From: Pirellulaceae bacterium
GTDB lineage: Bacteria > Planctomycetota > Planctomycetia > Pirellulales > Pirellulaceae
Length of the DNA stretch: 64,000 nt
Assembly: GCA_026004775.1 (NCBI GenBank)
Contig: BPJU01000021.1
Location: forward strand, 1-64,000
Direction of reading: 5' to 3'
The notes below the pieces were generated by a model, which searched no databases, was not told where the DNA came from, and was given only the letters and a program-made list of their open reading frames with translations. Shown here piece by piece: positions 1-64,000 of this stretch. A program made the translations under genes and the position numbers. Positions within the stretch are counted from its first letter, which is position 1; each line of letters opens with the position of its first letter.

Positions 1-4
1 AACA

Positions 5-469
5 CTACGGTTTGGCGAACATTTCCTGGAGCTTCTTGGCCTCTTCCGGTGGCAGGTTCCCCAGCAACGGGCGCACGGTATAATTGCCATACATTTTTCC
101 ATCTTTGAGGTACATCCAGTCCGAAATTTCCTCTTTCCTGGCACGCCACCGCTGACCGCGGGTTACATTACGAACAAGTCCCGGATCATTGTCTATCGTT
201 CCTTCAAAATATCCATCGCGATACACGACGTCTACCATCCAAAAATGCTCGACAGTTTCCCCGTCTCGAATAGGCACTTTTACCGAATGGTGCGTCCCCG
301 TTGGATTAGACAACTCCACGATAAACTCATCCACCTCCGCTTTCGCCCGGGCAATTGCCGCCTCCATTTCCTGCTCGTTAAACTCGGTGAACAGCGTATC
401 GGGCATTGACCGTGTGCGGCATGCAAAGAGCGCTATAGCCAATGCCAACAGTCCAACAAAACGTGCCAT
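5..469 (-). CDS. DUF2314-family lipoprotein
   Basis: A 154-residue protein. It opens with a short hydrophobic segment ending in a lipobox-like LFAC (Cys about residue 17), so it is probably a lipoprotein. The C-terminal half carries the DUF2314 pattern: an acidic FEGTIDNDP stretch, then NVTRGQRWRARKEEISDWMY. The family has no established biochemical role. An SD-like aaggag lies just upstream of the ATG. The next gene on this strand is nearly 500 bp away, so it looks like the first gene of its transcript. What lies beyond the window edge is unknown. Family assignment is by motif recall; function is not inferred. Confidence 0.75.
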   Translation of the reverse strand: MARFVGLLALAIALFACRTRSMPDTLFTEFNEQEMEAAIARAKAEVDEFIVELSNPTGTHHSVKVPIRDGETVEHFWMVDVVYRDGYFEGTIDNDPGLVRNVTRGQRWRARKEEISDWMYLKDGKMYGNYTVRPLLGNLPPEEAKKLQEMFAKP

Positions 470-958
470 GGCATGTCTCCTTGAGTATTCTACCGTGCTT
501 CCGGCTGGTCAGTCTTGTCTCACACAATTGTTATCGTTTCACAGCATGAAATTGTTATTAGTGGGTTGCCCGTTTTAGCCTGTCGCGTGACCGCCTGTGA
601 TGGCGGACGAGACTTGCGCGCCTCGCCGATCCACTCAAGCCGTGAGAAGCAAGCGTCCGTCCAGAGGCGGGACATGAACATAAAGCTGGCTCGCTCATCG
701 AATGATGCCTTAATAGGTGTAAGGTCGCGACGTAGACGATCCTCTCGCTTTGTGAAGACGTAGAAAGTCGCAGTCCAAGCCCAAATAGTCAATCTATCCT
801 GGGAAAGGGCAATACTACATCCGAGACCGCCGCCCGCGCCTTGGTAACCAAGGCGAGCTATTGACGGATTATTGCGTACAGAACAGTGTTGTCAAGCGAA
901 TCACCGGCGCTATGGCCGGCAGGGAAAATCACTTTTACTTCTGCTGAGGTCGCCGAAC
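470..958. other. intergenic region without a convincing gene
   Basis: Only short overlapping ORFs of 70-130 residues on both strands, none with a recognisable domain or a good ribosome site. It should hold the promoter of the DUF2314 gene, but no clear -35/-10 pair was picked out. Confidence 0.5.
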
Positions 959-2173
959 CTAGGCACCGGTGTCTGGTGGTCGAATGTCGATGGGCCATCG
1001 AAGCTTTTCGGCAGCCAGCCACAATCCGGCATACAGCGATGCGGCCACCAGATAGCCGTCGGCCGCTCGTTGGGCCAGCCACCGTGTCGCGTCATCCCAC
1101 GGGATGTGATGCACAAGGATCGCTTCGTCTTCGGTTCCGCCGCCCGATCCGGTACGTTCAAGATCGGTCGCCAGGTAGATCCAGGTGGTTTCGGAGGTGA
1201 GGCCGGCCGACGGCACCAATTCGGCGATCGGGCAAACCGAACCGGCTTCGTAACCTGTCTCCTCCCATAGCTCGCGCTTCACCGCCGACTCGAACGACTC
1301 ACCGGCTGCTGCCGCCGTATCATCAACCAATCCGGCGGGCAGTTCCAAGCAACGGCGTGCCACCGGCCAGCGATACTGTTCGACGAACAATACGTGGCGG
1401 TCGGGTGTGACGGCGACGATGGCAACCACGCCACGGGTGCCGCGACGAGCGGCGAACTCCCAGCCTCGACGGGCAACCAGCCTGACGAAACGCCCCTCGT
1501 GGATCACCGAAGTTTCCTCGTCAAGGTGCCGCTGGCGTTCTACAGGATCGAGCCACCTGGCGGTGGTTACTCGCCGCACCCCGGCTCGCTCCATTTCGTC
1601 CAAGGCCCTGCGGCAGTCACCAGGCTTGAGCTCTACTCCCCGGCAGGCGTCCTCGATCACGAAGGTGGTGAATCCCAGAGCGGCGGCATCCAAGGCCGTC
1701 GCTTTGACGCAGTAGTCCGTGGCCAGGCCCATGATATAAACGCCATCTACGGATCGGCTGCGCAAATAATCGGCCAAGCCGGTATCCCTGCGGCGGCCAT
1801 TGTCAAAAAAAGCGCTATAGCTGTCTATGTCTGGATCCACACCTTTATGGACGATGTGGTCCAGCGAGCCGGTATACAAGTCAGGCGCGAACGCAGCACC
1901 GGAAGAATCTTGGACGCAATGGTCCGGCCACAACACTTGTGGCATGCCGGCCAACTGAATGGTTTCCCCGACTCGCCTGCCCGGATGTTGGCTGGCAAAG
2001 CTCTTGTGATTAGCCGGGTGCCAGTCCATGCTGGCCACCACGATCGGAAAATGAGGCTGCAATCGATTGGCCAACGGTACGACCTGATCTCCTTCCGGGA
2101 CCGGAAGCGCACCTCCCGGCAGGAAGTCATTCTGAAGATCGACCAAAATCAAGGCTTCGAGGGATCGCTTCAT
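959..2173 (-). CDS. pncA: nicotinamidase-Nudix (ADP-ribose pyrophosphatase) fusion
   Basis: One 404-residue chain with two enzyme domains. Residues about 1-200 are a PncA-type nicotinamidase: DLQNDF with the catalytic Asp, a metal site DWHPANHKS, a Lys near HIVHKGVD, and the nucleophile Cys in GLATDYCVKATALDA. Residues about 225-400 are a Nudix hydrolase of the ADP-ribose pyrophosphatase type: VEQYRW, LELPAGLVD, and a Nudix box ending RELWEETGY. The first domain makes nicotinate from nicotinamide; the second probably splits ADP-ribose to AMP and ribose-5-phosphate. ATG at 2173 is preferred (ggggagcg before it) over an ATG 18 bases upstream. It sits next to NadD-, NadK- and macrodomain genes, which supports a role in NAD turnover. 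The fusion order is unusual as far as I know. Confidence 0.88.
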   Translation of the reverse strand: MKRSLEALILVDLQNDFLPGGALPVPEGDQVVPLANRLQPHFPIVVASMDWHPANHKSFASQHPGRRVGETIQLAGMPQVLWPDHCVQDSSGAAFAPDLYTGSLDHIVHKGVDPDIDSYSAFFDNGRRRDTGLADYLRSRSVDGVYIMGLATDYCVKATALDAAALGFTTFVIEDACRGVELKPGDCRRALDEMERAGVRRVTTARWLDPVERQRHLDEETSVIHEGRFVRLVARRGWEFAARRGTRGVVAIVAVTPDRHVLFVEQYRWPVARRCLELPAGLVDDTAAAAGESFESAVKRELWEETGYEAGSVCPIAELVPSAGLTSETTWIYLATDLERTGSGGGTEDEAILVHHIPWDDATRWLAQRAADGYLVAASLYAGLWLAAEKLRWPIDIRPPDTGA

Positions 2174-2354
2174 CGCTCCCCTAGCGTGCACGGCCGCAGC
2201 GGGTGGCCGCCGCCACCGGTCCGTGACGGCGCAACCGGCGCGAGGCTGCGGCGAATTCCCCAGTCGGCGTCGTTCACGGCCCTTGTCTGTAGTTTAGCCC
2301 CCTTGCCCGTACTCTCAATGCTGGTAGGATAAGCGCCTGGGATCGGGAAGACTG

Positions 2355-2427
2355 GCCCCGCTAGCTCAACTGGCAGAGCATCTGACTCTTAATCAGAGGG
2401 TTCTTGGTTCGAGTCCAAGGCGGGGCA
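2355..2427 (+). tRNA. tRNA-Lys (anticodon CTT)
   Basis: Cloverleaf read directly: acceptor GCCCCGC pairs with GCGGGGC plus discriminator A; D arm GCTC/GAGC; anticodon stem TCTGA/TCAGA with loop CTCTTAA giving anticodon CTT; T arm CTTGG-TTCGAGT-CCAAG. 73 nt; CCA is not encoded. Confidence 0.97.
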
Positions 2428-2688
2428 CTCTTTCGGAAGGGCCACCCGAAGCTGTCGGGGGGCGTCTTTTCCTGGCCGATGTGGGAAGGCGTGTGCTTTT
2501 CGTGCGTCGCTGCCCGGGCACCCAGGGTGCAGTAGAATCCGCAGCTAAACAAGTCTAAACTGCATGGCTGCCCCGATAAGGACCAGCGCTGCGGGGCCGA
2601 CACGACTTTGTGGGGCGATCCGGTAACGAGCGTGTCCGATCGCCGTGCAGACGGGACGACAATCCGTCCACCAGACCGAGCGTGGTGT

Positions 2689-3150
2689 ATGAAACGTGTG
2701 GCGTTGTTCCGAGGCAGCTTCAATCCGCCGCACCGAGAGGAGGTGCGCGTGGTGCGGCTTTTGGCCGAGCGGTTTGACGAAGTGCGGATCGTGCCGACCG
2801 GTTGCGACGGTAACCAGATCTCAGGCGAAGTACAGCCGCATCATCGCGCCGCGATGGCCGATATGGCGTTTGCGTCCGTGCCGGGTGTGGTCGTGGATTT
2901 GTCCGACCTGGAGGACGGCTGTTCGCGGTCGGCCGAGGAGTGGGAGCGGCGCTTGCCGGACGCCGAAGTGTGGCACGTCCTGGCGTCGCGCCAGTTACCT
3001 TCCGCGCAGGCCGGCACCGCCTCGGGTGACGAGCATTTCTGGTCTGAATGCCGGCGGTGTGTCGTCATCGAAGAACCGAATGCCAAACCTCGCCTGAACT
3101 TGCCCGCCGCTCGCGTGTCAGACGCTGGCAGCGGCCGAGAATCTGGATAG
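2689..3150 (+). CDS. nadD: NadD-like nucleotidylyltransferase domain, frame broken before its C-terminus
   Basis: Starts MKRVALFRGSFNPPH, the N-terminal signature of nicotinate-mononucleotide adenylyltransferase. The usual HxGH motif reads HREE, so the second catalytic His is absent. This frame ends at a TAG (3148-3150). The expected NadD C-terminus (SAHVRRAIYQHEPF, then LPDRVADYIERHRLY) is present at about 3140-3245 in the next frame, which continues without a stop into NAD kinase. The whole 2689-4039 stretch is 3n+1 long, so one extra base (or two lost) between about 3096 and 3135 would explain it. The intended product is probably an NadD-NadK fusion. Sequence error, true mutation and recoding cannot be separated here. 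Missing HxGH suggests altered or lost activity. Confidence 0.7.
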   Translation: MKRVALFRGSFNPPHREEVRVVRLLAERFDEVRIVPTGCDGNQISGEVQPHHRAAMADMAFASVPGVVVDLSDLEDGCSRSAEEWERRLPDAEVWHVLASRQLPSAQAGTASGDEHFWSECRRCVVIEEPNAKPRLNLPAARVSDAGSGRESG

Positions 3151-3211
3151 TGCCCACGTCCGTCGAGCGATCTATCAGCACGAACCGTTTCGTCATTGGT
3201 TACCGGATCGA

Positions 3212-4039
3212 GTGGCCGATTATATTGAGCGACACCGGTTGTATCAGGGAGCGCCGGCTGCCGGACAGTGCGCGTATCGGCTGAGGGCTTGCCGGTTGGA
3301 GCTGTTCTACGACGAGCACAATCGACAGGCGGCGGAAATGGCCGGCGCACTGGCCCGGTATCATGGGCCGGATCCGGAGCTGCTGGTGGTGCTTGGCGGC
3401 GATGGTACGATGCTGCGAGCGGTCCGTCAGTGCTGGCGCCGCCGCATCCCGTTTTATGGTGTGAACATCGGCCACCTGGGGTTCTTGCTCAACGAACAAC
3501 TACCCGACCGTGTCGCCAACCAGGATCTGGTGCTGTGGGAGTTGCCGCTGTTGTATGTGGAGTTGGAATATCAGGACGGTTCACATCAACATGCCTGGGC
3601 GTTCAACGACACATGGGTGGAGCGAGCGACCGGACAAACAGCGTGGTTAGAGGTGCGTGTGGACGGACAGGTCCGCGTCCCGCATCTGGTGGCTGACGGG
3701 GCGCTGGTGGCCACCGCAGCCGGTTCCACCGCCTACGCTCGAGCCATGGGCGCCGTACCGTTGCCGCTCGGTACTCCCGCTTTGTTGCTGGTAGGATCGA
3801 ATGTCCTGCGACCGGTTTCCTGGCGGCCCGTGGTGCTTCCTGTGACGTCCGAGGTGACGCTGACGACGCTGGATCCCGTGAAGCGACCCTTGCAGGCTTA
3901 TGTCGACGGGGTGGCGTTGGGGAATGTGTGCCGGCTGCGTGTGCGCGTAAGCCGTGTGGCATCGGTGGAGATGGTCTTTACACCTCCTCATGATCCGGCC
4001 GCCAAACTGGCCGCCATCCAGTTTCCGTTGCACGAATAG
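3212..4039 (+). CDS. nadK: NAD kinase, C-terminal part of an NadD-NadK fusion
   Basis: ATP-NAD kinase making NADP from NAD. Visible motifs: LGGDGTML (the GGDG diphosphate loop), GVNIGHLGFLLNE, and ATAAGSTAYARAMGA, the counterpart of the TPTGSTAY substrate motif. The frame is open from 3098. Residues before the kinase core (ADYIERHRLY) are the tail of NadD rather than NadK, so the GTG at 3212 is only the first start-like codon in this frame and probably not a true start. Kinase homology begins near residue 28 (LELFYDEHNRQAAEMA). It lies downstream of the NadD-like ORF and upstream of a macrodomain gene, all on the same strand. Confidence 0.85.
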   Translation: MADYIERHRLYQGAPAAGQCAYRLRACRLELFYDEHNRQAAEMAGALARYHGPDPELLVVLGGDGTMLRAVRQCWRRRIPFYGVNIGHLGFLLNEQLPDRVANQDLVLWELPLLYVELEYQDGSHQHAWAFNDTWVERATGQTAWLEVRVDGQVRVPHLVADGALVATAAGSTAYARAMGAVPLPLGTPALLLVGSNVLRPVSWRPVVLPVTSEVTLTTLDPVKRPLQAYVDGVALGNVCRLRVRVSRVASVEMVFTPPHDPAAKLAAIQFPLHE

Positions 4040-4132
4040 AATGCCAGCGAAGGTTTTTGTTAGTGGCTCGCATTCATGGGAGCGTTGGGTGCAAGACGCT
4101 GCAGAAAGCGCAGGATCGAGGAGGCTCAGCCA

Positions 4133-4699
4133 ATGAATCGGTGGCAAGTCGGCAATGCCGTAATCGAACTGGTTCAAGGGGATATTACTCAGCAAGACAC
4201 GGATGCCATTGTCAATGCGGCCAATGCGCAGTTGGCCGGAGGCGGGGGCGTGGACGGAGCGATTCACCGCGCGGGCGGTCCCCAGATCATGGAAGAAACG
4301 CGGCGGCGATACCCGCAAGGCTGTCCCACGGGGCAGGCCGTCATCACCGGCGCCGGGCGCCTGCCGTGCCGCTACGTGATCCATGCGGTGGGGCCTCGCT
4401 GGCGGGGCGGACAGCACAACGAAGAATCGCTATTGCGCAGTGCCTACCGGCGATCGCTGGAACTGGCGGTGGAAAACCAATGCGCCAGTGTGGCTTTTCC
4501 GGCGATCAGCGCCGGAATTTACGGTTACCCGATGCCCGACGCGGCTCGGGTAGCTCTGGAAACGGTGCGCGATTTCTTGCAACAGCACGGCCGGCCGGCG
4601 CTGGTCCGATTTGTCCTTTTCACTCGCGATACACTCGAGCAGTTCGCCCAACAACTCCAGCTACTGGCAGAAGAGCACGGAACTTCCCAAGCAGACTAA
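4133..4699 (+). CDS. macrodomain protein (ADP-ribose/O-acetyl-ADP-ribose binding or hydrolysis)
   Basis: 188 residues forming one macrodomain: [26 protein letters not shown] near the N-terminus, [22 protein letters not shown] in the middle and [14 protein letters not shown] before the last helix. These are the ADP-ribose-binding loops of the YmdB/MacroD class, which remove O-acetyl or ADP-ribosyl groups. The catalytic-type Asn (NAAN) and the GGGGVDGAI loop are intact. ATG at 4133 has a strong gaggaggctcagcca leader; the frame is open further upstream. Together with the preceding NAD genes it forms an NAD/ADP-ribose group. Confidence 0.92.
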
Positions 4700-4701
4700 G
4701 A

Positions 4702-4765
4702 GCCTATCCGAAAACCGGTTCGAGGGCCTATCGATAAGCGGACCAAGGGCGGTTTTCGGATAGGC
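4702..4765. repeat. MITE-like palindromic repeat, copy 1
   Basis: A perfect 16-bp inverted repeat: GCCTATCCGAAAACCG (4702-4717) pairs with CGGTTTTCGGATAGGC (4750-4765) around a 32-bp centre. It starts within about three bases of the macrodomain stop codon. A diverged second copy with the same centre (TCGAGGGCC..ATCGATAA.. GACCAAGGG) lies at 46723-46785. Two copies far apart indicate a small dispersed element rather than only a terminator. Confidence 0.75.
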
Positions 4766-4847
4766 AGTAAGTGCACCACGGTGGCGACGCCCATAGCCGA
4801 AAACCAACAACGTACTGTGTAGGCCGTGCCGGGCCGCAGGTATCGCG

Positions 4848-5309
4848 TCAGTCCGCATCCACCTGAAGCATCGGTTCGACTTCGGATACAAAGTCACGAA
4901 CATCCTTGAACTCGCGGTACACACTGGCAAACCGCACGTAGGCCACCTGGTCGACTTCCCGCAACCTTTCCATGACCAGGTCACCGATCATGCGGCTGGG
5001 GACTTCGCCGTCAAAGTTGCGATACAACACATCGGTGATGTCGGAAACGATCTGGTCGATTTCAGCCGTGCTGACCGGGCGCTTACCGCAGGCGATCTGC
5101 AAACCGCGCCGCAGTTTATCGGGGTTGAAAGGTTCTCGAGCCCCACTCTTTTTGATAACTTGCAACACGGTGGGTTCCAGCCGCTCGTAGGTCGTATAGC
5201 GATGGTGACAGCTTTGGCAGACCCGCCGGCGCCGCACGGCAAATCCGTCCTCGGACGATCGCGTGTCGACCACACGATCGTTGTCCATACCGCAATTGGG
5301 ACAGCGCAT
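4848..5309 (-). CDS. nrdR: transcriptional repressor NrdR
   Basis: 153 residues. N-terminal zinc ribbon (MRCPNCGMDNDRVVDTR ... CQSC) followed by an ATP-cone (VIKKSGAREPFNPDKLRRGL; later YVRFASVYREFKDV). NrdR binds NrdR boxes upstream of ribonucleotide reductase genes and responds to ATP/dATP. ATG at 5309 is chosen because the zinc ribbon begins there and aaggagacttcg precedes it; the longer frame to 5471 has no homology. No ribonucleotide reductase gene is in the window. Confidence 0.96.
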   Translation of the reverse strand: MRCPNCGMDNDRVVDTRSSEDGFAVRRRRVCQSCHHRYTTYERLEPTVLQVIKKSGAREPFNPDKLRRGLQIACGKRPVSTAEIDQIVSDITDVLYRNFDGEVPSRMIGDLVMERLREVDQVAYVRFASVYREFKDVRDFVSEVEPMLQVDAD

Positions 5310-5785
5310 CGAAGTCTCCTTGGCACCCAGCTTGCCTCCCCCGAGGCATCCGGCGCGCAGGGGAAGCGATGGCCGCTCTGCGGCAGCATCCCTGCTGGGC
5401 ACATCCCCAGTGCCAGCCAGCCGCGAATTCGGGTATTCACCGCAACGGTCTGACGGCAACGGTTTTTTCAATCGTCAAATATACCGTTTCCGGCCGTTTT
5501 TTTACCAGCTATTTCACGTGTGGTCGAGCCGTCCCGGCGGGTAGATCGGCCTGTGGAGGGCTGCCCGCCGTTACCGCCGTGCCGGATTAGCCTGGTCGGC
5601 GCAGGGGTTATCGAGAGCGGGCGCGACGCCGGTGGAGCCGGGCCGATTTGACGTGGCCTTCGCGCGTGGGCGGATCGGCCGCGGCCGGCAGCAATTCTTC
5701 CCCCGCTACCACCAGCATACGGCCGTTGGGGCTGCACGCCGGGCCTTTCATGTATCCTGCTTGGGCGTTGTCCGGTGCGGCGGGA
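5310..5785. other. intergenic region without a convincing gene
   Basis: Only short overlapping ORFs on both strands. It should include the nrdR promoter. I see no RNA fold or repeat that stands out. Confidence 0.45.
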
Positions 5786-6154
5786 CTAGGAGCGGGATCC
5801 GCGCCCGCGCATGCAGATCGGTTCCGGCAACCGGTCGGGCCATTTTTCACGTACGCGGTGCCACCGGCGAATCTGGCACGCCAAGCAAGGCAGGTAAACG
5901 AGGGCCGCGCAGGTGCGGCAGCGGCCTATTTTTTGAGAAGGCGTGCGCAGCACCGGACGCGGGCGCTGTGCCGTCCCCAGACGCTCAGCGTGCCGTGCGC
6001 CGACACCTGCGTCCTGCAATCCGTTCTTGGTCAAGTCGATCAACACGCGGCGCACACTGTCTCGCGAGATGCAGAGAGTTCGGGCAATCGCCCGCTGCGA
6101 GTAATCCTGCGCCCACAGCTCTTTGATCCTTTCGCGGATTTCAGTGGTGATCAT
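5786..6154 (-). CDS. small HTH protein with a C-terminal Cys cluster
   Basis: 122 residues. The N-terminus MITTEIRERIKELWAQDYSQ, then RAIARTLCISRDSVRRVLID, is a resolvase/IS21-type helix-turn-helix. After a basic linker there is a CRTC..(8)..CLAC pattern (about residues 79-94) that could bind zinc. No catalytic domain follows. It could be a small DNA-binding regulator or a relic of a transposase HTH domain. It lies between a convergent-facing empty region and the patatin-like gene on the same strand. Function unknown. Confidence 0.55.
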   Translation of the reverse strand: MITTEIRERIKELWAQDYSQRAIARTLCISRDSVRRVLIDLTKNGLQDAGVGARHAERLGTAQRPRPVLRTPSQKIGRCRTCAALVYLPCLACQIRRWHRVREKWPDRLPEPICMRGRGSRS

Positions 6155-6283
6155 CCTTGCGACTCCTGCCTGGCACAGCCGGCCGGAGTCTGCCCAACCA
6201 AACCGAGCACTAAAATGTACGCGCCATGCGGCACCGGGGCAAGTGTTGACAAGGATCGCCGCGAGCCACCGAGCCTCCGCCGG

Positions 6284-8548
6284 TCAGCGGCCATAGAACT
6301 GTTGGACTTTCTTCCACTGCTCGCCGCGTGACACCTCGTCCGCCCAACGCGAGCGTATCTCAGCAAGCGACTCAGGAGTTAATTGCCACGACAGGGGAGC
6401 TTCGATTCGCAACGGAAAGTCGACTACTTCGATATCGACCTCCCCTCGATCGGCCCAGCGCTCCAGCAGTGCTTCCAGCATGTGGTCGTTGCGCGCCAGT
6501 TGGCTGGTGGCACCGGTAGCCAGCAGAGTCGTCAGTGGCCCGTACAGCGTGTAGGTCCAGCCTGGTTTTTCTTTTTCCAGCGCTCCGGCGAACTGCAATT
6601 CGCGAATGGTTATTCGGATGAAAAGAAGTTTCGGTCGCGGTACCAGCCGCGTGTAGCGGGGAAGCACCGTGTTGAGCCACTCGATAAGACTCACCGTGCC
6701 ATAATTGTCGAAATAGGCCGCATCGGCGATGTGCCAACCGACTCCTCCCGAATCACGTGAGGCCCGGCAGATCGGCGAGACCCACGGAAAGGTGGCTGAC
6801 AGGCGGGCGGCAGTGACCAGATCCAAATCCCGTTCCGGGTATTCCCCGAAGAAGCTCTGGCAGGCGCGAAACCGGTTGCCGCCGGCTCGATGGACGTCCA
6901 CCGGGCTGATGACGAATTGACGTCCTGTATCGACAACGGTGGCGTCGAACAGCGGCACCGGAACGGTTCCGTTACGGATTTGGCGGCGGATCGTATGCAA
7001 GGTGGCGTCCGGATATCGCAGGAGCGAGCGCCACGCCTCTTGCAATGCCCAACCGCGGTCCTGGTACGGAAACCAGCTCATTACTGGTGGTGCCATCAAC
7101 CTCCACAAGTCCGGATAGGCCACTCCCCAGGTGAGGGCAGCGAGGGTCGAATGGGACGCGGCACGTCGGATGCGCTCCAATTCGTCGGGGCTGCGCGGGC
7201 GTTGGGCGTGGAAGCCATCCAAGTAGTGGATCATGGCGACGCTGCCGCCCGAAGCGCCGCACAACACATGTAGCGACTCGGTGAACGGCCGTCCCAACTC
7301 TCCTTCCAGCCCCGTCAAGACTTCGGCTCCCCAAGCTGCCGCGGCTATACCCCCGCCGCTGAGCGCTACGACCGCCATCCGATGCGACGATTCAGGACGA
7401 ACTTCCAGCCATGCGTCGAGAGCCTCGGTAGGGCTGAGCGACACGACCCGATCAGCAGGTGCCGCTCGCGTCTGATAGAAATGATCGGTGTTGGCCGCAC
7501 CGTAGGTCGCCAACACCGTCACAAACAGTGCCGGTACCACCGGCACACGCCACCGATCGAAAAAGAACGACGCAGCCGGAAGAGCCCACACCAGCAACAG
7601 CAAGACTACTAACAGGTACCCTAGAGCCGGAAAGACATCGCCAAAGCCACCGGACGGGCGAAACGCGAACCCGATCAGAACGTAGAGGCAGCCCAAGGCC
7701 AGCAACAGACACAACGCCAACAGATGGCCCGGCTGCGGCTGCTGGCGCTGGTCGTCATAGTAGCCTGGTCCGAGAAACCGCAACAGCAGCACGAACGGTT
7801 TCGGCGCATCAGGCTGCTGCTCGTCCTCGTCCGCGTTCCAGCGGCGTCGAAACCAACTGCCGTTGACTAACAGATGTGACGGTTCGGTACCCGCACTTAC
7901 TACCTGTTCCCGCTGCCAAGCCGTCAGTAGAAGAATTAAAAACGCACACAGAAAACCTACCACTGCCCAAAAAATTCCCCATCCGGGATAGTCGACACGG
8001 TTGCAGGAAGTGAACACAATCGGAACCCCTAACAAGGCGTAGAGTACGTGTCGCATGGGCGCCAACCAGCGCAACCAACCAGGGCGCAAGCGTAAGCCCT
8101 CGCCCCCGAACCGATATGGGCCGTACATCACGACCAGTTCCATAACGACCATAATCGACCAGGAATTCAACCCGCACAGGGTGCCGATCCAAAACAAGTC
8201 GAACGAACTTACGGAGAACAGCGAGTCCAGCAAGCGCGGCATCGTTTTCGTTGCCAGCCAGGGCAAGGAGACCAGCAGTGTCAAGCACAACAGCGGGTAA
8301 CGCAGAAAGAAAAGGTACCGAATCGTTTCACTGGGAGCGTTGGCAAAGAGAGCGTCGTGGAGTCGTCGCAACAGGCCGCGGATGCCCGCATAATTCAGCA
8401 CCAGCACGATTATTCCCGCTACTACGGCCCCCGTATAACAAGCATGTTTGGCTCGAGAATCCCCGGCCAGACCGAAAGCCAGGGCGACGGCCAACGCCAG
8501 AGCTGAAAGCTCAGCCAATACCAGTGCCAACAAGATCACATACTGCAT
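6284..8548 (-). CDS. patatin-like phospholipase with N-terminal membrane domain
   Basis: 754 residues. The first half is an integral membrane region with about eight to ten hydrophobic segments. The second half is patatin-like: oxyanion loop SGGGIAAAAWGAEVL, nucleophile elbow GASGGS (GxSxG) near residue 437, and the dyad Asp region IADAAYFDNYG. It should be a membrane-anchored lipid acyl hydrolase; substrate unknown. The upstream region is shared with a divergent M24 peptidase gene. The unusual point is the large polytopic N-terminus joined to patatin, and the architecture may be lineage-specific. Confidence 0.8.
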   Translation of the reverse strand: MQYVILLALVLAELSALALAVALAFGLAGDSRAKHACYTGAVVAGIIVLVLNYAGIRGLLRRLHDALFANAPSETIRYLFFLRYPLLCLTLLVSLPWLATKTMPRLLDSLFSVSSFDLFWIGTLCGLNSWSIMVVMELVVMYGPYRFGGEGLRLRPGWLRWLAPMRHVLYALLGVPIVFTSCNRVDYPGWGIFWAVVGFLCAFLILLLTAWQREQVVSAGTEPSHLLVNGSWFRRRWNADEDEQQPDAPKPFVLLLRFLGPGYYDDQRQQPQPGHLLALCLLLALGCLYVLIGFAFRPSGGFGDVFPALGYLLVVLLLLVWALPAASFFFDRWRVPVVPALFVTVLATYGAANTDHFYQTRAAPADRVVSLSPTEALDAWLEVRPESSHRMAVVALSGGGIAAAAWGAEVLTGLEGELGRPFTESLHVLCGASGGSVAMIHYLDGFHAQRPRSPDELERIRRAASHSTLAALTWGVAYPDLWRLMAPPVMSWFPYQDRGWALQEAWRSLLRYPDATLHTIRRQIRNGTVPVPLFDATVVDTGRQFVISPVDVHRAGGNRFRACQSFFGEYPERDLDLVTAARLSATFPWVSPICRASRDSGGVGWHIADAAYFDNYGTVSLIEWLNTVLPRYTRLVPRPKLLFIRITIRELQFAGALEKEKPGWTYTLYGPLTTLLATGATSQLARNDHMLEALLERWADRGEVDIEVVDFPLRIEAPLSWQLTPESLAEIRSRWADEVSRGEQWKKVQQFYGR

Positions 8549-8651
8549 ATTCGACCTGCCTTCTGCCGGGTTGATTTACCGCACGGCTCCGGTACAACGA
8601 GCGTCCAGGGCACGGTACGGGTATTGTGGCAATGCGGACAAGGTAGCGTCT

Positions 8652-9833
8652 ATGGCGGACAGCGCGGCGAAAGCGGATCGGGTGTGGATGTTTGCCGGAG
8701 CGCCGGCGACCAACCCGGTGGTGTATCACCGGGTGCGTTTTCTGGTGGGCGATCCTACGGTAGTAATCGAATGGGGCGGCGACGGCGGCCGCAAGGAACG
8801 CTGGTTCATGGTGCGCGACATCGAAATGGAGCGGGCCCGGCGGCTGGCTCGTGCCGACCGCGTCTATTGTCCGGCCGACTGGGCTCCGTCCGGTGGACTG
8901 TCGGGCGATCGAGAAACCGCGACGGCTCAGGCGGCCGCCGAGCTATTACGACGGCACGGGGTGCGCCACGTGATCGTCGACCGCAGCCTGCCGATGATCT
9001 ATGCTCACCACCTGCAAGAGGCGGGCATTACCGTCACGTGTGATCTGGAACTGGGAGTGGTCGACAGACGAGCCAAGGACGAGCAGGAGATTGCCTGGCT
9101 GGAGCAGGCTCAGCACGTCACGGAGGAAGCGGTGCTGCTGGCATGCCGTACGATTGCTCGAGCCACCGCGTCCCGCAGTGGTGTGTTGATGCACGAGGGA
9201 CAGGAGCTTACCAGCGAACGCATCAAGGCGATGTTGGATGTGTTCTTGATGCAGCGGGGCTATGAGAATCCGGAAAGCATCGTCGCGGGTGGGCCGCAGG
9301 GTGCCGATTGCCACGATCACGGCCACGGGCCGTTGCGTACCGGCGAGCCGATCATCATCGACGTGTTCCCCCGATGCCGGGCCACCCGCTATTGGGGCGA
9401 CTGTACTCGGACAGTCGTTCATGGAGAAATTCCTGACGCGGTCGAGCAGATGCACCGGACCGTAGTGGCCGCCAAGCAAGCGGCTGTGGCGGCGGTTCGT
9501 GCGGGGCAGACCGGCGAGGCGGTGCACCAGGCGACGGTGGCCGTGATCCAGCGGGCGGGTTATCAAACGGGGCTTCCACCGGCCGGCGCTGCGGACGATT
9601 ATTGCGCGATGACCCACGGCACCGGCCACGGCGTGGGACTGGAAGTGCATGAGCCACCGCTGTTGGACCGTGGCGGGCCGCCGTTGCTGGCGGGCGACTG
9701 CTTGACGATTGAACCGGGTCTTTATTGCCGCCGGTGGGGAGGGGTACGGGTCGAGGACATGGTGATCGTTACGCCGGACGGTTGCCGGAATTTGAACCGC
9801 TTACCGGAGGGACTCGATTGGCGGGACGCCTGA
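8652..9833 (+). CDS. M24-family metallopeptidase (Xaa-Pro aminopeptidase-like)
   Basis: 393 residues. An N-terminal creatinase-like domain (about 1-150) is followed by a pita-bread M24 domain with the metal ligands in order: IIIDVFPR (Asp), WGDCTRTV (Asp), THGTGHGVGLEVHE (His), TIEPGLY (Glu) and VRVEDMV (Glu). These are the five dinuclear-metal ligands of Xaa-Pro dipeptidase/aminopeptidase. No signal peptide, so probably cytoplasmic. ATG at 8652 fits the start of the first domain; the frame is open to 8448 but that overlaps the patatin gene. Its last 65 bases overlap the 3' end of the convergent transglutaminase gene. Confidence 0.88.
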   Translation: MADSAAKADRVWMFAGAPATNPVVYHRVRFLVGDPTVVIEWGGDGGRKERWFMVRDIEMERARRLARADRVYCPADWAPSGGLSGDRETATAQAAAELLRRHGVRHVIVDRSLPMIYAHHLQEAGITVTCDLELGVVDRRAKDEQEIAWLEQAQHVTEEAVLLACRTIARATASRSGVLMHEGQELTSERIKAMLDVFLMQRGYENPESIVAGGPQGADCHDHGHGPLRTGEPIIIDVFPRCRATRYWGDCTRTVVHGEIPDAVEQMHRTVVAAKQAAVAAVRAGQTGEAVHQATVAVIQRAGYQTGLPPAGAADDYCAMTHGTGHGVGLEVHEPPLLDRGGPPLLAGDCLTIEPGLYCRRWGGVRVEDMVIVTPDGCRNLNRLPEGLDWRDA

Positions 9834-12288
9834 TGCGGCCGTTTCCGTTGGTGGCGGACGCCTCGCGGCGCAACTGGGGCAATGCGCGCTGGATCGTCGC
9901 CAACAGCTCTTCGGTACGCTGCACCACGGAGTTATCGACGACAAAGCGGCCGAAACGCACGGCGTAAAACAATTCCACCAGTTCCGCCAGTGCTCGTCGT
10001 CCCTCATTGCCCTCGGCCGGCTCAGGAAGCCCTTCCGCCACGCGGAATGCAAATTCTCGTTGCGTCTCGGCAGCCCCGCGCAGATAGCCGTGGCGCTCCA
10101 GCATCTTCTCCAATCGCCTATAGAAGGCCAACTGCATACGACGCTTCTGCCACCAACGGTATCGGCGGATCAGTCGTTTGAGCAATGAGGGAACAGATCC
10201 AAGGAGCTGTGCCAGCAGGTAGAGCACAAGCCCGGCAAGCGCGGCTATCACCCCGCCTCGCCAGTTCCACCAACCGGCTTCGCGCCATCCCTGCCAAAAA
10301 TCGCGGGGGAAGTCGCGAAGCCATCGGAACCGTTCCGACAGGCTTCGGGCGAACGGGAACCGTTCGCTGCCTTCGGCTCCCTCGCCGCCGGCGGGACTGT
10401 TATCCATCTCCACGACGTAGGTGTTCCAGAGAAGTTGGGCGTAATCGAGCAGTTTATCGATCACGCCCAGTTGGACGCCGCCTCGGTCGGCAGCGATGAT
10501 TTCCGGAGGGGTAGGATCCAGCCGATACCAGGCCGCTCCCCCCGGCGGAACGGCCTGTGCCAGAATCCCTTCCGGCACCTCGTGCGGCTCAAGATAGACC
10601 TCCACCCAGGCATGGGCATTGCGCTGATAGACCTGATAGTATTTACCCAGCGGGTTATATTCGCCACCAACATATCCAATCACCAGGCGTGCGGGAATGC
10701 CGACACTGCGCAGCATGAGTGTCAGAGCGCCTGCGAAATATTCACAGTGCCCCATGCGATGGTTGGCGACGAAGTCTTCCAGCGGATCCAGACCGGGGGT
10801 GCGGCGTCGAGCCACCTCGTCGAAGTTCAGTGTGTAGGTAAAGCGCTTCGTGTCGTGGAAATAGGCCTGCAACTGGCGGGCTCGATACAACGTCGTGTCG
10901 GCTTCCGAACCGTGCGCGATGATTTCCCGGGCGATGGCGGTCAGACGCGGGAAGCGTGCGCGGTCGATTTCCAGCAGTGCCAGCTTTTCGGCGGCCGGCA
11001 ACTGGTGCAACAAACGCCGACTGCGCGCGTCATAATAGAGCACCGGCACGAGTGGGAGTTGCACTCCGTCCCGAAAAGCGGTCGCGTAGAGTGTATAGCG
11101 CATCGCCCGTTTCGAAGAACGGTCGCCGTAGTCCGGGCGCAGCACACGACTGGTAAAACGGTCATACCTCAACGAAGCCGAAGTCCCCGGCCCGGCGAAA
11201 GGTGCCGCCACGTATGCCAGCGTGTTGTCCTCGGTCGGTTCGCGCAAGAAATCCAGCCGAACCCGCTGGCCCGGCATCTCGGCCGGCAGTTCCCACAACG
11301 GGCGGCCCAAGGAGCGTCCAAAACTTCTCCACACGGTTTTCCCGGTCGAATCGGACGTGTAGTGAGCCAGCGTCTGGCCGTGAAAATAGACATGCTCGAA
11401 GAATCGATACACTTCACCGGTGGCGGCGTCACTGGCAGCGACTCGAAAAGCCAGTTCATTACTCTCATAAATCTGTGATCGTTCATCGTAACTGACTTCC
11501 GAACCAAGGCCGACGAGCGAGCGAACCGAATTGTTCCCGGAACGCCAATCGGCTGAACCGACTCGCGGGACCAGGTAGAAAAAGCCTACGGCAAAGACCG
11601 CCGTGCTGAACGACAACCCCATCACATGCCACAACAACCCCCGCGGCCAGATATGGTTGCGATCCGGCAACGAGTCGGGTTCTTGATAGGCCACCAGCGG
11701 CGTATCCCACGGCCGCTCGCCGGATCGCTGCAACGGTTGGACAAGCTGCTGGTGCCGGCGCGTAAATGCTTCATACAGCGCGGCGTGCCCACTGTAGGCG
11801 TACAAAAGTACCAGCGCCAGAATCCCAAGAAACTGATACACCAGAAGCAGCCCAGCAAAGGTCAAACTACTATTGATTATTGCGGCAATTACTACCAGAA
11901 GCAGCGATAGTACAATAAGACTGCCGTACGTCCTGGAATTCTTTTCCTGGAAAAATATCACAGACAGCCAGTAGGTCAACAACCAACTAATACGCATAAG
12001 CTGTGAAAAAGTATCCTGACCGAGGAATTGATTCAGGATAGGTAGAATTCCGGCCAAAGTCAGCAAGGTCACCAGCCAGCGTGGCAGCCGCAACCAGCCA
12101 TAGATGTCCGTGACGACCCAGGCCACCACACCGGCTGCCAACAGAGCCAAACCATGCTCCACACCTCCCGCCGGCAGATCCACCAGAAGTCCTGCCAGGG
12201 CGGCGATGAGGATGGTGACCCCTTGAAGCAGTCTCTCCAACCGGCGTGCCCCGGAAGCGGGTGTCACGTTGTGTCCGCGATCGATCAT
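9769..12288 (-). CDS. TgpA-type membrane transglutaminase-like protein (DUF3488/DUF4129)
   Basis: 839 residues. About six hydrophobic segments in the first 200 residues and one more near residue 660. The periplasmic transglutaminase core has Cys in MGHCEYFAGALTLMLRSVG, His in NAHAWVEVYL and Asp in RLDPTP. The C-terminal part is DUF4129-like. Such proteins sit in clusters with MoxR ATPases and DUF58 proteins, as here. ATG at 12288 overlaps the DUF58 stop as ATGA, a normal coupling, so this is a separate gene although the frame upstream is open to 13542 because of a shift in DUF58. Confidence 0.87.
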   Translation of the reverse strand: MIDRGHNVTPASGARRLERLLQGVTILIAALAGLLVDLPAGGVEHGLALLAAGVVAWVVTDIYGWLRLPRWLVTLLTLAGILPILNQFLGQDTFSQLMRISWLLTYWLSVIFFQEKNSRTYGSLIVLSLLLVVIAAIINSSLTFAGLLLVYQFLGILALVLLYAYSGHAALYEAFTRRHQQLVQPLQRSGERPWDTPLVAYQEPDSLPDRNHIWPRGLLWHVMGLSFSTAVFAVGFFYLVPRVGSADWRSGNNSVRSLVGLGSEVSYDERSQIYESNELAFRVAASDAATGEVYRFFEHVYFHGQTLAHYTSDSTGKTVWRSFGRSLGRPLWELPAEMPGQRVRLDFLREPTEDNTLAYVAAPFAGPGTSASLRYDRFTSRVLRPDYGDRSSKRAMRYTLYATAFRDGVQLPLVPVLYYDARSRRLLHQLPAAEKLALLEIDRARFPRLTAIAREIIAHGSEADTTLYRARQLQAYFHDTKRFTYTLNFDEVARRRTPGLDPLEDFVANHRMGHCEYFAGALTLMLRSVGIPARLVIGYVGGEYNPLGKYYQVYQRNAHAWVEVYLEPHEVPEGILAQAVPPGGAAWYRLDPTPPEIIAADRGGVQLGVIDKLLDYAQLLWNTYVVEMDNSPAGGEGAEGSERFPFARSLSERFRWLRDFPRDFWQGWREAGWWNWRGGVIAALAGLVLYLLAQLLGSVPSLLKRLIRRYRWWQKRRMQLAFYRRLEKMLERHGYLRGAAETQREFAFRVAEGLPEPAEGNEGRRALAELVELFYAVRFGRFVVDNSVVQRTEELLATIQRALPQLRREASATNGNGRIRRPANRVPPVSGSNSGNRPA

Positions 12289-13542
12289 GACCGTCTGTCC
12301 CAAAGCGTTGGGGAATCGACCGTCGGGTAGCCGGCTGCATGTGCCGGGGCGGCAACCGTGGGGGGGCCTTCCCAGCGGAAAAACGTCTGTACGTGCCGGC
12401 TGGCGACGTTCAGCCAGGCCATACCTTCCAGGCGACCGAAATCCGGTTCTGGGCAGGACGCCGCTTCGCGCCAGAGCCGGGCGCTGGTCATCGCGCGTGC
12501 TGACTACCACCCCGGCCGCTCCCGAGGGCCATTGCCGGCAGAGCTGCTCGATGGCGTGCGGCAGGCTATCTTGTCCTCCGGTCTCGACGGCCAGCAGGTC
12601 GGTCACCTCTTGGACGAAGGCCGCGGTGGCTTGGCCGGCAAAGCAAGACGCTTTTCTTCCGGCGACGGCTACTGTCAGACGGCCACTGCCGCAGCGGACC
12701 AGGTCGGCCAGAGCTGTAGCGGCAAAACTGACGGCCAGCTCCAACCGCTGGCGGTCACTGTCGGTGGGATTTTTCGGCAGCCACAAGTCTAGCAGCAGGG
12801 CGACGCTGAAATTCCGCTGGCGTTCAAACTGCCGCACGGCCGGGGTCCCCAACCGGGCGGTGGTGCGCCAATGCACCCAGCGAACACTGTCGCCCGGCCG
12901 CCACTCTCTCAGCCCGTAATAATCCGCCTCGGTCAGCCCTTGGCGGTTATGGGAGGCGTGCACACCCAACGGATCAGCCAAAACCAATTGGCGCCAGGCG
13001 GGGGTCATTTGGCCGAGGCGGGGGCCGACCAGGATCGTATCCGAAACAGCGTACGCCCGCCCGGATTCCAGCAGTCCCAGAGGGAATCGCGTCAGCACGC
13101 GGATCGGTCCGAACGTGTATTCGCCTCGTGTGGGAAAGTGAGCCCGATAACTTACCCACGCTTCGCACCCCGGATCGACCACCGGCACTGCGGCGCGGAC
13201 GCGGGTGGCGGGCTGAGCCAAAGGCGGCCCCGCCGTCTGGCGGATGGTGTCTTCCAATTGCAAAAGCCACGCGCCGGTGCGGCGGCGCCGGTTGGCCACA
13301 GCCAGCCGCACATGCAGCGGCTCGCCCACATGGATCCGCCTCGGTAGCCGGCGCCGCACCCGCAGCCCCCGCAGCGTCAGCGTCACCCACCGAGCATGCA
13401 ATACCAGCGGACCCACCATCAGCCCCGCCAGCAATACCAACAGGTTCAGTTGGCGGCCGACGGCTCCCAGCACCACAAACGCCAACACACCCAGGAAGTA
13501 CAGGCCTTCACGAGTCAAGCTCGGAAACCGCCACCCGCTCAT
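12285..13542 (-). CDS. DUF58 protein, frameshifted
   Basis: Two hydrophobic segments at the N-terminus, then a DUF58/vWA-like domain with the hallmark EWRPGDSVRWVHWRTTARL. Near 12467-12495 homology leaves the frame: the expected tail (ARLWREAASCPEPDFGRLEG, then VASRHVQTFFRW) is read in the neighbouring frame and stops at 12285, overlapping the next ATG by ATGA. The span is 3n+1 bases, equal to one inserted base. Without the correction the frame runs through into the transglutaminase gene as a false 1257-residue fusion. DUF58 proteins are thought to act with MoxR ATPases in envelope assembly. Mutation or sequencing error are both possible. Confidence 0.82.
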
Positions 13543-13581
13543 GCCTCGCCCCCCAAAGCCAGCCTTCCCGACCGCTCTGCC

Positions 13582-14526
13582 CTACACCGGCACCGGAATC
13601 GCGTTCACCAGACGCTCGATGATGTTCTCGACCATCTCGCGCCGCGCCGTTCCCTGCATGTAAGTATGAGGGAGCACGCGGTGGCCGAGCACCGGTACCG
13701 CCAATTGCTTCACATCGTCGGGCACCACATAGTCCCGGCCTTCGATGTAGGCCCACGCCTGGCAGGCTCGGTAAAGACTAATGGCCGCACGCGTGCTGGC
13801 ACCCACCTGAAGCTCGTCACTGTTGCGCGTCGCCTCCACGATATCCAACAAATACTCGTTGACCGAACTCTCCACTTCCACGTTGCGCACTTCGCGCTGC
13901 ACCTGGCAGACCGCCTCACATGTCAACACCGGCTCCAGCCACTCCACCGGCTCTCCCTGCCGATGGGAAATCAACACCTGCCGCTCGTTGTCCCGATCCG
14001 GATAGCCGATAGAGATGCGGAACAAAAACCGGTCCAATTGACTTTCCGGCAGCGCATACGTCCCTTCGAATTCGAAGGGATTCTGGGTCGCAATCACCAT
14101 GAACGGCTCGGGCAGAGCATGACTGCGACCGTCGACGGAAACTTGCCGGTCACTCATCGCCTCCAACAGGGCACTTTGCGTCCGGGGTGGCGCTCGATTG
14201 ATCTCGTCAGCCAACACCAGATGGGCGAAGATCGGTCCCGGATTGAACACGAATTCCGAGGTGTTGGCATGGAAGACGCTGCTGCCGACGATGTCGCTGG
14301 GCAGAAGGTCGGGAGTAAACTGGATGCGGCAAAATTTGCCGCGGACGCTGCGAGCCAGAGCTTTGCCCAACAAAGTCTTTCCCACCCCGGGAACATCTTC
14401 CAAAAGAATATGCTCGCCAGCAAGCAGACAGGCAATGCTCATGCGTACCACGTGGCGCTTGCCCAGCACCACCCGGCACATGTTGTCTTCCAATTGCTGC
14501 ACGAGCCGATGGAGATCACTCGGCAT
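13582..14526 (-). CDS. MoxR-family AAA+ ATPase
   Basis: 314 residues. Walker A GVGKTLLGKAL inside LEDVPGVGKT, Walker B HLVLADEINRAPP, sensor-1 IATQNPFEFEGTYALPE and arginine region SQLDRFLF. MoxR ATPases act as chaperones for vWA/DUF58 partners, and a DUF58 gene follows 40 bp downstream. ATG at 14526 has aaggagaactattcg before it, and it starts where homology starts; the frame extends to 14610. It is divergent from the toroid gene, so 14527-14750 is a shared upstream region. Confidence 0.94.
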   Translation of the reverse strand: MPSDLHRLVQQLEDNMCRVVLGKRHVVRMSIACLLAGEHILLEDVPGVGKTLLGKALARSVRGKFCRIQFTPDLLPSDIVGSSVFHANTSEFVFNPGPIFAHLVLADEINRAPPRTQSALLEAMSDRQVSVDGRSHALPEPFMVIATQNPFEFEGTYALPESQLDRFLFRISIGYPDRDNERQVLISHRQGEPVEWLEPVLTCEAVCQVQREVRNVEVESSVNEYLLDIVEATRNSDELQVGASTRAAISLYRACQAWAYIEGRDYVVPDDVKQLAVPVLGHRVLPHTYMQGTARREMVENIIERLVNAIPVPV

Positions 14527-14750
14527 CGAATAGTTCTCCTTCCCCGGCCGCCCGACTGCCGCCGGGCCTGCTTCGGGACGACACACTTCCCCCATCCTTG
14601 TACCTTTCAATGGTAACGCTTGCGCGGGCGGTTGTCTCTATCCGGCGGCTGGGAAACCAGTGCCGGCTCCCGTCGCCAGCCACGAACGCGGATGATATTC
14701 TACAGAGTAAGAGCGCGAAGGTGTTTCGGCCCGTTTGTGAGCGGCACACG

Positions 14751-16661
14751 ATGCGCGGCCACCCCCTTGAAAGCGACCGAGCCGAAGACCAGCAGTGGAT
14801 CGCATGGGATTCTACCGATCCGTTGCCTGAGTTACCGCAAGGCCGACCGGGCCCGGCTTCCACCGAATCTGTTCCATCGGGCGAGCTCCATTTCTGGCTG
14901 GACGGCGATGCGGTGCTGTGCGCTTGCCCGGATTGCCGAGCCCCCATGTCGGTGCGTCTGTGGTTGATGGTGGCCGATTGCTGGCGGTGCGGTACGTCCA
15001 TTGCGCTAAGCGAGGAGGACCAGCGGCGTGTCGAGGCGCTGTTGGACCAGCAGCGCGGAAGCGACGTGACTCCTGAAAGCCCCAGCCGTCGGCCGGCCGA
15101 TGTCCCGGTCACCCAGCCGTCCACCGTAGCAGAGTCACTCGCCGGCAGCGAATCGTCGCCCTTCGACAGACAGGTTCGCGATACAAAGCAGACGGCGACG
15201 GTAAGGCCGGTTGCCGCCGTGGCGGGAACCTCGGCCTGGTTGGATCGTGTCTTTCGTGATACTCCGGCCTGGCTAATCAGCCTGATCGTACATCTCATCT
15301 TGCTGACGGTGTTGGCCATGTTACGGGTGGAGCCTCACGAGCGGCGCTCGATATTGTTGTCGGCCACCGTCAGCCCCCAGCTTCGCGAAGGGGAACAGAA
15401 CATTCTTGCCCCGCAACAAGATGAACTGAAATTTGATCTGCCGCTGCCCGAGAACGTGGACCTCACGAGTGACAGGACGCGCAAGGCGCTGCTTCAGGCA
15501 GCCGAGGATGCGCGTGAGCTGCAGATCGATCCGGATGATCCGACCGTACCGCTTCCCGATTTGACAACTGTGCGGCAGCAGTTGGGTGAAATGGGGCGGA
15601 TCGAGGCAGCCTTGGCAGCACGAGATCCCAGGATTCGCGTCGAAATGGTGCGCCGTGAAGGCGGTACCACCTTGACCGAAGCGGCGGTGGCGCGCGGGCT
15701 TCGCTGGCTGGCGGCCCAGCAAATGCCGGATGGGAGCTGGCGGTTGCGGGGTTATGATGGCCGTGGAGGTGTGGAAAGCCAGGCCGCCGCCACAGGCTTG
15801 GCCCTGATGGCCTTTCTGGGGGCCGGCCAGACGCATCTGGCCGGGCGGTACCGCGCCGAAGTGTCACGGGGGTTGCGATGGTTGATCGAAAACCAACGTC
15901 CCGACGGCGATCTGCGGGCCGACGGAGATCGGCAAGCCGGCATGTACGCCCATGGCCAGGCGACGATCGTGCTGTGTGAAGCATTTGCGATGACCGGTGA
16001 TGAACGGCTGCGAGAACCGGCTCAGCGGGCCGTCGATTTTATTGTCAAAGCCCAGTACCAGGATGGGGGCTGGCGGTACACGCCCGAAGAGCCGGCGGCA
16101 CCTCGTGGTGGCGACACCAGTGTGGTCGGATGGCAGTTGATGGCGCTACAGAGTGCTCGAGCCGCACGCCTGGCTGTGCCGCCGTACACGCTCGAATTGG
16201 CTGACCAGTTCTTGGATCGAGTTTCGTTCAACCAGGGAAGCCTGTACGCGTATCGGCCCGAGTCGCGCCCGACGCCGGCCATGACGGCCGAAGCCCTTCT
16301 GTGCCGCATTTACTTGGGCTGGCGGCAAGACAATCCAGCTTTGCGAGACGGCATCCACTACCTGGTCGAACAACATTTAGCCGACCCGAACGACTGGAAC
16401 ATCTATTATTGGTACTACGCCACGCAGACGCTGCACCATTACGGAGGTGAGCCGTGGGAGACCTGGAACCGGCGCATCCGTGATGTGCTCGTTTTTTCAC
16501 AAGAGAAACAAGGCAAGCATGCCGGTAGCTGGCCTCCACGCGGCGCCTGGGCCGATGCCGGCGGCCGACTCTTCGTCACCTCGCTGGCCGTCTGCACCTT
16601 GGAAGTCTACTACCGGCACCTACCCTTGTTCCGGCCACTGGGTGAACCGTCACATCGCTGA
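14751..16661 (+). CDS. Zn-ribbon, membrane-anchored alpha/alpha toroid protein
   Basis: 636 residues. A CPDC..CWRC zinc-ribbon-like module lies near residues 60-85, a single membrane segment WLISLIVHLILLTVLAML near residue 180, then a large domain with repeated prenyltransferase/squalene-cyclase-like motifs (QQMPDGSWRLRG, ENQRPDGDL, AQYQDGGWRYTPEE). The QXXDGSW-type repeats form an alpha/alpha barrel; no cyclase DXDD motif is evident, so enzymatic activity is not implied. This layout is common in planctomycetes. The ATG at 14751 is chosen for distance from the divergent moxR; an upstream in-frame ATG at 14598 also exists. The repeat domain ends near the C-terminus. Confidence 0.8.
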   Translation: MRGHPLESDRAEDQQWIAWDSTDPLPELPQGRPGPASTESVPSGELHFWLDGDAVLCACPDCRAPMSVRLWLMVADCWRCGTSIALSEEDQRRVEALLDQQRGSDVTPESPSRRPADVPVTQPSTVAESLAGSESSPFDRQVRDTKQTATVRPVAAVAGTSAWLDRVFRDTPAWLISLIVHLILLTVLAMLRVEPHERRSILLSATVSPQLREGEQNILAPQQDELKFDLPLPENVDLTSDRTRKALLQAAEDARELQIDPDDPTVPLPDLTTVRQQLGEMGRIEAALAARDPRIRVEMVRREGGTTLTEAAVARGLRWLAAQQMPDGSWRLRGYDGRGGVESQAAATGLALMAFLGAGQTHLAGRYRAEVSRGLRWLIENQRPDGDLRADGDRQAGMYAHGQATIVLCEAFAMTGDERLREPAQRAVDFIVKAQYQDGGWRYTPEEPAAPRGGDTSVVGWQLMALQSARAARLAVPPYTLELADQFLDRVSFNQGSLYAYRPESRPTPAMTAEALLCRIYLGWRQDNPALRDGIHYLVEQHLADPNDWNIYYWYYATQTLHHYGGEPWETWNRRIRDVLVFSQEKQGKHAGSWPPRGAWADAGGRLFVTSLAVCTLEVYYRHLPLFRPLGEPSHR

Positions 16662-16915
16662 CCGGTTTCTGGTAGAGGGCCGCCGCAGGCTTCGATGCGG
16701 TTTGCACCCCCTGGTCGTTCTTCATCCGAGCGCCGCCATGAGGTTCCAAGCGCGCTTGACCGGCAGCAACTTCCCACGCTACTCTCCAGGGCCGATTGGA
16801 AGAAGGCTGAGACCCTGGCGGCCGGCGAGGGAGTCCCACCAGCGAACGATTCGCTTCCCCTTTCAAGCAGGCAAACAGCCTGGCCGCGCGACAAACGACA
16901 TTCAGGAGTAACCGT

Positions 16916-17833
16916 GTGGCTCGCCAACCCTTGACCGTGATCATTCCGTGCAAGAACGAGCAACACAACATTGGAGACTGTCTGGATTCGGTGCGACCGG
17001 TGGCCGATGAAATCCTCCTTGCCGATTCCGGCTCGACCGACGCCACGCTGGAAATTGCCCGTTTACGAGGGGTATCGCGGGTCATTTGCCGGGAGTACGT
17101 GCATTCGGGCGATTTCAAGAATTGGGCGATCCCCCAGGCCCGTTGCCCGTGGGTGTTGATTGTCGACGCGGATGAAAGAGTGACCGAGGCGCTTGCCGAT
17201 GAGATCCGGCGGGAACTCGAATCGCCCCAGTACGACGGTTATTGGATTTATCGCGAAAATTATTTTCAAGGGCATCGCATCCGCTTCAGTGGGTGGCAAA
17301 ACGATTGCTGTCTGCGGTTGTTCCGGCGCGACCTGGGACGATATGTCGGGCAAACCGACCATGCCGAAGTGGAGATAACCGGCGGCCGAGTCGGACGCCT
17401 GCGGCATCGTTTGAAACACTACACCTCCTGGCATGTGCTGGCATATCTTCGCAAGCTGGAGCGGTACGCCGAGGTACAGGCACAAGTGTGGTATGAGCAG
17501 GGCAGGAAACCGAGCTTGGTGAAGCTGGCCGCAATCGGACCACTACGCTTTTTGCAGACCTATCTGCTGCGGCTCGGCTTCTTGGACGGCGTTCCCGGGC
17601 TCCAGGTGTGTGCCTTGACGGCCTTCTATTCGTTTTTGAAACAAGCCCGCCTGTGGGAACTGTACTACGGCAAGAAGCAACCGCTTTTCCCGCACGACCC
17701 GCAAGGCGCTCTCAGCGCCCCGAAAGAGCCGGGCGACCAGTCGGGCTGCCACTTGGCCCACCCGTCGAAGCGATTGCCTGCCGGCAGTTCATCTTGCCAT
17801 CGCGGCCCACGGCAAGATTGCGGACGGCCCTGA
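16916..17833 (+). CDS. glycosyltransferase family 2 (WaaE/KdtX-like)
   Basis: 305 residues. GT-A fold: LTVIIPCKNEQHNIGDCLDS, DEILLADSGSTDAT, and the metal-binding VLIVDADERV. Downstream HYTSWHVLAYLRKLERYAE and a hydrophobic tail resemble the LPS-core glucosyltransferase WaaE/KdtX group. It probably adds a sugar to a lipid-linked or envelope glycan on the cytoplasmic side. GTG at 16916 has tcaggagtaacc before it. The last 30-40 residues after KKQPLFPHDP look less conserved. The upstream 250 bp holds no gene. Confidence 0.87.
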   Translation: MARQPLTVIIPCKNEQHNIGDCLDSVRPVADEILLADSGSTDATLEIARLRGVSRVICREYVHSGDFKNWAIPQARCPWVLIVDADERVTEALADEIRRELESPQYDGYWIYRENYFQGHRIRFSGWQNDCCLRLFRRDLGRYVGQTDHAEVEITGGRVGRLRHRLKHYTSWHVLAYLRKLERYAEVQAQVWYEQGRKPSLVKLAAIGPLRFLQTYLLRLGFLDGVPGLQVCALTAFYSFLKQARLWELYYGKKQPLFPHDPQGALSAPKEPGDQSGCHLAHPSKRLPAGSSSCHRGPRQDCGRP

Positions 17834-17858
17834 TCGCCTGGGACCGGCGCGTCACGAT

Positions 17859-19163
17859 TCAGGGAGCCGCCAGCGATGCACAGACGATTTCTTTGTCATT
17901 GCGCGCATAGATCGACCGATTGGCAAAAGCGGGATGTGACCAGACCACCTTGCGGCGCATGGCGGTTCCGGTGGGTTCCAGAAGTTGCGAGCGGCTGATT
18001 TCCCGGTATCCTTCCGGGCTGAGCTTCGCAATGATAAGTTCGCCTTTTTCGTTGAACAAGAAGTACCGATCTTCGTGTTTGACGAGGAACGCATTGGCCC
18101 AGCGGTCGGTGCCCGAGCCGGTGGCTCCGGTAGCTTCGAGTGACTCCCACAGGCGCCGCCCATCTCGGGCATCCAGGCACCGCAACTGGCCATAACTGCA
18201 TACGCCGTAGATGTAATCCCCATCGAGGAAGGGGGTGCTGATCAGGCAATGCAACGCGTCGGTATTTCGTTCATTGGCACCTCGTCGCTGCCACAACCGG
18301 CTGGCCATGGGGCGGTCGTCGGCCAGTTGGAGCATCAGCGATCCGTCATAAAACGCGCTGACGAACAACCGGTTGCCGGCCACGCGCGGCGTGGCCAAAG
18401 AAAGCCCTTCGCGGACCGGGAACGGCTGCTGCCAGAAAAGCTCGCCGGTGGCCGGATCCAAGGAACTGATGCCGGCCGGGTGCCACACGATCAGTTGCCG
18501 GCGTCCGCCGGCGGTGACGAGGATCGGGGCGCTATAACCGGGACCGTGCGGTCCCTGGGCACTCAACGCCCGCCACAGCTCTCGCCCCGTCTGTTTGTCC
18601 CAAGCGACCACCAGGGCATCCTCAGCCCCCACCAGGCAGATTACCGCTTCGCCGTCAACAAGCGGATGAGACGCAAAGCCCCACACGGGTGTTTCTCGGA
18701 TGCGGTAGTCTTGCTTCAAGTCGCGGCTCCACACCACATGGCCGTCATCGATCGCCAGACAAAAGAAATGTCCTTCTGCGCCAAGCGTATAGACTTTGCC
18801 ATCGGAGACAGCCGGGGTAGCCCGGGGGCCGGCCGGATAGCTGATCGTGTAAGCGCACGAGTATTCGTGTTTCCACAGCACTTTTCCGTCCGATTCACGC
18901 AGGCACAGCACCCGTTCAATCGACGCGGTACGGCCTCGTTGAAACGGATTGTCCGGGTCCTGTTGCCCGGGCACCAGCAGACGATCCGTGACGAAGACGC
19001 GCCCTTCGGCCACCGCCGGTCCGGCGTACCCTCCGCCGATTGACGTGCGCCATCGGATGGGCGGTCCTTTTTGAGGAAGCTCACGGCAAATGCCCGATTC
19101 GCGCCACACGCCGTCTCGATTCGGCCCAAGCCATTGTGGCCAATCGTCGGCGCGTGCCGACAC
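17859..19163 (-). CDS. PQQ-like beta-propeller protein, N-terminus uncertain
   Basis: 434 residues with repeated propeller blades (VWSRDLKQDY, VVAWDKQTGRELWRAL, ISSLDPATGELFWQQPF, LRCLDARDGRRLWESL). It opens with ADDWPQWLGPNRDGVW, which in planctomycete relatives normally follows a signal peptide. Here the frame has an in-frame TGA three codons before the GTG at 19163, and no signal peptide can be read in any frame upstream. Either the protein is cytoplasmic, or the 5' end is damaged. BamB-like or dehydrogenase-like activity is not assignable. Confidence 0.75.
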   Translation of the reverse strand: MSARADDWPQWLGPNRDGVWRESGICRELPQKGPPIRWRTSIGGGYAGPAVAEGRVFVTDRLLVPGQQDPDNPFQRGRTASIERVLCLRESDGKVLWKHEYSCAYTISYPAGPRATPAVSDGKVYTLGAEGHFFCLAIDDGHVVWSRDLKQDYRIRETPVWGFASHPLVDGEAVICLVGAEDALVVAWDKQTGRELWRALSAQGPHGPGYSAPILVTAGGRRQLIVWHPAGISSLDPATGELFWQQPFPVREGLSLATPRVAGNRLFVSAFYDGSLMLQLADDRPMASRLWQRRGANERNTDALHCLISTPFLDGDYIYGVCSYGQLRCLDARDGRRLWESLEATGATGSGTDRWANAFLVKHEDRYFLFNEKGELIIAKLSPEGYREISRSQLLEPTGTAMRRKVVWSHPAFANRSIYARNDKEIVCASLAAP

Positions 19164-19300
19164 GACGACTCAGTGCGGTGACAGTCCCGATGATGGCTCG
19201 TATGCATACGCAAGAACATGGCGGGCCCTTTGCACAACAGGACGGAGGGACTCGGTGGGGAAACGACTCTGTGGGCGTGCGCATAAAAGCAAGCGGAAGG

Positions 19301-19750
19301 TTACGTGCCTGGGCTGACCGTCGACTCGGCGGCCAACGGCTGGCGACCGGCAAAACCGGCATCCAACTCGTGCCAATACTGAATCTCCGGCTCGCCGTGT
19401 TTCCAGCACAGATACACAATCCGGCCGTCCATCATGGAAGGAAAGTCGACCAGTCCTTCCGACGCGCTTTTCAATTCGACCCCCAGCTCTTCCAGCTCAG
19501 CGACATACTCCTGCAATTGCTGGATGTCGCGTGCCAATTGGCGTTCGGCATCGGCCAATTCATCGGCGTAGGCGGGGACGTCCGGTCGGTTGGTACGCTG
19601 GCGGGATTTCAGGTAATCCAGGCGGGATCGCCGATCGATAATCGAGCTACTCAGGGCTACGATGTCGCGCACGATGGCCTTGACCAGGGGCAACGTGGCA
19701 TTGGCCTCAGCGACCGTAAACAACTTGGCTGGGCGGTAGGTGTTCGTCAT
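19301..19750 (-). CDS. DUF2203-family protein
   Basis: 149 residues. Starts KLFTVAEANATLPLVKAIVRDI, continues through a charged coiled-coil helix pair, and ends DFPSMMDGRIVYLCWKHGEP and IQYWHELDAGFAGRQPL, the DUF2203 signature. Function of the family unknown. Lies 53 bp downstream of nuoI on the same strand and may share its transcript. Confidence 0.9.
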   Translation of the reverse strand: MTNTYRPAKLFTVAEANATLPLVKAIVRDIVALSSSIIDRRSRLDYLKSRQRTNRPDVPAYADELADAERQLARDIQQLQEYVAELEELGVELKSASEGLVDFPSMMDGRIVYLCWKHGEPEIQYWHELDAGFAGRQPLAAESTVSPGT

Positions 19751-19802
19751 GGCGATGGCTCCGTTGCCTGGCGGGAGGCGGGTGCTGGCTCCCCCAGCGG
19801 AC

Positions 19803-20345
19803 TTACTTTCGGCCCGCCTGCTGATTGGGGCCGCCGTGCACGGGTTCCAAGATCACTTTCGCCTCCGCTACGGCCGTCGGATTCAATGTGGCGCGTCCCC
19901 AAGCCACCTCCAAAGGCAATCGCGAAAAATCCACAATACAGCCATCCCGACTGTAGCAACTCAAGTCGTGCGTCGCTCCCATAAAGATGCAATCCACCGG
20001 ACACGGCTCAACGCACAACGCACAAAACATACATTTAGTATAGTCGATCGTGAATTCCGTGACGCGGAATCCCTTGCCGTTCTCCACCCGCTCCTTGCCG
20101 ATGTAAATGCAATCGACCGGGCACGCTTTGGCGCACTGGTCGCAGGCGATACACGTGGTAAGGTCGTACCGATGGAACCCCCGGTAGCGAGCCGCCACCG
20201 GCACCGGCTTCTCCGGATATTCGAATCGCTCGGTGAACGTGCCGCGATCCGACCGGTAGGTGATCAACCAGTACCGCAACGTGACCCACATGCCGTGGGC
20301 CACCGTCGAAACGGCCAGCCAGATATTGCGTAACCAATCGCGCAT
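19803..20345 (-). CDS. nuoI: NADH-quinone oxidoreductase subunit I
   Basis: 180 residues. Two [4Fe-4S] motifs, [15 protein letters not shown] and [15 protein letters not shown], spaced as in NuoI, with N-terminal helix region [13 protein letters not shown]. NuoI carries clusters N6a/N6b that pass electrons towards quinone in complex I. No other nuo gene is within 20 kb on either side, so it is separated from the rest of complex I in this part of the genome. The downstream partner is DUF2203. Confidence 0.95.
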
Positions 20346-20989
20346 GCGGCCTGCTACCTTGTTGGATGGGGCGGCTTTCTCCCTGCCGATGTGCTAAACA
20401 GCACCGCAGTCGCTTTTCCAAGCACGTCACCAAGTTCCTGCTGCATTATAAAGAGCGTCGAGGTTCCTGCAAGGATGCTTTCGGGGAACCCTCGGCGTAA
20501 CGCGTGTTCGGGCAAGCTTAAAGCCGCACAATTGCACAACCTGCAGTGGCTGGTCACTTGGATGATTGGGGCTTTCAGGTTTCACGGCCTGCGCGCATGT
20601 GGCTGTTTCGACCGGTGGCTTGTTGTTGAGCCGATCCGGTTTGCCGTCGGACGAACAGAGCCGGGCATGTACCGGAGGAGGGGCGCGTGGGCTGCTAGCA
20701 TCCGCTGTGCGGGGGCCGTTCGGTGCCAAGCTGGACTATCCCAAAACGGTGAGAAATACGGTTGTCACCGGTTTTTCTCGTGGTACGATAAATGCGGGTG
20801 CCGGGGAAGGAAAACGCCACGAGTTGCCCCGTGCTAGCTTGACTGTTGCCAACTACCACGTAGAGTGGAAAGAAGGATCGCTGCGCGGCTGGGAGGGCCG
20901 AGCTGGCTAGGAGCGTGGCGGGCGGTTGGCGGAAGGGATCACAGCAAACTGCGTGCCTGCCGTCGGCGACAGAGCAAAAGGAATGAGTC
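20346..20989. other. upstream region of csrA and nuoI, no gene seen
   Basis: About 640 bp between divergent nuoI and csrA. ORFs here overlap one another and lack homology. An inverted repeat AAACGGTGA...TCACCGGTTT brackets about 20745-20776, and a promoter-like pair lies at 20762-20789. The rest shows nothing definite. Confidence 0.45.
20762..20789 (+). promoter_or_regulatory. candidate sigma70-type promoter for csrA
   Basis: TTGTCA (20762-20767), 16-bp spacer, TACGAT (20784-20789). It would give a csrA leader of about 190 nt. The -35 overlaps one arm of an AAACGGTGA/TCACCGGTTT inverted repeat, a possible operator. Confidence 0.35.
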
Positions 20990-21208
20990 ATGTTGGTATT
21001 GTCGCGCAAGAAAAATGAGAGCATTGTTATCAACAACGACATCACGATCGTCGTTGTCGAGATCCGAGGCGACAAGGTGCGCCTTGGAGTCGAAGCTCCC
21101 AAAGAGGTGCCGGTGCACCGGCGAGAGGTTTACGAGGCGATCAAGCGCAGCGAAGCGCAGCAGCAAAACCAGCCGCAATCCACCTCCGAGAACAACCCAG
21201 CGTCGTAA
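20990..21208 (+). CDS. csrA: carbon storage regulator CsrA
   Basis: 72 residues. [20 protein letters not shown], then [29 protein letters not shown] is a complete CsrA beta-swap dimer with the RNA-binding Arg in HRREV. The last 20 residues are a Gln/Asn-rich tail without structure. CsrA binds GGA-containing leader hairpins to control translation. It stands alone, followed 49 bp later by an intrinsic terminator. Confidence 0.97.
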
Positions 21209-21256
21209 CCGGACGTTGCGTGGCGGGGTTTCTGGGTGTACCCCAGCATTTTATAG

Positions 21257-21281
21257 AGGCTGCGACAGGCAGCCTTTTTTT
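21257..21281 (+). terminator. intrinsic terminator after csrA
   Basis: Perfect stem AGGCTGC-GACAG-GCAGCCT followed by a run of seven T. One of the clearest terminators in the window. Confidence 0.9.
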
Positions 21282-21514
21282 GTGCCTGCTCTCGGATCGA
21301 TGCTCCCCGCCGCAGCGGCTTTGGCCTTTTAGAATCACCCCCCTCATTTCGACCGGTGATCTTTGGCTCGTTCGCTCCAGGCGCTGTTTGATCTTGACGC
21401 CTCCAGCCACCACGCGGCAATATGGCGGCGGTGTCAGTGAAGTCGAGCTCCGTTGGTTGTCGATCACTTGCATAGGTGGCGCGCCGCTCAGGTTTTCGCC
21501 GATCAATTACCCGT

Positions 21515-22111
21515 ATGACGGATGCCATTTTCTATCGATGGATCGCCTGCCTGACGTTGGCTGTGCTGGCTGGAGGGTGCCAGGGGGTACCGCACCGCGA
21601 CCAGGGCGCCCTGATCGGTGGGGTAGGCGGTGCCGGCTTGGGGGCAGCCATCGGGCGTAAAACGGGTAACCCGGTGGCCGGAGCCGTTTTGGGAGCGGCC
21701 GCCGGCACGCTGACGGGAGCCGCCATCGGCGAATCGATCGACGCACAGCAAGCCGCCACCGCTGCGATAGCGTCTCGAGCGGGTCGCCCCGTCAGTTTTT
21801 CGCAAGTCATCCAGATGACACGGGCCGGACTGAGTGACGACGTGATCGTCGCCCACATCGAGGCCAACGGAGTCGAACGCCGCCCCACGGCCGATGACCT
21901 GGTGAAGCTCAAGAACGACGGCGTCTCGGATCGCGTTCTGTTGGCGATGCAACAGAACGCTCGCCCCCGTGCGGCCGAGCAACCGGTGATTATCGAGCGG
22001 CATCACTACGTGGAGCCGTGGGACTGGTGGTGCTGGCCTCCGGGGTGGCACCATCACCACCCGCCGGCTTCACGCCCAGGCATCCGCTGGGGCATCAGCT
22101 TCTACAATTGA
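21515..22111 (+). CDS. glycine-zipper lipoprotein
   Basis: 198 residues. The N-terminal signal segment WIACLTLAVLAGGC has a plausible lipobox. Residues about 30-75 are a Gly-rich zipper (GALIGGVGGAGLGAAIG, GNPVAGAVLGAAAGTLTGAA) like those of envelope-stress lipoproteins (SlyB/OsmB type). A middle helical part follows (VIQMTRAGLSDDVIVAHIEA, DRVLLAMQQ). The C-terminus is rich in Trp, His and Pro (WDWWCWPPGWHHHHPP), which may bind metal. ATG at 21515 is just before the signal segment. Confidence 0.75.
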   Translation: MTDAIFYRWIACLTLAVLAGGCQGVPHRDQGALIGGVGGAGLGAAIGRKTGNPVAGAVLGAAAGTLTGAAIGESIDAQQAATAAIASRAGRPVSFSQVIQMTRAGLSDDVIVAHIEANGVERRPTADDLVKLKNDGVSDRVLLAMQQNARPRAAEQPVIIERHHYVEPWDWWCWPPGWHHHHPPASRPGIRWGISFYN

Positions 22112-22173
22112 ATAGTCAGTTGAAAAATCCGTTCGGCGCCGAGGCGCAAGTGCCTCCGTTGCGGCAGTCACCT

Positions 22174-22271
22174 GTTTCCTGTGGGCCACGGGCCGGCCGT
22201 GCCACGCCGGCTGCTATGTCATGCTCGGCCACGAAGCCGGTTTCCTGCCGGCTACGGGCTGGCCGTGCCAC
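22174..22271. repeat. 32-bp imperfect direct repeat pair
   Basis: Two units, 22174-22205 and 22240-22271, both starting GTTTCCTG and ending GGCCGTGCCAC, with 34 bp between. The second unit covers the last codons of the convergent sulfatase gene. Two units only, so not a CRISPR array. Confidence 0.6.
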
Positions 22272-23718
22272 GGGTGGGCATCGGCGCGCCGATCTTGGTA
22301 CGCCATTCCCGTAATTGCTCAAGCATTTTTTGTACCTGCTGGGGATGTTCGCCGGCCAGATTCGTCGTCTCACCCGGGTCGGTAGTGAGTCGGTAAAGCT
22401 CCAATCGGCCGTCTTCGAAAAACTCGATCAGTTTCCATTCCTGTGTGATGATGGCACCGGCTGGGGTGGTCCGCCAGGTGTCGTTATTCGCACCGAGGTA
22501 GCCGGGAAAGTGCTGGAAAACCGCCGGCCGGCTCCAACGGGCGTTGGGATTTTTCCACAGCGGCAGCAGGCTGGTACCATCCAGCGTGTAATCTGCCGGC
22601 ACTTTCGCGCCGCTCAATTCGGCCAGCGTCGGCAGCAGGTCCACATGGATCGCCGGCACGGCACAGGAGGTTCTTGCGGGAACGACACCCGGCCATCGCA
22701 CGATAAAAGGCACGCGGATGCCGCCTTCGTAAAGACTGCCTTTTCCGCAGCGTAACGGCGAATTGTCGGTAATGTCTTGAGCATCGATTCCTTCTCGGCG
22801 ATAGCCACCGACTCCGCCGTTGTCGCTGGTAAATATGACGGCCGTCTTTTCGGACAGATTCAGTTCGTCGAGCTTGTCCAGGATTCGCCCCACGCTGCGG
22901 TCCAAGCTTGCGATCATGCCGGCATAGACCGGGTTGCGGTGGCCGCCCGAGGGCATCTTTTTGCGGAACGGCTCGACATCATCCGGGCGCGCTTGCAGCG
23001 GCGTATGTACGGCAAAGTGGGCCACTATCAGAAAGAAGCGCTCCTCCTTATGCCGCTGAATGAAGTCGACGGCACGGTCCGTCAACCAGTCTGCCAGGTA
23101 CGTGCCGGAAGGGTACTCGACACGCGGTTGCGTGGCGAAATCGAAGTGCCGGCCCATCGAGGTGATCGCTTCGTCGAAACCACGCTGCGACGGGTGATAG
23201 GGCCCCTGCTGCCCGAGATGCCACTTGCCGAAGTATCCAGTGGCGTAGCCCGCTTGCTGCATCAGTTGTCCCAGCGTCAGTTTCTCCAGCGGCAATTGCT
23301 GGACGTTGTCGACCGGCCGCAACGGACGGCTGCGCCAATTGAACCTGTCGATGCTCCCCACGGTGTAAACACCGGTGCGCGGGCCATATTGGCCGCTCAT
23401 CAACGCCGCCCGGGTCGGCTGGCAGTTCGGACAAGCGTAAAACCGCTCGAACCGCATGCCCTGCTCGGCCATGCGGTCGATGCGCGGGGTTTCATAGAAC
23501 AACGAGCCTTGACAGCCAAGGTCGGTCCAACCCAGGTCATCGGCCACGATAAGGACAACATTCGGCGCCTGCTGAGAAGCCCGGCCTTGCGGCTCATCCC
23601 CTGCCAGACGGGCCTCTGCTAAGAAGCACACATTCGCCATAGCCAGACAAAGGGCCAGCCAAGGCCCAAGAAACGTGCTACGCCGACCCTCAACGTTCCA
23701 GTCGCTCCACGTCCACAT
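22252..23718 (-). CDS. secreted sulfatase (arylsulfatase type)
   Basis: 488 residues. Signal peptide STFLGPWLALCLAMANVCFL, then the alkaline-phosphatase-like core: VVLIVADDLGWTDLGCQG (metal Asp pair) and the formylglycine motif CQPTRAALMSGQYGPRTG (C-x-P-x-R). Later HFAVHTPLQARP and TSDNGGVGGYRREG are typical. The Cys must be turned into formylglycine. Exported enzyme, probably acting on sulfated polysaccharides. The start at 23718 overlaps the 3' end of the VWA gene by 29 bp, so they are likely cotranscribed. Confidence 0.95.
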   Translation of the reverse strand: MWTWSDWNVEGRRSTFLGPWLALCLAMANVCFLAEARLAGDEPQGRASQQAPNVVLIVADDLGWTDLGCQGSLFYETPRIDRMAEQGMRFERFYACPNCQPTRAALMSGQYGPRTGVYTVGSIDRFNWRSRPLRPVDNVQQLPLEKLTLGQLMQQAGYATGYFGKWHLGQQGPYHPSQRGFDEAITSMGRHFDFATQPRVEYPSGTYLADWLTDRAVDFIQRHKEERFFLIVAHFAVHTPLQARPDDVEPFRKKMPSGGHRNPVYAGMIASLDRSVGRILDKLDELNLSEKTAVIFTSDNGGVGGYRREGIDAQDITDNSPLRCGKGSLYEGGIRVPFIVRWPGVVPARTSCAVPAIHVDLLPTLAELSGAKVPADYTLDGTSLLPLWKNPNARWSRPAVFQHFPGYLGANNDTWRTTPAGAIITQEWKLIEFFEDGRLELYRLTTDPGETTNLAGEHPQQVQKMLEQLREWRTKIGAPMPTRGTASP

Positions 23719-24808
23719 ATCGCCATACTCCCCCGGTTCCTTCTGCCAATTCTCGAAAACCTGAAAGGGCCGCGGCCGGTCCGCGACCGAACTCGATGCA
23801 GCCGATGCGACAACCGTTCTGCACAGCGCGACGCATTATCTGCCGCCGCGTCGCCGCACCCAACACCGGGTCCTGAGCGTCGGTCAACAGCACAACCCAT
23901 TGCGGTGCCAGCTCGAGCCCTGCATAAAGGGCCGCTTCGTGATTGGTCCCGCCAAGAGCCACCCATTGGGCGATCCAAACCTTGTAGGCGTCCCGCTGGC
24001 CGGGCTGAAGCGGTGCAAGCTGCCGGCCAAACGGAAAATCCAGCCGATCTTGGTACGACGCGCAGCAAACCCATTGCTTGTCGCTGAGCTGATCGAGAAC
24101 CGTTGCAAGTTCTCGCCGCACTGCAGGCAGCACGTTCAGTCCGGCTGGTCCCATGCTGGCCGAGCAGTCGACAAGAAATACAAACGATCCGCCGTGTAAG
24201 GGCGGTGAACCGAAAAGGCTCACGCTGACCGGTTCGCCCAGCGTCTGAGACGGATAAGTTACCGATTCCTCCGGAGCCGGCAAAGCGTAGGGCCTGTCGG
24301 TGGCGAGCTGTCTTGTCGGACGTCCGCCGTCAACGCCCAAGGCTTCGACCTGACGGCCACCCGAGGGCCAATCGATTGTTTCCGGGAGCGCAGGCAACGC
24401 CGCTTGGGCATCCCGCCCCAATGTGCCGGTGGTCACGCTGTCGGTCCCGGTTGACAACTGCACAAAGTGACCGACTTGTCGGCCCTCGACCGTTTTCTGC
24501 GCAGGCAACACCGGCGTTCGGGGCCAAGGCAAAAGTACCACCGGCACCCTACGGCCCTCACGAAACTCCTCAGGGCGCTTGGCACCGTCTTTGACCAGCC
24601 CTACGACCAATAAACACGCGGCCAGATGGGTAACCAGCGACAGCAACAAAGCCACGGCGCTGGGCCGATCGGGTACCGAATGGACCGGACTTCCCGCTTG
24701 AGCGCGTCTCATGGATGGCGCGGTCCCTTGAACGGTTCCCCAGGGACCAAAAACGGCCGCTGACCTTGGTCCAGCGATCGTCGCGGTCGAGAGCCCCGCG
24801 ACGATCAC
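23690..24808 (-). CDS. membrane-anchored VWA-domain protein
   Basis: 372 residues. A single membrane segment (ALLLSLVTHLAACLLVVGLV, about residues 50-70), a low-complexity linker, and a C-terminal von Willebrand factor A domain with a full MIDAS: DCSASMG, GGTNHEAAL and LLTDAQDP. Role unknown; such proteins often bind metal-dependent partners. GTG at 24808 follows tlpA by 12 bp; an ATG at 24712 is an alternative start. It lies in one run with tlpA and the sulfatase. Confidence 0.8.
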   Translation of the reverse strand: MIVAGLSTATIAGPRSAAVFGPWGTVQGTAPSMRRAQAGSPVHSVPDRPSAVALLLSLVTHLAACLLVVGLVKDGAKRPEEFREGRRVPVVLLPWPRTPVLPAQKTVEGRQVGHFVQLSTGTDSVTTGTLGRDAQAALPALPETIDWPSGGRQVEALGVDGGRPTRQLATDRPYALPAPEESVTYPSQTLGEPVSVSLFGSPPLHGGSFVFLVDCSASMGPAGLNVLPAVRRELATVLDQLSDKQWVCCASYQDRLDFPFGRQLAPLQPGQRDAYKVWIAQWVALGGTNHEAALYAGLELAPQWVVLLTDAQDPVLGAATRRQIMRRAVQNGCRIGCIEFGRGPAAALSGFRELAEGTGGVWRYVDVERLER

Positions 24809-24820
24809 CGGCCAAGCGGT

Positions 24821-26299
24821 TTATTGTGCCAGAAGCTGTTCGATCATTTTTTCCAGGTCGCGGGCGTTTTGATCTCCCGAACCGACACGGACCATGCGGA
24901 CTTTACCGCTTTTGTCGATCAGGATCGCTGTCGGGATCGCCGAAATACCGTATTGTTGGTACAAAGGTGAATCGTCGGGTAGTACGGCGATGCGGTGTTT
25001 TAATTGATGGTGTTGCAGGAATTTCTTGGTGGCTTCGTCTTCTTGTTCAGGGGTGATATTGGGTTCGCGGCGAGGTCGTTTGGCTTGTTCGTCCCAACCA
25101 AACTGATAGCGGCGCGTAACGCCCACAATCTCCAGGCCGCGACCGTGATATTTTTCATGCCATTCCCGCAGGTGCGGAAACGTAGCGATGCACGGACCGC
25201 ACCAGACGGCCCAGAAATCCAGCAGCACCACCTTGCCCTTCAGGTCATCGTCGGTAAGCGGATCGCCGTTGAGCCACGTGGCCGAGCCGATGGGATAAGC
25301 ATCGCTACCCACCAGTTTGGTCAGCTTCAGTTCCCGCTCCACACGTGACTGCAACGAGGCAATGGAACGATTCCACAATGACTTGGTCGTCTCGGCCACA
25401 CGCTCGGCCGGGAGGCTGTCAATCCAGTTTTGCAGGTTTTTCAGCCGAGCCGATGCGGCTTCCGGATCGCTGCTGGTGAGCCCGGCAATTTCGGATAGCT
25501 GCTGGTTCACGTAATAAGCTAGTAGAGTGACAGGTGAGTTCGGCTGAGCGGCGATATCCGCAAGAGCCTTGGCATAACTCTCTTCGGCCTCAGCGGCCTT
25601 CGGTGAACGGATCTGCTGCAAAAGATCCCGTTTCAAGCGCAGAGCTTCCAGCCATCGTTGGTTCGCCGTGGCGTCCCGTTTTTGGTCGGAAGACGGCTGC
25701 TGTTCGGCAACAAGTTGTTCGACGAGCTTTTCGGCCTCGTCGGCTCTTCCCGTTTCGGCCAACAACAACGCCTTTCCTCGAATCGCAGGCGTCAGGTCAG
25801 CTTTCGCCTTCTGGCCGGCTTCGATGATCGCATCAAGGGCTTTGAAGGCGGCATCGACCTTATTGGCCTGCTGGTAAGTTGCCACCATGCGCGCGATGTA
25901 CGGCTCCAATGAGGCCGGCACGGCCAGTTGAGCCGCTTGCGCGGTGCCATCAGCTTGCGGTGCGGGCAGGGCAATCAGGAACCGCGTGTAGGCTGCCAAC
26001 TGATCCGCCGCTTCCAAAGGTCGGCCGGCAGTAAGAAATGCCGAATACAAGCCGATGCGCAGCCGCTGCAGTTCCAGACTGTCCGGATGCTTCTCCAAAG
26101 CGGCTTCCAGAGCCTTGGATGCTTCGTCCGGAGCGTTCTTCTCCAAAGCTGCGTTGACTGCCTGTACGGCCTGAGCAGGCGTTTGCTGCGCCGGCAACTT
26201 GGACGCAGCCAGTGTCCATAGGCCGCATACCGCTACAGCAACGACGATTCGATACCAGAAACGGAAACGGGCCAAAGGGCTGGAAACGAGAAATCCCAC
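24821..26299 (-). CDS. TlpA-like thioredoxin with N-terminal helical-repeat domain
   Basis: 492 residues. Export signal RIVVAVAVCGLWTLAASKL near residues 14-32, a TPR-like helical region (AVNAALEKNAPDEASKALEA onward), and from about residue 350 a TlpA/thioredoxin domain: LKGKVVLLDFWAVWCGPCIA with active site CGPC, and cis-Pro in ISAIPTAIL. It should act outside the cytoplasmic membrane as a thiol-disulfide reductant. GTG at 26299 is the preferred start: agaggagg lies 6-7 bases upstream and the signal peptide follows at once; the frame is open to 26476. Its 5' 190 bp is duplicated at 29272-29462. Confidence 0.9.
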   Translation of the reverse strand: MGFLVSSPLARFRFWYRIVVAVAVCGLWTLAASKLPAQQTPAQAVQAVNAALEKNAPDEASKALEAALEKHPDSLELQRLRIGLYSAFLTAGRPLEAADQLAAYTRFLIALPAPQADGTAQAAQLAVPASLEPYIARMVATYQQANKVDAAFKALDAIIEAGQKAKADLTPAIRGKALLLAETGRADEAEKLVEQLVAEQQPSSDQKRDATANQRWLEALRLKRDLLQQIRSPKAAEAEESYAKALADIAAQPNSPVTLLAYYVNQQLSEIAGLTSSDPEAASARLKNLQNWIDSLPAERVAETTKSLWNRSIASLQSRVERELKLTKLVGSDAYPIGSATWLNGDPLTDDDLKGKVVLLDFWAVWCGPCIATFPHLREWHEKYHGRGLEIVGVTRRYQFGWDEQAKRPRREPNITPEQEDEATKKFLQHHQLKHRIAVLPDDSPLYQQYGISAIPTAILIDKSGKVRMVRVGSGDQNARDLEKMIEQLLAQ

Positions 26300-26756
26300 G
26301 AGTCGGCCTCCTCTTGGTAAAAGGCACCCACCAGACGCACCAGCTTGACTACCAACCAGAGCCGATTCGGCCCCGGTTCGGCTTGGCCATGATGGGCGTT
26401 TGTTCGGCGCCCCAACGGCTCTGTCCACGGCTGGCAAACTGCCCATAGTGTAGCCGGGAGTGGAAGCGAAAAGCAACCGTCCGCGCTCGAAAGATCCGCC
26501 GCTGGTGTCCGCACTTGCTGGACAGAGCCGTATTCCAGTACTTCCGGCAATTGCCGTCTTTGGGGACTACGGGCGATCGGTTTTTTTGAACTGTTGTAAA
26601 AATGTTGTAATGATACCGCGCGTCAGGTCGCTGTTCGTCTTAGCCTTGACCATACCAGCAATAGTGCGCCCGCCAGCAAAAACGCCAGCCCACCCATGAG
26701 CCAAAACCACGGTAGCACCGAAGGTTCTTTGGGGTTCGGCGGCTCGGGAAGTCCGA
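26109..26756. repeat. left copy of 0.65-kb duplicated segment
   Basis: Matches 29272-29917 in the same orientation with scattered substitutions and a net 2-bp length difference. It covers the first 190 bp of tlpA, its leader, and the last 134 bp of the gene now complete at 29784-30806. Homology starts at AGAGCCTTGG and stops at AAGTCCGA. The two copies flank 2.5 kb of inserted DNA. Confidence 0.92.
26623..26756 (-). pseudogene. truncated 3' end of the 29784-30806 membrane-protein gene
   Basis: Encodes LPEPPNPKEPSVLPWFWLMG and the C-terminal membrane helix, ending at the same TGA as the complete copy. The 5' part is missing: homology stops at 26756, where inserted DNA begins. A by-product of the segmental duplication. 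Confidence 0.85.
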
Positions 26757-27106
26757 TGCTCCCGGATGGTCAGGGTGGGACAGACTAAGAGCACAGCGTC
26801 GGAGAAGCACCGATCTTGAAGGTTAGCGAGCTTGTTGAGCGGCTGCCTGGTAATGGGCGTTATCGCCGGGTGTCCCCGCTGCCACCAAGCCTGGACCCGC
26901 CCCCGACTGGTGTTGACCAGGACTAGGAGGACGAACTCTTCCTCCGGCATGGCCACTTGCGGCCCGCGCGTGCGGAGCCTGAGCTAATACCCCGTCGGCC
27001 GGCGTGCCACCTTGATCACCGGCTGGCCTTCATCGTAAGCCTAATGTCGCGTGAGCTCTTCAAAAGGGCAAGCTGAGGACGGGGCTGTCCACGAGCAGGG
27101 CCACGG
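26757..27106. other. inserted DNA with a chance chimeric ORF
   Basis: An ORF of 129 residues (26567-26956, minus strand) crosses the duplication border, so only its first 65 residues (EEEFVLLVLVNTSRGRVQAW onward, to about 26760) belong to inserted DNA. That part reads like a fragment of a real protein, perhaps transposase-related, but I cannot name it. Nothing else is evident. Confidence 0.4.
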
Positions 27107-27511
27107 CTACCTCTCCTGAAGCACTTGTGCCGGCGTTTTACGCCCGAGTGCCGTTCGGTCGAAATCGGCGTCAAAACTCACAATCACAAGCCCGTGTTTT
27201 TCCGCCGCCCTGTACTGGTAAGCATCGTCAAAGTCCAGATATTCTCGTTCCATGATCTGAACCAGGGCTTCCATGTCCTCAGGGGCCAGACGAACCAGCG
27301 TGACCGCTCCGTCCACGAATGCATCCCGCACAAACCGGACGAACGCCTCACCCTTACCGAGCCGGCTCAACACAACCCCAATCGAGTGAAAGGCAAAGTC
27401 CGTGAGGCATAATTTGTAGGAGGGAGTTTGGTTCAGAAAATCCCGAACCTCTTCTGCCTTTTCTTGCTCTAAGAACCGCTCCAGCCACACGTTTGTGTCC
27501 AGAAGATACAT
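27107..27511 (-). CDS. PIN-domain toxin (VapC-like)
   Basis: 134 residues, a complete PIN domain: MYLLDTNVWLERFLE (first Asp), LTDFAFHSIG, YLDFDDAYQYRAAEKHGL (central acidic pair) and SFDADFDRTALGRKTPAQ. PIN toxins are Mg-dependent ribonucleases. It follows its antitoxin with a 3-bp gap. The pair is inside inserted DNA between duplicated arms, fitting a mobile or recently gained module. Confidence 0.92.
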   Translation of the reverse strand: MYLLDTNVWLERFLEQEKAEEVRDFLNQTPSYKLCLTDFAFHSIGVVLSRLGKGEAFVRFVRDAFVDGAVTLVRLAPEDMEALVQIMEREYLDFDDAYQYRAAEKHGLVIVSFDADFDRTALGRKTPAQVLQER

Positions 27512-27514
27512 GGC

Positions 27515-27721
27515 TCAGTCGCCTCGCCACTCTAACGCCTTTTTCTGCAAGTCAAGCGCCGTGTATTGGTGCTGGTACTCCTTCAGGGCGCCGGCCCAAT
27601 CTTGACGCAGCGGGTTGGCGGATTTCCGGGCCCACTTCTGCAGCAGGAACTCGACGAAATCGGCGACTTCTTGCTGCAATTCCGGGGGCAATTGGCGGAT
27701 AAGAGCTTCAAGCTTGTTCAT
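27515..27721 (-). CDS. DUF2281-family antitoxin
   Basis: 68 residues: MNKLEALIRQLPPELQQEVA, DFVEFLLQKWARKSANPL and a Trp-Gly containing tail. This is the DUF2281/VapB-like type that precedes PIN toxins. The N-terminal amphipathic helix is predicted to bind the toxin or DNA. aaaaggaggatagacg just before the ATG is a strong ribosome site. Probably autoregulates the pair. Confidence 0.9.
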   Translation of the reverse strand: MNKLEALIRQLPPELQQEVADFVEFLLQKWARKSANPLRQDWAGALKEYQHQYTALDLQKKALEWRGD

Positions 27722-28302
27722 CGTCTATCCTCCTTTTCTGCGCTCCAGGCGCGGGACGGATTCCACCCTTTCAATAATATAACCTCATGCATCCGCGACG
27801 TTCGGGAAGAGTCTTCTAAAACCGCTTGCTCACTGTGACGGAGTTGCCTGACGGCATTATTGCTCATTTGCCCAATATCAACCACCCGCATATCCGGCTA
27901 TGCAAAGACCGCACAAATCTGGCTGGCACGAGGCGTCTTGAGGAGGTCACCTGCCAGCACTCCTGGTGCTATGTTGGCAAGGTGCAACGGCATCCCGGCC
28001 ACCGGTGTCGTCTGGATAAGCGACTGGGCCACCGAGGCGAAGGCAAAACCGGCAAAGATCGGCACCTGGTAGCCGTTCAGCGTGGCCGTAGGGATTGGCT
28101 GCTGCACCTGGTGGGCAATTACCGGCCCGTGCTGAGAGCCGATACGGATGGCCACCCGCAGGGTGTTGCCGTTTTGTTTTGTCTCCTTCTCGGGGCGGTG
28201 ACAGCCCAAGGGTAGCGAACAAAGGTTCCGCAGTTCCCGTTTCCTCTTACCTGGAAAAGGCACACCACCGTGCTGTTTGAGCAGGTTGATCATACCGGTC
28301 TA
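27722..28302. other. inserted DNA between toxin-antitoxin pair and IS element
   Basis: 580 bp. A minus-strand ORF (27898-28293) reads GNTLRVAIRIGSQHGPVIAH and TTPVAGMPLHLANIAPGV like protein sequence, but has no start with a ribosome site and no domain I recognise; its 5' end is at the IS border. Probably a fragment cut by the IS. Confidence 0.4.
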
Positions 28303-28373
28303 AGTAGCTTTGCGGTATTCGGCATCGCTCGCAAGGTCAGTTGTAGATTGATCTTGCGTAAGTTGACAAAAAA

Positions 28374-28433
28374 ATAGAGATTTCCTCGGGGGCAGTTGTA
28401 TACGGTTCCCATGCACTTGGAGGAAATCTCTAT
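28374..28433 (+). promoter_or_regulatory. hairpin covering the transposase ribosome site and start codon
   Basis: Perfect 14-bp inverted repeat: ATAGAGATTTCCTC (28374-28387) and GAGGAAATCTCTAT (28420-28433) with a 32-nt loop. The right arm contains the SD GGAGG core and runs into the ATG at 28432. Transcripts entering from outside would fold and mask the start. Confidence 0.8.
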
Positions 28434-29235
28434 GACAAGGAGGTTACTGCGTTTAGGCTCCGGGATCAAGTGGAAGTTGCGTAAACTGCGTCGCGAGACG
28501 AAGGACAATCTACGTCCGACCTGGACGCTGGAACTGCTGGTGGCCGTGACGGCGCAGCAAACCGGAGTAAAGGTTCACATCTCTACGCTGTGGCGTGTCT
28601 TACGTATGATCAAGGCACGGCGTGGTCGCCCGAAGCCGGTGGCGATCTGTCGCATGCCGGAAAAGGCGAAGAAAAGGCGTGTGGCGTATCTGCGACGTCT
28701 GGCAGCCACCAAGAATCGGGGCGAGCATGTGTTCTATGTGGATGAAGTGGACATTCATTTGAACCCGAAAATTGGACCGGATTGGATGCTACCTGGACAG
28801 CAAAAGCAAGTCGTCACTCCCGGCAAGAACCAGAAGTGCTATATGGCGGGTGCTTTAGATGCTCGGACACAGAAGTTGATTTGGACCGGTGGGACGCACA
28901 AGAACAGTGGCTTGTTCCTCTCCCTGGTTCGGAAATTACTGGAGTTGTTCCCGAAAGCCAAACGGATCCATTTGATACTGGACAATTTTAAAATCCATAA
29001 GAGCAAGCAGACCCAACAGTTCCTACGGCAGCTGCGCGGGCGTGTCCGATTACACTTCTTGCCACCTTACTGTCCGGACGCGAATCGCATCGAGCGCGTA
29101 TGGCGTGACCTGCATGATAATGTGACGCGTAACCACCAACGCCGCAGCATGGATGAATTAGTAGGTAACGTGCTTCGTTATCTTGAGGACCGTAACTCGC
29201 GTGGCTCCCAAGGGTTGACTCGTATCGCCGCCTAA
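28432..29235 (+). CDS. IS630-family transposase
   Basis: 267 residues from the ATG at 28432, which has ggaggaaatctct upstream (frame open to 28396). DDE residues are visible: HVFYVDEVDIHLNP, RIHLILDNFKIHKS and PPYCPDANRIERVWRDLH. The usual N-terminal HTH is short (LRPTWTLELLVAVTAQQTGV), giving a product smaller than the typical 340 residues. No frameshift, so it may be active. Right TIR starts 11 bp after the stop. Confidence 0.94.
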   Translation: MTRRLLRLGSGIKWKLRKLRRETKDNLRPTWTLELLVAVTAQQTGVKVHISTLWRVLRMIKARRGRPKPVAICRMPEKAKKRRVAYLRRLAATKNRGEHVFYVDEVDIHLNPKIGPDWMLPGQQKQVVTPGKNQKCYMAGALDARTQKLIWTGGTHKNSGLFLSLVRKLLELFPKAKRIHLILDNFKIHKSKQTQQFLRQLRGRVRLHFLPPYCPDANRIERVWRDLHDNVTRNHQRRSMDELVGNVLRYLEDRNSRGSQGLTRIAA

Positions 29236-29271
29236 ACGGTCGACATGATGCCAAATTGTGCAAAGCTATTT

Positions 29272-29462
29272 AGAGCCTTGGATGCTTCGTCCGGAGCGTT
29301 TTTCTCCAAAGCTGCATTGACTGCCTGTACGGCCTGAGCAGGTGTTTGCTGCGCCGGCAACTTGGACGCAGCCAGTGTCCATAGGCCGCATACCGCAACA
29401 GCAACGACGATTCGATCCCAGAAACGGAAACGGCCCACAGGGCTGGAAACGAAAAATTCCAC
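29272..29462 (-). pseudogene. truncated 5' copy of tlpA
   Basis: Keeps the GTG start with its aaaggagg ribosome site and the signal peptide (RIVVAVAVCGLWTLAASKL), then 25 residues of mature protein to SKAL. It is cut by the IS630 right end; translation would run into the IS and stop at 29232. It shows that tlpA formerly followed the 29784-30806 gene. Confidence 0.88.
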
Positions 29463-29783
29463 GAGTCGGCCTCCTTTTGGTGAAAGGCATCCACCAGACG
29501 CACCAGCTTGACTCCCCACCGGAGCCTATTCACCCCCGGTTCGGCTTGGCCATGATGCGGTGCTTGCAGGACGCCCCGGCCCAGTCCACGGCTGGCAAAC
29601 TGCCCATAGTGTAGCCGGGAGTGGAAGCGAAAAGCAACCGTCCGCGCTCGAAAGATCCGCCGCTGGTGTCCGCACTTGCTGGACAGAGCCGTATTCCAGT
29701 ACTTCCGGCAATTGCCGTCTCCAGGGACTACGGGCGATCGGTTTTTTTGAACTGTTGTAAAAATGTTGTAATGATACGGCGCG
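29463..29783. other. intergenic leader within the duplication
   Basis: About 320 bp between the membrane-protein gene and the truncated tlpA. It contains a conserved noncoding stretch also present at 26300-26622. It includes a T-rich GGTTTTTTTGAACTG. No gene seen. Confidence 0.5.
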
Positions 29784-30806
29784 TCAGGTCGCTGTTCGTC
29801 TTAGCCTTGACCATACCAGCAATAGTGCGCCCGCCAGCAAAAACACCAGTCCACCCATGAGCCAAAACCACGGCAGCACCGAAGGTTCCTTGGGGTTCGG
29901 CGGCTCGGGAAGTCCGAACGCGGTAAGATAGAACTCGGACGGATCGGGGGCCTTGTCGGTAACGTATTGAAATGCAAGTTTATCCTCAGCGATAACCGCA
30001 CCATCGGAAGCTCGCACGGACTTCCATGAGGTTCGCACCAACCGATTACCGTCGTATGTGTGTTCCTGGATTACCTGGTATTTTTCTCCATTGAACACGG
30101 AGGTGCCTGCAAAACGGAGCAAGCGGTAATGGTTTTTCGGATCCAAATCCAGCGTACGGGGGCCTTCCAGGAACAAGCTGCACCCCTTGCCACGTTCCGC
30201 TTCCGCATCCCATTGGCACTGGCAGCGAACGAATCGAGCATTGCCCTCTTGAATTTCTTCCGCGCCAAGCCATTGGAAACTGGGATGATGCACCAGTTCA
30301 GGAAGCGGCAGGCAGGCAATCATGATCGGTTTGTACACGATGTCGGTAGAAAGCACATTCAGCGTATTCCATTCGGCTGCCTCGAGCGGTCGGCTGGGGT
30401 CTAGCGCGCGCAGTCTGGCCAGTCGATAGGGTCCGTTGCGGTTGGTGGCATTGAGTTCGAATGCGTAGCGGTCGTTCACTCCGAGCACCCGCACCACCGG
30501 CATTTGCCCAGGACCGCTTTGCCGCTGAGAGGTCGCGTCTTCCAAGATAAACAGGCGATGGGTACCGCGAACCTTGCTTTCTTGAAAAGAGGGCGCCCCC
30601 GGGTTCGCGGCAGTGCCCGTGACATGTAACAGCTGCCGCTCTTCTACGAGGCGTTTCCATCCGATAGGTGCTTCGCGGCGCACGGTCTCCAACAGCGGTG
30701 TCGATTCTTGCGCCGACGTGATGACCTCCAACAGCAGCATTGACAGAAAACTAATACCACCGACGAATCGGTATACACCCTGGAATCCAGTGACGGACGA
30801 TTTCAT
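29784..30806 (-). CDS. secreted/membrane protein of unknown function
   Basis: 340 residues. A signal segment (FLSMLLLEVITSAQ), a large extracytoplasmic domain rich in beta-type sequence, and a C-terminal membrane helix (FWLMGGLVFLLAGALLLVW) followed by SRLRRTAT. No family recognised. gggggaatgtctc precedes the ATG. It is third in a run with the MauE-like gene and the Cys-rich peptide, 46 bp after the peptide stop. The C-terminal anchor suggests a membrane-tethered helper or sensor. Its last 134 bp exist as a truncated second copy. Confidence 0.7.
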   Translation of the reverse strand: MKSSVTGFQGVYRFVGGISFLSMLLLEVITSAQESTPLLETVRREAPIGWKRLVEERQLLHVTGTAANPGAPSFQESKVRGTHRLFILEDATSQRQSGPGQMPVVRVLGVNDRYAFELNATNRNGPYRLARLRALDPSRPLEAAEWNTLNVLSTDIVYKPIMIACLPLPELVHHPSFQWLGAEEIQEGNARFVRCQCQWDAEAERGKGCSLFLEGPRTLDLDPKNHYRLLRFAGTSVFNGEKYQVIQEHTYDGNRLVRTSWKSVRASDGAVIAEDKLAFQYVTDKAPDPSEFYLTAFGLPEPPNPKEPSVLPWFWLMGGLVFLLAGALLLVWSRLRRTAT

Positions 30807-30852
30807 GAGACATTCCCCCGTTTACCAAGATTACGGACAAATAGTTAGCTAG

Positions 30853-31227
30853 TTAGCCTTGGCACTCGCACGAGGTAGTTTGTCCTATCCGTCGGCAGGT
30901 GCAGCCAATACAAGTCCAGCCTGGCGGAGGAGTCGGATTCGAGCAGGGGGCGTTCGGGTTGCCCACACACTGAGGCAAGTTGATGTCATTGCCGCATTGA
31001 GAAAAGGGGCCCAACCAAGCGCAACACGATACGCCCTGCCCGAACCCGGCATCGCATCTACCGCCGCAATTCCCCCCGCCTCCTCCGCCCACGGGCGGCT
31101 GCGCGACCGGCTCATCAATCGGGTCTTGGCCGAGCGAAATATCACTCATTAGACACACGTGGATTGTAAAGAAGGCTGAAGCGACAATCAACAAAAGTGT
31201 ACCGAGTTCTTGCAGCTTGCTCGACAT
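30853..31227 (-). CDS. small secreted protein with 12 cysteines
   Basis: 124 residues. Signal peptide LGTLLLIVASAFFTIHVCLM, a Pro/Gly-rich linker (PPVGGGGGG), then about 80 residues with 12 cysteines including CC, CIGCTC and CEC. The even number and density point to disulfide bonds formed after export. aaaggagcgtgcgtt precedes the ATG at 31227. It lies 42 bp after the MauE-like gene and 46 bp before a membrane-protein gene. Candidate roles: disulfide-stabilised structural or toxin-like peptide, or a metal/cofactor protein like methylamine dehydrogenase small subunit, which also has six disulfides. No homology identified. Confidence 0.8.
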   Translation of the reverse strand: MSSKLQELGTLLLIVASAFFTIHVCLMSDISLGQDPIDEPVAQPPVGGGGGGNCGGRCDAGFGQGVSCCAWLGPFSQCGNDINLPQCVGNPNAPCSNPTPPPGWTCIGCTCRRIGQTTSCECQG

Positions 31228-31269
31228 AACGCACGCTCCTTTACGTAAAGGCACAAACAACCGCTCACG

Positions 31270-32091
31270 TTATCCGGAACACCCCCTCGCGTAACCGACC
31301 AAAAACGGTTGAACTGGGTCGTCCGTAAACAGAAAGTATCGACGTACGAAACACGCACGCCCGCTTGGAAAACGGATACCTACCCGTATCTGTACCTCAC
31401 CGTTACCAGGAACGTCCGCCGGAAGGCCCCCAAAGTTCACGCCTCCGCTATCGCTCGTACCGCCTATAATGGAAAATCGCTGCGATCCGTTATTTGCTAT
31501 TGTAATATTTTCCCATCGCCACACCGATGCCTGCTGTTTCCCGAGGGATAGCACAAGCGGCTCCAGATGTAGATGATCGCCGCGGAGAGAGGCCAAGGCT
31601 CGGATAGGGGAGACGCTTCCCAAGACATAACTTATTCCCAACGGCATAAATGAGAAAAACAGCAGCATACCCGATACGACAATTTGTCTGGCCGAGCACA
31701 CTCTTGGAATCGGTCGGACGTACAACAAAGAGCCGACAACAACGAAATCGATCGTCAAAGTCAACGCAGGAGGAAGTTCGGCCTTTCCAAAGCACGGACA
31801 ACTTGTTACTCCGTACAGCGTCATCCAGGACGACGCAAGTAGTGCTCCGGCAAAAAAGCCGATTGCCGCTAGCCACGCACAAGAACCGTAGACGCCGACC
31901 GTTAACCAAATACCAATTGTCAATTCGGTGAGCGCCAGCCCCATCAACTGTCTAGGGTCGGGCAAAAGAAACGTGCTATGGCCGCGCCACGCTGCCGTAA
32001 GCTTCAAAGTAGCGGTTACGAGCAGAAGAACCCCCAACCCCTTCGACAAAATGTCCCACCTCTTGGTTCGAAGTTCTCTTTTATCGCTCAT
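31270..32091 (-). CDS. MauE-like membrane protein with C-terminal DUF1573-like domain
   Basis: 273 residues. Four to five membrane helices (LGVLLLVTATLKLTAA, LMGLALTELTIGIWLTVGVY, LAAIGFFAGALLASSWMTL, a helix near TIDFVVVGSLLYV, and VVSGMLLFFSFMPLGISYVL). A CPCFG motif lies between helices 3 and 4, as in MauE/DoxX-type thiol-oxidising proteins. The last 90 residues are an Ig-like DUF1573-type domain (ITIANNGSQRFSIIGG, ADVPGNGEVQIRV). Expected role: disulfide formation in the secreted partner. ATG at 32091 is preferred; an ATG at 32118 also fits. First gene of a three-gene operon. Confidence 0.8.
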   Translation of the reverse strand: MSDKRELRTKRWDILSKGLGVLLLVTATLKLTAAWRGHSTFLLPDPRQLMGLALTELTIGIWLTVGVYGSCAWLAAIGFFAGALLASSWMTLYGVTSCPCFGKAELPPALTLTIDFVVVGSLLYVRPIPRVCSARQIVVSGMLLFFSFMPLGISYVLGSVSPIRALASLRGDHLHLEPLVLSLGKQQASVWRWENITIANNGSQRFSIIGGTSDSGGVNFGGLPADVPGNGEVQIRVGIRFPSGRACFVRRYFLFTDDPVQPFLVGYARGCSG

Positions 32092-32124
32092 GGTGTCCTG
32101 TGCCCTTTGGTTTAACACAAAGCC

Positions 32125-32208
32125 GAATATTGCGAGCAGAATATTGCGAGCAGAATATTGCGAGCAGAATATTGCGAGCAGAATATTGCGAGCAGAATAT
32201 TGCGAGCA
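32125..32208. repeat. six perfect 14-bp tandem repeats
   Basis: GAATATTGCGAGCA repeated six times without a mismatch. The array lies 33 bp upstream of the MauE-like start (7 bp from the alternative start). Fourteen is not a multiple of three and the array is outside the gene. Copy number may vary, changing leader or promoter spacing, or the units may be binding sites (each has AATATT). Confidence 0.97.
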
Positions 32209-32594
32209 TTTTTGCCCGGTATTCCGCGGCTGTCAAGTATCCCGTCTTGGTTAGGGTATAAATCTCCCCTGTGCGAACCTCAGTCGGCCCGGATATGAAA
32301 TGGGACACGCGACATCGCCCTCATTCTGGGAGCACGACTTACGGCGAGCTTTGCACGTTGCACTACGGATCGGTAACCGCGTGGTTGAACGGCAGCCAGT
32401 CAAAGGAATCGTGCAGCCCAGTGGGCAGCCCGCTGGTGGTCCGGAATCAGAGGTACTTGGGATAGCCCGCGCGGAATTTTCCCTCATGGACGCTGGACCG
32501 CCGAAACTAGCGTTGTCGAACGGGGTTAGAGTAAAATGGAGCGGTGTCGGGAGGTGGCCAGGATACAGGTGGCGATTAGCAGGGATCACCGACC
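32209..32594. other. divergent upstream region
   Basis: About 390 bp between the MauE-like operon and the EF-hand gene, holding both promoters. Overlapping ORFs here (e.g. 32251-32607) lack homology. Confidence 0.45.
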
Positions 32595-34613
32595 ATGAAT
32601 AGGACATGGAGTTGCGGCGTTGCCGTCTTGGTTGTTGTTACTCTTTTGGCCGGTACAGCGTTAGGGCAGTTTTCTCGCGGCGATCGTGACCGCGGATCCG
32701 GCGATGAGCGAGGTCGCGAGGGGAATCCGGGTCCAGGCCGCGAAGGTTTTCGTGGTGGTGAAGGTTTCGGCGGTTTTCGTGGCGGTGAGGGCTTTGGCGG
32801 CTTTCGCGGTGGTGAAGGCTTCGGCGGATTCCGCGGTGGGTTCCCGGGTGCTCCGGAAGGGCCGTTTCCCGGAGGCGGATTCCCGGGCGGTCGTGGTGGG
32901 CCCCCAGGAGGAGGTCCGCCGGGCGGGGGGCCCTTCGGCGGTGGACCGCCGGGGGGATTCTTTGGCGGAAGTCCCGTCGAGTTCTTGCAGCGATTCGACC
33001 GCAATGGGAACGGTATTCTGGAACCGGACGAGACGGAAGGGCGAGCCCGATTCTTTCTGGAACGGATGACGTCCGGCATCAGCGGCGTGGACTTGGACCG
33101 GCCCATCCCCATCGATCGACTGGCTCGTGCGCTGGAACGCATGCGGGACGAGCGTTCGCGAGGGGAGTCGCGGGGCGATCGCGAAGCGAATTCCGCCAGT
33201 TCGTCTGGTTCCGGCGCCGAACCTTTGGTACCGGGTTTTGACATCGTGATCGACTTGCCACCCGTGCCGGGTTTCGGTTCGGACGCAGCCGCCGTGCTAG
33301 TGAAGATTGAAGAAGGCGATCGGCGGCAAGCCGAAGAGCGGATGCGTCGCTACGATCGCAACGTCGACGGTTTTCTGTCCAAAGAAGAACTTCAGGAGGG
33401 CCGCTGGTCGGATGACCCGATGCAGTATGACCGCAATCGTGATGGCCGGCTGTCGGTCGACGAGTTGGCGATGCGGTATGCCCGCCGGCGGATCAACGAG
33501 GCCTCGTCTCGAAGTACGAGTTCCAATAATTCCTCCTCGGCACAAAAACCGGCACAAAAATTCTACATACCCTCATCGTCGTCCGGCAGTGGTTCAGGGG
33601 CAGGCACATCCGGTGCTGCGTCCAATGGGAATCCGCCCGACGAGCGGGCCGTGCGGGTGGCGGAGTTCATGATGCGGCGGATGGATGCGAATGGTAACGG
33701 GCGTTTGGAGCGGGATGAATGGGGGGAGATGATCGGTGATGGATCGAGCTTCGATCTTAATCGCGATGGGGTAATTGATCGAGACGAAATGGTGCGAGCC
33801 ATTACGGCGCGGAGTATGGGCGGAGGTTTCTTCTCGCCCCGAGGTGACTCCGAGCGGGGGCGGGGCGAGGGCGGTGACCGAGGAGGTTTTTTCTTTTCTC
33901 GAGGTGGCGAGGGCGAACGGCGCGACCGGCGCTCGGACAACTCCGGGCCTCGCTTCTTTACGCCAAGAGCGTCGAACGCCACCGGCTCCACAAATTCCAG
34001 TTCTCCCACTCCAGTGGTGGATTTGACACAAAACCGCCTCACTCCCCTGGAACGGCTCCAGCAATCAGAACTGGCTCGTGAATTGCCCGACTGGTTCTTC
34101 CGATCCGATGCCGACCAGGATGGTCAGATAGCGATGCACGAGTTTTCGGCAAGCTGGTCGGATGAAGTGGTGGCCGACTATTTCAAGTTCGACTTGAACC
34201 AGGACGGGGTCATTACCGCTCAAGAGTGCGTAACGGCAGTGCGCAGCGGAGCGACCCGCTCAGCCGGCTCCGCCACGTCGCAGGGTGGCGGCGGCTTCTT
34301 TTCGCGGCGCTCCTCCGATAATGCATCAGCGAGTTCGTCAGGCGATGGTTCACAGCAAGCCGGCACCAATTCGGACTCCGCAGCCAACGCTGCCAACCCA
34401 TCGAGCTCTACTACCCCGTCGAGCGGTTCCTCAGGGGCCGATCGGTACCTTCAGTATGCGCAGGGTATCATCCGCAAGTACGATCGCAACCGTGACGGGG
34501 TATTGGACCGCACCGAATGGACCGAGCTATCGGGTGACCCTTCCCGAGCCGATCAAGACGGTGACGGCAAGATTACGGCCGAAGAGTACGCCCGCTTCTT
34601 GTCGAGGCGTTAA
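32595..34613 (+). CDS. secreted Gly-rich protein with nine EF-hand motifs
   Basis: 672 residues. Signal peptide CGVAVLVVVTLLAGTALGQ. Residues 40-120 are Gly/Phe/Arg/Pro-rich with three 9-residue repeats GGEGFGGFR. Nine EF-hand loops follow: DRNGNGILEPDE, DRNVDGFLSKEE, DRNRDGRLSVDE, DANGNGRLERDE, DLNRDGVIDRDE, DADQDGQIAMHE, DLNQDGVITAQE, DRNRDGVLDRTE and DQDGDGKITAEE. They are separated by Ser/Asn-rich linkers. It should bind calcium outside the cytoplasm, with a structural or adhesive role. ATG just before the signal peptide. The antisense frame is open but has no homology. Confidence 0.9.
   Translation: MNRTWSCGVAVLVVVTLLAGTALGQFSRGDRDRGSGDERGREGNPGPGREGFRGGEGFGGFRGGEGFGGFRGGEGFGGFRGGFPGAPEGPFPGGGFPGGRGGPPGGGPPGGGPFGGGPPGGFFGGSPVEFLQRFDRNGNGILEPDETEGRARFFLERMTSGISGVDLDRPIPIDRLARALERMRDERSRGESRGDREANSASSSGSGAEPLVPGFDIVIDLPPVPGFGSDAAAVLVKIEEGDRRQAEERMRRYDRNVDGFLSKEELQEGRWSDDPMQYDRNRDGRLSVDELAMRYARRRINEASSRSTSSNNSSSAQKPAQKFYIPSSSSGSGSGAGTSGAASNGNPPDERAVRVAEFMMRRMDANGNGRLERDEWGEMIGDGSSFDLNRDGVIDRDEMVRAITARSMGGGFFSPRGDSERGRGEGGDRGGFFFSRGGEGERRDRRSDNSGPRFFTPRASNATGSTNSSSPTPVVDLTQNRLTPLERLQQSELARELPDWFFRSDADQDGQIAMHEFSASWSDEVVADYFKFDLNQDGVITAQECVTAVRSGATRSAGSATSQGGGGFFSRRSSDNASASSSGDGSQQAGTNSDSAANAANPSSSTTPSSGSSGADRYLQYAQGIIRKYDRNRDGVLDRTEWTELSGDPSRADQDGDGKITAEEYARFLSRR
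32754..32834. repeat. three 27-bp in-frame repeats
   Basis: Codes three GGEGFGGFR units (residues 54-80 of the EF-hand protein), differing only at third positions. In-frame expansion or contraction would not break the gene. Confidence 0.85.
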
Positions 34614-34711
34614 CAGTCGCCCAAAAAGCGGGACGAATGCGGGGCACAGAGAGTCAAAAAGTTCCGCCGTGAAGCACCGTGCAGGCGCGCTGACCCAGTT
34701 CCCGCACCTGC

Positions 34712-35755
34712 TCATGCGGCTGATCGCTTCACCCCAGGAGGGAGGGTAGTGTCAGACTCCCGCGTGTCGGACACTAACGGCGGAACAAGAGGCGTCTCCT
34801 GTGTTCGCGCGCGATGTGTAGATCGCGTACGCGCGCTCTTGTGGATTGCGTCGCGGAAATGCTTTTCCAAAATATCAGGCGATATCCCCAGCAGTCGGCC
34901 TGCCAGCCATGTGGCCGCCCATTGGGCAGCGCTGCGGCAATCGGTGGCGCAGTACTTGGCCACTTGGTTCGGAGTGCTCACCGGGAAACAGTGTCGACCG
35001 GCATGGTGCAGCGGGGCGTGCCTGGGAGCTGAGGCGAAGTCGAATGGTTTTGCGGCGTGCATGGCTGCCTCGCCGCGGCAGTCGACCAGGCACGTGGTGG
35101 CATCGACTGGATAGAGTGCCATGTGGACGGCATCCAAGCCGTCCAGAGTCGGTTGGAGAGCGGCTGCGGTAGGCGTATGCCACGGGGTTGCGTAGATCAC
35201 CATGTCAGCCCGTGCTATGGCCAGTGACAAAGATAACTCGTGGGGACTGGATGTCGTGAGTGCGGCAAAAACCGCGTCGGCGTGACAGATCGCGGGTGTC
35301 CAGAGTTGCTGGATCAATTCGGTACTGGTGTGAGCCTGAATGAACGCACTTTTGGGCGAGCAGCGCGTTAGCACCATGGCCATGTGCGGGGCTTGTTCAC
35401 CGCAGATCACCACGGTTCGACAACATCGTACGGCGTGCCACCACCGGCCGAGGCTGAGTAAAGCGGCGTAGGGGCAGGCCACCAGTACCCGAGAGGCTCC
35501 CGCCCACGGCTCGACACGGCTATTGGCAGTTATCACGACGGCGGCACCGCGGTGGTACGCTTCTTCCGGACAGCATCCTCGTTGGGGGCTGGGATAGCCG
35601 GCCACGTGGAGGTAGGCGTCACCCGGCTGCACGAGCTCGCTATCAAGTGCCAGGCGCTGGAACGGCTGCCACCGGCCATGCAGCGGTGGAGGCATCCCCG
35701 CGGTCCACTCGCCCCCGGTGATTTCGGCTAATAGCTGGCAGTTGAGCTTCAGCAT
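34712..35755 (-). CDS. MurF-like protein lacking the ATP-binding loop
   Basis: 347 residues. The N-terminal domain resembles MurF: LAEITGGEW, LALDSELVQPGDAYLHVAGY and HRGAAVVITANSR. Where the P-loop should lie, the sequence reads VVICGEQAPHMAMVL with no GKT/GKS. It is also shorter than MurF (about 450) and lacks the usual C-terminal domain. The reaction cannot be assumed. ATG at 35755 has gaggaaatcgcc before it, 30 bp after the upstream stop. It is likely cotranscribed with the MurE-like gene. Confidence 0.6.
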   Translation of the reverse strand: MLKLNCQLLAEITGGEWTAGMPPPLHGRWQPFQRLALDSELVQPGDAYLHVAGYPSPQRGCCPEEAYHRGAAVVITANSRVEPWAGASRVLVACPYAALLSLGRWWHAVRCCRTVVICGEQAPHMAMVLTRCSPKSAFIQAHTSTELIQQLWTPAICHADAVFAALTTSSPHELSLSLAIARADMVIYATPWHTPTAAALQPTLDGLDAVHMALYPVDATTCLVDCRGEAAMHAAKPFDFASAPRHAPLHHAGRHCFPVSTPNQVAKYCATDCRSAAQWAATWLAGRLLGISPDILEKHFRDAIHKSARTRSTHRARTQETPLVPPLVSDTRESDTTLPPGVKRSAA

Positions 35756-35784
35756 GGCGATTTCCTCGGGACCGTGGCGGGCGG

Positions 35785-37308
35785 TCAACAGCCGGGGAAC
35801 TTGTAGATTACCGGTTTCGGATCGGCCTCGGTCACTTCCCGCAGCTCGGTTGTTTCGTCAAGCTCACGCAGCAACAACGCGATCTGATCGGTGCACGGCC
35901 ACCAGAACGGGCCCGAACCGTGCGCCGTGCCGGACGAGAGCAGAATCGTATCGCCCGGCGATGCGCGATGGAAGACGAATCGGAGGGCTTTCAACGGGTC
36001 GGCGATCAAGTGGCCGCGCGCCGGCCGATGATACCCATCCAACACGTCATGATAGATGCTGTACAGAGCGGTCGAATTCTTACGGTTGGCCGTAAGAATG
36101 GCAGCGTCGCAGAAACGTTCCGCAACGCGTCCCCAACGCGACCGTTCAGCGGGTGGAACCGATTCGTCCAGGGCGAACACGCACCACAGCCGGCCGCTCG
36201 TAAGCTGGCGGAGCGTACGGAGCATTTCCAGGAACCGATCGGCACGGCGGCTGTGGTCGAGGAACAGGTTGAATGGTTGGCCGCATACCAGCCGCTCCAA
36301 ACGTGCCGGCAACCGGGGCAGGCGTTCCAGGCCGCGTGCAATTTCCGCTATTGAGGCGCCTGCCACCCAACCAATTGCCGCGGCTGCCAGACAGTGTCGG
36401 ATCCACCAGTCGCCGACGGTGGCGGTACGCACAGGAACGGTCTGGTCCCGGATTGTCAGCAGGAACGTCTGTTCTGCGACGTCTCGCTCCACCAGTTTTC
36501 CCCACACATCGGCGTCAGGTGACAAGCCGTAGCTGACGGTGGCACAACCGAGCCGTTGGGCGTCGGCGAGCAACGATGGGGTGTCGGCTGAGAGGACAAG
36601 CGGCCGGCCTGGTTTCAAAAGCGCGGCGAGTCGCTCGAGCATCTGTTGCGGTGCCTGTTGGTCCAGATAATGTGGTCGAGCCTGCCAGCCTCGGGTGTCG
36701 GTGACCACAGCGGCATCCAACTTGGTTCCCGCCCAGCGTCGTTCAAGCAGGCCGGCGTGGTCGCATTCCAACACGGCCGCCTGTCCACCCGCACGTTGCC
36801 ACTTGGCCAGCGCTTGTGCCACACTGCTGCTGCCGCTCCGCCCCAGAACACCCAGGTCAGGCCAACCGCTCTTGTCGGCCGGCCAATTAGTGCCGCAGGC
36901 GGCCGCACGACCGGACTCGTGCAATACCGAGGTTGCCAGGTGGCAAGTACTGGACTTGCCGTGCTGGCCGGCGACGGCTGCCGTGAAAAGATGTTGGCAG
37001 GGGTTGCCAGCCCGAGCGTGGTGGAGCGTCCCCAGAGCTTCTCGGGTGTCCTGGACCACATACAGTGGCACCGGAACGGAGACATACCGCTCGGCTACCA
37101 CGGCCGATGCACCGTGGCGCACGGCTCGAGTAATCTCATCATGGCCGTCTCGGTCGGCTCGCACCACCGCCACATAGATTTGACCAGCACGAAGCTTTTC
37201 TACGTCGTCGGTGCAGTCGGTTAAAAAGACATCGTGGTCCCCGAATCGAGCCGCCTGCGAAAGAATTTGCCCCAATCGCGGACGGCACAACGAGCCGACG
37301 GAGATCAT
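35785..37308 (-). CDS. degenerate MurE-like ligase
   Basis: 507 residues. Retains the Mur fold: N-terminal DVEKLRAGQIYVAVV and HGASAVVAERY, an ATP loop GQHGKSST, then TDTRGWQARPHYLD. The MurE hallmarks are altered: VDYAHTPD becomes LDHSRRAD, the amino-acid-recognition motif DNPR becomes ANRKN, and KGHE reads GTAHGSGP. It may join a different substrate or be non-catalytic. ATG at 37308 has ggaggctcgcc upstream (frame open to 37440). Upstream partner of the MurF-like gene. True murE/murF are not in the window. Confidence 0.7.
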   Translation of the reverse strand: MISVGSLCRPRLGQILSQAARFGDHDVFLTDCTDDVEKLRAGQIYVAVVRADRDGHDEITRAVRHGASAVVAERYVSVPVPLYVVQDTREALGTLHHARAGNPCQHLFTAAVAGQHGKSSTCHLATSVLHESGRAAACGTNWPADKSGWPDLGVLGRSGSSSVAQALAKWQRAGGQAAVLECDHAGLLERRWAGTKLDAAVVTDTRGWQARPHYLDQQAPQQMLERLAALLKPGRPLVLSADTPSLLADAQRLGCATVSYGLSPDADVWGKLVERDVAEQTFLLTIRDQTVPVRTATVGDWWIRHCLAAAAIGWVAGASIAEIARGLERLPRLPARLERLVCGQPFNLFLDHSRRADRFLEMLRTLRQLTSGRLWCVFALDESVPPAERSRWGRVAERFCDAAILTANRKNSTALYSIYHDVLDGYHRPARGHLIADPLKALRFVFHRASPGDTILLSSGTAHGSGPFWWPCTDQIALLLRELDETTELREVTEADPKPVIYKFPGC

Positions 37309-37731
37309 TGGCGAGCCTCCTTGCTCAAATGGTCCCGATACCGGCCAGTCCCGATGCAACACTGTGGCGGAAGTTTGTTGCGGTGCCGCACGAACGGCGC
37401 GGGGTTTCGAAGCCGGTTCGTGGCTGTCGGCTGCCACCACGTTGATCGGAACTTGCCGGTCGGGCTTGCGGCCAACCTTGCCAAATCAACAGCGAGGATT
37501 GTGAGGAAATTGGCTGTGGTGTCAAGATGAATTTCGAGGGGGTGATGGACCGCTGGATCGCTTGTTTCACGGTTTCCCGGGGGCGTCTCGCCTAGGCCGT
37601 CCGGCTGGCTGGTCCTAAACCAAAGCGGCCGTGGTCCCCTAGGATCTAGCCGGGGGCGCGGATAAACTTTGCTCGAGAGGAAGGCCGAATTATGTCTCAG
37701 GCAGTGCGAGGAGGACCACCGGTCCTTGGTT

Positions 37732-38442
37732 ATGGCCGACCAGGATTTCGACATCGACAGTTTGGCTCGTTATCTGCACCTGTCGCCCGCTGTGGTTTTA
37801 CGGATGGCCGAGCGCGGGCAATTGCCTGGGCGAAAAGTACGCGGACAATGGAAATTTGACCCTTCGGAAATCCATCACTGGTTGGAAGAGCGGATCGGTG
37901 CCTCGGAGGAAGAGGAACTTGTACAGGTCGAAGAGGCGCTGGACAAGAGTCACCAGCAGTCAGAACCGATCATTATTTCCGAGTTGCTGCCGGTGGAAGC
38001 CATTGAACCTCGTTTGCCTGCCCGCACCCGCAACTCGGTCATCGAAGCGATGACGAATCTGGCTGCGCGTACGGGAAAACTTTGGGATCCGGTCGCGATG
38101 GCTGCCGCGGTGCGCGCGCGGGAGAGCCTGCATTCGACGGCTTTGGAAAACGGCGTGGCTCTGCTGCATCCCAGGCGACCCCAGCCGTCGCTGTTGGCAG
38201 AGCCGATTTTAGCTCTGGGGCGCACGGTCTCCGGCATACCGTTCGGAGGCCCGACCGGCTGCCTGACGGATCTGTTTTTCCTTATATGTTCCGTTCAGGA
38301 TGCCCAGCACTTGCGGACCCTGGCCCGGCTGAGCCGTTTGTTGGCTCGCGAAGGGTTTGTTGCTCAATTGCGGGATGCTCCCGACGCCCCATCGATGTGG
38401 CACATCATCCGGCAATTCGAAAGCGAATTGGACACACCGTGA
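37732..38442 (+). CDS. PTS EIIA-like protein with N-terminal excisionase-type HTH
   Basis: 236 residues. Residues about 1-55 are a MerR/excisionase HTH (DIDSLARYLHLSPAVVLRMA, RKVRGQWKFDPSEIHHWLEE). The C-terminal 140 residues are EIIA-Ntr-like: VRARESLHSTALENGVALLH with the candidate phospho-His, then LTDLFFLICSVQDAQHLRTL. Probably a regulatory phospho-carrier that binds DNA or a partner. ATG at 37732 is preferred; the frame is open to 37669. Its stop overlaps the next gene's GTG as GTGA. Confidence 0.8.
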   Translation: MADQDFDIDSLARYLHLSPAVVLRMAERGQLPGRKVRGQWKFDPSEIHHWLEERIGASEEEELVQVEEALDKSHQQSEPIIISELLPVEAIEPRLPARTRNSVIEAMTNLAARTGKLWDPVAMAAAVRARESLHSTALENGVALLHPRRPQPSLLAEPILALGRTVSGIPFGGPTGCLTDLFFLICSVQDAQHLRTLARLSRLLAREGFVAQLRDAPDAPSMWHIIRQFESELDTP

Positions 38443-39359
38443 CCTATACGGCTCCATCCAGTCCCGGTGTTACTGCCCGAGTTGCTCAACGTCGCCCGCT
38501 TCCAGGCGTGCCGTGCGAGCAGCAATTCTTGGTAATCGGGCAGCCGTGCGACAACGAATTCGCTGCACCCCTCCGATGGCTCGAACAACGCGCGATTGTA
38601 TCCTTTTGTAGCAATGTAGCAGAAGCGATTCAGAAGGCGGCCACCAGTGTGGTGCCGGTCCGGGCGGTTTTCATACTTTGCGAAAGGCCGTCGTGTATCC
38701 CGTCGAAAGAACTGGAAACGCTCTATCGACACCTACCGCTGACGCGTGTGGTTCTGGTGTTAGGAGTATGGTGCCAAGGCCAAACGCATCGGCTCATGGT
38801 CAAGAGTGGTCCGGTTTGTTGGCATTGGTACGAGTTTGTCGATCGGTTTGAGCTGGCATGGTCTGGAGGCACTTTGGCAAGCGATGTTAAGTGGCCACCC
38901 ACTGCCACGGCCGCCGACAAGTGGGCCGCACAACAACCTAAAGCCACGACTTCGACCGCTCCGCATGGCGTGGTTGCCTGCACGTCTCTTGTTGTCCGCA
39001 CAGGCGACCGAACGACGTTTTGTGCGGTGGCCGATCTTCTGGAGCCGCACGGTTGGAACTGCTTGTGGTGGCCGCCAGGCCAGCCGCCTCTATGGCATCG
39101 GACCACGGCTTTGATTTGGGACATGATCCAAGGCGACTCAGCCGAGTGGCGGCAGCTTTACGCTACCGTCCATTCGCTGGTTGCTCTTCCGGTAATCGTC
39201 CTCGTCGGTTTTCCACGGCCCGAGATGATCAGCCGCATTACAAAATTCGGCCACGTCCAGTTACTGGCCAAACCGTTCTTGGCCGACGTTCTCGTTCGGC
39301 GCTTAAAAGAACTCGTGGTGGCCGGCTCCTCGCCGATTCCGGCGGTTGACAAGTCGTAG
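38439..39359 (+). CDS. receiver-like protein translationally coupled to the EIIA-like gene
   Basis: 306 residues from GTG at 38439. Two halves each resemble a response-regulator receiver scaffold (LVIGQPCDNEFAAPLRWLEQ; SLVVRTGDRTTFCAVADLLE), ending QLLAKPFLADVLVRRLKELV, which mirrors the conserved K-P of receivers. A phospho-acceptor Asp cannot be assigned, so it may be a pseudo-receiver. The GTGA overlap implies it works with the EIIA-like protein. Homology is weak and the reading is tentative. Confidence 0.55.
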   Translation: MTYTAPSSPGVTARVAQRRPLPGVPCEQQFLVIGQPCDNEFAAPLRWLEQRAIVSFCSNVAEAIQKAATSVVPVRAVFILCERPSCIPSKELETLYRHLPLTRVVLVLGVWCQGQTHRLMVKSGPVCWHWYEFVDRFELAWSGGTLASDVKWPPTATAADKWAAQQPKATTSTAPHGVVACTSLVVRTGDRTTFCAVADLLEPHGWNCLWWPPGQPPLWHRTTALIWDMIQGDSAEWRQLYATVHSLVALPVIVLVGFPRPEMISRITKFGHVQLLAKPFLADVLVRRLKELVVAGSSPIPAVDKS

Positions 39360-39437
39360 GTCTGGATAGTCTCAATGAGCGATTGTGTCACAGGCATGCC
39401 TATTCCGGCGGGGTAATGTATGGACTCGACCGAAAGG

Positions 39438-40001
39438 TTAATCGACGAAGCCCCACGTTGCGGCGGCCTCTTTTTCTGGTGGCACTGGGTTAGCCTCATT
39501 TGCCAAGGCAGCCGCCTTCCGTAGTGATCCCGCCTCAGGTTCCACGCCGTTCCTGTCCCCTCCATCATGGCGGCGTGAGGAGCGCGGCTGGCTTGCGGTC
39601 GAGGCACTTTTCGGCGGGGCTGGAGCCGGCAGAGGTAGGGCTTCCGGTGCTCGATCGGGCCAGTGATCGGGTCTAGCGCCATGTGGAGGAGTGTGCGGTG
39701 TTTCGAAGCCGCCCACCGTCTGAGGGGGAGCCGAGTGCGGATGGAACGCCGGGCGAGTCGGAACCGGGTGAAAGGCGGGCCAGGGAACGCGGATCGGAGC
39801 GGGCGCGGGGTGGCCGGCAAGATGCGGAAAGTGGCAAGTTCGGCAGGGCAGTCCCATGTGGTCCTTCCCGACCCACAGGGGGACACTCGGCGCGCAGCCT
39901 ACCCAAAGGACGCTGCTTGCCAGCGTCAAGGATCGCAACCAGCGACGACACCCCCCCAGAAGCATAGCTAGGAACCACTGATTGAATGGATATCCCGTCA
40001 T
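39438..40001 (-). CDS. putative Pro-rich lipoprotein
   Basis: 187 residues. N-terminus GCRRWLRSLTLASSVLWVGC gives a signal with a lipobox-like Cys, then a CRTCHFPHLAGH stretch and a Pro/Ala/His-rich remainder with no domain. Composition may reflect GC-rich noncoding DNA, but the signal and lipobox favour a real gene. ATG at 40001 is chosen for the signal peptide. Confidence 0.4.
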   Translation of the reverse strand: MTGYPFNQWFLAMLLGGCRRWLRSLTLASSVLWVGCAPSVPLWVGKDHMGLPCRTCHFPHLAGHPAPAPIRVPWPAFHPVPTRPAFHPHSAPPQTVGGFETPHTPPHGARPDHWPDRAPEALPLPAPAPPKSASTASQPRSSRRHDGGDRNGVEPEAGSLRKAAALANEANPVPPEKEAAATWGFVD

Positions 40002-40376
40002 TCCGCTCGGGCGATCCAATTCCGGTCTGATTGTCAACCGCCCGTTTTAGCGACCGTTGACGGTGTTGGGCACGTAGGTGACCAGGACGGAGGCCGCCGC
40101 GCTGTTACCTTTTTGGCGCAGACGGTCACCCATGCCGTACATCGGCAAGGGAACGCTGGAAACTTTGATGATCAGTCAAACTGTATCACTTGTTGCCGGT
40201 TTACCGGTTGCTTGCGGTAGAATTTGTCGCCCGTCGTATGGGGGCATGAAGCAGCGCAAGTGCTGAGGCCGATGTAGGTTGTCGGGCAAAGGACGGGAGC
40301 ATTCCCGCGCCGGGCCGCGCGGGGATGGCAGCCCGCCCATCGAGGACATTTTTTCCCTTGGTTGGTCGAGCCACGC
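40002..40376. other. intergenic, upstream of htrA
   Basis: 375 bp. Contains an AT-richer stretch near 40168-40210 (TTTGATGATCAGTCAAAC) that may hold the htrA promoter; TTTGA/TCAAA flank an inverted repeat there. No gene seen. Confidence 0.4.
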
Positions 40377-41738
40377 ATGCACATGTCTAGCGCAACGGGT
40401 GTCCGAGCAGCGATGGCTATGTGGGCCTTTGTCGGGGCCGGTTTTCTGCTGTTGGCCCAGGGCGAGCGCCCCTTAGCCGCCTCCAGTCTTCGCCGCTCGG
40501 CGATCGTGCGGGCGGTCGAACAGGCCAAACCATCCGTGGTGAATATCCACGGCCGCAAAGTCGTCCGCACCGACCCTCGTCAGGTCGTCAACAATCCGGA
40601 CGCCGTGCGGCAAGTCAATGGCATGGGAACCGGAATCATCATCGATGAGCGCGGCTATATTTTGACCAATTACCACGTGGTGGACGGAGTCCGCGACATC
40701 AAGGTGACCTTTGCCGACGACAATACTGTGTCAGCCCGCCTGGTGGCACACGATCCGCAAACGGACCTGGCTTTGCTGAAAATCGACGTCGGAGATCCCC
40801 TGCCGGTGATCCGTATTGGAACTTCCTCGGATTTGATGACCGGCGAGGAAGTGATTGCCGTCGGCAATGCCTTCGGCTATACGCATACGGTGACCCGGGG
40901 CATCATCAGCGCTTTGCACCGAGCCGTGCAGGTAAGCGACCAGCAATTCTACTCGGACCTGATCCAGACCGATGCCAGTATCAACCCCGGCAACTCGGGC
41001 GGACCGCTTTTGAATGTCGACGGCGAGATGATTGGCATCAACGTAGCGGTGAGGGTCGGTGCCCAAGGGATCGGCTTTGCTCTGCCGGTGGATGAAGCGA
41101 TCGAGGTAGCGGCGCGGCTGTTGGCCGAAGAGAAGGTCGCCACGGTGCCGATCCGGGGTGAAACGCGCCGGTCGGGAACCACCAGCCAGTTTGTCGTGAC
41201 GCACGTCGAGTCGGCCAGTGGGTTATCCGAGCGGCTACAGCCCGGTGACGTCATACTTTCCGCGGCGGGTCGAAAGATCGAACGAGCGCTCGATTGGGAA
41301 CGAGCTTTGCTGGACATCGCCCCGGGCGAAGCGGTGCCTTTGGAAATCCAGCGGCAAGACGAAGTGTTCGTGGCAAGCGCCCCGAGCGTGCCGGTTCGCG
41401 CGGCGAGCAACCCCGTCGAGTTGCTCGTGTGGCGCGTCCTCGGATTGAAACTCGATGCCGTCGATGCCAACGTGCTGGCCGCACGGGGTGAAACGCGCTA
41501 CCGAGGGGGACTTCTGGTGACTGAGGTACGCGCGGGCAGCCCCGCCGCCCAACGCGGTGTAAAACCCGGTGATATCCTGGTAGGGATCCACAAGTGGCAA
41601 ACCGTGTCGTTGGACAATGTGATCTACATTCTTAATAGCGCCGAGTTTCGCGCTGCCCAACCCGTGCGGTTCTACGTACTTCGCGGCGAGGAGACACTGT
41701 ACGGTACGCTTCGCGTATCATTCGGCGAATCTCCGTAG
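40377..41738 (+). CDS. HtrA/DegP-type periplasmic serine protease
   Basis: 453 residues. Signal segment AMWAFVGAGFLLLAQ, then a trypsin-like domain with triad His (TNYHVVDG), Asp (PQTDLALLKI) and Ser (GNSGGPLLNVDG). Two PDZ regions follow (LSERLQPGDVILSAAGRKI; SPAAQRGVKPGDILVGIHKW). It degrades or refolds misfolded envelope proteins. ATG at 40377 (MHMSS...) gives a normal signal peptide. It stands alone, 345 bp before thiL. Confidence 0.94.
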   Translation: MHMSSATGVRAAMAMWAFVGAGFLLLAQGERPLAASSLRRSAIVRAVEQAKPSVVNIHGRKVVRTDPRQVVNNPDAVRQVNGMGTGIIIDERGYILTNYHVVDGVRDIKVTFADDNTVSARLVAHDPQTDLALLKIDVGDPLPVIRIGTSSDLMTGEEVIAVGNAFGYTHTVTRGIISALHRAVQVSDQQFYSDLIQTDASINPGNSGGPLLNVDGEMIGINVAVRVGAQGIGFALPVDEAIEVAARLLAEEKVATVPIRGETRRSGTTSQFVVTHVESASGLSERLQPGDVILSAAGRKIERALDWERALLDIAPGEAVPLEIQRQDEVFVASAPSVPVRAASNPVELLVWRVLGLKLDAVDANVLAARGETRYRGGLLVTEVRAGSPAAQRGVKPGDILVGIHKWQTVSLDNVIYILNSAEFRAAQPVRFYVLRGEETLYGTLRVSFGESP

Positions 41739-42083
41739 CCGCCTCCTGCGCAAGAATCCCATTATGCTATCGCCCCCAGTGACCGGGTTCCACCCGTCGT
41801 TCATCATCATGGGGCGGTTGACCGAATGGGCGTCATCGCGTCGAGGCAATCCGGCCTGACGACAAGAGAACAATCATATATTCGCCGCTGTCGCCTATGG
41901 CTTCGGCTCAAGCACAACCTGAACGGCCGATCCTTTTTGCACCCCGAACATGGCATAATGGATGGTGTTCTGTTTGAGCTTCGTGGAGCCGACAGGCTTG
42001 GTGCCCCGCGACGACGCACCCGTTTCTGTCTTACAATCTGAATTGCCGCACTAGGCGATGAACACAACCAGCAGGCGGACGCC
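41739..42083. other. intergenic, upstream of thiL
   Basis: 345 bp; no supported gene and no recognisable thiamine riboswitch core. Short ORFs overlap the opposite strand of thiL. Confidence 0.45.
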
Positions 42084-43007
42084 ATGGAACTTGAGTTTCT
42101 CCGATGGATAGCCGATCGCTTTCCCTCCCCGGAAAGTCCACTGGTTCGGGTCGGCATCGGTGACGATGCAGCGGTATTGGCTGGTGATGAGCGGCATGAC
42201 CTGGTCATCACAACGGACATGTTCTTGGACGGGGCGCACTTCGACCTTTGCCAGACCGAACCGCAGTTGGTGGGGCGAAAGGCGCTGGCGGCCAACCTCA
42301 GCGATCTGGCGGCCATGGCCGCCGAACCTTTGGCCGCCTTCGTCAGCGTGGGGTTGCCTTCGGATAACGCCGCATCGTTGGCTCGACTCCTTTACGAAGG
42401 GATGGCTCCGTTAGCCGAGCGGTACAGGTGTCCGGTTTTGGGAGGCGATACGAACTGTTGGTCAGGGCGGCTGGTCATCAATGTGTGTCTTGTCGGCCGG
42501 TGCCCGGCCGGTCGAGCGTGGCTCCGGTCGGGGGCGCGTCCCGGGGACGAAATCGTGGTGAGCGGCCCTCTGGGGGGGAGCATTCTCGGAAAACATTTTC
42601 AGTTTGAGCCTCGCGTGTCGCTGGCACTGTACCTGCGCGATCGGTACCAGGTGCATGCCTGTTGCGACATCAGCGATGGGCTTGCACTGGACCTGTGGCG
42701 CATCTGCCAGGCCAGTCGGTGTGGCGCGGTGGTCGAAGCTGAACGGATTCCCATTGCTGATGCGGCCTACCGGCAATCAGCGCACAGCGGCCGAACACCA
42801 CGGGAACACGCCCTTTCCGACGGGGAAGATTTCGAACTGTTGCTGGCTGTCTCCCCGGACGAACAAAAACGGATGTTGGCCGACCCGCAGTTACAAGGTC
42901 AAATTTTTCCCATCGGCCGGTTCTGTTCCGAGCGCGGGTTATGGATGGAAGAACAGGGCAGCCGGACTGTGCTTCAGCCGGTGGGATATGAGCATGGGCG
43001 GAGCTGA
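42084..43007 (+). CDS. thiL: thiamine-monophosphate kinase
   Basis: 307 residues. VGIGDDAAVLAG and ITTDMFLDGAHFDL (metal-binding Asp), RKALAANLSDLAAMAAEP, VLGGDTN, and CDISDGLALDL are the ThiL motifs. Makes thiamine diphosphate from thiamine monophosphate with ATP. No other thiamine gene is near; tsaE follows 200 bp later, a frequent thiL neighbour. Confidence 0.95.
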   Translation: MELEFLRWIADRFPSPESPLVRVGIGDDAAVLAGDERHDLVITTDMFLDGAHFDLCQTEPQLVGRKALAANLSDLAAMAAEPLAAFVSVGLPSDNAASLARLLYEGMAPLAERYRCPVLGGDTNCWSGRLVINVCLVGRCPAGRAWLRSGARPGDEIVVSGPLGGSILGKHFQFEPRVSLALYLRDRYQVHACCDISDGLALDLWRICQASRCGAVVEAERIPIADAAYRQSAHSGRTPREHALSDGEDFELLLAVSPDEQKRMLADPQLQGQIFPIGRFCSERGLWMEEQGSRTVLQPVGYEHGRS

Positions 43008-43211
43008 AATCGGGCAGGGGGCCGCATGGTCGACCAGGGGCAGGTGGTGCAACGCCGCGTGCGACTAGGAAATTTTTTTGAAATAAGTCCGCGTCGAAGT
43101 ACAAATGCAGCATTACAATCACGTAAAGGTATTGGCGGTTACGATGGGTTGGATCTGGTCGTTTGGGATCGAGGAAGATGAGACGAATCGTTACTGAGTA
43201 AGCGTCTGCCT

Positions 43212-43718
43212 ATGCAGTGCGTAAAGGTATTGTTGCAAAGCGAGAAGCAAACGTGCCTGTGGGCTCGGACTCTTGCAAGCTACTTGCCCCAACGGATGTG
43301 GATCGCTTTGATTGGGCCGTTGGGAGCCGGGAAAACGCGAATCGTCCAGCACCTGGCTGCCGCGGCCGGTATACCCCCTCACGCCGTTACCAGCCCGACG
43401 TTTGTGCTTTGCCAAACGTACGACAGTGGCCTCCAGCGAATCATCCACGTGGATGCCTACCGCATCGGTTCGCATGACGAATGGTGGGAGTTGGGGGCTG
43501 CCGAATGGGAAGAGCAATCAGCGTGGGTGTTGGTCGAGTGGGCCGATCGGGTGCTGGACTGTTTCCCGGACGATTATCTGTTGCTCGAGTTGGAAATTGC
43601 AGGGCCAACCGAGCGTTGGGTGCGGCTGGAGGCACATGGTGCGCAGGCGGCCGAGGTGGTAGAGCGGATGGCGGACTGGCCGATCAGCGGCCGCACGGAC
43701 GTTGTATCGACAGAGTAA
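43212..43718 (+). CDS. tsaE: tRNA threonylcarbamoyladenosine biosynthesis ATPase TsaE
   Basis: 168 residues. Walker A IGPLGAGKTRIVQHLA, then VTSPTFVLCQTYD and IIHVDAYRI, and the Trp-rich EWADRVLDCFPDDYL motif. TsaE drives the TsaB-TsaD step of t6A37 formation on ANN-decoding tRNAs. Starts at ATG 43212. tsaB and tsaD are not in the window. Confidence 0.94.
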   Translation: MQCVKVLLQSEKQTCLWARTLASYLPQRMWIALIGPLGAGKTRIVQHLAAAAGIPPHAVTSPTFVLCQTYDSGLQRIIHVDAYRIGSHDEWWELGAAEWEEQSAWVLVEWADRVLDCFPDDYLLLELEIAGPTERWVRLEAHGAQAAEVVERMADWPISGRTDVVSTE

Positions 43719-43762
43719 TTGCTGGGAAACCGGCTACTGGTTAGGTCACCTTTAGCCGCCGC

Positions 43763-44434
43763 ATGTCGCGGCCACCCCCTTTCGGTATTTCACTCGGTGG
43801 TAGACAATCAAACGTGGTGGTGCGGCTTGTAGAAGGAAATCGATCCGTGTGGGTTAACCGCAGGACAATCGGGAACCAGCAGAGCCTGCTGGGGCCATTC
43901 GAGGGGACGACCGTGCTGACGGTTCGCCGTCAGGGGCAGGTGGCGATGGGCAGTGACGGGCAGGTGACGCTGGCCAATACGATCGTCAAGGCCGATGCCG
44001 TCAAAGTACGGCGGCTGGCGAATGGCGATGTTTTGTGCGGTTTTGCAGGTGCCAGTGCCGACGCGTTCGCTCTGTTGGAACGGTTCGAATCCAAGTTGAA
44101 GGATCACCCCGGCAATTTGCCTCGGGCGGCCACTGAGTTGGCCAAGGAGTGGCGCATGGATCGGGCTTTGCGTCGCTTGGAGGCGTTGTTGGCGGTGGCC
44201 GATGTTCGTCATACGCTGCTGGTGAGCGGCACCGGGGATGTGATCCAACCGTCGGACGGAATCATCGGTATCGGCTCCGGTGGCCCGTTTGCCGTGGCAG
44301 CCGCTCGAGCCTTGTTGGCCCATTCGTCGCTTCCGGCCGGCATGGTGGTGCGCGAGGCCTTGCGGATTGCCGCTTCACTCGACGTTTATACGAACGAATC
44401 CATCGTGGTGGAGGAATTGGAGTGTCGCAGCTAA
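43763..44434 (+). CDS. hslV: HslV protease with a 48-residue propeptide-like extension
   Basis: 223 residues. The proteasome-like core [20 protein letters not shown], then [12 protein letters not shown] and [15 protein letters not shown] is canonical. The catalytic Thr is residue 49 here, not residue 2, because the chain begins 48 residues earlier and no Met, Val or Leu start codon directly precedes the Thr. It must be freed by cleavage of a longer propeptide, or the true start is misread. Works with HslU, whose GTG overlaps its end by 13 bp. Confidence 0.92.
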
Positions 44435-45786
44435 TCGACATACCCACCGAACTGGCCGAAGGCACACAGCTTACGCCGCGGCAGATCGTGGCTGAATTGG
44501 ATCGTCATATCATCGGGCAGCAGGAAGCCAAGCGCGCGGTGGCGATTGCGGTCCGCAATCGCTGGCGGCGCCACCGGCTGCCGCCGGAAATCCGGGAGGA
44601 GGTGGCACCCAAGAACATTCTGATGATAGGCCCGACGGGGGTGGGCAAGACGGAGATCGCTCGCCGCCTGGCCAAATTGACCGGAGCTCCTTTCATCAAA
44701 GTCGAGGCCACCAAGTATACAGAAGTCGGTTATTACGGCCGTGATGTAGAAAGCATGGTGCGCGACCTGGTGGAAAGTGCCATTGCACTGGTGCGGGAAC
44801 GGCACCGAGAGAAAGTCGCCGAAGAAGCCACTCGCCGTGTGGAAGAACGCCTGCTGGACCTGCTGGTGCCGAACATGGCAAGCGGTTTGGAAACGGATGA
44901 CGAGCGGCGCGCCCGCAAGCAAGCCCGCGAGGCGGCTCGCGCACGGCTGCGAGCCGGAGAGTACGAGCAGCGCCAGGTGGAAATCAAAATCACCCAGCGC
45001 GCCACTCCTCGACTGATCGGGCCACCCGGTATGGAACAGATGGAACAAGAGCTGCAACAGCTCTTCGACAAAATCCTGCCGCGCCGCCAGGTCCGCCGCG
45101 AAATGACTGTGGCTGAAGCCCGTAATATGCTGTTCGAAGAAGAGTGCGATGCTCTGCTGGACAACGACAAGATACAAACCGAAGCGGTGCAGCTAGCCGA
45201 GAATCTGGGAATCATCTTTATTGACGAGCTGGACAAGATCGTCGCTTCCGACTCCCGCGGTCCGGACGTCTCCCGCCAGGGTGTGCAGCGGGATTTGTTG
45301 CCTATCGTCGAAGGTACTACCGTACAAACACGCTACGGTATGGTCCGTACCGACCACATTCTTTTCATAGGCGCCGGTGCGTTTCATAAACACAGTCCCA
45401 GCGACCTGATGCCGGAATTGCAAGGTAGATTTCCTATCCGCGTGGAATTGAAAGATCTGACGAAAGAAGATTTCGTCCGCATATTACAAGAACCGAAAAA
45501 TGCACTGGCGCGGCAATATGCAGCCTTGTTGCAAACCGAAGGTGTCGAATTAGAGTTTACTCAAGACGGAATCGAGGCCCTGGCAGAATATGCCTATCGA
45601 GTGAATCAATCTACTCAGAATATCGGTGCCCGGCGACTCTACACCATTATGGAACGATTATTGGAAGAAGTCAGCTTTGCGGCTCCGGATATGGGGATGG
45701 GCCGAGTGGTGATCAATGCGGCCTATGTGCGGCAACGATTGCAAGAAGTCGCTGAGGACCAGGACCTCAGCCGCTTCATTCTGTAG
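44422..45786 (+). CDS. hslU: HslU AAA+ unfoldase
   Basis: 454 residues. Walker [35 protein letters not shown]-domain through about residue 230, Walker [12 protein letters not shown], and [17 protein letters not shown] plus sensor-2 [18 protein letters not shown]. The C-terminus [10 protein letters not shown] is the tail that docks into HslV. GTG at 44422 is preceded by ggaggaattgga within hslV. ATP-driven unfolding feeds substrates to HslV. Confidence 0.97.
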
Positions 45787-45893
45787 CGGCCTTCCCCCAA
45801 TACCGAAGAAGGCAACCAGCGAGCATCGGCGGGCCCGGGGCCCGCGGCAAAAAACGCATCACGAATCGAAGTTCGGCCGAGAGGTTTAATTCC

Positions 45894-46487
45894 ATGACCA
45901 CACCGCATGAGCAGCAATTAAGACGCAGTCCGGAGCTGCTTTCTCGTGAGGAAAGCGCTTTACTGGTGGTCGATGTCCAGGAAAAATTGTTGCCGCTTAT
46001 TCCAGGATCTTCGCGACTTGTGTGGAACATTGCCCGGCTGATCGATGCGGCCAAATTGCTGGGGGTTCCCTGCGCGGCGACCGAACAATATCCGAAGGGA
46101 TTGGGTGGCACGCATCCGGAGTTGGCTGCTCGCTTGCCCGAGCGTCCGGCCAAGCAACGATTCAGTTGTTGCGGCTGCGGCGGCATTCCGGACCGGTGGG
46201 CCGAGCGCGGTCTGACGAAAATCGTGGTTGCCGGAATCGAAACGCATGTTTGTGTCCTGCAAACGGTGCTTGACCTGTTGAGCGAAGGGTTCCGCGTCTA
46301 TGTGGTGGCCGATGCCGTGGCGGCCCGCCACCCGTTGGACCACGACATCGCCCTGCGGCGGATGGATTCCCAGGGGGCGATCCTGACGACGTGCGAATCG
46401 GTGATGTTCGAATGGTGTGAGACGTCCGCTGCTCCGGAATTCAAGCAGATCAGCCCGCTTATACGGCAGTCCCCGCCTGAGCCCTGA
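45894..46487 (+). CDS. isochorismatase-family hydrolase
   Basis: 197 residues. ALLVVDVQEKLLPLI with the catalytic Asp, a Lys in KQRFSCCG and the nucleophile Cys in VVAGIETHVCVLQTVLDL. This fold hydrolyses amides such as nicotinamide or isochorismate-type ethers; the metal site of PncA (DxH..H) is absent, so it is not a nicotinamidase. Starts at an ATG 107 bp after hslU. Substrate unknown. Confidence 0.87.
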   Translation: MTTPHEQQLRRSPELLSREESALLVVDVQEKLLPLIPGSSRLVWNIARLIDAAKLLGVPCAATEQYPKGLGGTHPELAARLPERPAKQRFSCCGCGGIPDRWAERGLTKIVVAGIETHVCVLQTVLDLLSEGFRVYVVADAVAARHPLDHDIALRRMDSQGAILTTCESVMFEWCETSAAPEFKQISPLIRQSPPEP

Positions 46488-46847
46488 CGGCGCGCTGTTT
46501 CGTCATTGCTGGGCGGCACAGTCGGCGGCCGGGGTGGCTTTCTGGAATAACAACAGTTGTCCGGCCGGTGTGCCGCTCGCGTCGGCTATCTTCACACGGC
46601 CGAAGAAAACCGGGAAGCAAGAGGTTGTGTCAAGTCACTCTGGGCATATTTTAGTCGGTGCCGGTGGTCCACTATAATGGGCACCGTTTTCGTGCCGCGA
46701 ATCCACGAGGAGGAGTTTTAGAGCCTATCTGAAAACCCGTTCGAGGGCCCATCGATAAGGGGACCAAGGGCGGTTTACGGATGGGCAGTTAATCGGCACG
46801 CGGTGTGTGATGGTCGACAATGCGTTGGCGAACAACGAGGTGATTTG
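46488..46847. other. intergenic with repeat copy 2
   Basis: 360 bp. Holds copy 2 of the palindromic repeat (46723-46785). An ORF at 46417-46677 has no homology. A cacgaggaggagttt stretch at about 46704-46719 looks like a ribosome site without a following gene, perhaps a gene start displaced by the repeat. Confidence 0.5.
46723..46785. repeat. MITE-like palindromic repeat, copy 2
   Basis: About 63 bp, diverged from 4702-4765: GCCTATCTGAAAACCC at the left, CGGTTTACGGATGGGC at the right, with the shared centre (TCGAGGGCC, ATCGATAA, GGACCAAGGG). Arms no longer pair perfectly. Confidence 0.75.
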
Positions 46848-48044
46848 ATGTCCGCAAACGAACGTGCTCCCGGTTGGAATCCCCCGATACGCATCCTGAT
46901 GGGACCTGGTCCCAGCGATATCCATCCGCGGGTACTGGCCGCCTTGGCTCGCCCGACCGTCGGCCACCTGGATCCTTTTTACTTGCAGTTGATGGACGAC
47001 CTCCAACAAAAGCTCCGGCAAATTTTCCGCACCGAAAACCGCATGACGTTTGCCGTCAGCGGTACCGGCTCGGCCGGCATGGAAGCCGCCGTGGTGAATC
47101 TGATCGAACCGGCAGACCGAATGGTCGTTTGTGTCAAAGGGGTATTCGGACAGCGGATGGCGGATGTGGCGCGCCGCGCGGGAGCGGATCTGTTGTGTGT
47201 GGAACGCCCGTGGGGTAGTGTCTTTCAGCCGGAAGATCTTCTTCCGGCCTTGGAACGCCACCGGCCCAAAGTCGTCGGGATTGTGATGGCGGAGACGTCC
47301 ACCGGAGCATCGCAACCGCTGGTGGAAATCGCAAAATTGGTTCACGATCACCAGGCGTTGCTGCTGGTCGACGCCGTCACTTCTCTGGGAGGAATGCCGG
47401 TCGAGGTGGACCGGTGGGGCTTGGATGTGGTTTACTCGGGGTCACAAAAATGTTTGGGCTGTCCGCCCGGATTGGCGCCGATTACCTTCGGGCCGGCGGC
47501 CATGGAACTGATCCAACGGCGCAAAAGCCCGGTGGCAAGCTGGTACCTGGATGTACGGCTGCTTTCAAGCTACTGGGGCAGCGAGCGGGCTTATCACCAT
47601 ACGGCGCCGATCAACATGACCTATGCCTTGCACGAGGCCCTGGCGCTGATTTTGGAAGAGGGGTTGGATGCTCGCTTCGCTCGTCATCTGCGCCATCATC
47701 GTGCCTTGAAAGCCGGGCTTGCGGCTTTGGGAATCGACTATGCTGTCGAGCCATCGTATCAACTCCCGATGCTCAATGCTGTGCGGGTTCCTGCGGGGGT
47801 GGATGAGGGAGCCGTGCGGCGGGCATTACTGGAACGTTTTGGGATCGAGATCGGTGGCGGGCTGGGCGAATTCCGCGGTAAGGTATGGCGTATCGGGGTG
47901 ATGGGGTATAGTGCTCGAGAAGCCAACGTGCTGGGCTTGTTGGCGGCGCTGGAACAATTGTTGCCGGAATTCGGCTATTCCAAGTTTGACAAAGGAGCCT
48001 CGATAGCCGCAGCCAACCAGGTATACGTTGAAGCTTTGAAGTGA
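46848..48044 (+). CDS. serine/alanine-glyoxylate class V aminotransferase
   Basis: 398 residues. [53 protein letters not shown] (PLP-binding Asp) and the Lys anchor in [14 protein letters not shown]. These fit alanine/serine-glyoxylate aminotransferases, PLP enzymes of glyoxylate/serine metabolism. ATG at 46848 (cgaggtgattt before it) follows the PLP-fold start; the frame is open to 46803. Confidence 0.92.
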
Positions 48045-48143
48045 ATCGTAAGAAAACGATCGAACGGCTTCCGGCGGCCACACGCAGCGGGCGACCTGGT
48101 CGCCGGTAGAGGGCGCATCCGATCAGGTGTGTAAGGAGGATCC

Positions 48144-49022
48144 ATGGATTGGTTGGAGGGATTGGAGCATATTGTACGAGCTGACGAGCCGTTGGCTCCC
48201 TACACATGGCTGCGCATCGGTGGAGCGGCGCAGTATTTTGCGGAACCGACCACGCTGGACGAATTGCGGCTGCTGGTGGCGCGGTGTCGCGAGGCCCAGC
48301 TACCGGTGCGAGTCCTCGGCGGAGGCTCGAACCTGCTGGTGCGTGACGAAGGCGTGGCGGGAGTGGTGGTCAGTTTGGCGGCACCAGCCTTTGCCCACAT
48401 CGTTGTGGACGGCGAGCTGGTGCGGGCCGGTGCCGGGGCTCGGCTGAATCATGTCGTGACCAGCTCCATCCGCGAAGGGCTGGGGGGACTGGAGTCGTTC
48501 GCCGGCATCCCGGGAACGGTGGGTGGAGCGATTGCCACGGGAGTCGAGTCGCATGGCACGGGCCTGGCTCAATGGACCCACGCCATCACGGCCGTGCAGC
48601 CGGATGGAAGCCTACAAGTGATGCTCCGGAAAGAATGGGAAGAGACGCATCAGCGCAGTCTGCTGGATAGCGCGGTGATTTCGGAAGTGGCGTTTCAGTT
48701 GGAGCGGGGTGATTGCCGCCAGTTGACGCAGCGGATGCAACAGGCATGGATTGTCCGCCGTACATCGCTGCCGCCGGCAGGCCTGTGCACGGCCAGGATG
48801 TTTTCCCATCCGACCTGGACCACCGCCTCGGCACTCATTGAGCAGGCCGGCCTGCGCGGTACACGTGTAGGGAATGTCGAACTGTCGGATCGCGACCCCA
48901 ATTATCTGGTGGCTCATCCGGGAGCGACTTCGCGGGAAGCCATCCAGTTGATGGAACTGGTGCAGGCGACGGTACGGGAAAAGCTGGGAGTCGAGCTGGA
49001 ACGAGCCTTGCGCGTCTGGTAG
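48144..49022 (+). CDS. murB: MurB-like reductase with altered catalytic residues
   Basis: 292 residues. FAD-binding type-II MurB: TWLRIGGAAQYFAEPTTLDE, LGGGSNLLVRDEGVAGVVV, and SFAGIPGTVGGAIATGVESHG. Two catalytic positions differ: the Ser of GSxFKxP reads ARMFSHP (Ser to Arg), and the Glu of LExEVR reads LERALR (Glu to Ala). The Arg of YRxS is kept (HQRSLL). It is followed by an FtsQ-like gene, as murB often is. Because both proton-relay residues are lost, normal UDP-MurNAc formation is doubtful. Confidence 0.8.
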   Translation: MDWLEGLEHIVRADEPLAPYTWLRIGGAAQYFAEPTTLDELRLLVARCREAQLPVRVLGGGSNLLVRDEGVAGVVVSLAAPAFAHIVVDGELVRAGAGARLNHVVTSSIREGLGGLESFAGIPGTVGGAIATGVESHGTGLAQWTHAITAVQPDGSLQVMLRKEWEETHQRSLLDSAVISEVAFQLERGDCRQLTQRMQQAWIVRRTSLPPAGLCTARMFSHPTWTTASALIEQAGLRGTRVGNVELSDRDPNYLVAHPGATSREAIQLMELVQATVREKLGVELERALRVW

Positions 49023-49083
49023 TCGCCAACCAGGCGCATGCTCGACCGGCCGGCAGCTTGGATGCTAGCCAGGAACCGGCCCG

Positions 49084-49974
49084 ATGGCAGATCAACCGGT
49101 GGCTCGATGGAAACGGTGGCAGTGGGCGGTGGTCCTGGTGGTGCTGTTGGCGTTCCTTGGGGGGGCTTGGTGGTTGTGGCAGCGGGTTTACTCGCAACTG
49201 TCGGCTGACGAACAATTCCGACTCAGCGATACGACGCTGCTGGTCACACCCCAACCTCCCTGGATCGATGCCGCTACGAACGTCAAAGCGGATGTCCTTC
49301 GCGATGCGACGCTTCACCAAATCACGCTATGGGACGACCAGGCGGTGTTGCGTGTCGCTCGCGCTTTCGAACTGCACCCGTGGGTCCGTCGCGTGGTACG
49401 CGCCAGCAAGCAACCACCGGGGGTAATCCATGTGGAGCTCGAATACCGCCGCCCGATCGCACTGGTCGAGGTCTTGTTCAACGACGTGTTGTCGTATGAA
49501 CCGGTAGATGCCGACGGGGTCATCCTGCCGGAAGATCTTTTCCACCGGCGTCCCGAACTGGTGGATGATTACCTGAAAATCACTGTCGACTACGCTCTGC
49601 CTACGGTTCCCGTGGGCGCGGTGTGGAACGACGAACGCGTCACGGGAGCTGCGCGTTTGGCGGCACTACTGGAGAACCATTGGAAAGCGTGGGCCTTGTC
49701 GCGCATCGCAGTAAGTGCCGACCTGGCTGTGGACCGGCACCCGGTATTCGAATTGCGGACGCGAGGTTTGTCGCGGATCCGCTGGGGCCATGCTCCTGGG
49801 CAGGAGCCGAAAGGCGAGCCGCCGGCCGACCGGAAGCTGGCCTGGATCGCCGGTTACGTCCGCGAGCACGGGCCGTTGGATCGACCGAACCAACCCGCCG
49901 TGGTGCTCGATGTTCGCAGCGATACGGGCCTTCAAATCGTGCCGGCTGGCGAACCCCAGCCGAACCCGGAATAA
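49084..49974 (+). CDS. FtsQ-like POTRA membrane protein
   Basis: 296 residues. A single membrane segment (WAVVLVVLLAFLGGAWWLW, residues about 13-31) followed by a POTRA-like fold (HPWVRRVVRASKQPPGVIHV, ELEYRRPIALVEV, YEPVDADGVILP). This resembles FtsQ/DivIB, which links the divisome. The position after murB supports the reading. Sequence similarity is limited, and planctomycetes have unusual division machinery. Confidence 0.65.
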   Translation: MADQPVARWKRWQWAVVLVVLLAFLGGAWWLWQRVYSQLSADEQFRLSDTTLLVTPQPPWIDAATNVKADVLRDATLHQITLWDDQAVLRVARAFELHPWVRRVVRASKQPPGVIHVELEYRRPIALVEVLFNDVLSYEPVDADGVILPEDLFHRRPELVDDYLKITVDYALPTVPVGAVWNDERVTGAARLAALLENHWKAWALSRIAVSADLAVDRHPVFELRTRGLSRIRWGHAPGQEPKGEPPADRKLAWIAGYVREHGPLDRPNQPAVVLDVRSDTGLQIVPAGEPQPNPE

Positions 49975-50010
49975 AACCGCACACAACGAACGGAATGGGG
50001 AGCATTACTG

Positions 50011-51240
50011 GTGCGTGCCGAGTTGATCGCCATCGGTGATGAATTGGTAAGTGGGCAACGCTTGGACACGAACAGCCCGTGGCTGAGTGAACGGCTTGCC
50101 GAGCTGGGGGTAACCGTCGGTTTTCACACCACCGTCGGCGATGACATGCTAGCGAATCTGACCGCCTTTCGTGCGGCCACCCAGCGTGTCGACCTGGTGA
50201 TTGCCACCGGAGGGCTTGGCCCAACGGCTGACGACTTGACGCGCGACGTGCTGGCTGAACTGGTGGGAAAACCGTTGGTTTGGCACCAGCCGTCCTGGGA
50301 ACATATCTGCCAGTTGTTTGCGGCTCGCGGGCGCACCGTTCCGGAGCGAAATCGAGTTCAAGCGATGCTTCCCGAAGGTGCTGAGCCGATACCGAACCGG
50401 CACGGTACGGCCCCGGGAATCTATCTGCGTGTGCCGCGCTCTGGCAGTCCGCCGGCACACGTTTTTGCGCTGCCGGGAGTGCCGGCGGAGATGCGGCAGT
50501 TGTGGCAGGAGTACGTCGCTCCCACAGTCCGAGCCCTCATGCCGCAGCCGGTCTGCATTCAGCGCCACGTCGTGAAATGTTTCGGCTTGGGCGAGAGTGA
50601 CCTGGAGGCGCGGCTGCCGGATCTGATTCGTCGCGGACGGCGCCCCGCGGTCGGAATCACTGTGAGCCAGGCGACCATCTCATTGAGAATCCAAGCCGAG
50701 GGGGGCTCGAAAACCGAGTGCCAACAGCAGATCGATCACACCGTGGCGTTGATCCGGCAGAGTCTCGGTCCGGTGGTGTTCGGCGAGGGTGAGCACTACG
50801 AATTGCAGCATGCGGTGGCCGATCTTCTGGCGGCTCGGCAGGTGACGCTGGCCGTGGCCGAGTGCGGCACGCAAGGCATCGTGACCCATTGGCTCGCCGA
50901 GGCCGACAAGGGAGTTTTTCGCGGCGGATGGGTGCTGCCCGAGCTTACCGACGCCCCGCTGCCCGACACGCCGGCCACGGACAGCCTTCCGACACGCATC
51001 GGCCAATGGGCCGACGCCGTCCGGCGGCATTGGCAAGCCGATCTGGGACTGGCCATCGGTCCTTGGCCCGATTCACCTGGTCTACAACCCACCGGGCATC
51101 TTATCTTCGCACTGGCGTGCGGCAACGAGACCCGAATGCATTCGGTTCCGGTAGTGGGACATCCGGACCTTTTGCGCGTACGGGCTGCCAAGCAGGCACT
51201 GGACTTTGTTCGATTGTTGCTCGCCTCGAACGGAATTTGA
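50011..51240 (+). CDS. cinA: CinA-like protein with altered C-terminal amidase motif
   Basis: 409 residues. Residues 1-250 are the COG1058 domain (AIGDELVSGQRLDTNSPWL, ATGGLGPTADDLTRDVLAE, ALPGVPAEM). COG1058 proteins have ADP-ribose pyrophosphatase activity in tested cases. The C-terminal third should be NMN deamidase, with AESCTGG; here it reads AECGTQGIVTHWL, with Cys in place of the nucleophile Ser and a changed loop. Starts at GTG 50011. It may be involved in NAD salvage or be half-active. Confidence 0.88.
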   Translation: MRAELIAIGDELVSGQRLDTNSPWLSERLAELGVTVGFHTTVGDDMLANLTAFRAATQRVDLVIATGGLGPTADDLTRDVLAELVGKPLVWHQPSWEHICQLFAARGRTVPERNRVQAMLPEGAEPIPNRHGTAPGIYLRVPRSGSPPAHVFALPGVPAEMRQLWQEYVAPTVRALMPQPVCIQRHVVKCFGLGESDLEARLPDLIRRGRRPAVGITVSQATISLRIQAEGGSKTECQQQIDHTVALIRQSLGPVVFGEGEHYELQHAVADLLAARQVTLAVAECGTQGIVTHWLAEADKGVFRGGWVLPELTDAPLPDTPATDSLPTRIGQWADAVRRHWQADLGLAIGPWPDSPGLQPTGHLIFALACGNETRMHSVPVVGHPDLLRVRAAKQALDFVRLLLASNGI

Positions 51241-51324
51241 CCCAGCAAGCTACGGCTCTCGGAAAAACAACGAGCGTCCCGGAACCGAGCAGATTGGTTA
51301 AACCAAGCGGTGCGACGGGGGCCG

Positions 51325-53178
51325 TCACCGCATTGGTTGCCGCACCGCCTCGAGAAAACGGCTGATCCAGCGAGTCTGCGTCGCTGCCTCTTCGCGCCGT
51401 CCTTCCGCTGCGAGGAGCTCAGCCAGCAATTGCCGGGCGGCAACGGCGGTGGGGTCACGGTCGATAGTAGCTCGAAGCGCCCGGATCGCATCCGATACGT
51501 GACCCATGCCCTGTGCTGCGCGGGCTTCAAAAAACCAAGCCTCCGGCGATTCGGGATAGTGCTCGCGCCAGCGGCGTGCCGTTTGGAGGGCTCGAGCCGC
51601 GTCGTTTTGTGTCAAATAGAGTGTGGTCAAAAATCGGTACACGTCCTCCGAAGCCGTTCCCGCTTCCAGAAGAGTACGCCAGGTGGCCTCGGCTTCCGGC
51701 ATCCGACCTGCCACGGCGCAGGCCATTCCCAGGTAAAAGCTGAGCAGCTCGTCTTGTGGCCACCGGTCGCGGAGCGGTTCCAGCAGGCCGATAGCTTGTT
51801 TGGCGCGCTCCGAGCCTTCCGCAATGGAGAGTTGTGCCTGCCAGATGCCCCGTCCTCGCTCGAGCAAATGCGGCTCGATCTGGAGCGCTTCCTCGCGGAA
51901 AAACCGATGTCCCTCGCCGGCCGCCGCTGCACCCGCGCCTTCTTGTGGCCGTCTTAAGATTCGATGGTCGGTCAACGCCGTGTGGGGCACAGCCGGGACG
52001 GGCAAACGCGGCATGTGGCAATGGATGCACCAACCCTGGGCGGGTGCCGCTTGTCGCTCAACCAACGGTACGCGGCACGCTTGCTCGTCGTGGCACTCGA
52101 AACACCGTTGCTGGTAATGGGCCGGCCTTGCTTCGACCGGCAGCCGCCGGTGTGGGTCGTGACAACTGATGCAACCGAGGCGGCCGCCGCTGGCCGTGTA
52201 GCAACGGCTCGACATTAACTGCAGCACGGTCGATTCGACCGCTTCCGTTGCCGTCGACGGCTGTTCAGGAACCACCAAGGTGTGTTGTTCCAGCCGATCT
52301 CCAGGCTTCCAAGCAAAACGCGTCTGTCCCGGATGGGGGATCCACTGGGCGGCACGCAGGTGACACTGCCAGCAAACTGCGTCACGCCGATCAGGCTCCA
52401 ACCGCGCGATGGAGATAAGAGAATCATCTTCCAGCCCCTCTTTTCGCCGCCGCACATGCTCTCCAGCCGGCCCATGGCATCGCTCACAGCCGATAGCCAT
52501 CTCAACAAAGGGCGAATCCGAAAAACGTTGCTCATCCAGCGATGTGACACTTATCCGGCCGGCATGGCAATAGAGGCAGTCGGTGCTGATACGCCGCGAA
52601 AAGCGCTGGTGTTGTCCGGGTGGATAACCGGGCGAAAGATCCCACGTAGCCCGCTGCGTGTACCAGGAAATGGGAGATTGATAGAGACGTCCTTCCCGCC
52701 GAAACAGATACCCGCGTCCCCGCTGGCCCGAGCCCACGGCAAACTCTATCACTACCGACTCGTCGAACAACTTTTCGCCGCTGCGATCCACCATGTACTC
52801 GCGATGCACCACTTTGTCCCCATCGCGGGTAACCTCGTACGCCCGTCCATCGCTGGTCTGGAAACGAGCGTGTTGATAGTTTTCGATCGGGTGTGCTTTC
52901 TCGATCAATGCCAGGGAACGCCCCATTCCGTGCGTGGAAAAATAGTCCTCGTAGATCGAGTCATGGCACTCGCGGCACGCATCACTTCCGGCATAATCGC
53001 CGGCGGGCAGCAGCAGCGGTCTTTGCGCCAACGAGTCCGATTTGCGTAAGACTGGGTGGTCAAGGGAAGTCTTGCGGGTTGCAGGATTCGCGGAGTACCA
53101 GACCAATAGGGCGCCAAGCACCCACAGCGCGGCCAAACCGATTACCGCGCCCCAAACTCTGCTTTCCGTTTGTCGCAT
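51325..53178 (-). CDS. seven-haem c-type cytochrome with TPR tail
   Basis: 617 residues. N-terminal membrane anchor VWGAVIGLAALWVLGALLVW. Seven CxxCH motifs: CRECH, CLYCH, CERCH, CWQCH, CISCH, CFECH and CIHCH. The last 170 residues form TPR-like helices (LSFYLGMACAVAGRMPEAEA, YPESPEAWFFEARAAQG). It probably passes electrons or acts on an oxidised substrate outside the membrane; TPRs suggest protein partners. ATG at 53178. Resembles planctomycete cytochrome c3-type/TPR fusions. Confidence 0.9.
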   Translation of the reverse strand: MRQTESRVWGAVIGLAALWVLGALLVWYSANPATRKTSLDHPVLRKSDSLAQRPLLLPAGDYAGSDACRECHDSIYEDYFSTHGMGRSLALIEKAHPIENYQHARFQTSDGRAYEVTRDGDKVVHREYMVDRSGEKLFDESVVIEFAVGSGQRGRGYLFRREGRLYQSPISWYTQRATWDLSPGYPPGQHQRFSRRISTDCLYCHAGRISVTSLDEQRFSDSPFVEMAIGCERCHGPAGEHVRRRKEGLEDDSLISIARLEPDRRDAVCWQCHLRAAQWIPHPGQTRFAWKPGDRLEQHTLVVPEQPSTATEAVESTVLQLMSSRCYTASGGRLGCISCHDPHRRLPVEARPAHYQQRCFECHDEQACRVPLVERQAAPAQGWCIHCHMPRLPVPAVPHTALTDHRILRRPQEGAGAAAAGEGHRFFREEALQIEPHLLERGRGIWQAQLSIAEGSERAKQAIGLLEPLRDRWPQDELLSFYLGMACAVAGRMPEAEATWRTLLEAGTASEDVYRFLTTLYLTQNDAARALQTARRWREHYPESPEAWFFEARAAQGMGHVSDAIRALRATIDRDPTAVAARQLLAELLAAEGRREEAATQTRWISRFLEAVRQPMR

Positions 53179-53446
53179 CGTGCCGTCATTCCCTCAGCGG
53201 AGCATCTTTCCGGCAAGGTGCGGGTAGCCCCGGCCAGAGCCTGTTCTTCGAGCCTACCGGCATGGGCTGCCGGCGACAAGTGTCGGCTGCGGGACTCCGA
53301 GGCCCAAGCCGCAGCGGCTCTTCCCATCAGCCGTGCCCGTTCGCTCCACGAAAACTTATTGATTGACGTTGGGGGGCTCTCGGCGTATAACAAATCCTAA
53401 TGAAAAGTAACCGCGGATTGGGATGTCGGCGGATGGAGGGTTAGTC

Positions 53447-53899
53447 GTGCCCGGTGTGGGAAAGAGGCAGGTAGAGCGCCGGCGGCATGATGCCCCGGTC
53501 TGCACAACTGCCCCAGGAGTACCAGGGATGCGAAGGATCGATCAACCAGCCGCTTCTCATGAACAAGGCTCGAATTGGTTGTCGCGTCATCGTGCCTTAG
53601 GTCGCTTGGCCGACTGTATCCGCGAGGAACATCTGGATCCGGATGAAATCTGTTGGGCGTTGGAGGCGTTGAGCGCCGTGGTAGAACGGCGCTTGGCCCA
53701 CGACTCGGCGCGGTTGAAAAGCCGTCTTGCGGCTGACCCGCCCCCGTGCGATTTGGAACGAGTGCAAACGCGCTTGCGGCAGTCGATCGCCAAGATTCGA
53801 GAACGCTGTGCTGCGCACATCAGCGAGGTGCATATGCGCATCGGGGAATTGGCCGAGATGCTGGCTGAGTACGATCAAACCGTGCGCCGTTTCCTGTAA
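53447..53899 (+). CDS. small helical protein of unknown function
   Basis: 150 residues. After a short N-terminal stretch it is mostly charged helix (SRHRALGRLADCIREEHLDP, LERVQTRLRQSIAKIRERCA, VHMRIGELAEMLAEYDQTV), so a coiled coil is likely. GTG at 53447 has ggagggttagtc upstream; ATG at 53423 and 53528 are alternatives. No homology recognised. Could be a cytoplasmic accessory protein. Confidence 0.5.
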   Translation: MPGVGKRQVERRRHDAPVCTTAPGVPGMRRIDQPAASHEQGSNWLSRHRALGRLADCIREEHLDPDEICWALEALSAVVERRLAHDSARLKSRLAADPPPCDLERVQTRLRQSIAKIRERCAAHISEVHMRIGELAEMLAEYDQTVRRFL

Positions 53900-54379
53900 G
53901 AACAGCGTTCTTTACCGGGCTTTCGACGCACAAGAGTTGTGCGCTCAGTAACAACCGGCCCTGCCATGTACGGTCGGGTAAATGCAAACCCACCCCTGAT
54001 TCTCCGCCGGATTCTTTGTCGCTTTCGGTACGGCGGAAAGTGCTTCTTTGCGGAATTGGCGGAGATGTTGCCCTGTCTTCGCTTGACTAGCAAATGGAGC
54101 GCCCCCCTGGCCGCTAGCTGAGCTGATCGGTCAATGAAGCCCGCCTTTTCCCAAGGTTCGGTTTCCACGGTCCAGGGGGCAACCGACCGTGCGGGCGAAA
54201 ACGGGAATGGAATCATCCACAAAAATGGTTGGACGCCTTACCCAAAATGCGGTAAAAAGAAAATATCCGTGATTTAGCATTTGATAACGGATGGAAAACG
54301 GAAGTGGCGGGCTTTCGGCCAGCAAACTGGTCGAAACGCCTCCAACAACCTCCTTCCAAACCGGCTGGGGTTCTAAGGC
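53900..54379. other. intergenic region without a gene
   Basis: About 480 bp. Several small ORFs in both directions, none convincing. A TTTAGCATTTGATAACGGATGG stretch near 54275 is AT-rich and could carry the promoter of the next gene. Nothing else stands out. Confidence 0.45.
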
Positions 54380-55336
54380 ATGACATCGAGCAGTCGCTCC
54401 GGAACGCACGAAGCCGTATTGCCCAGCGCTCGGGACGAAGCGCTGTATCGGCGTTGGTGCGAGGTTATCTGCCTCTTGATCTGCCTGTATATCGCTGTGG
54501 TCATCGGGGTTCTCGCCGTGGTGCTTGGCCAGCGTGCCGTCTTGAGAGCCAAGAGTTCTCACCTAACCGCGCTGGCGGTTTTCGAACGAGAGGCACACAG
54601 CCCGCATTCAGGCCCTGGAAGCGGAACCGGTTCCGAGTTGGATTCGTCTGCCACGCTGTCGTCGGAGTCAACGGCCCGAGCAGTATTACCGGAGGTCGGC
54701 CGGCCGGCAGGAACCGCAACCACGGTGCGTATGGGTGGCGCTGTCGCTCGGGCAACTCCCGGAATTTCCGGGTTGGATCAGGCAGCGAGAACCCGGGTCG
54801 GTTTCGCGGAGGCGCCAGAGTTCGCGCTGCGCGACTTGAAGCCGACTTTAAGCCCTGTGGTACTGGCAGCATTGGAAAAGTCCGAGCAGCTATCAAAGCA
54901 ACTTGAGACTCAATTGGCCGCTCCACGGCTGGATCCGCGAACGGCGCTTGAGGCACTGATGCGGGAACACGCCAAGCTCGCTGCGGTACGGGAACCGGAT
55001 ATCGAGCGGAAGGTGTGGATACCGGCTATTGCCGACGAAGCCCGCCGTCGCGGCAAGATCCCTTCCATTCGCGAGGACATACGCGCACATGCCGATTTCG
55101 TCTACGCCCAGATGTCCCAAGCCCGGGGGACGCGCGTGGCTTGGTACTGGAAGCGCCGCATCCTGGAAGGGGAGGATCGATGGGAAGGGGAGTTTTTGCG
55201 GCGCTATGCGGCGACGGGTGATGAATTCACCTCGCGCTATTTGGTATTGAGAAAACTGCCGACGCCGCGCTTGCCTGCCGAACCCAGTATGGCTTCCGAT
55301 CCGCTGCTTGCTCGAGCCGATCCCGCGGGCCCCTAA
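54380..55336 (+). CDS. membrane-anchored protein of unknown function
   Basis: 318 residues. One membrane helix (EVICLLICLYIAVVIGVLAV, residues about 28-48), a Ser/Gly/Ala-rich linker to about residue 140, and a charged helical C-terminus (LKPTLSPVVLAALEKSEQLS, VAWYWKRRILEGEDRWEGEF). No family recognised. ATG at 54380. It may be a surface or sensory protein; function is not inferred. Confidence 0.6.
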   Translation: MTSSSRSGTHEAVLPSARDEALYRRWCEVICLLICLYIAVVIGVLAVVLGQRAVLRAKSSHLTALAVFEREAHSPHSGPGSGTGSELDSSATLSSESTARAVLPEVGRPAGTATTVRMGGAVARATPGISGLDQAARTRVGFAEAPEFALRDLKPTLSPVVLAALEKSEQLSKQLETQLAAPRLDPRTALEALMREHAKLAAVREPDIERKVWIPAIADEARRRGKIPSIREDIRAHADFVYAQMSQARGTRVAWYWKRRILEGEDRWEGEFLRRYAATGDEFTSRYLVLRKLPTPRLPAEPSMASDPLLARADPAGP

Positions 55337-55428
55337 GTTGCCCGCCACGGTCTTGCGACCAACCGACTACTGCTGCGGGTTAGCTGCTGATCCAAATCCA
55401 GCTACGCGTACCGGGCGGCTTACTCTTC

Positions 55429-55532
55429 CACTGAGTCTCAACGGTGCTCGTCCGGTTACGGCGAACAGCAGGCGATGGGTGCCGAGCAGTGTGCGGAGTC
55501 ACTGAATCTCGACAGTGCTCGTCCAGTGACGG
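55429..55532. repeat. 33-bp imperfect direct repeat pair
   Basis: Units 55429-55461 and 55500-55532 share CACTGA-TCTC-AC-GTGCTCGTCC and end in ACGG, 71 bp apart. Located just upstream of the predicted RNA promoter; could be regulator sites. Confidence 0.6.
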
Positions 55533-55582
55533 TGGAGTGATCGCTTCTCGCATATTGGAAGACGTACGCGAAAAAATTGGCC

Positions 55583-55611
55583 TTGACGATTTCGACCGTA
55601 AGCCCTATCTT
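55583..55611 (+). promoter_or_regulatory. strong sigma70-like promoter
   Basis: TTGACG (55583-55588), 17-bp spacer, TATCTT (55606-55611). The best promoter match seen in the window. No gene follows it; it drives the predicted structured RNA. Confidence 0.6.
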
Positions 55612-55617
55612 GCCGCC

Positions 55618-55968
55618 TCATCAACGCGGGCCGTATCAGCGGACGTGCGGGTAACGAGCCCCGGAGGAGGCCGCATAGGAGGGCGGCCAGGAGATCGGTC
55701 CCTCGGTTACCCGACGTGGCAGAACGGGCGGCAAGGAGGCCGTCCGTTCGGTCCCCAGCGGAATCGGAAACGCCCCTTGGTGTCAGCGAAGGGTTGTCCT
55801 GAACAACGCAGCGCAGTAACCGGAAAGATCGGCCAGCGGTGTTTGTTCGGAGAGGATCACCCGGCGACAGCGTAAGCGACAGAATCGAAAAACAATACTC
55901 CAATCGCTCCCGGAACCGTGCGGAGTCCTTTGCCCCCCTGGGACCCGTTGCCTCCGGGGGCTTTTTTT
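55618..55968 (+). ncRNA. predicted structured noncoding RNA, about 350 nt
   Basis: Lies between a promoter match and an intrinsic terminator. It contains long pairings: CGGGTAAC..GTTACCCG enclosing GGCCGC..GCGGCC, then ACGGGCGGC-AAGGAG-GCCGTCCGT, then GTTGT-CCTGA-ACAAC. The overlapping ORF (55444-55875) has no ribosome site near its start and no homology. I tested by eye for RNase P, tmRNA and SRP signatures; none fitted. RNA class unknown. Expression is not shown. Confidence 0.5.
55932..55968 (+). terminator. intrinsic terminator
   Basis: GCCCCC pairs with GGGGGC across a loop of about 17 nt, then seven T. It is about 600 bp downstream of the nearest gene, hence assigned to the predicted RNA. 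Confidence 0.75.
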
Positions 55969-56178
55969 ATGGCGTGCGCCTCGCTTTTAAGGGGTAAGCT
56001 TCCCGGACACTTCGATCTGCTCCGATTGGCCTCCCACCCGTAGCGACGGCCATCGATTCGGGCCAGAATTTCTTTGTTAGCTGATCCGAGGGACGGCCGG
56101 CCGTCGGAGCGACGACCAGGATTTACGAACCGGCTCTTTGTAAGTTCGTATTTGCGAGCCTTTCTCGCAAGAATCGAA

Positions 56179-56550
56179 ATGGCAGGGGCCGTTACTATGA
56201 GCATTGATAACTCGGTTTCGCCGCAACCGCACGTGTCAGGGAGGGACGTCCGCCAGTTGATCCGCCGTGTCGGCACTGTTGTGCTGATTGTCGGGGCAGT
56301 CGTGCTGAGCTATGGTGCCGTGGGCTATTGGATCATTCCAAGTCTGCCGCCTAACGGTGGAGCATACGGGCGCCTTCCGTCCGTTTATGTGATGGGGGTC
56401 GGAATGGTGGGAGCTTTGCTGGGGTTAGTGCTCCGCGGTATGTGGGGGCGCGCCCCAGTAAAGTCCGGCTCGTCGGTGTCACCCCTGATAGGAATTGCCC
56501 TGCTGTTGGCAATTCTGGTGATTTTTTTCTTCGTCGTTTCCAGGTTGTAG
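56179..56550 (+). CDS. small membrane protein, unknown
   Basis: 123 residues with three hydrophobic helices (VGTVVLIVGAVVLSYGAVGY, VYVMGVGMVGALLGLVL, LIGIALLLAILVIFFFVV). ATG at 56179 or 56197. No family identified. It might insert in the inner membrane as a small accessory protein. Confidence 0.5.
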   Translation: MAGAVTMSIDNSVSPQPHVSGRDVRQLIRRVGTVVLIVGAVVLSYGAVGYWIIPSLPPNGGAYGRLPSVYVMGVGMVGALLGLVLRGMWGRAPVKSGSSVSPLIGIALLLAILVIFFFVVSRL

Positions 56551-56617
56551 GTGATTACGGGCAGTATGGCAGTTGCGAGCGCCGACGGTGAAGGCTGCCG
56601 GCGGAATGCAGGAAGTT

Positions 56618-56845
56618 TCAGCGCGCCAGCAACCAGCCAGCCAACCAAAACATCGCGAGCAGCCCCAGCACCGTCAGCAAGCAACCGGTGGGGCCAGAAC
56701 TTCGAGCTGGCTGCACCGATCGACGGCCGCGATCAAAACCTACCCCGTACGCCTTGCGAGAGCCGGTTCGCTTGCCCGACCGGTAGCCTAGCGAGTAAAG
56801 CCAGATTCCGAACACGACAATCAGAATAAGCCCAATGAGCTCCAT
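56618..56845 (-). CDS. small two-helix membrane protein
   Basis: 75 residues. MELIGLILIVVFGIWLYSLG, a basic loop (GYRSGKRTGSRKAYGVGFDR) and CLLTVLGLLAMFWLAGWLLA. ATG at 56845, the frame open to 56875. Convergent with the preceding membrane gene. Function unknown; such small proteins are easily missed. Confidence 0.5.
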   Translation of the reverse strand: MELIGLILIVVFGIWLYSLGYRSGKRTGSRKAYGVGFDRGRRSVQPARSSGPTGCLLTVLGLLAMFWLAGWLLAR

Positions 56846-57054
56846 AGTCTTGCCTCGACGCGAGTCGGCAGGCACAGGTACCGCCGGTGGGTGCCCGTGC
56901 GCCGTGCTTGTGTTCTTCCCCTACTAGTTGGTACGCTCGTCACTGGCGAGATATGACACGTACAGCGCGCCCTGCCGGAATCGAACCGCTGCGAGCAAGG
57001 AGTTGCCGAGCCTGGGATTCCGGGGTGGGTACGAAAAAAACCGGGGCGGCGTAC

Positions 57055-57085
57055 TTGTCAAATATGTACTTATTATGCATATTTG
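57055..57085 (+). promoter_or_regulatory. promoter and inverted-repeat operator before the Rrf2 gene
   Basis: TTGTCA (57055-57060), 17-bp spacer, CATATT (57078-57083). Inverted repeat CAAATATG (57059-57066)/CATATTTG (57078-57085) with an 11-bp spacer covers the -35 edge and -10. This AT-rich dyad resembles NsrR-type sites; self-repression is likely. Confidence 0.55.
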
Positions 57086-57106
57086 GGCTCTGGTGGGAGT
57101 CGCGTC

Positions 57107-57574
57107 ATGCGTCTTGCGCTCCATACCGACTATGCGCTTCGCACGTTGATGTACCTGGCGGTCGTGGGGCGGCAGGCCACGGCACGCGAGGTGGCCGAAT
57201 TTTACGGGATATCGGCCGACCACGTCGCCAAAGTCGTCAACCAACTGGCTCGCCGAGGCTACGTGCAGAGCGTGCGCGGGGCTGGAGGCGGAATTCGCTT
57301 GAGCCGAGCGCCCGAGGCGATCTCGGTCGGCGAAGTGATCGAAGCGATGGAAGGCCCGCTGCACCTGCTGGACTGCGTAGGGTCGGACGGCGTATGCATC
57401 ATCGAGTCCTACTGCAAGTTGAGGCAGGTGTTGCGGGAAGCCGAACGGATACAGGCGGACTATTTGCGCAGCGTCAAGCTGAGCGACGTGTTGCCTGGCG
57501 TTCGGCAACTGGAACGCACCCGTAGCGACTCCCCCAGGGCGGCTCCACGGGGGCGCCGCCCCGGTAAGGCGTAA
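57107..57574 (+). CDS. nsrR: Rrf2-family regulator, NsrR type
   Basis: 155 residues. Winged helix MRLALHTDYALRTLMYLAVV, VAEFYGISADHVAKVVNQLA, SVRGAGGGIRLSR; then the cluster-binding Cys triad in LLDCVGSDGVCIIESYCKL, spaced as in NsrR. An Fe-S cluster there would sense nitric oxide. ATG at 57107 follows an operator. The next gene, 24 bp later, encodes a haem protein, which is a plausible target. IscR is less likely because the Cys spacing differs. Confidence 0.85.
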   Translation: MRLALHTDYALRTLMYLAVVGRQATAREVAEFYGISADHVAKVVNQLARRGYVQSVRGAGGGIRLSRAPEAISVGEVIEAMEGPLHLLDCVGSDGVCIIESYCKLRQVLREAERIQADYLRSVKLSDVLPGVRQLERTRSDSPRAAPRGRRPGKA

Positions 57575-57598
57575 CGTGTTTGTGGGGAGGTCCATGCC

Positions 57599-58120
57599 GT
57601 GAGAAGTGCTATGGTGAAGGGAGTGGTGGTGTCGCTGGTTCTGGTCGGCGCCGCGCCTCGGTTCTTGCCGGCCGAGCCCAAGGAAGAGGATGCCGCAGTG
57701 GAACGGACTCGACGGACGGTTCGCATGTTGGACGACGTCTATAAAGCGGCTGTCGTGTTGATCACTGACAAGTACGTGCATGACGAGGACGACTTCCCGG
57801 CCGGCAGCGCCGCCATCGCCCTGTTCGATGCCGTTCGCAAGAAAGGCTGGCACGACGTGCGGCTGTTGGATGTCACGGGCGAACCGTACGACGCCAAAAA
57901 CCGGCCTCGCGATGAGTTCGAAAAGAAGGCTGCCGAACAATTGCGCAAGGGGAGGGACTACGTCGAGTCAATAGAATCGACGCCCGATGGGCGCTTTCTC
58001 CGGGCTGCCACGGCCATTCCCGTGGTGATGCCGAAGTGCACGATGTGCCACCCGCACTACAAGGACGTGCCGGCCGGCCGAGCCGTGGGGATGCTCAGTT
58101 ACCGTTTGCGTATCGAATAA
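57599..58120 (+). CDS. exported DUF3365 (Tll0287-like) haem protein
   Basis: 173 residues. Signal segment MVKGVVVSLVLVGAAPRFLP, then a helical domain with a single CTMCH motif (MPKCTMCHPHYKDVPAGRAV), the family's c-type haem site. It may sense or bind small gases or redox change. GTG at 57599 follows nsrR by 24 bp, so the two are probably one operon. Confidence 0.85.
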   Translation: MRSAMVKGVVVSLVLVGAAPRFLPAEPKEEDAAVERTRRTVRMLDDVYKAAVVLITDKYVHDEDDFPAGSAAIALFDAVRKKGWHDVRLLDVTGEPYDAKNRPRDEFEKKAAEQLRKGRDYVESIESTPDGRFLRAATAIPVVMPKCTMCHPHYKDVPAGRAVGMLSYRLRIE

Positions 58121-58236
58121 GGGCACGTCACGTGCGGCCTACAACCTGGAGGGGTGTGGCTGTGGCCGCATCCCTCCAGGTGATTTCCGCCAGTACCGGG
58201 CGCTGGCGGCCACCCACTCCGGCGGCTGATCTACCG

Positions 58237-58881
58237 TCAGGGTAAGGGCTTCAATTCGACTCGCCGAATGGCGGCCTTGGTGTACCAGGTGGCGATCCCC
58301 AGCGGGCGCATCGGTTCTTGTTCAAACCAGATCCCGAAGCGGTGCCCCGACCGCTCCTGGTTGACGATCCTTCGCTGATCCTGCCACACCTCGATCCGCT
58401 CCGGCGTCACTCGGATACGGAACCGGTAGAACTGCCCTTGCTGAAAGTCGCCATAGCCGGTGGTGGCATTCTCTTCCGCCGAGAGGCCATCTACATTGGA
58501 AAGGCCCGTCACCTGGCCACCCCAACCGCCCGCGATGAAGGTGCAAAATTCGTCGCCGACCGGAAACGTCACGCCGCAAAAGAAATCATTGCCATCCAGC
58601 CGCGCCGCTTCCACCAACAGCTCGTAGCGCTCCTTGGGCATCGGGCCCTGCCAGACAATACCTGTTCCCGGTGAACCGGCATCCAGCACCAGTTGCCGGT
58701 CGACCAGGCGTACCTGGCCGTGCTTTTCAAAGAATACCTCGGACGCGACCTTCCAGCCTTCCAGTGTGCGACCGTCGAATATTACTCGAGCCCGATCGTG
58801 CCGGTTGTCCGGGGGTTGAGCCACCGTTAGGTTCGCGATGCACAAACACAAGCCGACAGCCGGCAAGAAAGTTTTTTTCAT
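58237..58881 (-). CDS. DUF1080-family secreted protein
   Basis: 214 residues. Signal peptide MKKTFLPAVGLCLCIANLTV. Then a jelly-roll DUF1080 domain (FDGRTLEGWKV, YELLVEAARLDGNDFFCGV, FRIRVTPERIEVWQDQRR). Family members are concanavalin-like carbohydrate-binding or glycoside-active proteins common in planctomycetes. ATG at 58881 overlaps the sulfatase stop as ATGA, so the two are translationally coupled. Confidence 0.85.
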   Translation of the reverse strand: MKKTFLPAVGLCLCIANLTVAQPPDNRHDRARVIFDGRTLEGWKVASEVFFEKHGQVRLVDRQLVLDAGSPGTGIVWQGPMPKERYELLVEAARLDGNDFFCGVTFPVGDEFCTFIAGGWGGQVTGLSNVDGLSAEENATTGYGDFQQGQFYRFRIRVTPERIEVWQDQRRIVNQERSGHRFGIWFEQEPMRPLGIATWYTKAAIRRVELKPLP

Positions 58882-60353
58882 CGCCAGCGAGCCTTCATCC
58901 ATTGGATATTTTTTTCTATTTCCCGAGCCCGCTCCGGATCCCGCTTCTCCACGGACTCCAGGTAAACTTTCATATCGCTGTCATACATGTAAATCGACTC
59001 CGGGCGCTGGCCCTGGTCGCCCGTCGATGAAATCCAGTGTGCCAGCTCGCCGCGCAATTCAATCAGTACGGGAAGGTAATTTCGGTCGCGAACCAGGTTG
59101 TGGAGTTCATGCGGGTCACTTTCCAGGTCATACAACTCTTCGGCCGGGCGCTGTTCAGCCATGATCAGTGACTGCGCCGCATCGAGCAGCCCCTGGGCAT
59201 ACAATTGACGCATTACCTGTACGATTCGTTTGTTATCCTTGTAGGCGTTCGGCTGGAGGTAGGGCCGGTCGGGATAAAAGTTGCGGATGTATTTGTAGCG
59301 AGCTGTCCGTACAGCGCGAATCCGGTCCACCGTCTCATCACAGCGATCCCGTGCGGCGTGTACATAGCGGCGCGGTTCGTAGCCGGTTGCCAGCATGTTG
59401 CGCCCCTGCATCCAGTTGGGCACCTCCACCCCGGCCAGGGCCAGCGTGGCCGCCGCAATGTCGATGTGTTCCACCAGATCGTCACGCACTTGTCCGGTTT
59501 GGATACCCGGGCCGGCCACGATCAAAGGAATGTGGATCCCCGCATCGTACAGGAATTGTTTGGCGCGGATATGGCTGATTCCGTGGTCTGTGAAGAGGAA
59601 GATTACTGTCGAGTCCAGTAGTCCTTCTTTTTTGAGCCGCTCCAGAATCTGTCCGACTTCCCAGTCCGTATAACGAACCGTATCCAGGTAGGCGGCCCAG
59701 TCGGAACGGATTACCGGATCGTCGGGCAGATAGGGCGGCAATTGCACCCGTTGCGGATCGGTCAAGGAACCAAGCACCCGCTGGGCGCGCTCCGGCCAGT
59801 TGGCTCCCTCCCGCAGCTTGCCACCCTGGAGCTGAATCTGAGCGAAAAACGGCTTTCCCGCCGGACGCTCCCTCCAATCCATGCCCTGATAGATCGACGG
59901 GGACCACACAAAGTTATAGTCGGTTTTCCCAGGCCGAGGTGGTTCGGAAAGTCCTTGTTGATTGCATGTAAAATAGCCCGCCTGCTGAAGGAGTTCTGGT
60001 ACCAGCTTCACCTGTGCAGGCAAGTGTATCTTTTCCGAGCCCCGACTACTGCGATGGTGGTGGGCTCCGATGGATGTTTGATACATGCCGGTGATCAATG
60101 CCGAGCGTGAGGCCGAACAGACCGGCCCCGTGGTAAACGCCTGCGTGAACCGGATCCCCCGCTCGGCCAATTGATCGATATGGGGCGTCTCGATAAGCGA
60201 CTCCCCGTAACAGTGAAAATCGGCCGACATGTCTTCGACAATGATCCAGAGGATATTCCGCGGCGCCGATTCGGGAGGCGGAGATTGAGCCATTGCCCGA
60301 CCGGTCGTACTGCAGAAGAAAATAACCAGCAGTGCCCCCACCATGCGTAACAT
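58878..60353 (-). CDS. secreted sulfatase (C-x-A-x-R type)
   Basis: 491 residues. Signal peptide MVGALLVIFFCSTTGRAMAQ. Alkaline-phosphatase-like core with IIVEDMSADFHCYG, and the formylglycine site GPVCSASRSALITGMYQTS, an A variant of C-x-P-x-R. Later FLFTDHGISHIRAK and HDRARQ-like metal segments. ATG at 60353 (aaggagcgagtg before it) is the start of the signal peptide; the frame is open to 60446. Needs a maturation enzyme not seen in the window. Coupled to DUF1080. Confidence 0.94.
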   Translation of the reverse strand: MLRMVGALLVIFFCSTTGRAMAQSPPPESAPRNILWIIVEDMSADFHCYGESLIETPHIDQLAERGIRFTQAFTTGPVCSASRSALITGMYQTSIGAHHHRSSRGSEKIHLPAQVKLVPELLQQAGYFTCNQQGLSEPPRPGKTDYNFVWSPSIYQGMDWRERPAGKPFFAQIQLQGGKLREGANWPERAQRVLGSLTDPQRVQLPPYLPDDPVIRSDWAAYLDTVRYTDWEVGQILERLKKEGLLDSTVIFLFTDHGISHIRAKQFLYDAGIHIPLIVAGPGIQTGQVRDDLVEHIDIAAATLALAGVEVPNWMQGRNMLATGYEPRRYVHAARDRCDETVDRIRAVRTARYKYIRNFYPDRPYLQPNAYKDNKRIVQVMRQLYAQGLLDAAQSLIMAEQRPAEELYDLESDPHELHNLVRDRNYLPVLIELRGELAHWISSTGDQGQRPESIYMYDSDMKVYLESVEKRDPERAREIEKNIQWMKARWR

Positions 60354-60455
60354 CACTCGCTCCTTAACTCGGGATCGCCGGAAAGGGTGCACAAAGCAAT
60401 GCCTCAAGCAGATGGGCCACGGGCGGAGACTCCGCCCGCGGCCCACTGTTCCAGC

Positions 60456-60860
60456 CTATTTGGTTTGCACGTAGGAGTCAAACACGCGCACCTTTGACCA
60501 ACTGTCTCGGTTTTCTTCAATGAACTTCAGGTGCCGCGGATGGCCCTGGTACTTGTCATGAGCGGCCTTATTGGCGAACACTAAATGCAGGGCCACGTCA
60601 AAATCCCGATCATTTACATCCCGATTCAGGTCTTCAGCCAGCACACCCACCGAAAAGTAGACCGTCCCTTCATGGCCCGAAAGGTACTTTTGGCAGGCAG
60701 CTACCAGTTTCTGGCGAGCTTCCGGGGTCGACTCTTTGAGCTTGAAAAAAACCATGTGGGCAAGCTGCGGATCGTCAGCCGCTTGGACCGTAGAACCGAC
60801 GGCCAGGGCCAGACTCATCGCTAGCGATCCCAACACCAGCCATGTGAACAGACTGTTCAT
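60456..60860 (-). CDS. secreted Dabb (stress-responsive A/B barrel) protein
   Basis: 134 residues. Signal peptide WLVLGSLAMSLALAVGSTVQ; then a Dabb fold: HMVFFKLKESTPEARQKLVA, DFDVALHLVFANKAAHDKYQ, HPRHLKFIEENRDSW. Dimeric barrel proteins of unclear role; this exported form is common in planctomycetes. ATG at 60860 (aaggagcagtaccc) is the signal start. It precedes the sulfatase by 102 bp in one cluster. Confidence 0.88.
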   Translation of the reverse strand: MNSLFTWLVLGSLAMSLALAVGSTVQAADDPQLAHMVFFKLKESTPEARQKLVAACQKYLSGHEGTVYFSVGVLAEDLNRDVNDRDFDVALHLVFANKAAHDKYQGHPRHLKFIEENRDSWSKVRVFDSYVQTK

Positions 60861-60920
60861 CGGGTACTGCTCCTTCTTCGGTAAAGGGACCCAAACCCCC
60901 AACACCTCAACGCGGCTCTG

Positions 60921-62096
60921 TTACCGGGGGGAGGCTGCCGGGAGGGCTGCTTCCTTGTGGGGCACAGCCCAGTCACGCGGTCCGCAGAGCCGCTGCCGAT
61001 ACAATACCAAACCATGCGCGGCGTGGTAGAGTGCTCCGCAATCCAGGGGTACAGAACGGGCTTGGTCGATCAACCGGCACAAGTGCCGTGCAGCTCGTTC
61101 GACCCACGGCTCGTGCAACTGCCGGTCGTCGCACGCCACCGCGAGAAACTCGAATACATGACCGGTAGCCGACAAGTCGGTACTCAAGTCGACCGACACA
61201 CCCGGTCGGGCGAAATAGTGAGAAGAAAACGACCCGTTCGCGTTCTGGTATTGACGTGCATCAAGAATGGCTTGTTGCACTTCACGGTCGGCACGTTCCC
61301 AGGCACCCGTCAACCGGCCGGCTTGCGCCAGGTGGCGGTTCAATGCCAGAGCCAAGCCATAGAGCCGGTGAGTACCGCCACAGGCACTCGTGTCCCGCTC
61401 CCGCCCCAGCTCAGCCTCAACCAATCGTTCGAACGACCAGAGGGTGCCATCGGCGGCCTGCCAGCGGTGGCTGCTCGGCCGATAGGCGCTCAATCCCATC
61501 AACGTCCAACTGTATTCACCCGTAACATTGCGTCCGACGTCCCATTCGACCTGTCGCACGACATCCTCCAAAGTAAACACGGCATCACCGTACCGGATCG
61601 TCTCTTGCGGCGGAATGCCGCAGGTAGCCAAATAGCCCAACCATTGGTCCGGATGCCCTTGGCCCGTGCGGCTTCCGGGTAACAGGACAGCCCGCCAGCC
61701 GGGACGGCCCGTGCGCGGATCATGAGCATCGCCCGGTTCCCATTGCCAGCCGTCGAGCGTCCCCCCGGCCAATAGATAGTCCAGCGCCGAAGTGGTCCGC
61801 CCCTGGACCTCCAGCGGAAACGCACGCCCGAAAGCCATCACCCCATGCATCACCTGCCAGGCCGCGTGAGCGTCACTGCGGAGCCGGCGCGATGCGAGCA
61901 GCCTATCCAGCGTAGTGTCCAACACGGCGCAGATCGGTTGCCGGTCGCCGGCCAGACCGCCAGCCGAAGCGGTCTCCGGCGCGTTGCTCGCACCAAATTC
62001 TTCTACCGGCACTCCGGCCTCCGGAGTGTAACTCATGCAGCCGCTCACCAACAGCACTATCAGTGCCAGGAATTTGCAAGTCTGTTCACACAACAT
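60921..62096 (-). CDS. planctomycete lipoprotein of unknown function
   Basis: 391 residues. Signal FLALIVLLVSGC with a clear lipobox. The mature part is helical with repeats of charged and Trp-rich segments (RQVEWDVGRNVTGEYSWTLM, GTHRLYGLALALNRHL, DLSATGHVFEFLAVACDDRQ). It may form an alpha/alpha barrel. Planctomycete homologues are often labelled with eukaryote-like GTPase-activating names that are unlikely to be meaningful. First gene of the minus-strand cluster ending at 58237. Confidence 0.7.
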   Translation of the reverse strand: MLCEQTCKFLALIVLLVSGCMSYTPEAGVPVEEFGASNAPETASAGGLAGDRQPICAVLDTTLDRLLASRRLRSDAHAAWQVMHGVMAFGRAFPLEVQGRTTSALDYLLAGGTLDGWQWEPGDAHDPRTGRPGWRAVLLPGSRTGQGHPDQWLGYLATCGIPPQETIRYGDAVFTLEDVVRQVEWDVGRNVTGEYSWTLMGLSAYRPSSHRWQAADGTLWSFERLVEAELGRERDTSACGGTHRLYGLALALNRHLAQAGRLTGAWERADREVQQAILDARQYQNANGSFSSHYFARPGVSVDLSTDLSATGHVFEFLAVACDDRQLHEPWVERAARHLCRLIDQARSVPLDCGALYHAAHGLVLYRQRLCGPRDWAVPHKEAALPAASPR

Positions 62097-62252
62097 TATT
62101 TAATTCACTCGATAGTTGATAGATTCCCTCATTGCCGATTTAGCCACGACGCAAACCCAACTTCCAGTAAGGCTATTGCAATACTCTAATAGCAAGTCGC
62201 AACATAGGTTGCGGAACTCGTACCTCATTGTAACAGCTCGTGTCGATCGTTG

Positions 62253-62463
62253 GTAACCGTTCACGGTTGAATCACAGGCCGTTTCGGAGTCTCGCTTCCA
62301 CAGGTGCGGAACACTTGCGTGTTCCGCATACGGAATGTGGACGCTTCGCGAAGATTTTTTCGCTGCGGAAGTCTTGCGGCGTCTGCTACCGCGTCCGCGT
62401 TGCGACTTCCGCTACCCCATAAACCATTATCGTGTTCTTCGTTTTCCAACCGTGAACGGTTAC
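62253..62463. repeat. hairpin-rich element with 17-bp terminal inverted repeats
   Basis: GTAACCGTTCACGGTTG (62253-62269) pairs with CAACCGTGAACGGTTAC (62447-62463). Inside lie a perfect hairpin TGCGGAACAC-TTGC-GTGTTCCGCA (62305-62328) and a GCGGAAGTC...GACTTCCGC arm pair (62365-62373, 62404-62412). No gene. It fills most of the 440-bp gap between the two minus-strand genes. MITE-like or a structured RNA. Confidence 0.75.
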
Positions 62464-62534
62464 GATCGTTGTTTTCATGCTATGCTGGTTTACCGATCGA
62501 TTTTATTGCTTGTCAGTAGAAAAAACCTACGCTC

Positions 62535-63587
62535 CTAACTCGTGCTAGCCCAGTCCAACCATTTTCTCCAAACTTTTTCTGATTCCTGTATCAAGGCTTT
62601 ACGCCAGGAGGAGTGTGCCGGGACGAAAACGTGTTTCAATCGTTTCCTCCAAAGAGCCGATTGAGGACCGTCCGGATGCTGATGCCAGAAATGGTTTTCT
62701 TCGGATAAGACCCACAACACGCGCGCCATGGCATAGGTGCCCACTTCGTGTGTGCACCGCCGGACAAACGTGGCCTGACAGCGGCGCGCTAGAGCCGCCA
62801 CCAGTTCACCCCGCGCCGCGTAGGCCGCTTGGGCGGGTCGATGGTTGCCGCCGGTTGCTGGCGTCGCTCGAACACCCTGGTCTCGCCCGGAAATAACTGT
62901 GTCGCCCAATACCAGAGAACGGCCGAACCGGCCAAGCCCGGTATGGAAATCGATGAGTCCAATTACCGTCCGCCCGCTGAGATGCTCTTCGGCCCATGAC
63001 AAGAGTAGAGCCGTTTCTTCCGCCAAGCCATTTCCTCCGTAAAACAGTCCGGTCGGGTATTCGTATTGGCCGGCGGCGATCGCCTGCGCCAAAGGGCCTA
63101 TGCCATAACGCACAGCCCACACCAGTATGCGCGCCAGAAACCAACCAAACGGCCGGCTGTGGCGGCGTCTGCCGGGCAACACCAGCCAAGCAAGTTTGCC
63201 GTACAATGGATCGTTGCCTCGGTAATACTCGGGATTCTCCAAGCAATTTCGGTTGAGGTCCACGTTGAGGCGATTCGTCCGCCGAAGCTGTTCCATCCCG
63301 AATCGATTCACGCCGTGAATCCAAACTGCCGCCACGCCGGCTGCCAGGCGAGGCGCCCGCCGCAAAAGCTCGGTCTGTACCAGCGCACCGGCCAGCCCCT
63401 CCACGCCATGCACTCCGCTGATGTGGACCAGCAACCGGCGTGCATGGAAAGAGCCAAGCCAGGCAATCGCCACCGATGAAGGCCCGCAATCGGCTTCCGC
63501 ACGCTCGAGCGGAAGGTGGATCACCGCAGCATGCTGCCTGTCGGCTGTCTCCAAGAACCGTGCCGTCGTTTCCCGCGCCTCGCTCAT
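62535..63587 (-). CDS. DUF2817 (M14-like) metallopeptidase
   Basis: 350 residues. HISGVHGVEGLAGALVQTEL gives the zinc HxxE, NRLNVDLNRNCLENP and IDFHTGLGRFG follow, and EENHFWHQHP is near the C-terminus. These match DUF2817, a carboxypeptidase-like fold. No signal peptide, so the site of action is unclear. ATG at 63587. The antisense frame is long but is only GC-driven. Confidence 0.87.
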   Translation of the reverse strand: MSEARETTARFLETADRQHAAVIHLPLERAEADCGPSSVAIAWLGSFHARRLLVHISGVHGVEGLAGALVQTELLRRAPRLAAGVAAVWIHGVNRFGMEQLRRTNRLNVDLNRNCLENPEYYRGNDPLYGKLAWLVLPGRRRHSRPFGWFLARILVWAVRYGIGPLAQAIAAGQYEYPTGLFYGGNGLAEETALLLSWAEEHLSGRTVIGLIDFHTGLGRFGRSLVLGDTVISGRDQGVRATPATGGNHRPAQAAYAARGELVAALARRCQATFVRRCTHEVGTYAMARVLWVLSEENHFWHQHPDGPQSALWRKRLKHVFVPAHSSWRKALIQESEKVWRKWLDWASTS

Positions 63588-63823
63588 AAGGTCTTATATC
63601 CTGGCTACGAATCTTATCCTGGAAACGAACCGGCCGTTTGTAAACCCTGCCCGCACCGTTCTTTGGGTGAAAGACCCGCCCCGTTCGGCCAGACGTAGTA
63701 TGACCGCACCCCGGCGGGAATCGTGTCACCGGGTGGGCAGCCATTGCCGGCTGTCGGAATCAGGAGTACAATTTATACATTAACGTGTATTTTTAGCTCG
63801 CCCACTGCCCGGGGAGCCTTGCC

Positions 63824-64000
63824 ATGCTAGAAGCCCGCTTCGGAAGACCGAGCGCGGGGGCACTGGAATCCAGTCCGGCGCTTGTCTTTTATGAGATCAC
63901 TCAAGCCTGTGACCTGGTCTGTCGCCATTGCCGCGCATGTGCTCAAGCCGATCCGCATCCCGGGGAGTTGACGCCCCGCCAGGCGCGGCAACTGGTCGAC
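63824..64000 (+). CDS. radical SAM protein, 5' part only
   Basis: First 59 codons. LVFYEITQACDLVCRHCRAC contains the CxxxCxxC cluster site. The following CAQADPHPGE is typical of radical SAM proteins with C-terminal SPASM-like extensions, but the rest lies beyond the window. ATG at 63824 has a ggggagccttgcc leader. Could belong to a peptide- or cofactor-modifying enzyme; the class cannot be fixed. Confidence 0.85.
   Translation, partial: MLEARFGRPSAGALESSPALVFYEITQACDLVCRHCRACAQADPHPGELTPRQARQLVD

Follow-up and report, generated by a model that had tools for sequence, protein, structure and literature searches.

A predicted CsrA-binding small RNA with a conserved C-rich 3' hairpin in Planctomycetia

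The window analysed here is a stretch of 64,000 nucleotides from a Pirellulaceae bacterium (contig BPJU01000021.1), whose genome comprises 6.1 Mb in 30 contigs. A preliminary description of the window proposed that positions 55583-55968 hold an unassigned structured RNA, about 350 nt long, together with its promoter and terminator. Is this interval a gene, and what could its product do? Comparison with related genomes upheld the first proposal. The interval is an autonomous non-coding RNA gene, and both of its ends are backed by comparative data. Its product is probably a CsrA-binding small RNA of the Planctomycetia, more likely than not a decoy, that also carries a separate conserved C-rich 3' hairpin. 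This reading was drawn from sequence comparison.

The gene and its conserved ends

The promoter that had been described, TTGACG-17-TATCTT, is present at 55583-55611 (+). It consists of a -35 box, TTGACG (55583-55588), a 17-nt spacer, and a -10 box, TATCTT (55606-55611). An A-run (AAAAAA) lies directly upstream, and there is a GC-rich discriminator, GCCGCCTCA. The predicted non-coding transcript (55615-55968, +) would be about 350 nt long and would begin at 55615, with the start placed 4-9 nt after the -10 box. In a pattern scan, this promoter was the sole sigma-70-like site in 54600-57000, where 0.5 was expected. One site against 0.5 is weak alone; the case is strong because 145 of 190 non-redundant loci carry a like promoter at the matching relative place. 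These 190 loci form the main comparison set, and they were filtered for redundancy because the discovery and test sets used below came partly from the same genomes or close relatives. In these 145 loci the upstream promoter has the form TTGAC-N17/18-TAnnnT, whereas the antisense strand gave 1 such site and the downstream sequence none. The most sense-biased six-mers were TTGACC and CTTGAC, with TATTCT among those next, and the aligned consensus is AAAA..CTTGACC-N17-TATTCT-CCCGCCTCA. The GC-rich discriminator may recall growth-rate-controlled promoters. A GacA/UvrY box (TGTAAG-N6-CTTACA) was found upstream in 0 of the 190 loci. The length from promoter to terminator has a median of 330 nt (interquartile range 284-365, 145 loci).

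The nearest upstream ORF ends at 55336, that is, 247 bp before the promoter and not 280 bp as first stated. The interval itself does not appear to be translated. Neither the 143-residue ORF that overlaps it nor a 134-residue ORF has a Pfam match, and relatives show no conservation of this DNA. The number of ORFs that overlap the RNA interval was disregarded, as spurious long ORFs occur everywhere in GC-rich DNA. Genes near the RNA include a multihaem cytochrome/TPR protein (51325-53178, -), an Rrf2-family regulator (57083-57574, +), and a Tll0287-like haem domain protein (57599-58120, +). These neighbours are not common to the other loci.

The other end of the RNA is its most recognizable part. 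The conserved 3' domain (55900-55971, +) has a CCAATCG leader, a hairpin, P1 (55906-55961), and a T7 tail (55962-55968), so the GC stem and T7 terminator of the preliminary description was found as stated. An inner hairpin, P2, lies around UCCUUUG-CCCCCC, with the C6 at 55933-55938. The terminator hairpin is about 70 nt and its C6 loop is invariant. It was overlooked by the terminator scan of the window because the loop is long. When the interval was searched with blastn, a match was found in 52 of 60 relatives, one in each save one exception. These matches were nearly always limited to the last 73 nt, with 74-88% identity. The aligned 3' core, CCAATCGCTCCCGGAA-N7-GTCCTTTGCCCCCCTGGGAC-N8-TTCCGGGAGCTTTTTTT, has 34 invariant columns in 30 genomes, and MAFFT over the full RNA gave no alignment beyond the 3' domain. 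In 96 sequences, the two helices of this domain pair in 97% of cells, and 9 pairs are changed on both sides. On every measure of this covariation, all 500 shuffles fell short of the real alignment, and slid versions scored far lower.

A covariance model of the element (R1) identified it in 147 of 248 genomes of the class, mostly once per genome. The positive genomes include almost every member of the window's order and the majority of family f22. Pirellulales, Planctomycetaceae, Thermogutta, Schlesneria, Fuerstiella, Bythopirellula, and Botrimarina are among the carriers, and going by these names the class would be Planctomycetia. R1 matches elsewhere in the phylum, outside the class, were weak and mostly partial, and they were left out of the count. 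The core is complete in a locus labelled Candidatus Kuenenia (L154), where it sits at the end of a contig that was probably mis-binned. A locus labelled Zixiibacteriota (L183) matches the pattern without a terminator, probably by chance.

Hairpins of the CsrA type in the middle region

The middle of the RNA is poorly conserved. Hairpins with GGA in the loop recur there in variable sequence. Alignments of the 3' domain and its flanks first revealed such hairpins, for example GGC-AAGGAT-GCC and CTGAC-AAGGAT-GTCAG. The CsrA/RsmE binding site is an ANGGAN hexaloop on a short hairpin, and SELEX has given the consensus RUACARGGAUGU (PMC7652899). Over the 400 nt that precede the core in 30 loci (the discovery set), CANGGANG occurs 43 times in sense, compared with 2 times in antisense, 5 downstream, and 4.1 in shuffles. 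A test set of 80 further loci was fetched after the idea of the motif had been formed. In this set, CANGGANG was found 37 times in the window's order (1 antisense; 3.2 in dinucleotide shuffles) and 44 times in another order of the class, f22 (2 antisense; 4.0 in shuffles). There was no enrichment in f23, with 3 in sense and 3 in antisense.

The 190 non-redundant loci gave the same motif. Among all 4096 patterns of the shape ab.cde.f, CANGGANG ranked first, being present in 150 of the 190 loci against 9 antisense, and 19 and 14 downstream; the runner-up pattern reached only 66 loci. ANGGAN loops closed by C-G number 215, compared with 9 in antisense. The next stem pairs outward are Watson-Crick in 87% and 60% of cases, against 55% and 34% for shuffled partners. 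This pairing exceeds all 1000 partner shuffles and several pair types are seen. A tally of Watson-Crick hairpins that was blind to the motif found AAGGAT, ATGGAT, ACGGAT, and ACGGAA to be the commonest hexaloops and NGGA the commonest tetraloops. Canonical sites number 0 in 40 loci, 1 in 94, 2 in 47, and 3 in 9. Bythopirellula polymerisocia Pla144 (L182), a cultured member, has three canonical hairpins in a predicted RNA of roughly 400 nt.

The window's copy possesses one canonical and one degenerate site. The canonical site is a textbook candidate CsrA-binding hairpin (55722-55749, +), GAACGGGCGGC-AAGGAG-GCCGTCCGTTC, with an ANGGAN hexaloop closed by C-G. At 11 bp, the stem exceeds that of most SELEX hairpins, which have at most 4 pairs (PMC7652899). 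The degenerate CsrA-type hairpin (55669-55688, +) is GGCCGC-AUAGGAGG-GCGGCC, in which GGA lies in an 8-nt loop and is not part of ANGGA. The stems reported earlier, CGGGTAAC/GTTACCCG enclosing GGCCGC/GCGGCC, are seen in the minimum free energy fold; the GGCCGC/GCGGCC stem itself is not conserved. The probability that GGA is unpaired is 0.99 in the canonical hairpin and 0.84 in the degenerate one. There are 14 GGA in the window's RNA, against 8.0 expected, and most are paired. Across RNAs of at least 200 nt, there are 1.23 unpaired ANGGA per RNA compared with 0.10 in shuffles. The folding energy of the window's RNA is unremarkable on its own (z -0.92), and the mean over 145 loci is -125.6 kcal/mol compared with -106.2 kcal/mol for dinucleotide shuffles. 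The energy of a single fold is uninformative, and thus the evidence for structure is comparative.

Some loci have the 3' core without these hairpins. In about 19 of 145 loci the RNA is short, 105-200 nt, and has no CsrA-type sites. The short forms of the f22 type (L106, L118, L120, L125, L241, L253, and similar; 105-190 nt) have the usual promoter and core and no CANGGANG hairpin. In f23, loci L129, L131, L134, and L136 have a variant core and a different promoter, TTGACA-17-TATGAT/TAAGAT, about 300 nt upstream of the core. The f23 loci share a middle motif, ..ACATGTCCTTGGTT..CGCCAAG.., and have no CsrA-type sites; it would seem that this lineage has exchanged its middle module for another. 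Because the short RNAs and f23 keep the core without CsrA sites, the 3' domain has a separate role that is independent of CsrA.

CsrA, proposed function, and known systems

The presumed partner of the RNA is encoded in the same window. A csrA gene (20990-21145, +) matches PF02599 (E 1.7e-25) and keeps L4 and R44 in an alignment with RsmE 2jpp and further CsrA chains. Residues around these two positions make the contacts to RNA (PMC7652899). There are seven copies of csrA in the source genome and 3-14 per genome among its relatives, and these paralogue numbers are unusually high. The gene was found in 60 of 60 relatives and in 248 of 248 genomes of the class, with 2-17 copies each and often 5-15. 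The source genome also encodes FliW, a protein antagonist of CsrA that has been suggested as a mechanism for Planctomycetes (PMC4682653). The CsrA-FliW system would resemble the RNA in controlling CsrA; unlike it, FliW is a protein.

CsrA-type hexaloops together with csrA in all genomes of the class make a CsrA-binding RNA the best reading of the locus, and it is quite likely that CsrA binds the RNA. The RNA (55615-55968) would be a single-copy, trans-acting molecule with a sigma-70 promoter and a terminator of its own. The ANGGAN hexaloop hairpins, closed by C-G, in its 5' and middle part would serve as CsrA sites. Made in quantity, it would occupy CsrA dimers and so free the mRNA leaders that CsrA would otherwise cover, a decoy mode like that of CsrB and RsmZ. 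Sequestration is the commonest known consequence for CsrA-binding RNAs. That it is the main effect here is favoured by a little. The invariant C-rich 3' hairpin, which resembles an anti-Shine-Dalgarno sequence, would form a second module that probably serves in base pairing or in stability; for the C6 loop in particular, either role is a guess.

Known CsrA-binding RNAs provide the closest comparison. CsrB/CsrC and RsmX/Y/Z of Gammaproteobacteria (RF00018 and others) are likewise autonomous, have GGA in the loops of CANGGANG-type hairpins, and have their own terminator and no conserved neighbours. The RNA described here differs from CsrB/RsmZ in occurring in Planctomycetia, in having no Rfam match and no GacA/UvrY box, and in being accompanied by FliW in the genome. 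It also has 1-3 canonical sites instead of many and an invariant 3' hairpin with a C6 loop. For comparison, E. coli CsrB carries 22 GGA (PMC7652899). CsrB-type RNAs are principally gammaproteobacterial (PMC13407953, PMC7652899). The covariance models for CsrB, CsrC, and RsmX/Y/Z gave no match, whether in the window (gathering score), in the region (E up to 10), or in 20 relatives (E up to 1). The RNA appears to work as CsrA-binding small RNAs do, yet it lacks two features of the CsrB family, the match to a sequence model and the GacA box.

Other known RNAs share some of its features. Dual small RNAs such as McaS of E. coli bind CsrA in addition to pairing with mRNAs. The RNA is McaS-like in layout, with few CsrA sites and a separate conserved, possibly base-pairing region (McaS appears in PMC7652899). 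The TwoAYGGAY motif, judged by its name, has hairpins with AYGGAY loops, and it was compared by description only. It is probably a trans-acting RNA and is found in the human gut, Gammaproteobacteria, and Clostridiales (Weinberg 2010, PMC2864571). Rhodopirellula-1, which has no Rfam accession, likewise occurs in Planctomycetes, as well as in Proteobacteria, and is probably cis-regulatory with doubtful status as an RNA (Weinberg 2010, PMC2864571). It was set apart by description only, and identity with the RNA described here is unlikely.

CsrA is a global regulator, and planctomycetes form a phylum whose cell biology is unusual. A conserved RNA with candidate CsrA sites provides a concrete candidate for CsrA control in Planctomycetia. 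It suggests that RNA decoys of CsrA reach beyond Gammaproteobacteria, by shared ancestry or by convergence. No CsrA-binding RNA in planctomycetes was found described in the open-licence literature, an absence that is no proof. The RNA could possibly represent the first class-wide family of CsrA-binding small RNAs outside Proteobacteria, combining a decoy with an anti-Shine-Dalgarno-like C-loop so as to titrate CsrA and pair with mRNAs, and this larger claim is tentative. Few uncatalogued RNA elements of the class are as conserved as the 3' hairpin, which could join Rfam.

Alternative explanations

Base pairing could instead be the main function of this small RNA. The C-rich loop of the 3' hairpin, UCCUYNGCCCCCCU, resembles the anti-Shine-Dalgarno sequence (UCCUUU/UCCUCC), and a guess would be that it pairs with mRNAs. 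In that case the loop would pair with G-rich Shine-Dalgarno regions of mRNAs, CsrA would merely bind to stabilize the RNA or to assist its pairing, and sequestration would be minor. No part of the RNA is better conserved than the 3' hairpin, which survives where CsrA sites are absent. There are also few CsrA sites per RNA compared with the 3-14 csrA genes per genome, and CsrA has been described as modulating pairs of small RNA and mRNA (PMC10729762). However, the ANGGAN hairpins are the strongest signal of the middle region and are repeated within the RNA in 56 of 190 loci, so pure base pairing does not explain them. This explanation is unlikely, with some weight left to it, and a CsrA-binding RNA remains the preferred reading.

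It is also conceivable that the GGA hairpins are ribosome-binding mimics (Shine-Dalgarno decoys) or sites for a protein other than CsrA. AAGGAU does look like a Shine-Dalgarno sequence. At loop position 2, however, C (77) or U (64) of the 215 sites breaks this complementarity, with C, U, and A about equally frequent. The mimic reading was rejected because this position is mostly not a purine. The CsrA consensus permits a variable N there, and the contacts made by CsrA are exactly those expected for an A-N-GGA-N loop with C-G closure (PMC7652899). Mimics or another protein's sites are highly unlikely, and the hairpins are better read as putative CsrA sites.

A cis-acting role for the 3' hairpin, as the terminator of a neighbouring gene or as its attenuator or riboswitch, has in its favour that this is a terminator hairpin with T7 and that attenuators contain terminators. 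Against it are the conserved promoter about 330 nt upstream of the hairpin and the single copy in most genomes. Moreover, no family of neighbouring ORFs is common to more than a handful of 30 loci, and the lack of a conserved neighbour gene argues for action in trans. A cis-acting element is very improbable.

A single-copy, class-wide RNA of about 330 nt with a strong promoter could also be a known housekeeping RNA in diverged form (RNase P, tmRNA, 6S, or SRP). For RNase P and tmRNA this is refuted, and as a whole it is scarcely credible, given that the genome has its RNase P (at 297.6 bits) and its tmRNA (at 182.3 bits) elsewhere, as it does a sub-threshold 6S candidate, and that Rfam gave no match at gathering score in the window interval and nothing meaningful in the region at E up to 10, with SRP covered by the window Rfam scan alone. 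The preliminary description had also set RNase P and tmRNA aside and left the RNA unassigned, and both points hold. The 6S candidate lies at G000:C3:65076-65290 (-) and scores 33.5 bits against a gathering threshold of 46.4. It appears that planctomycete 6S is poorly covered by the Rfam model.
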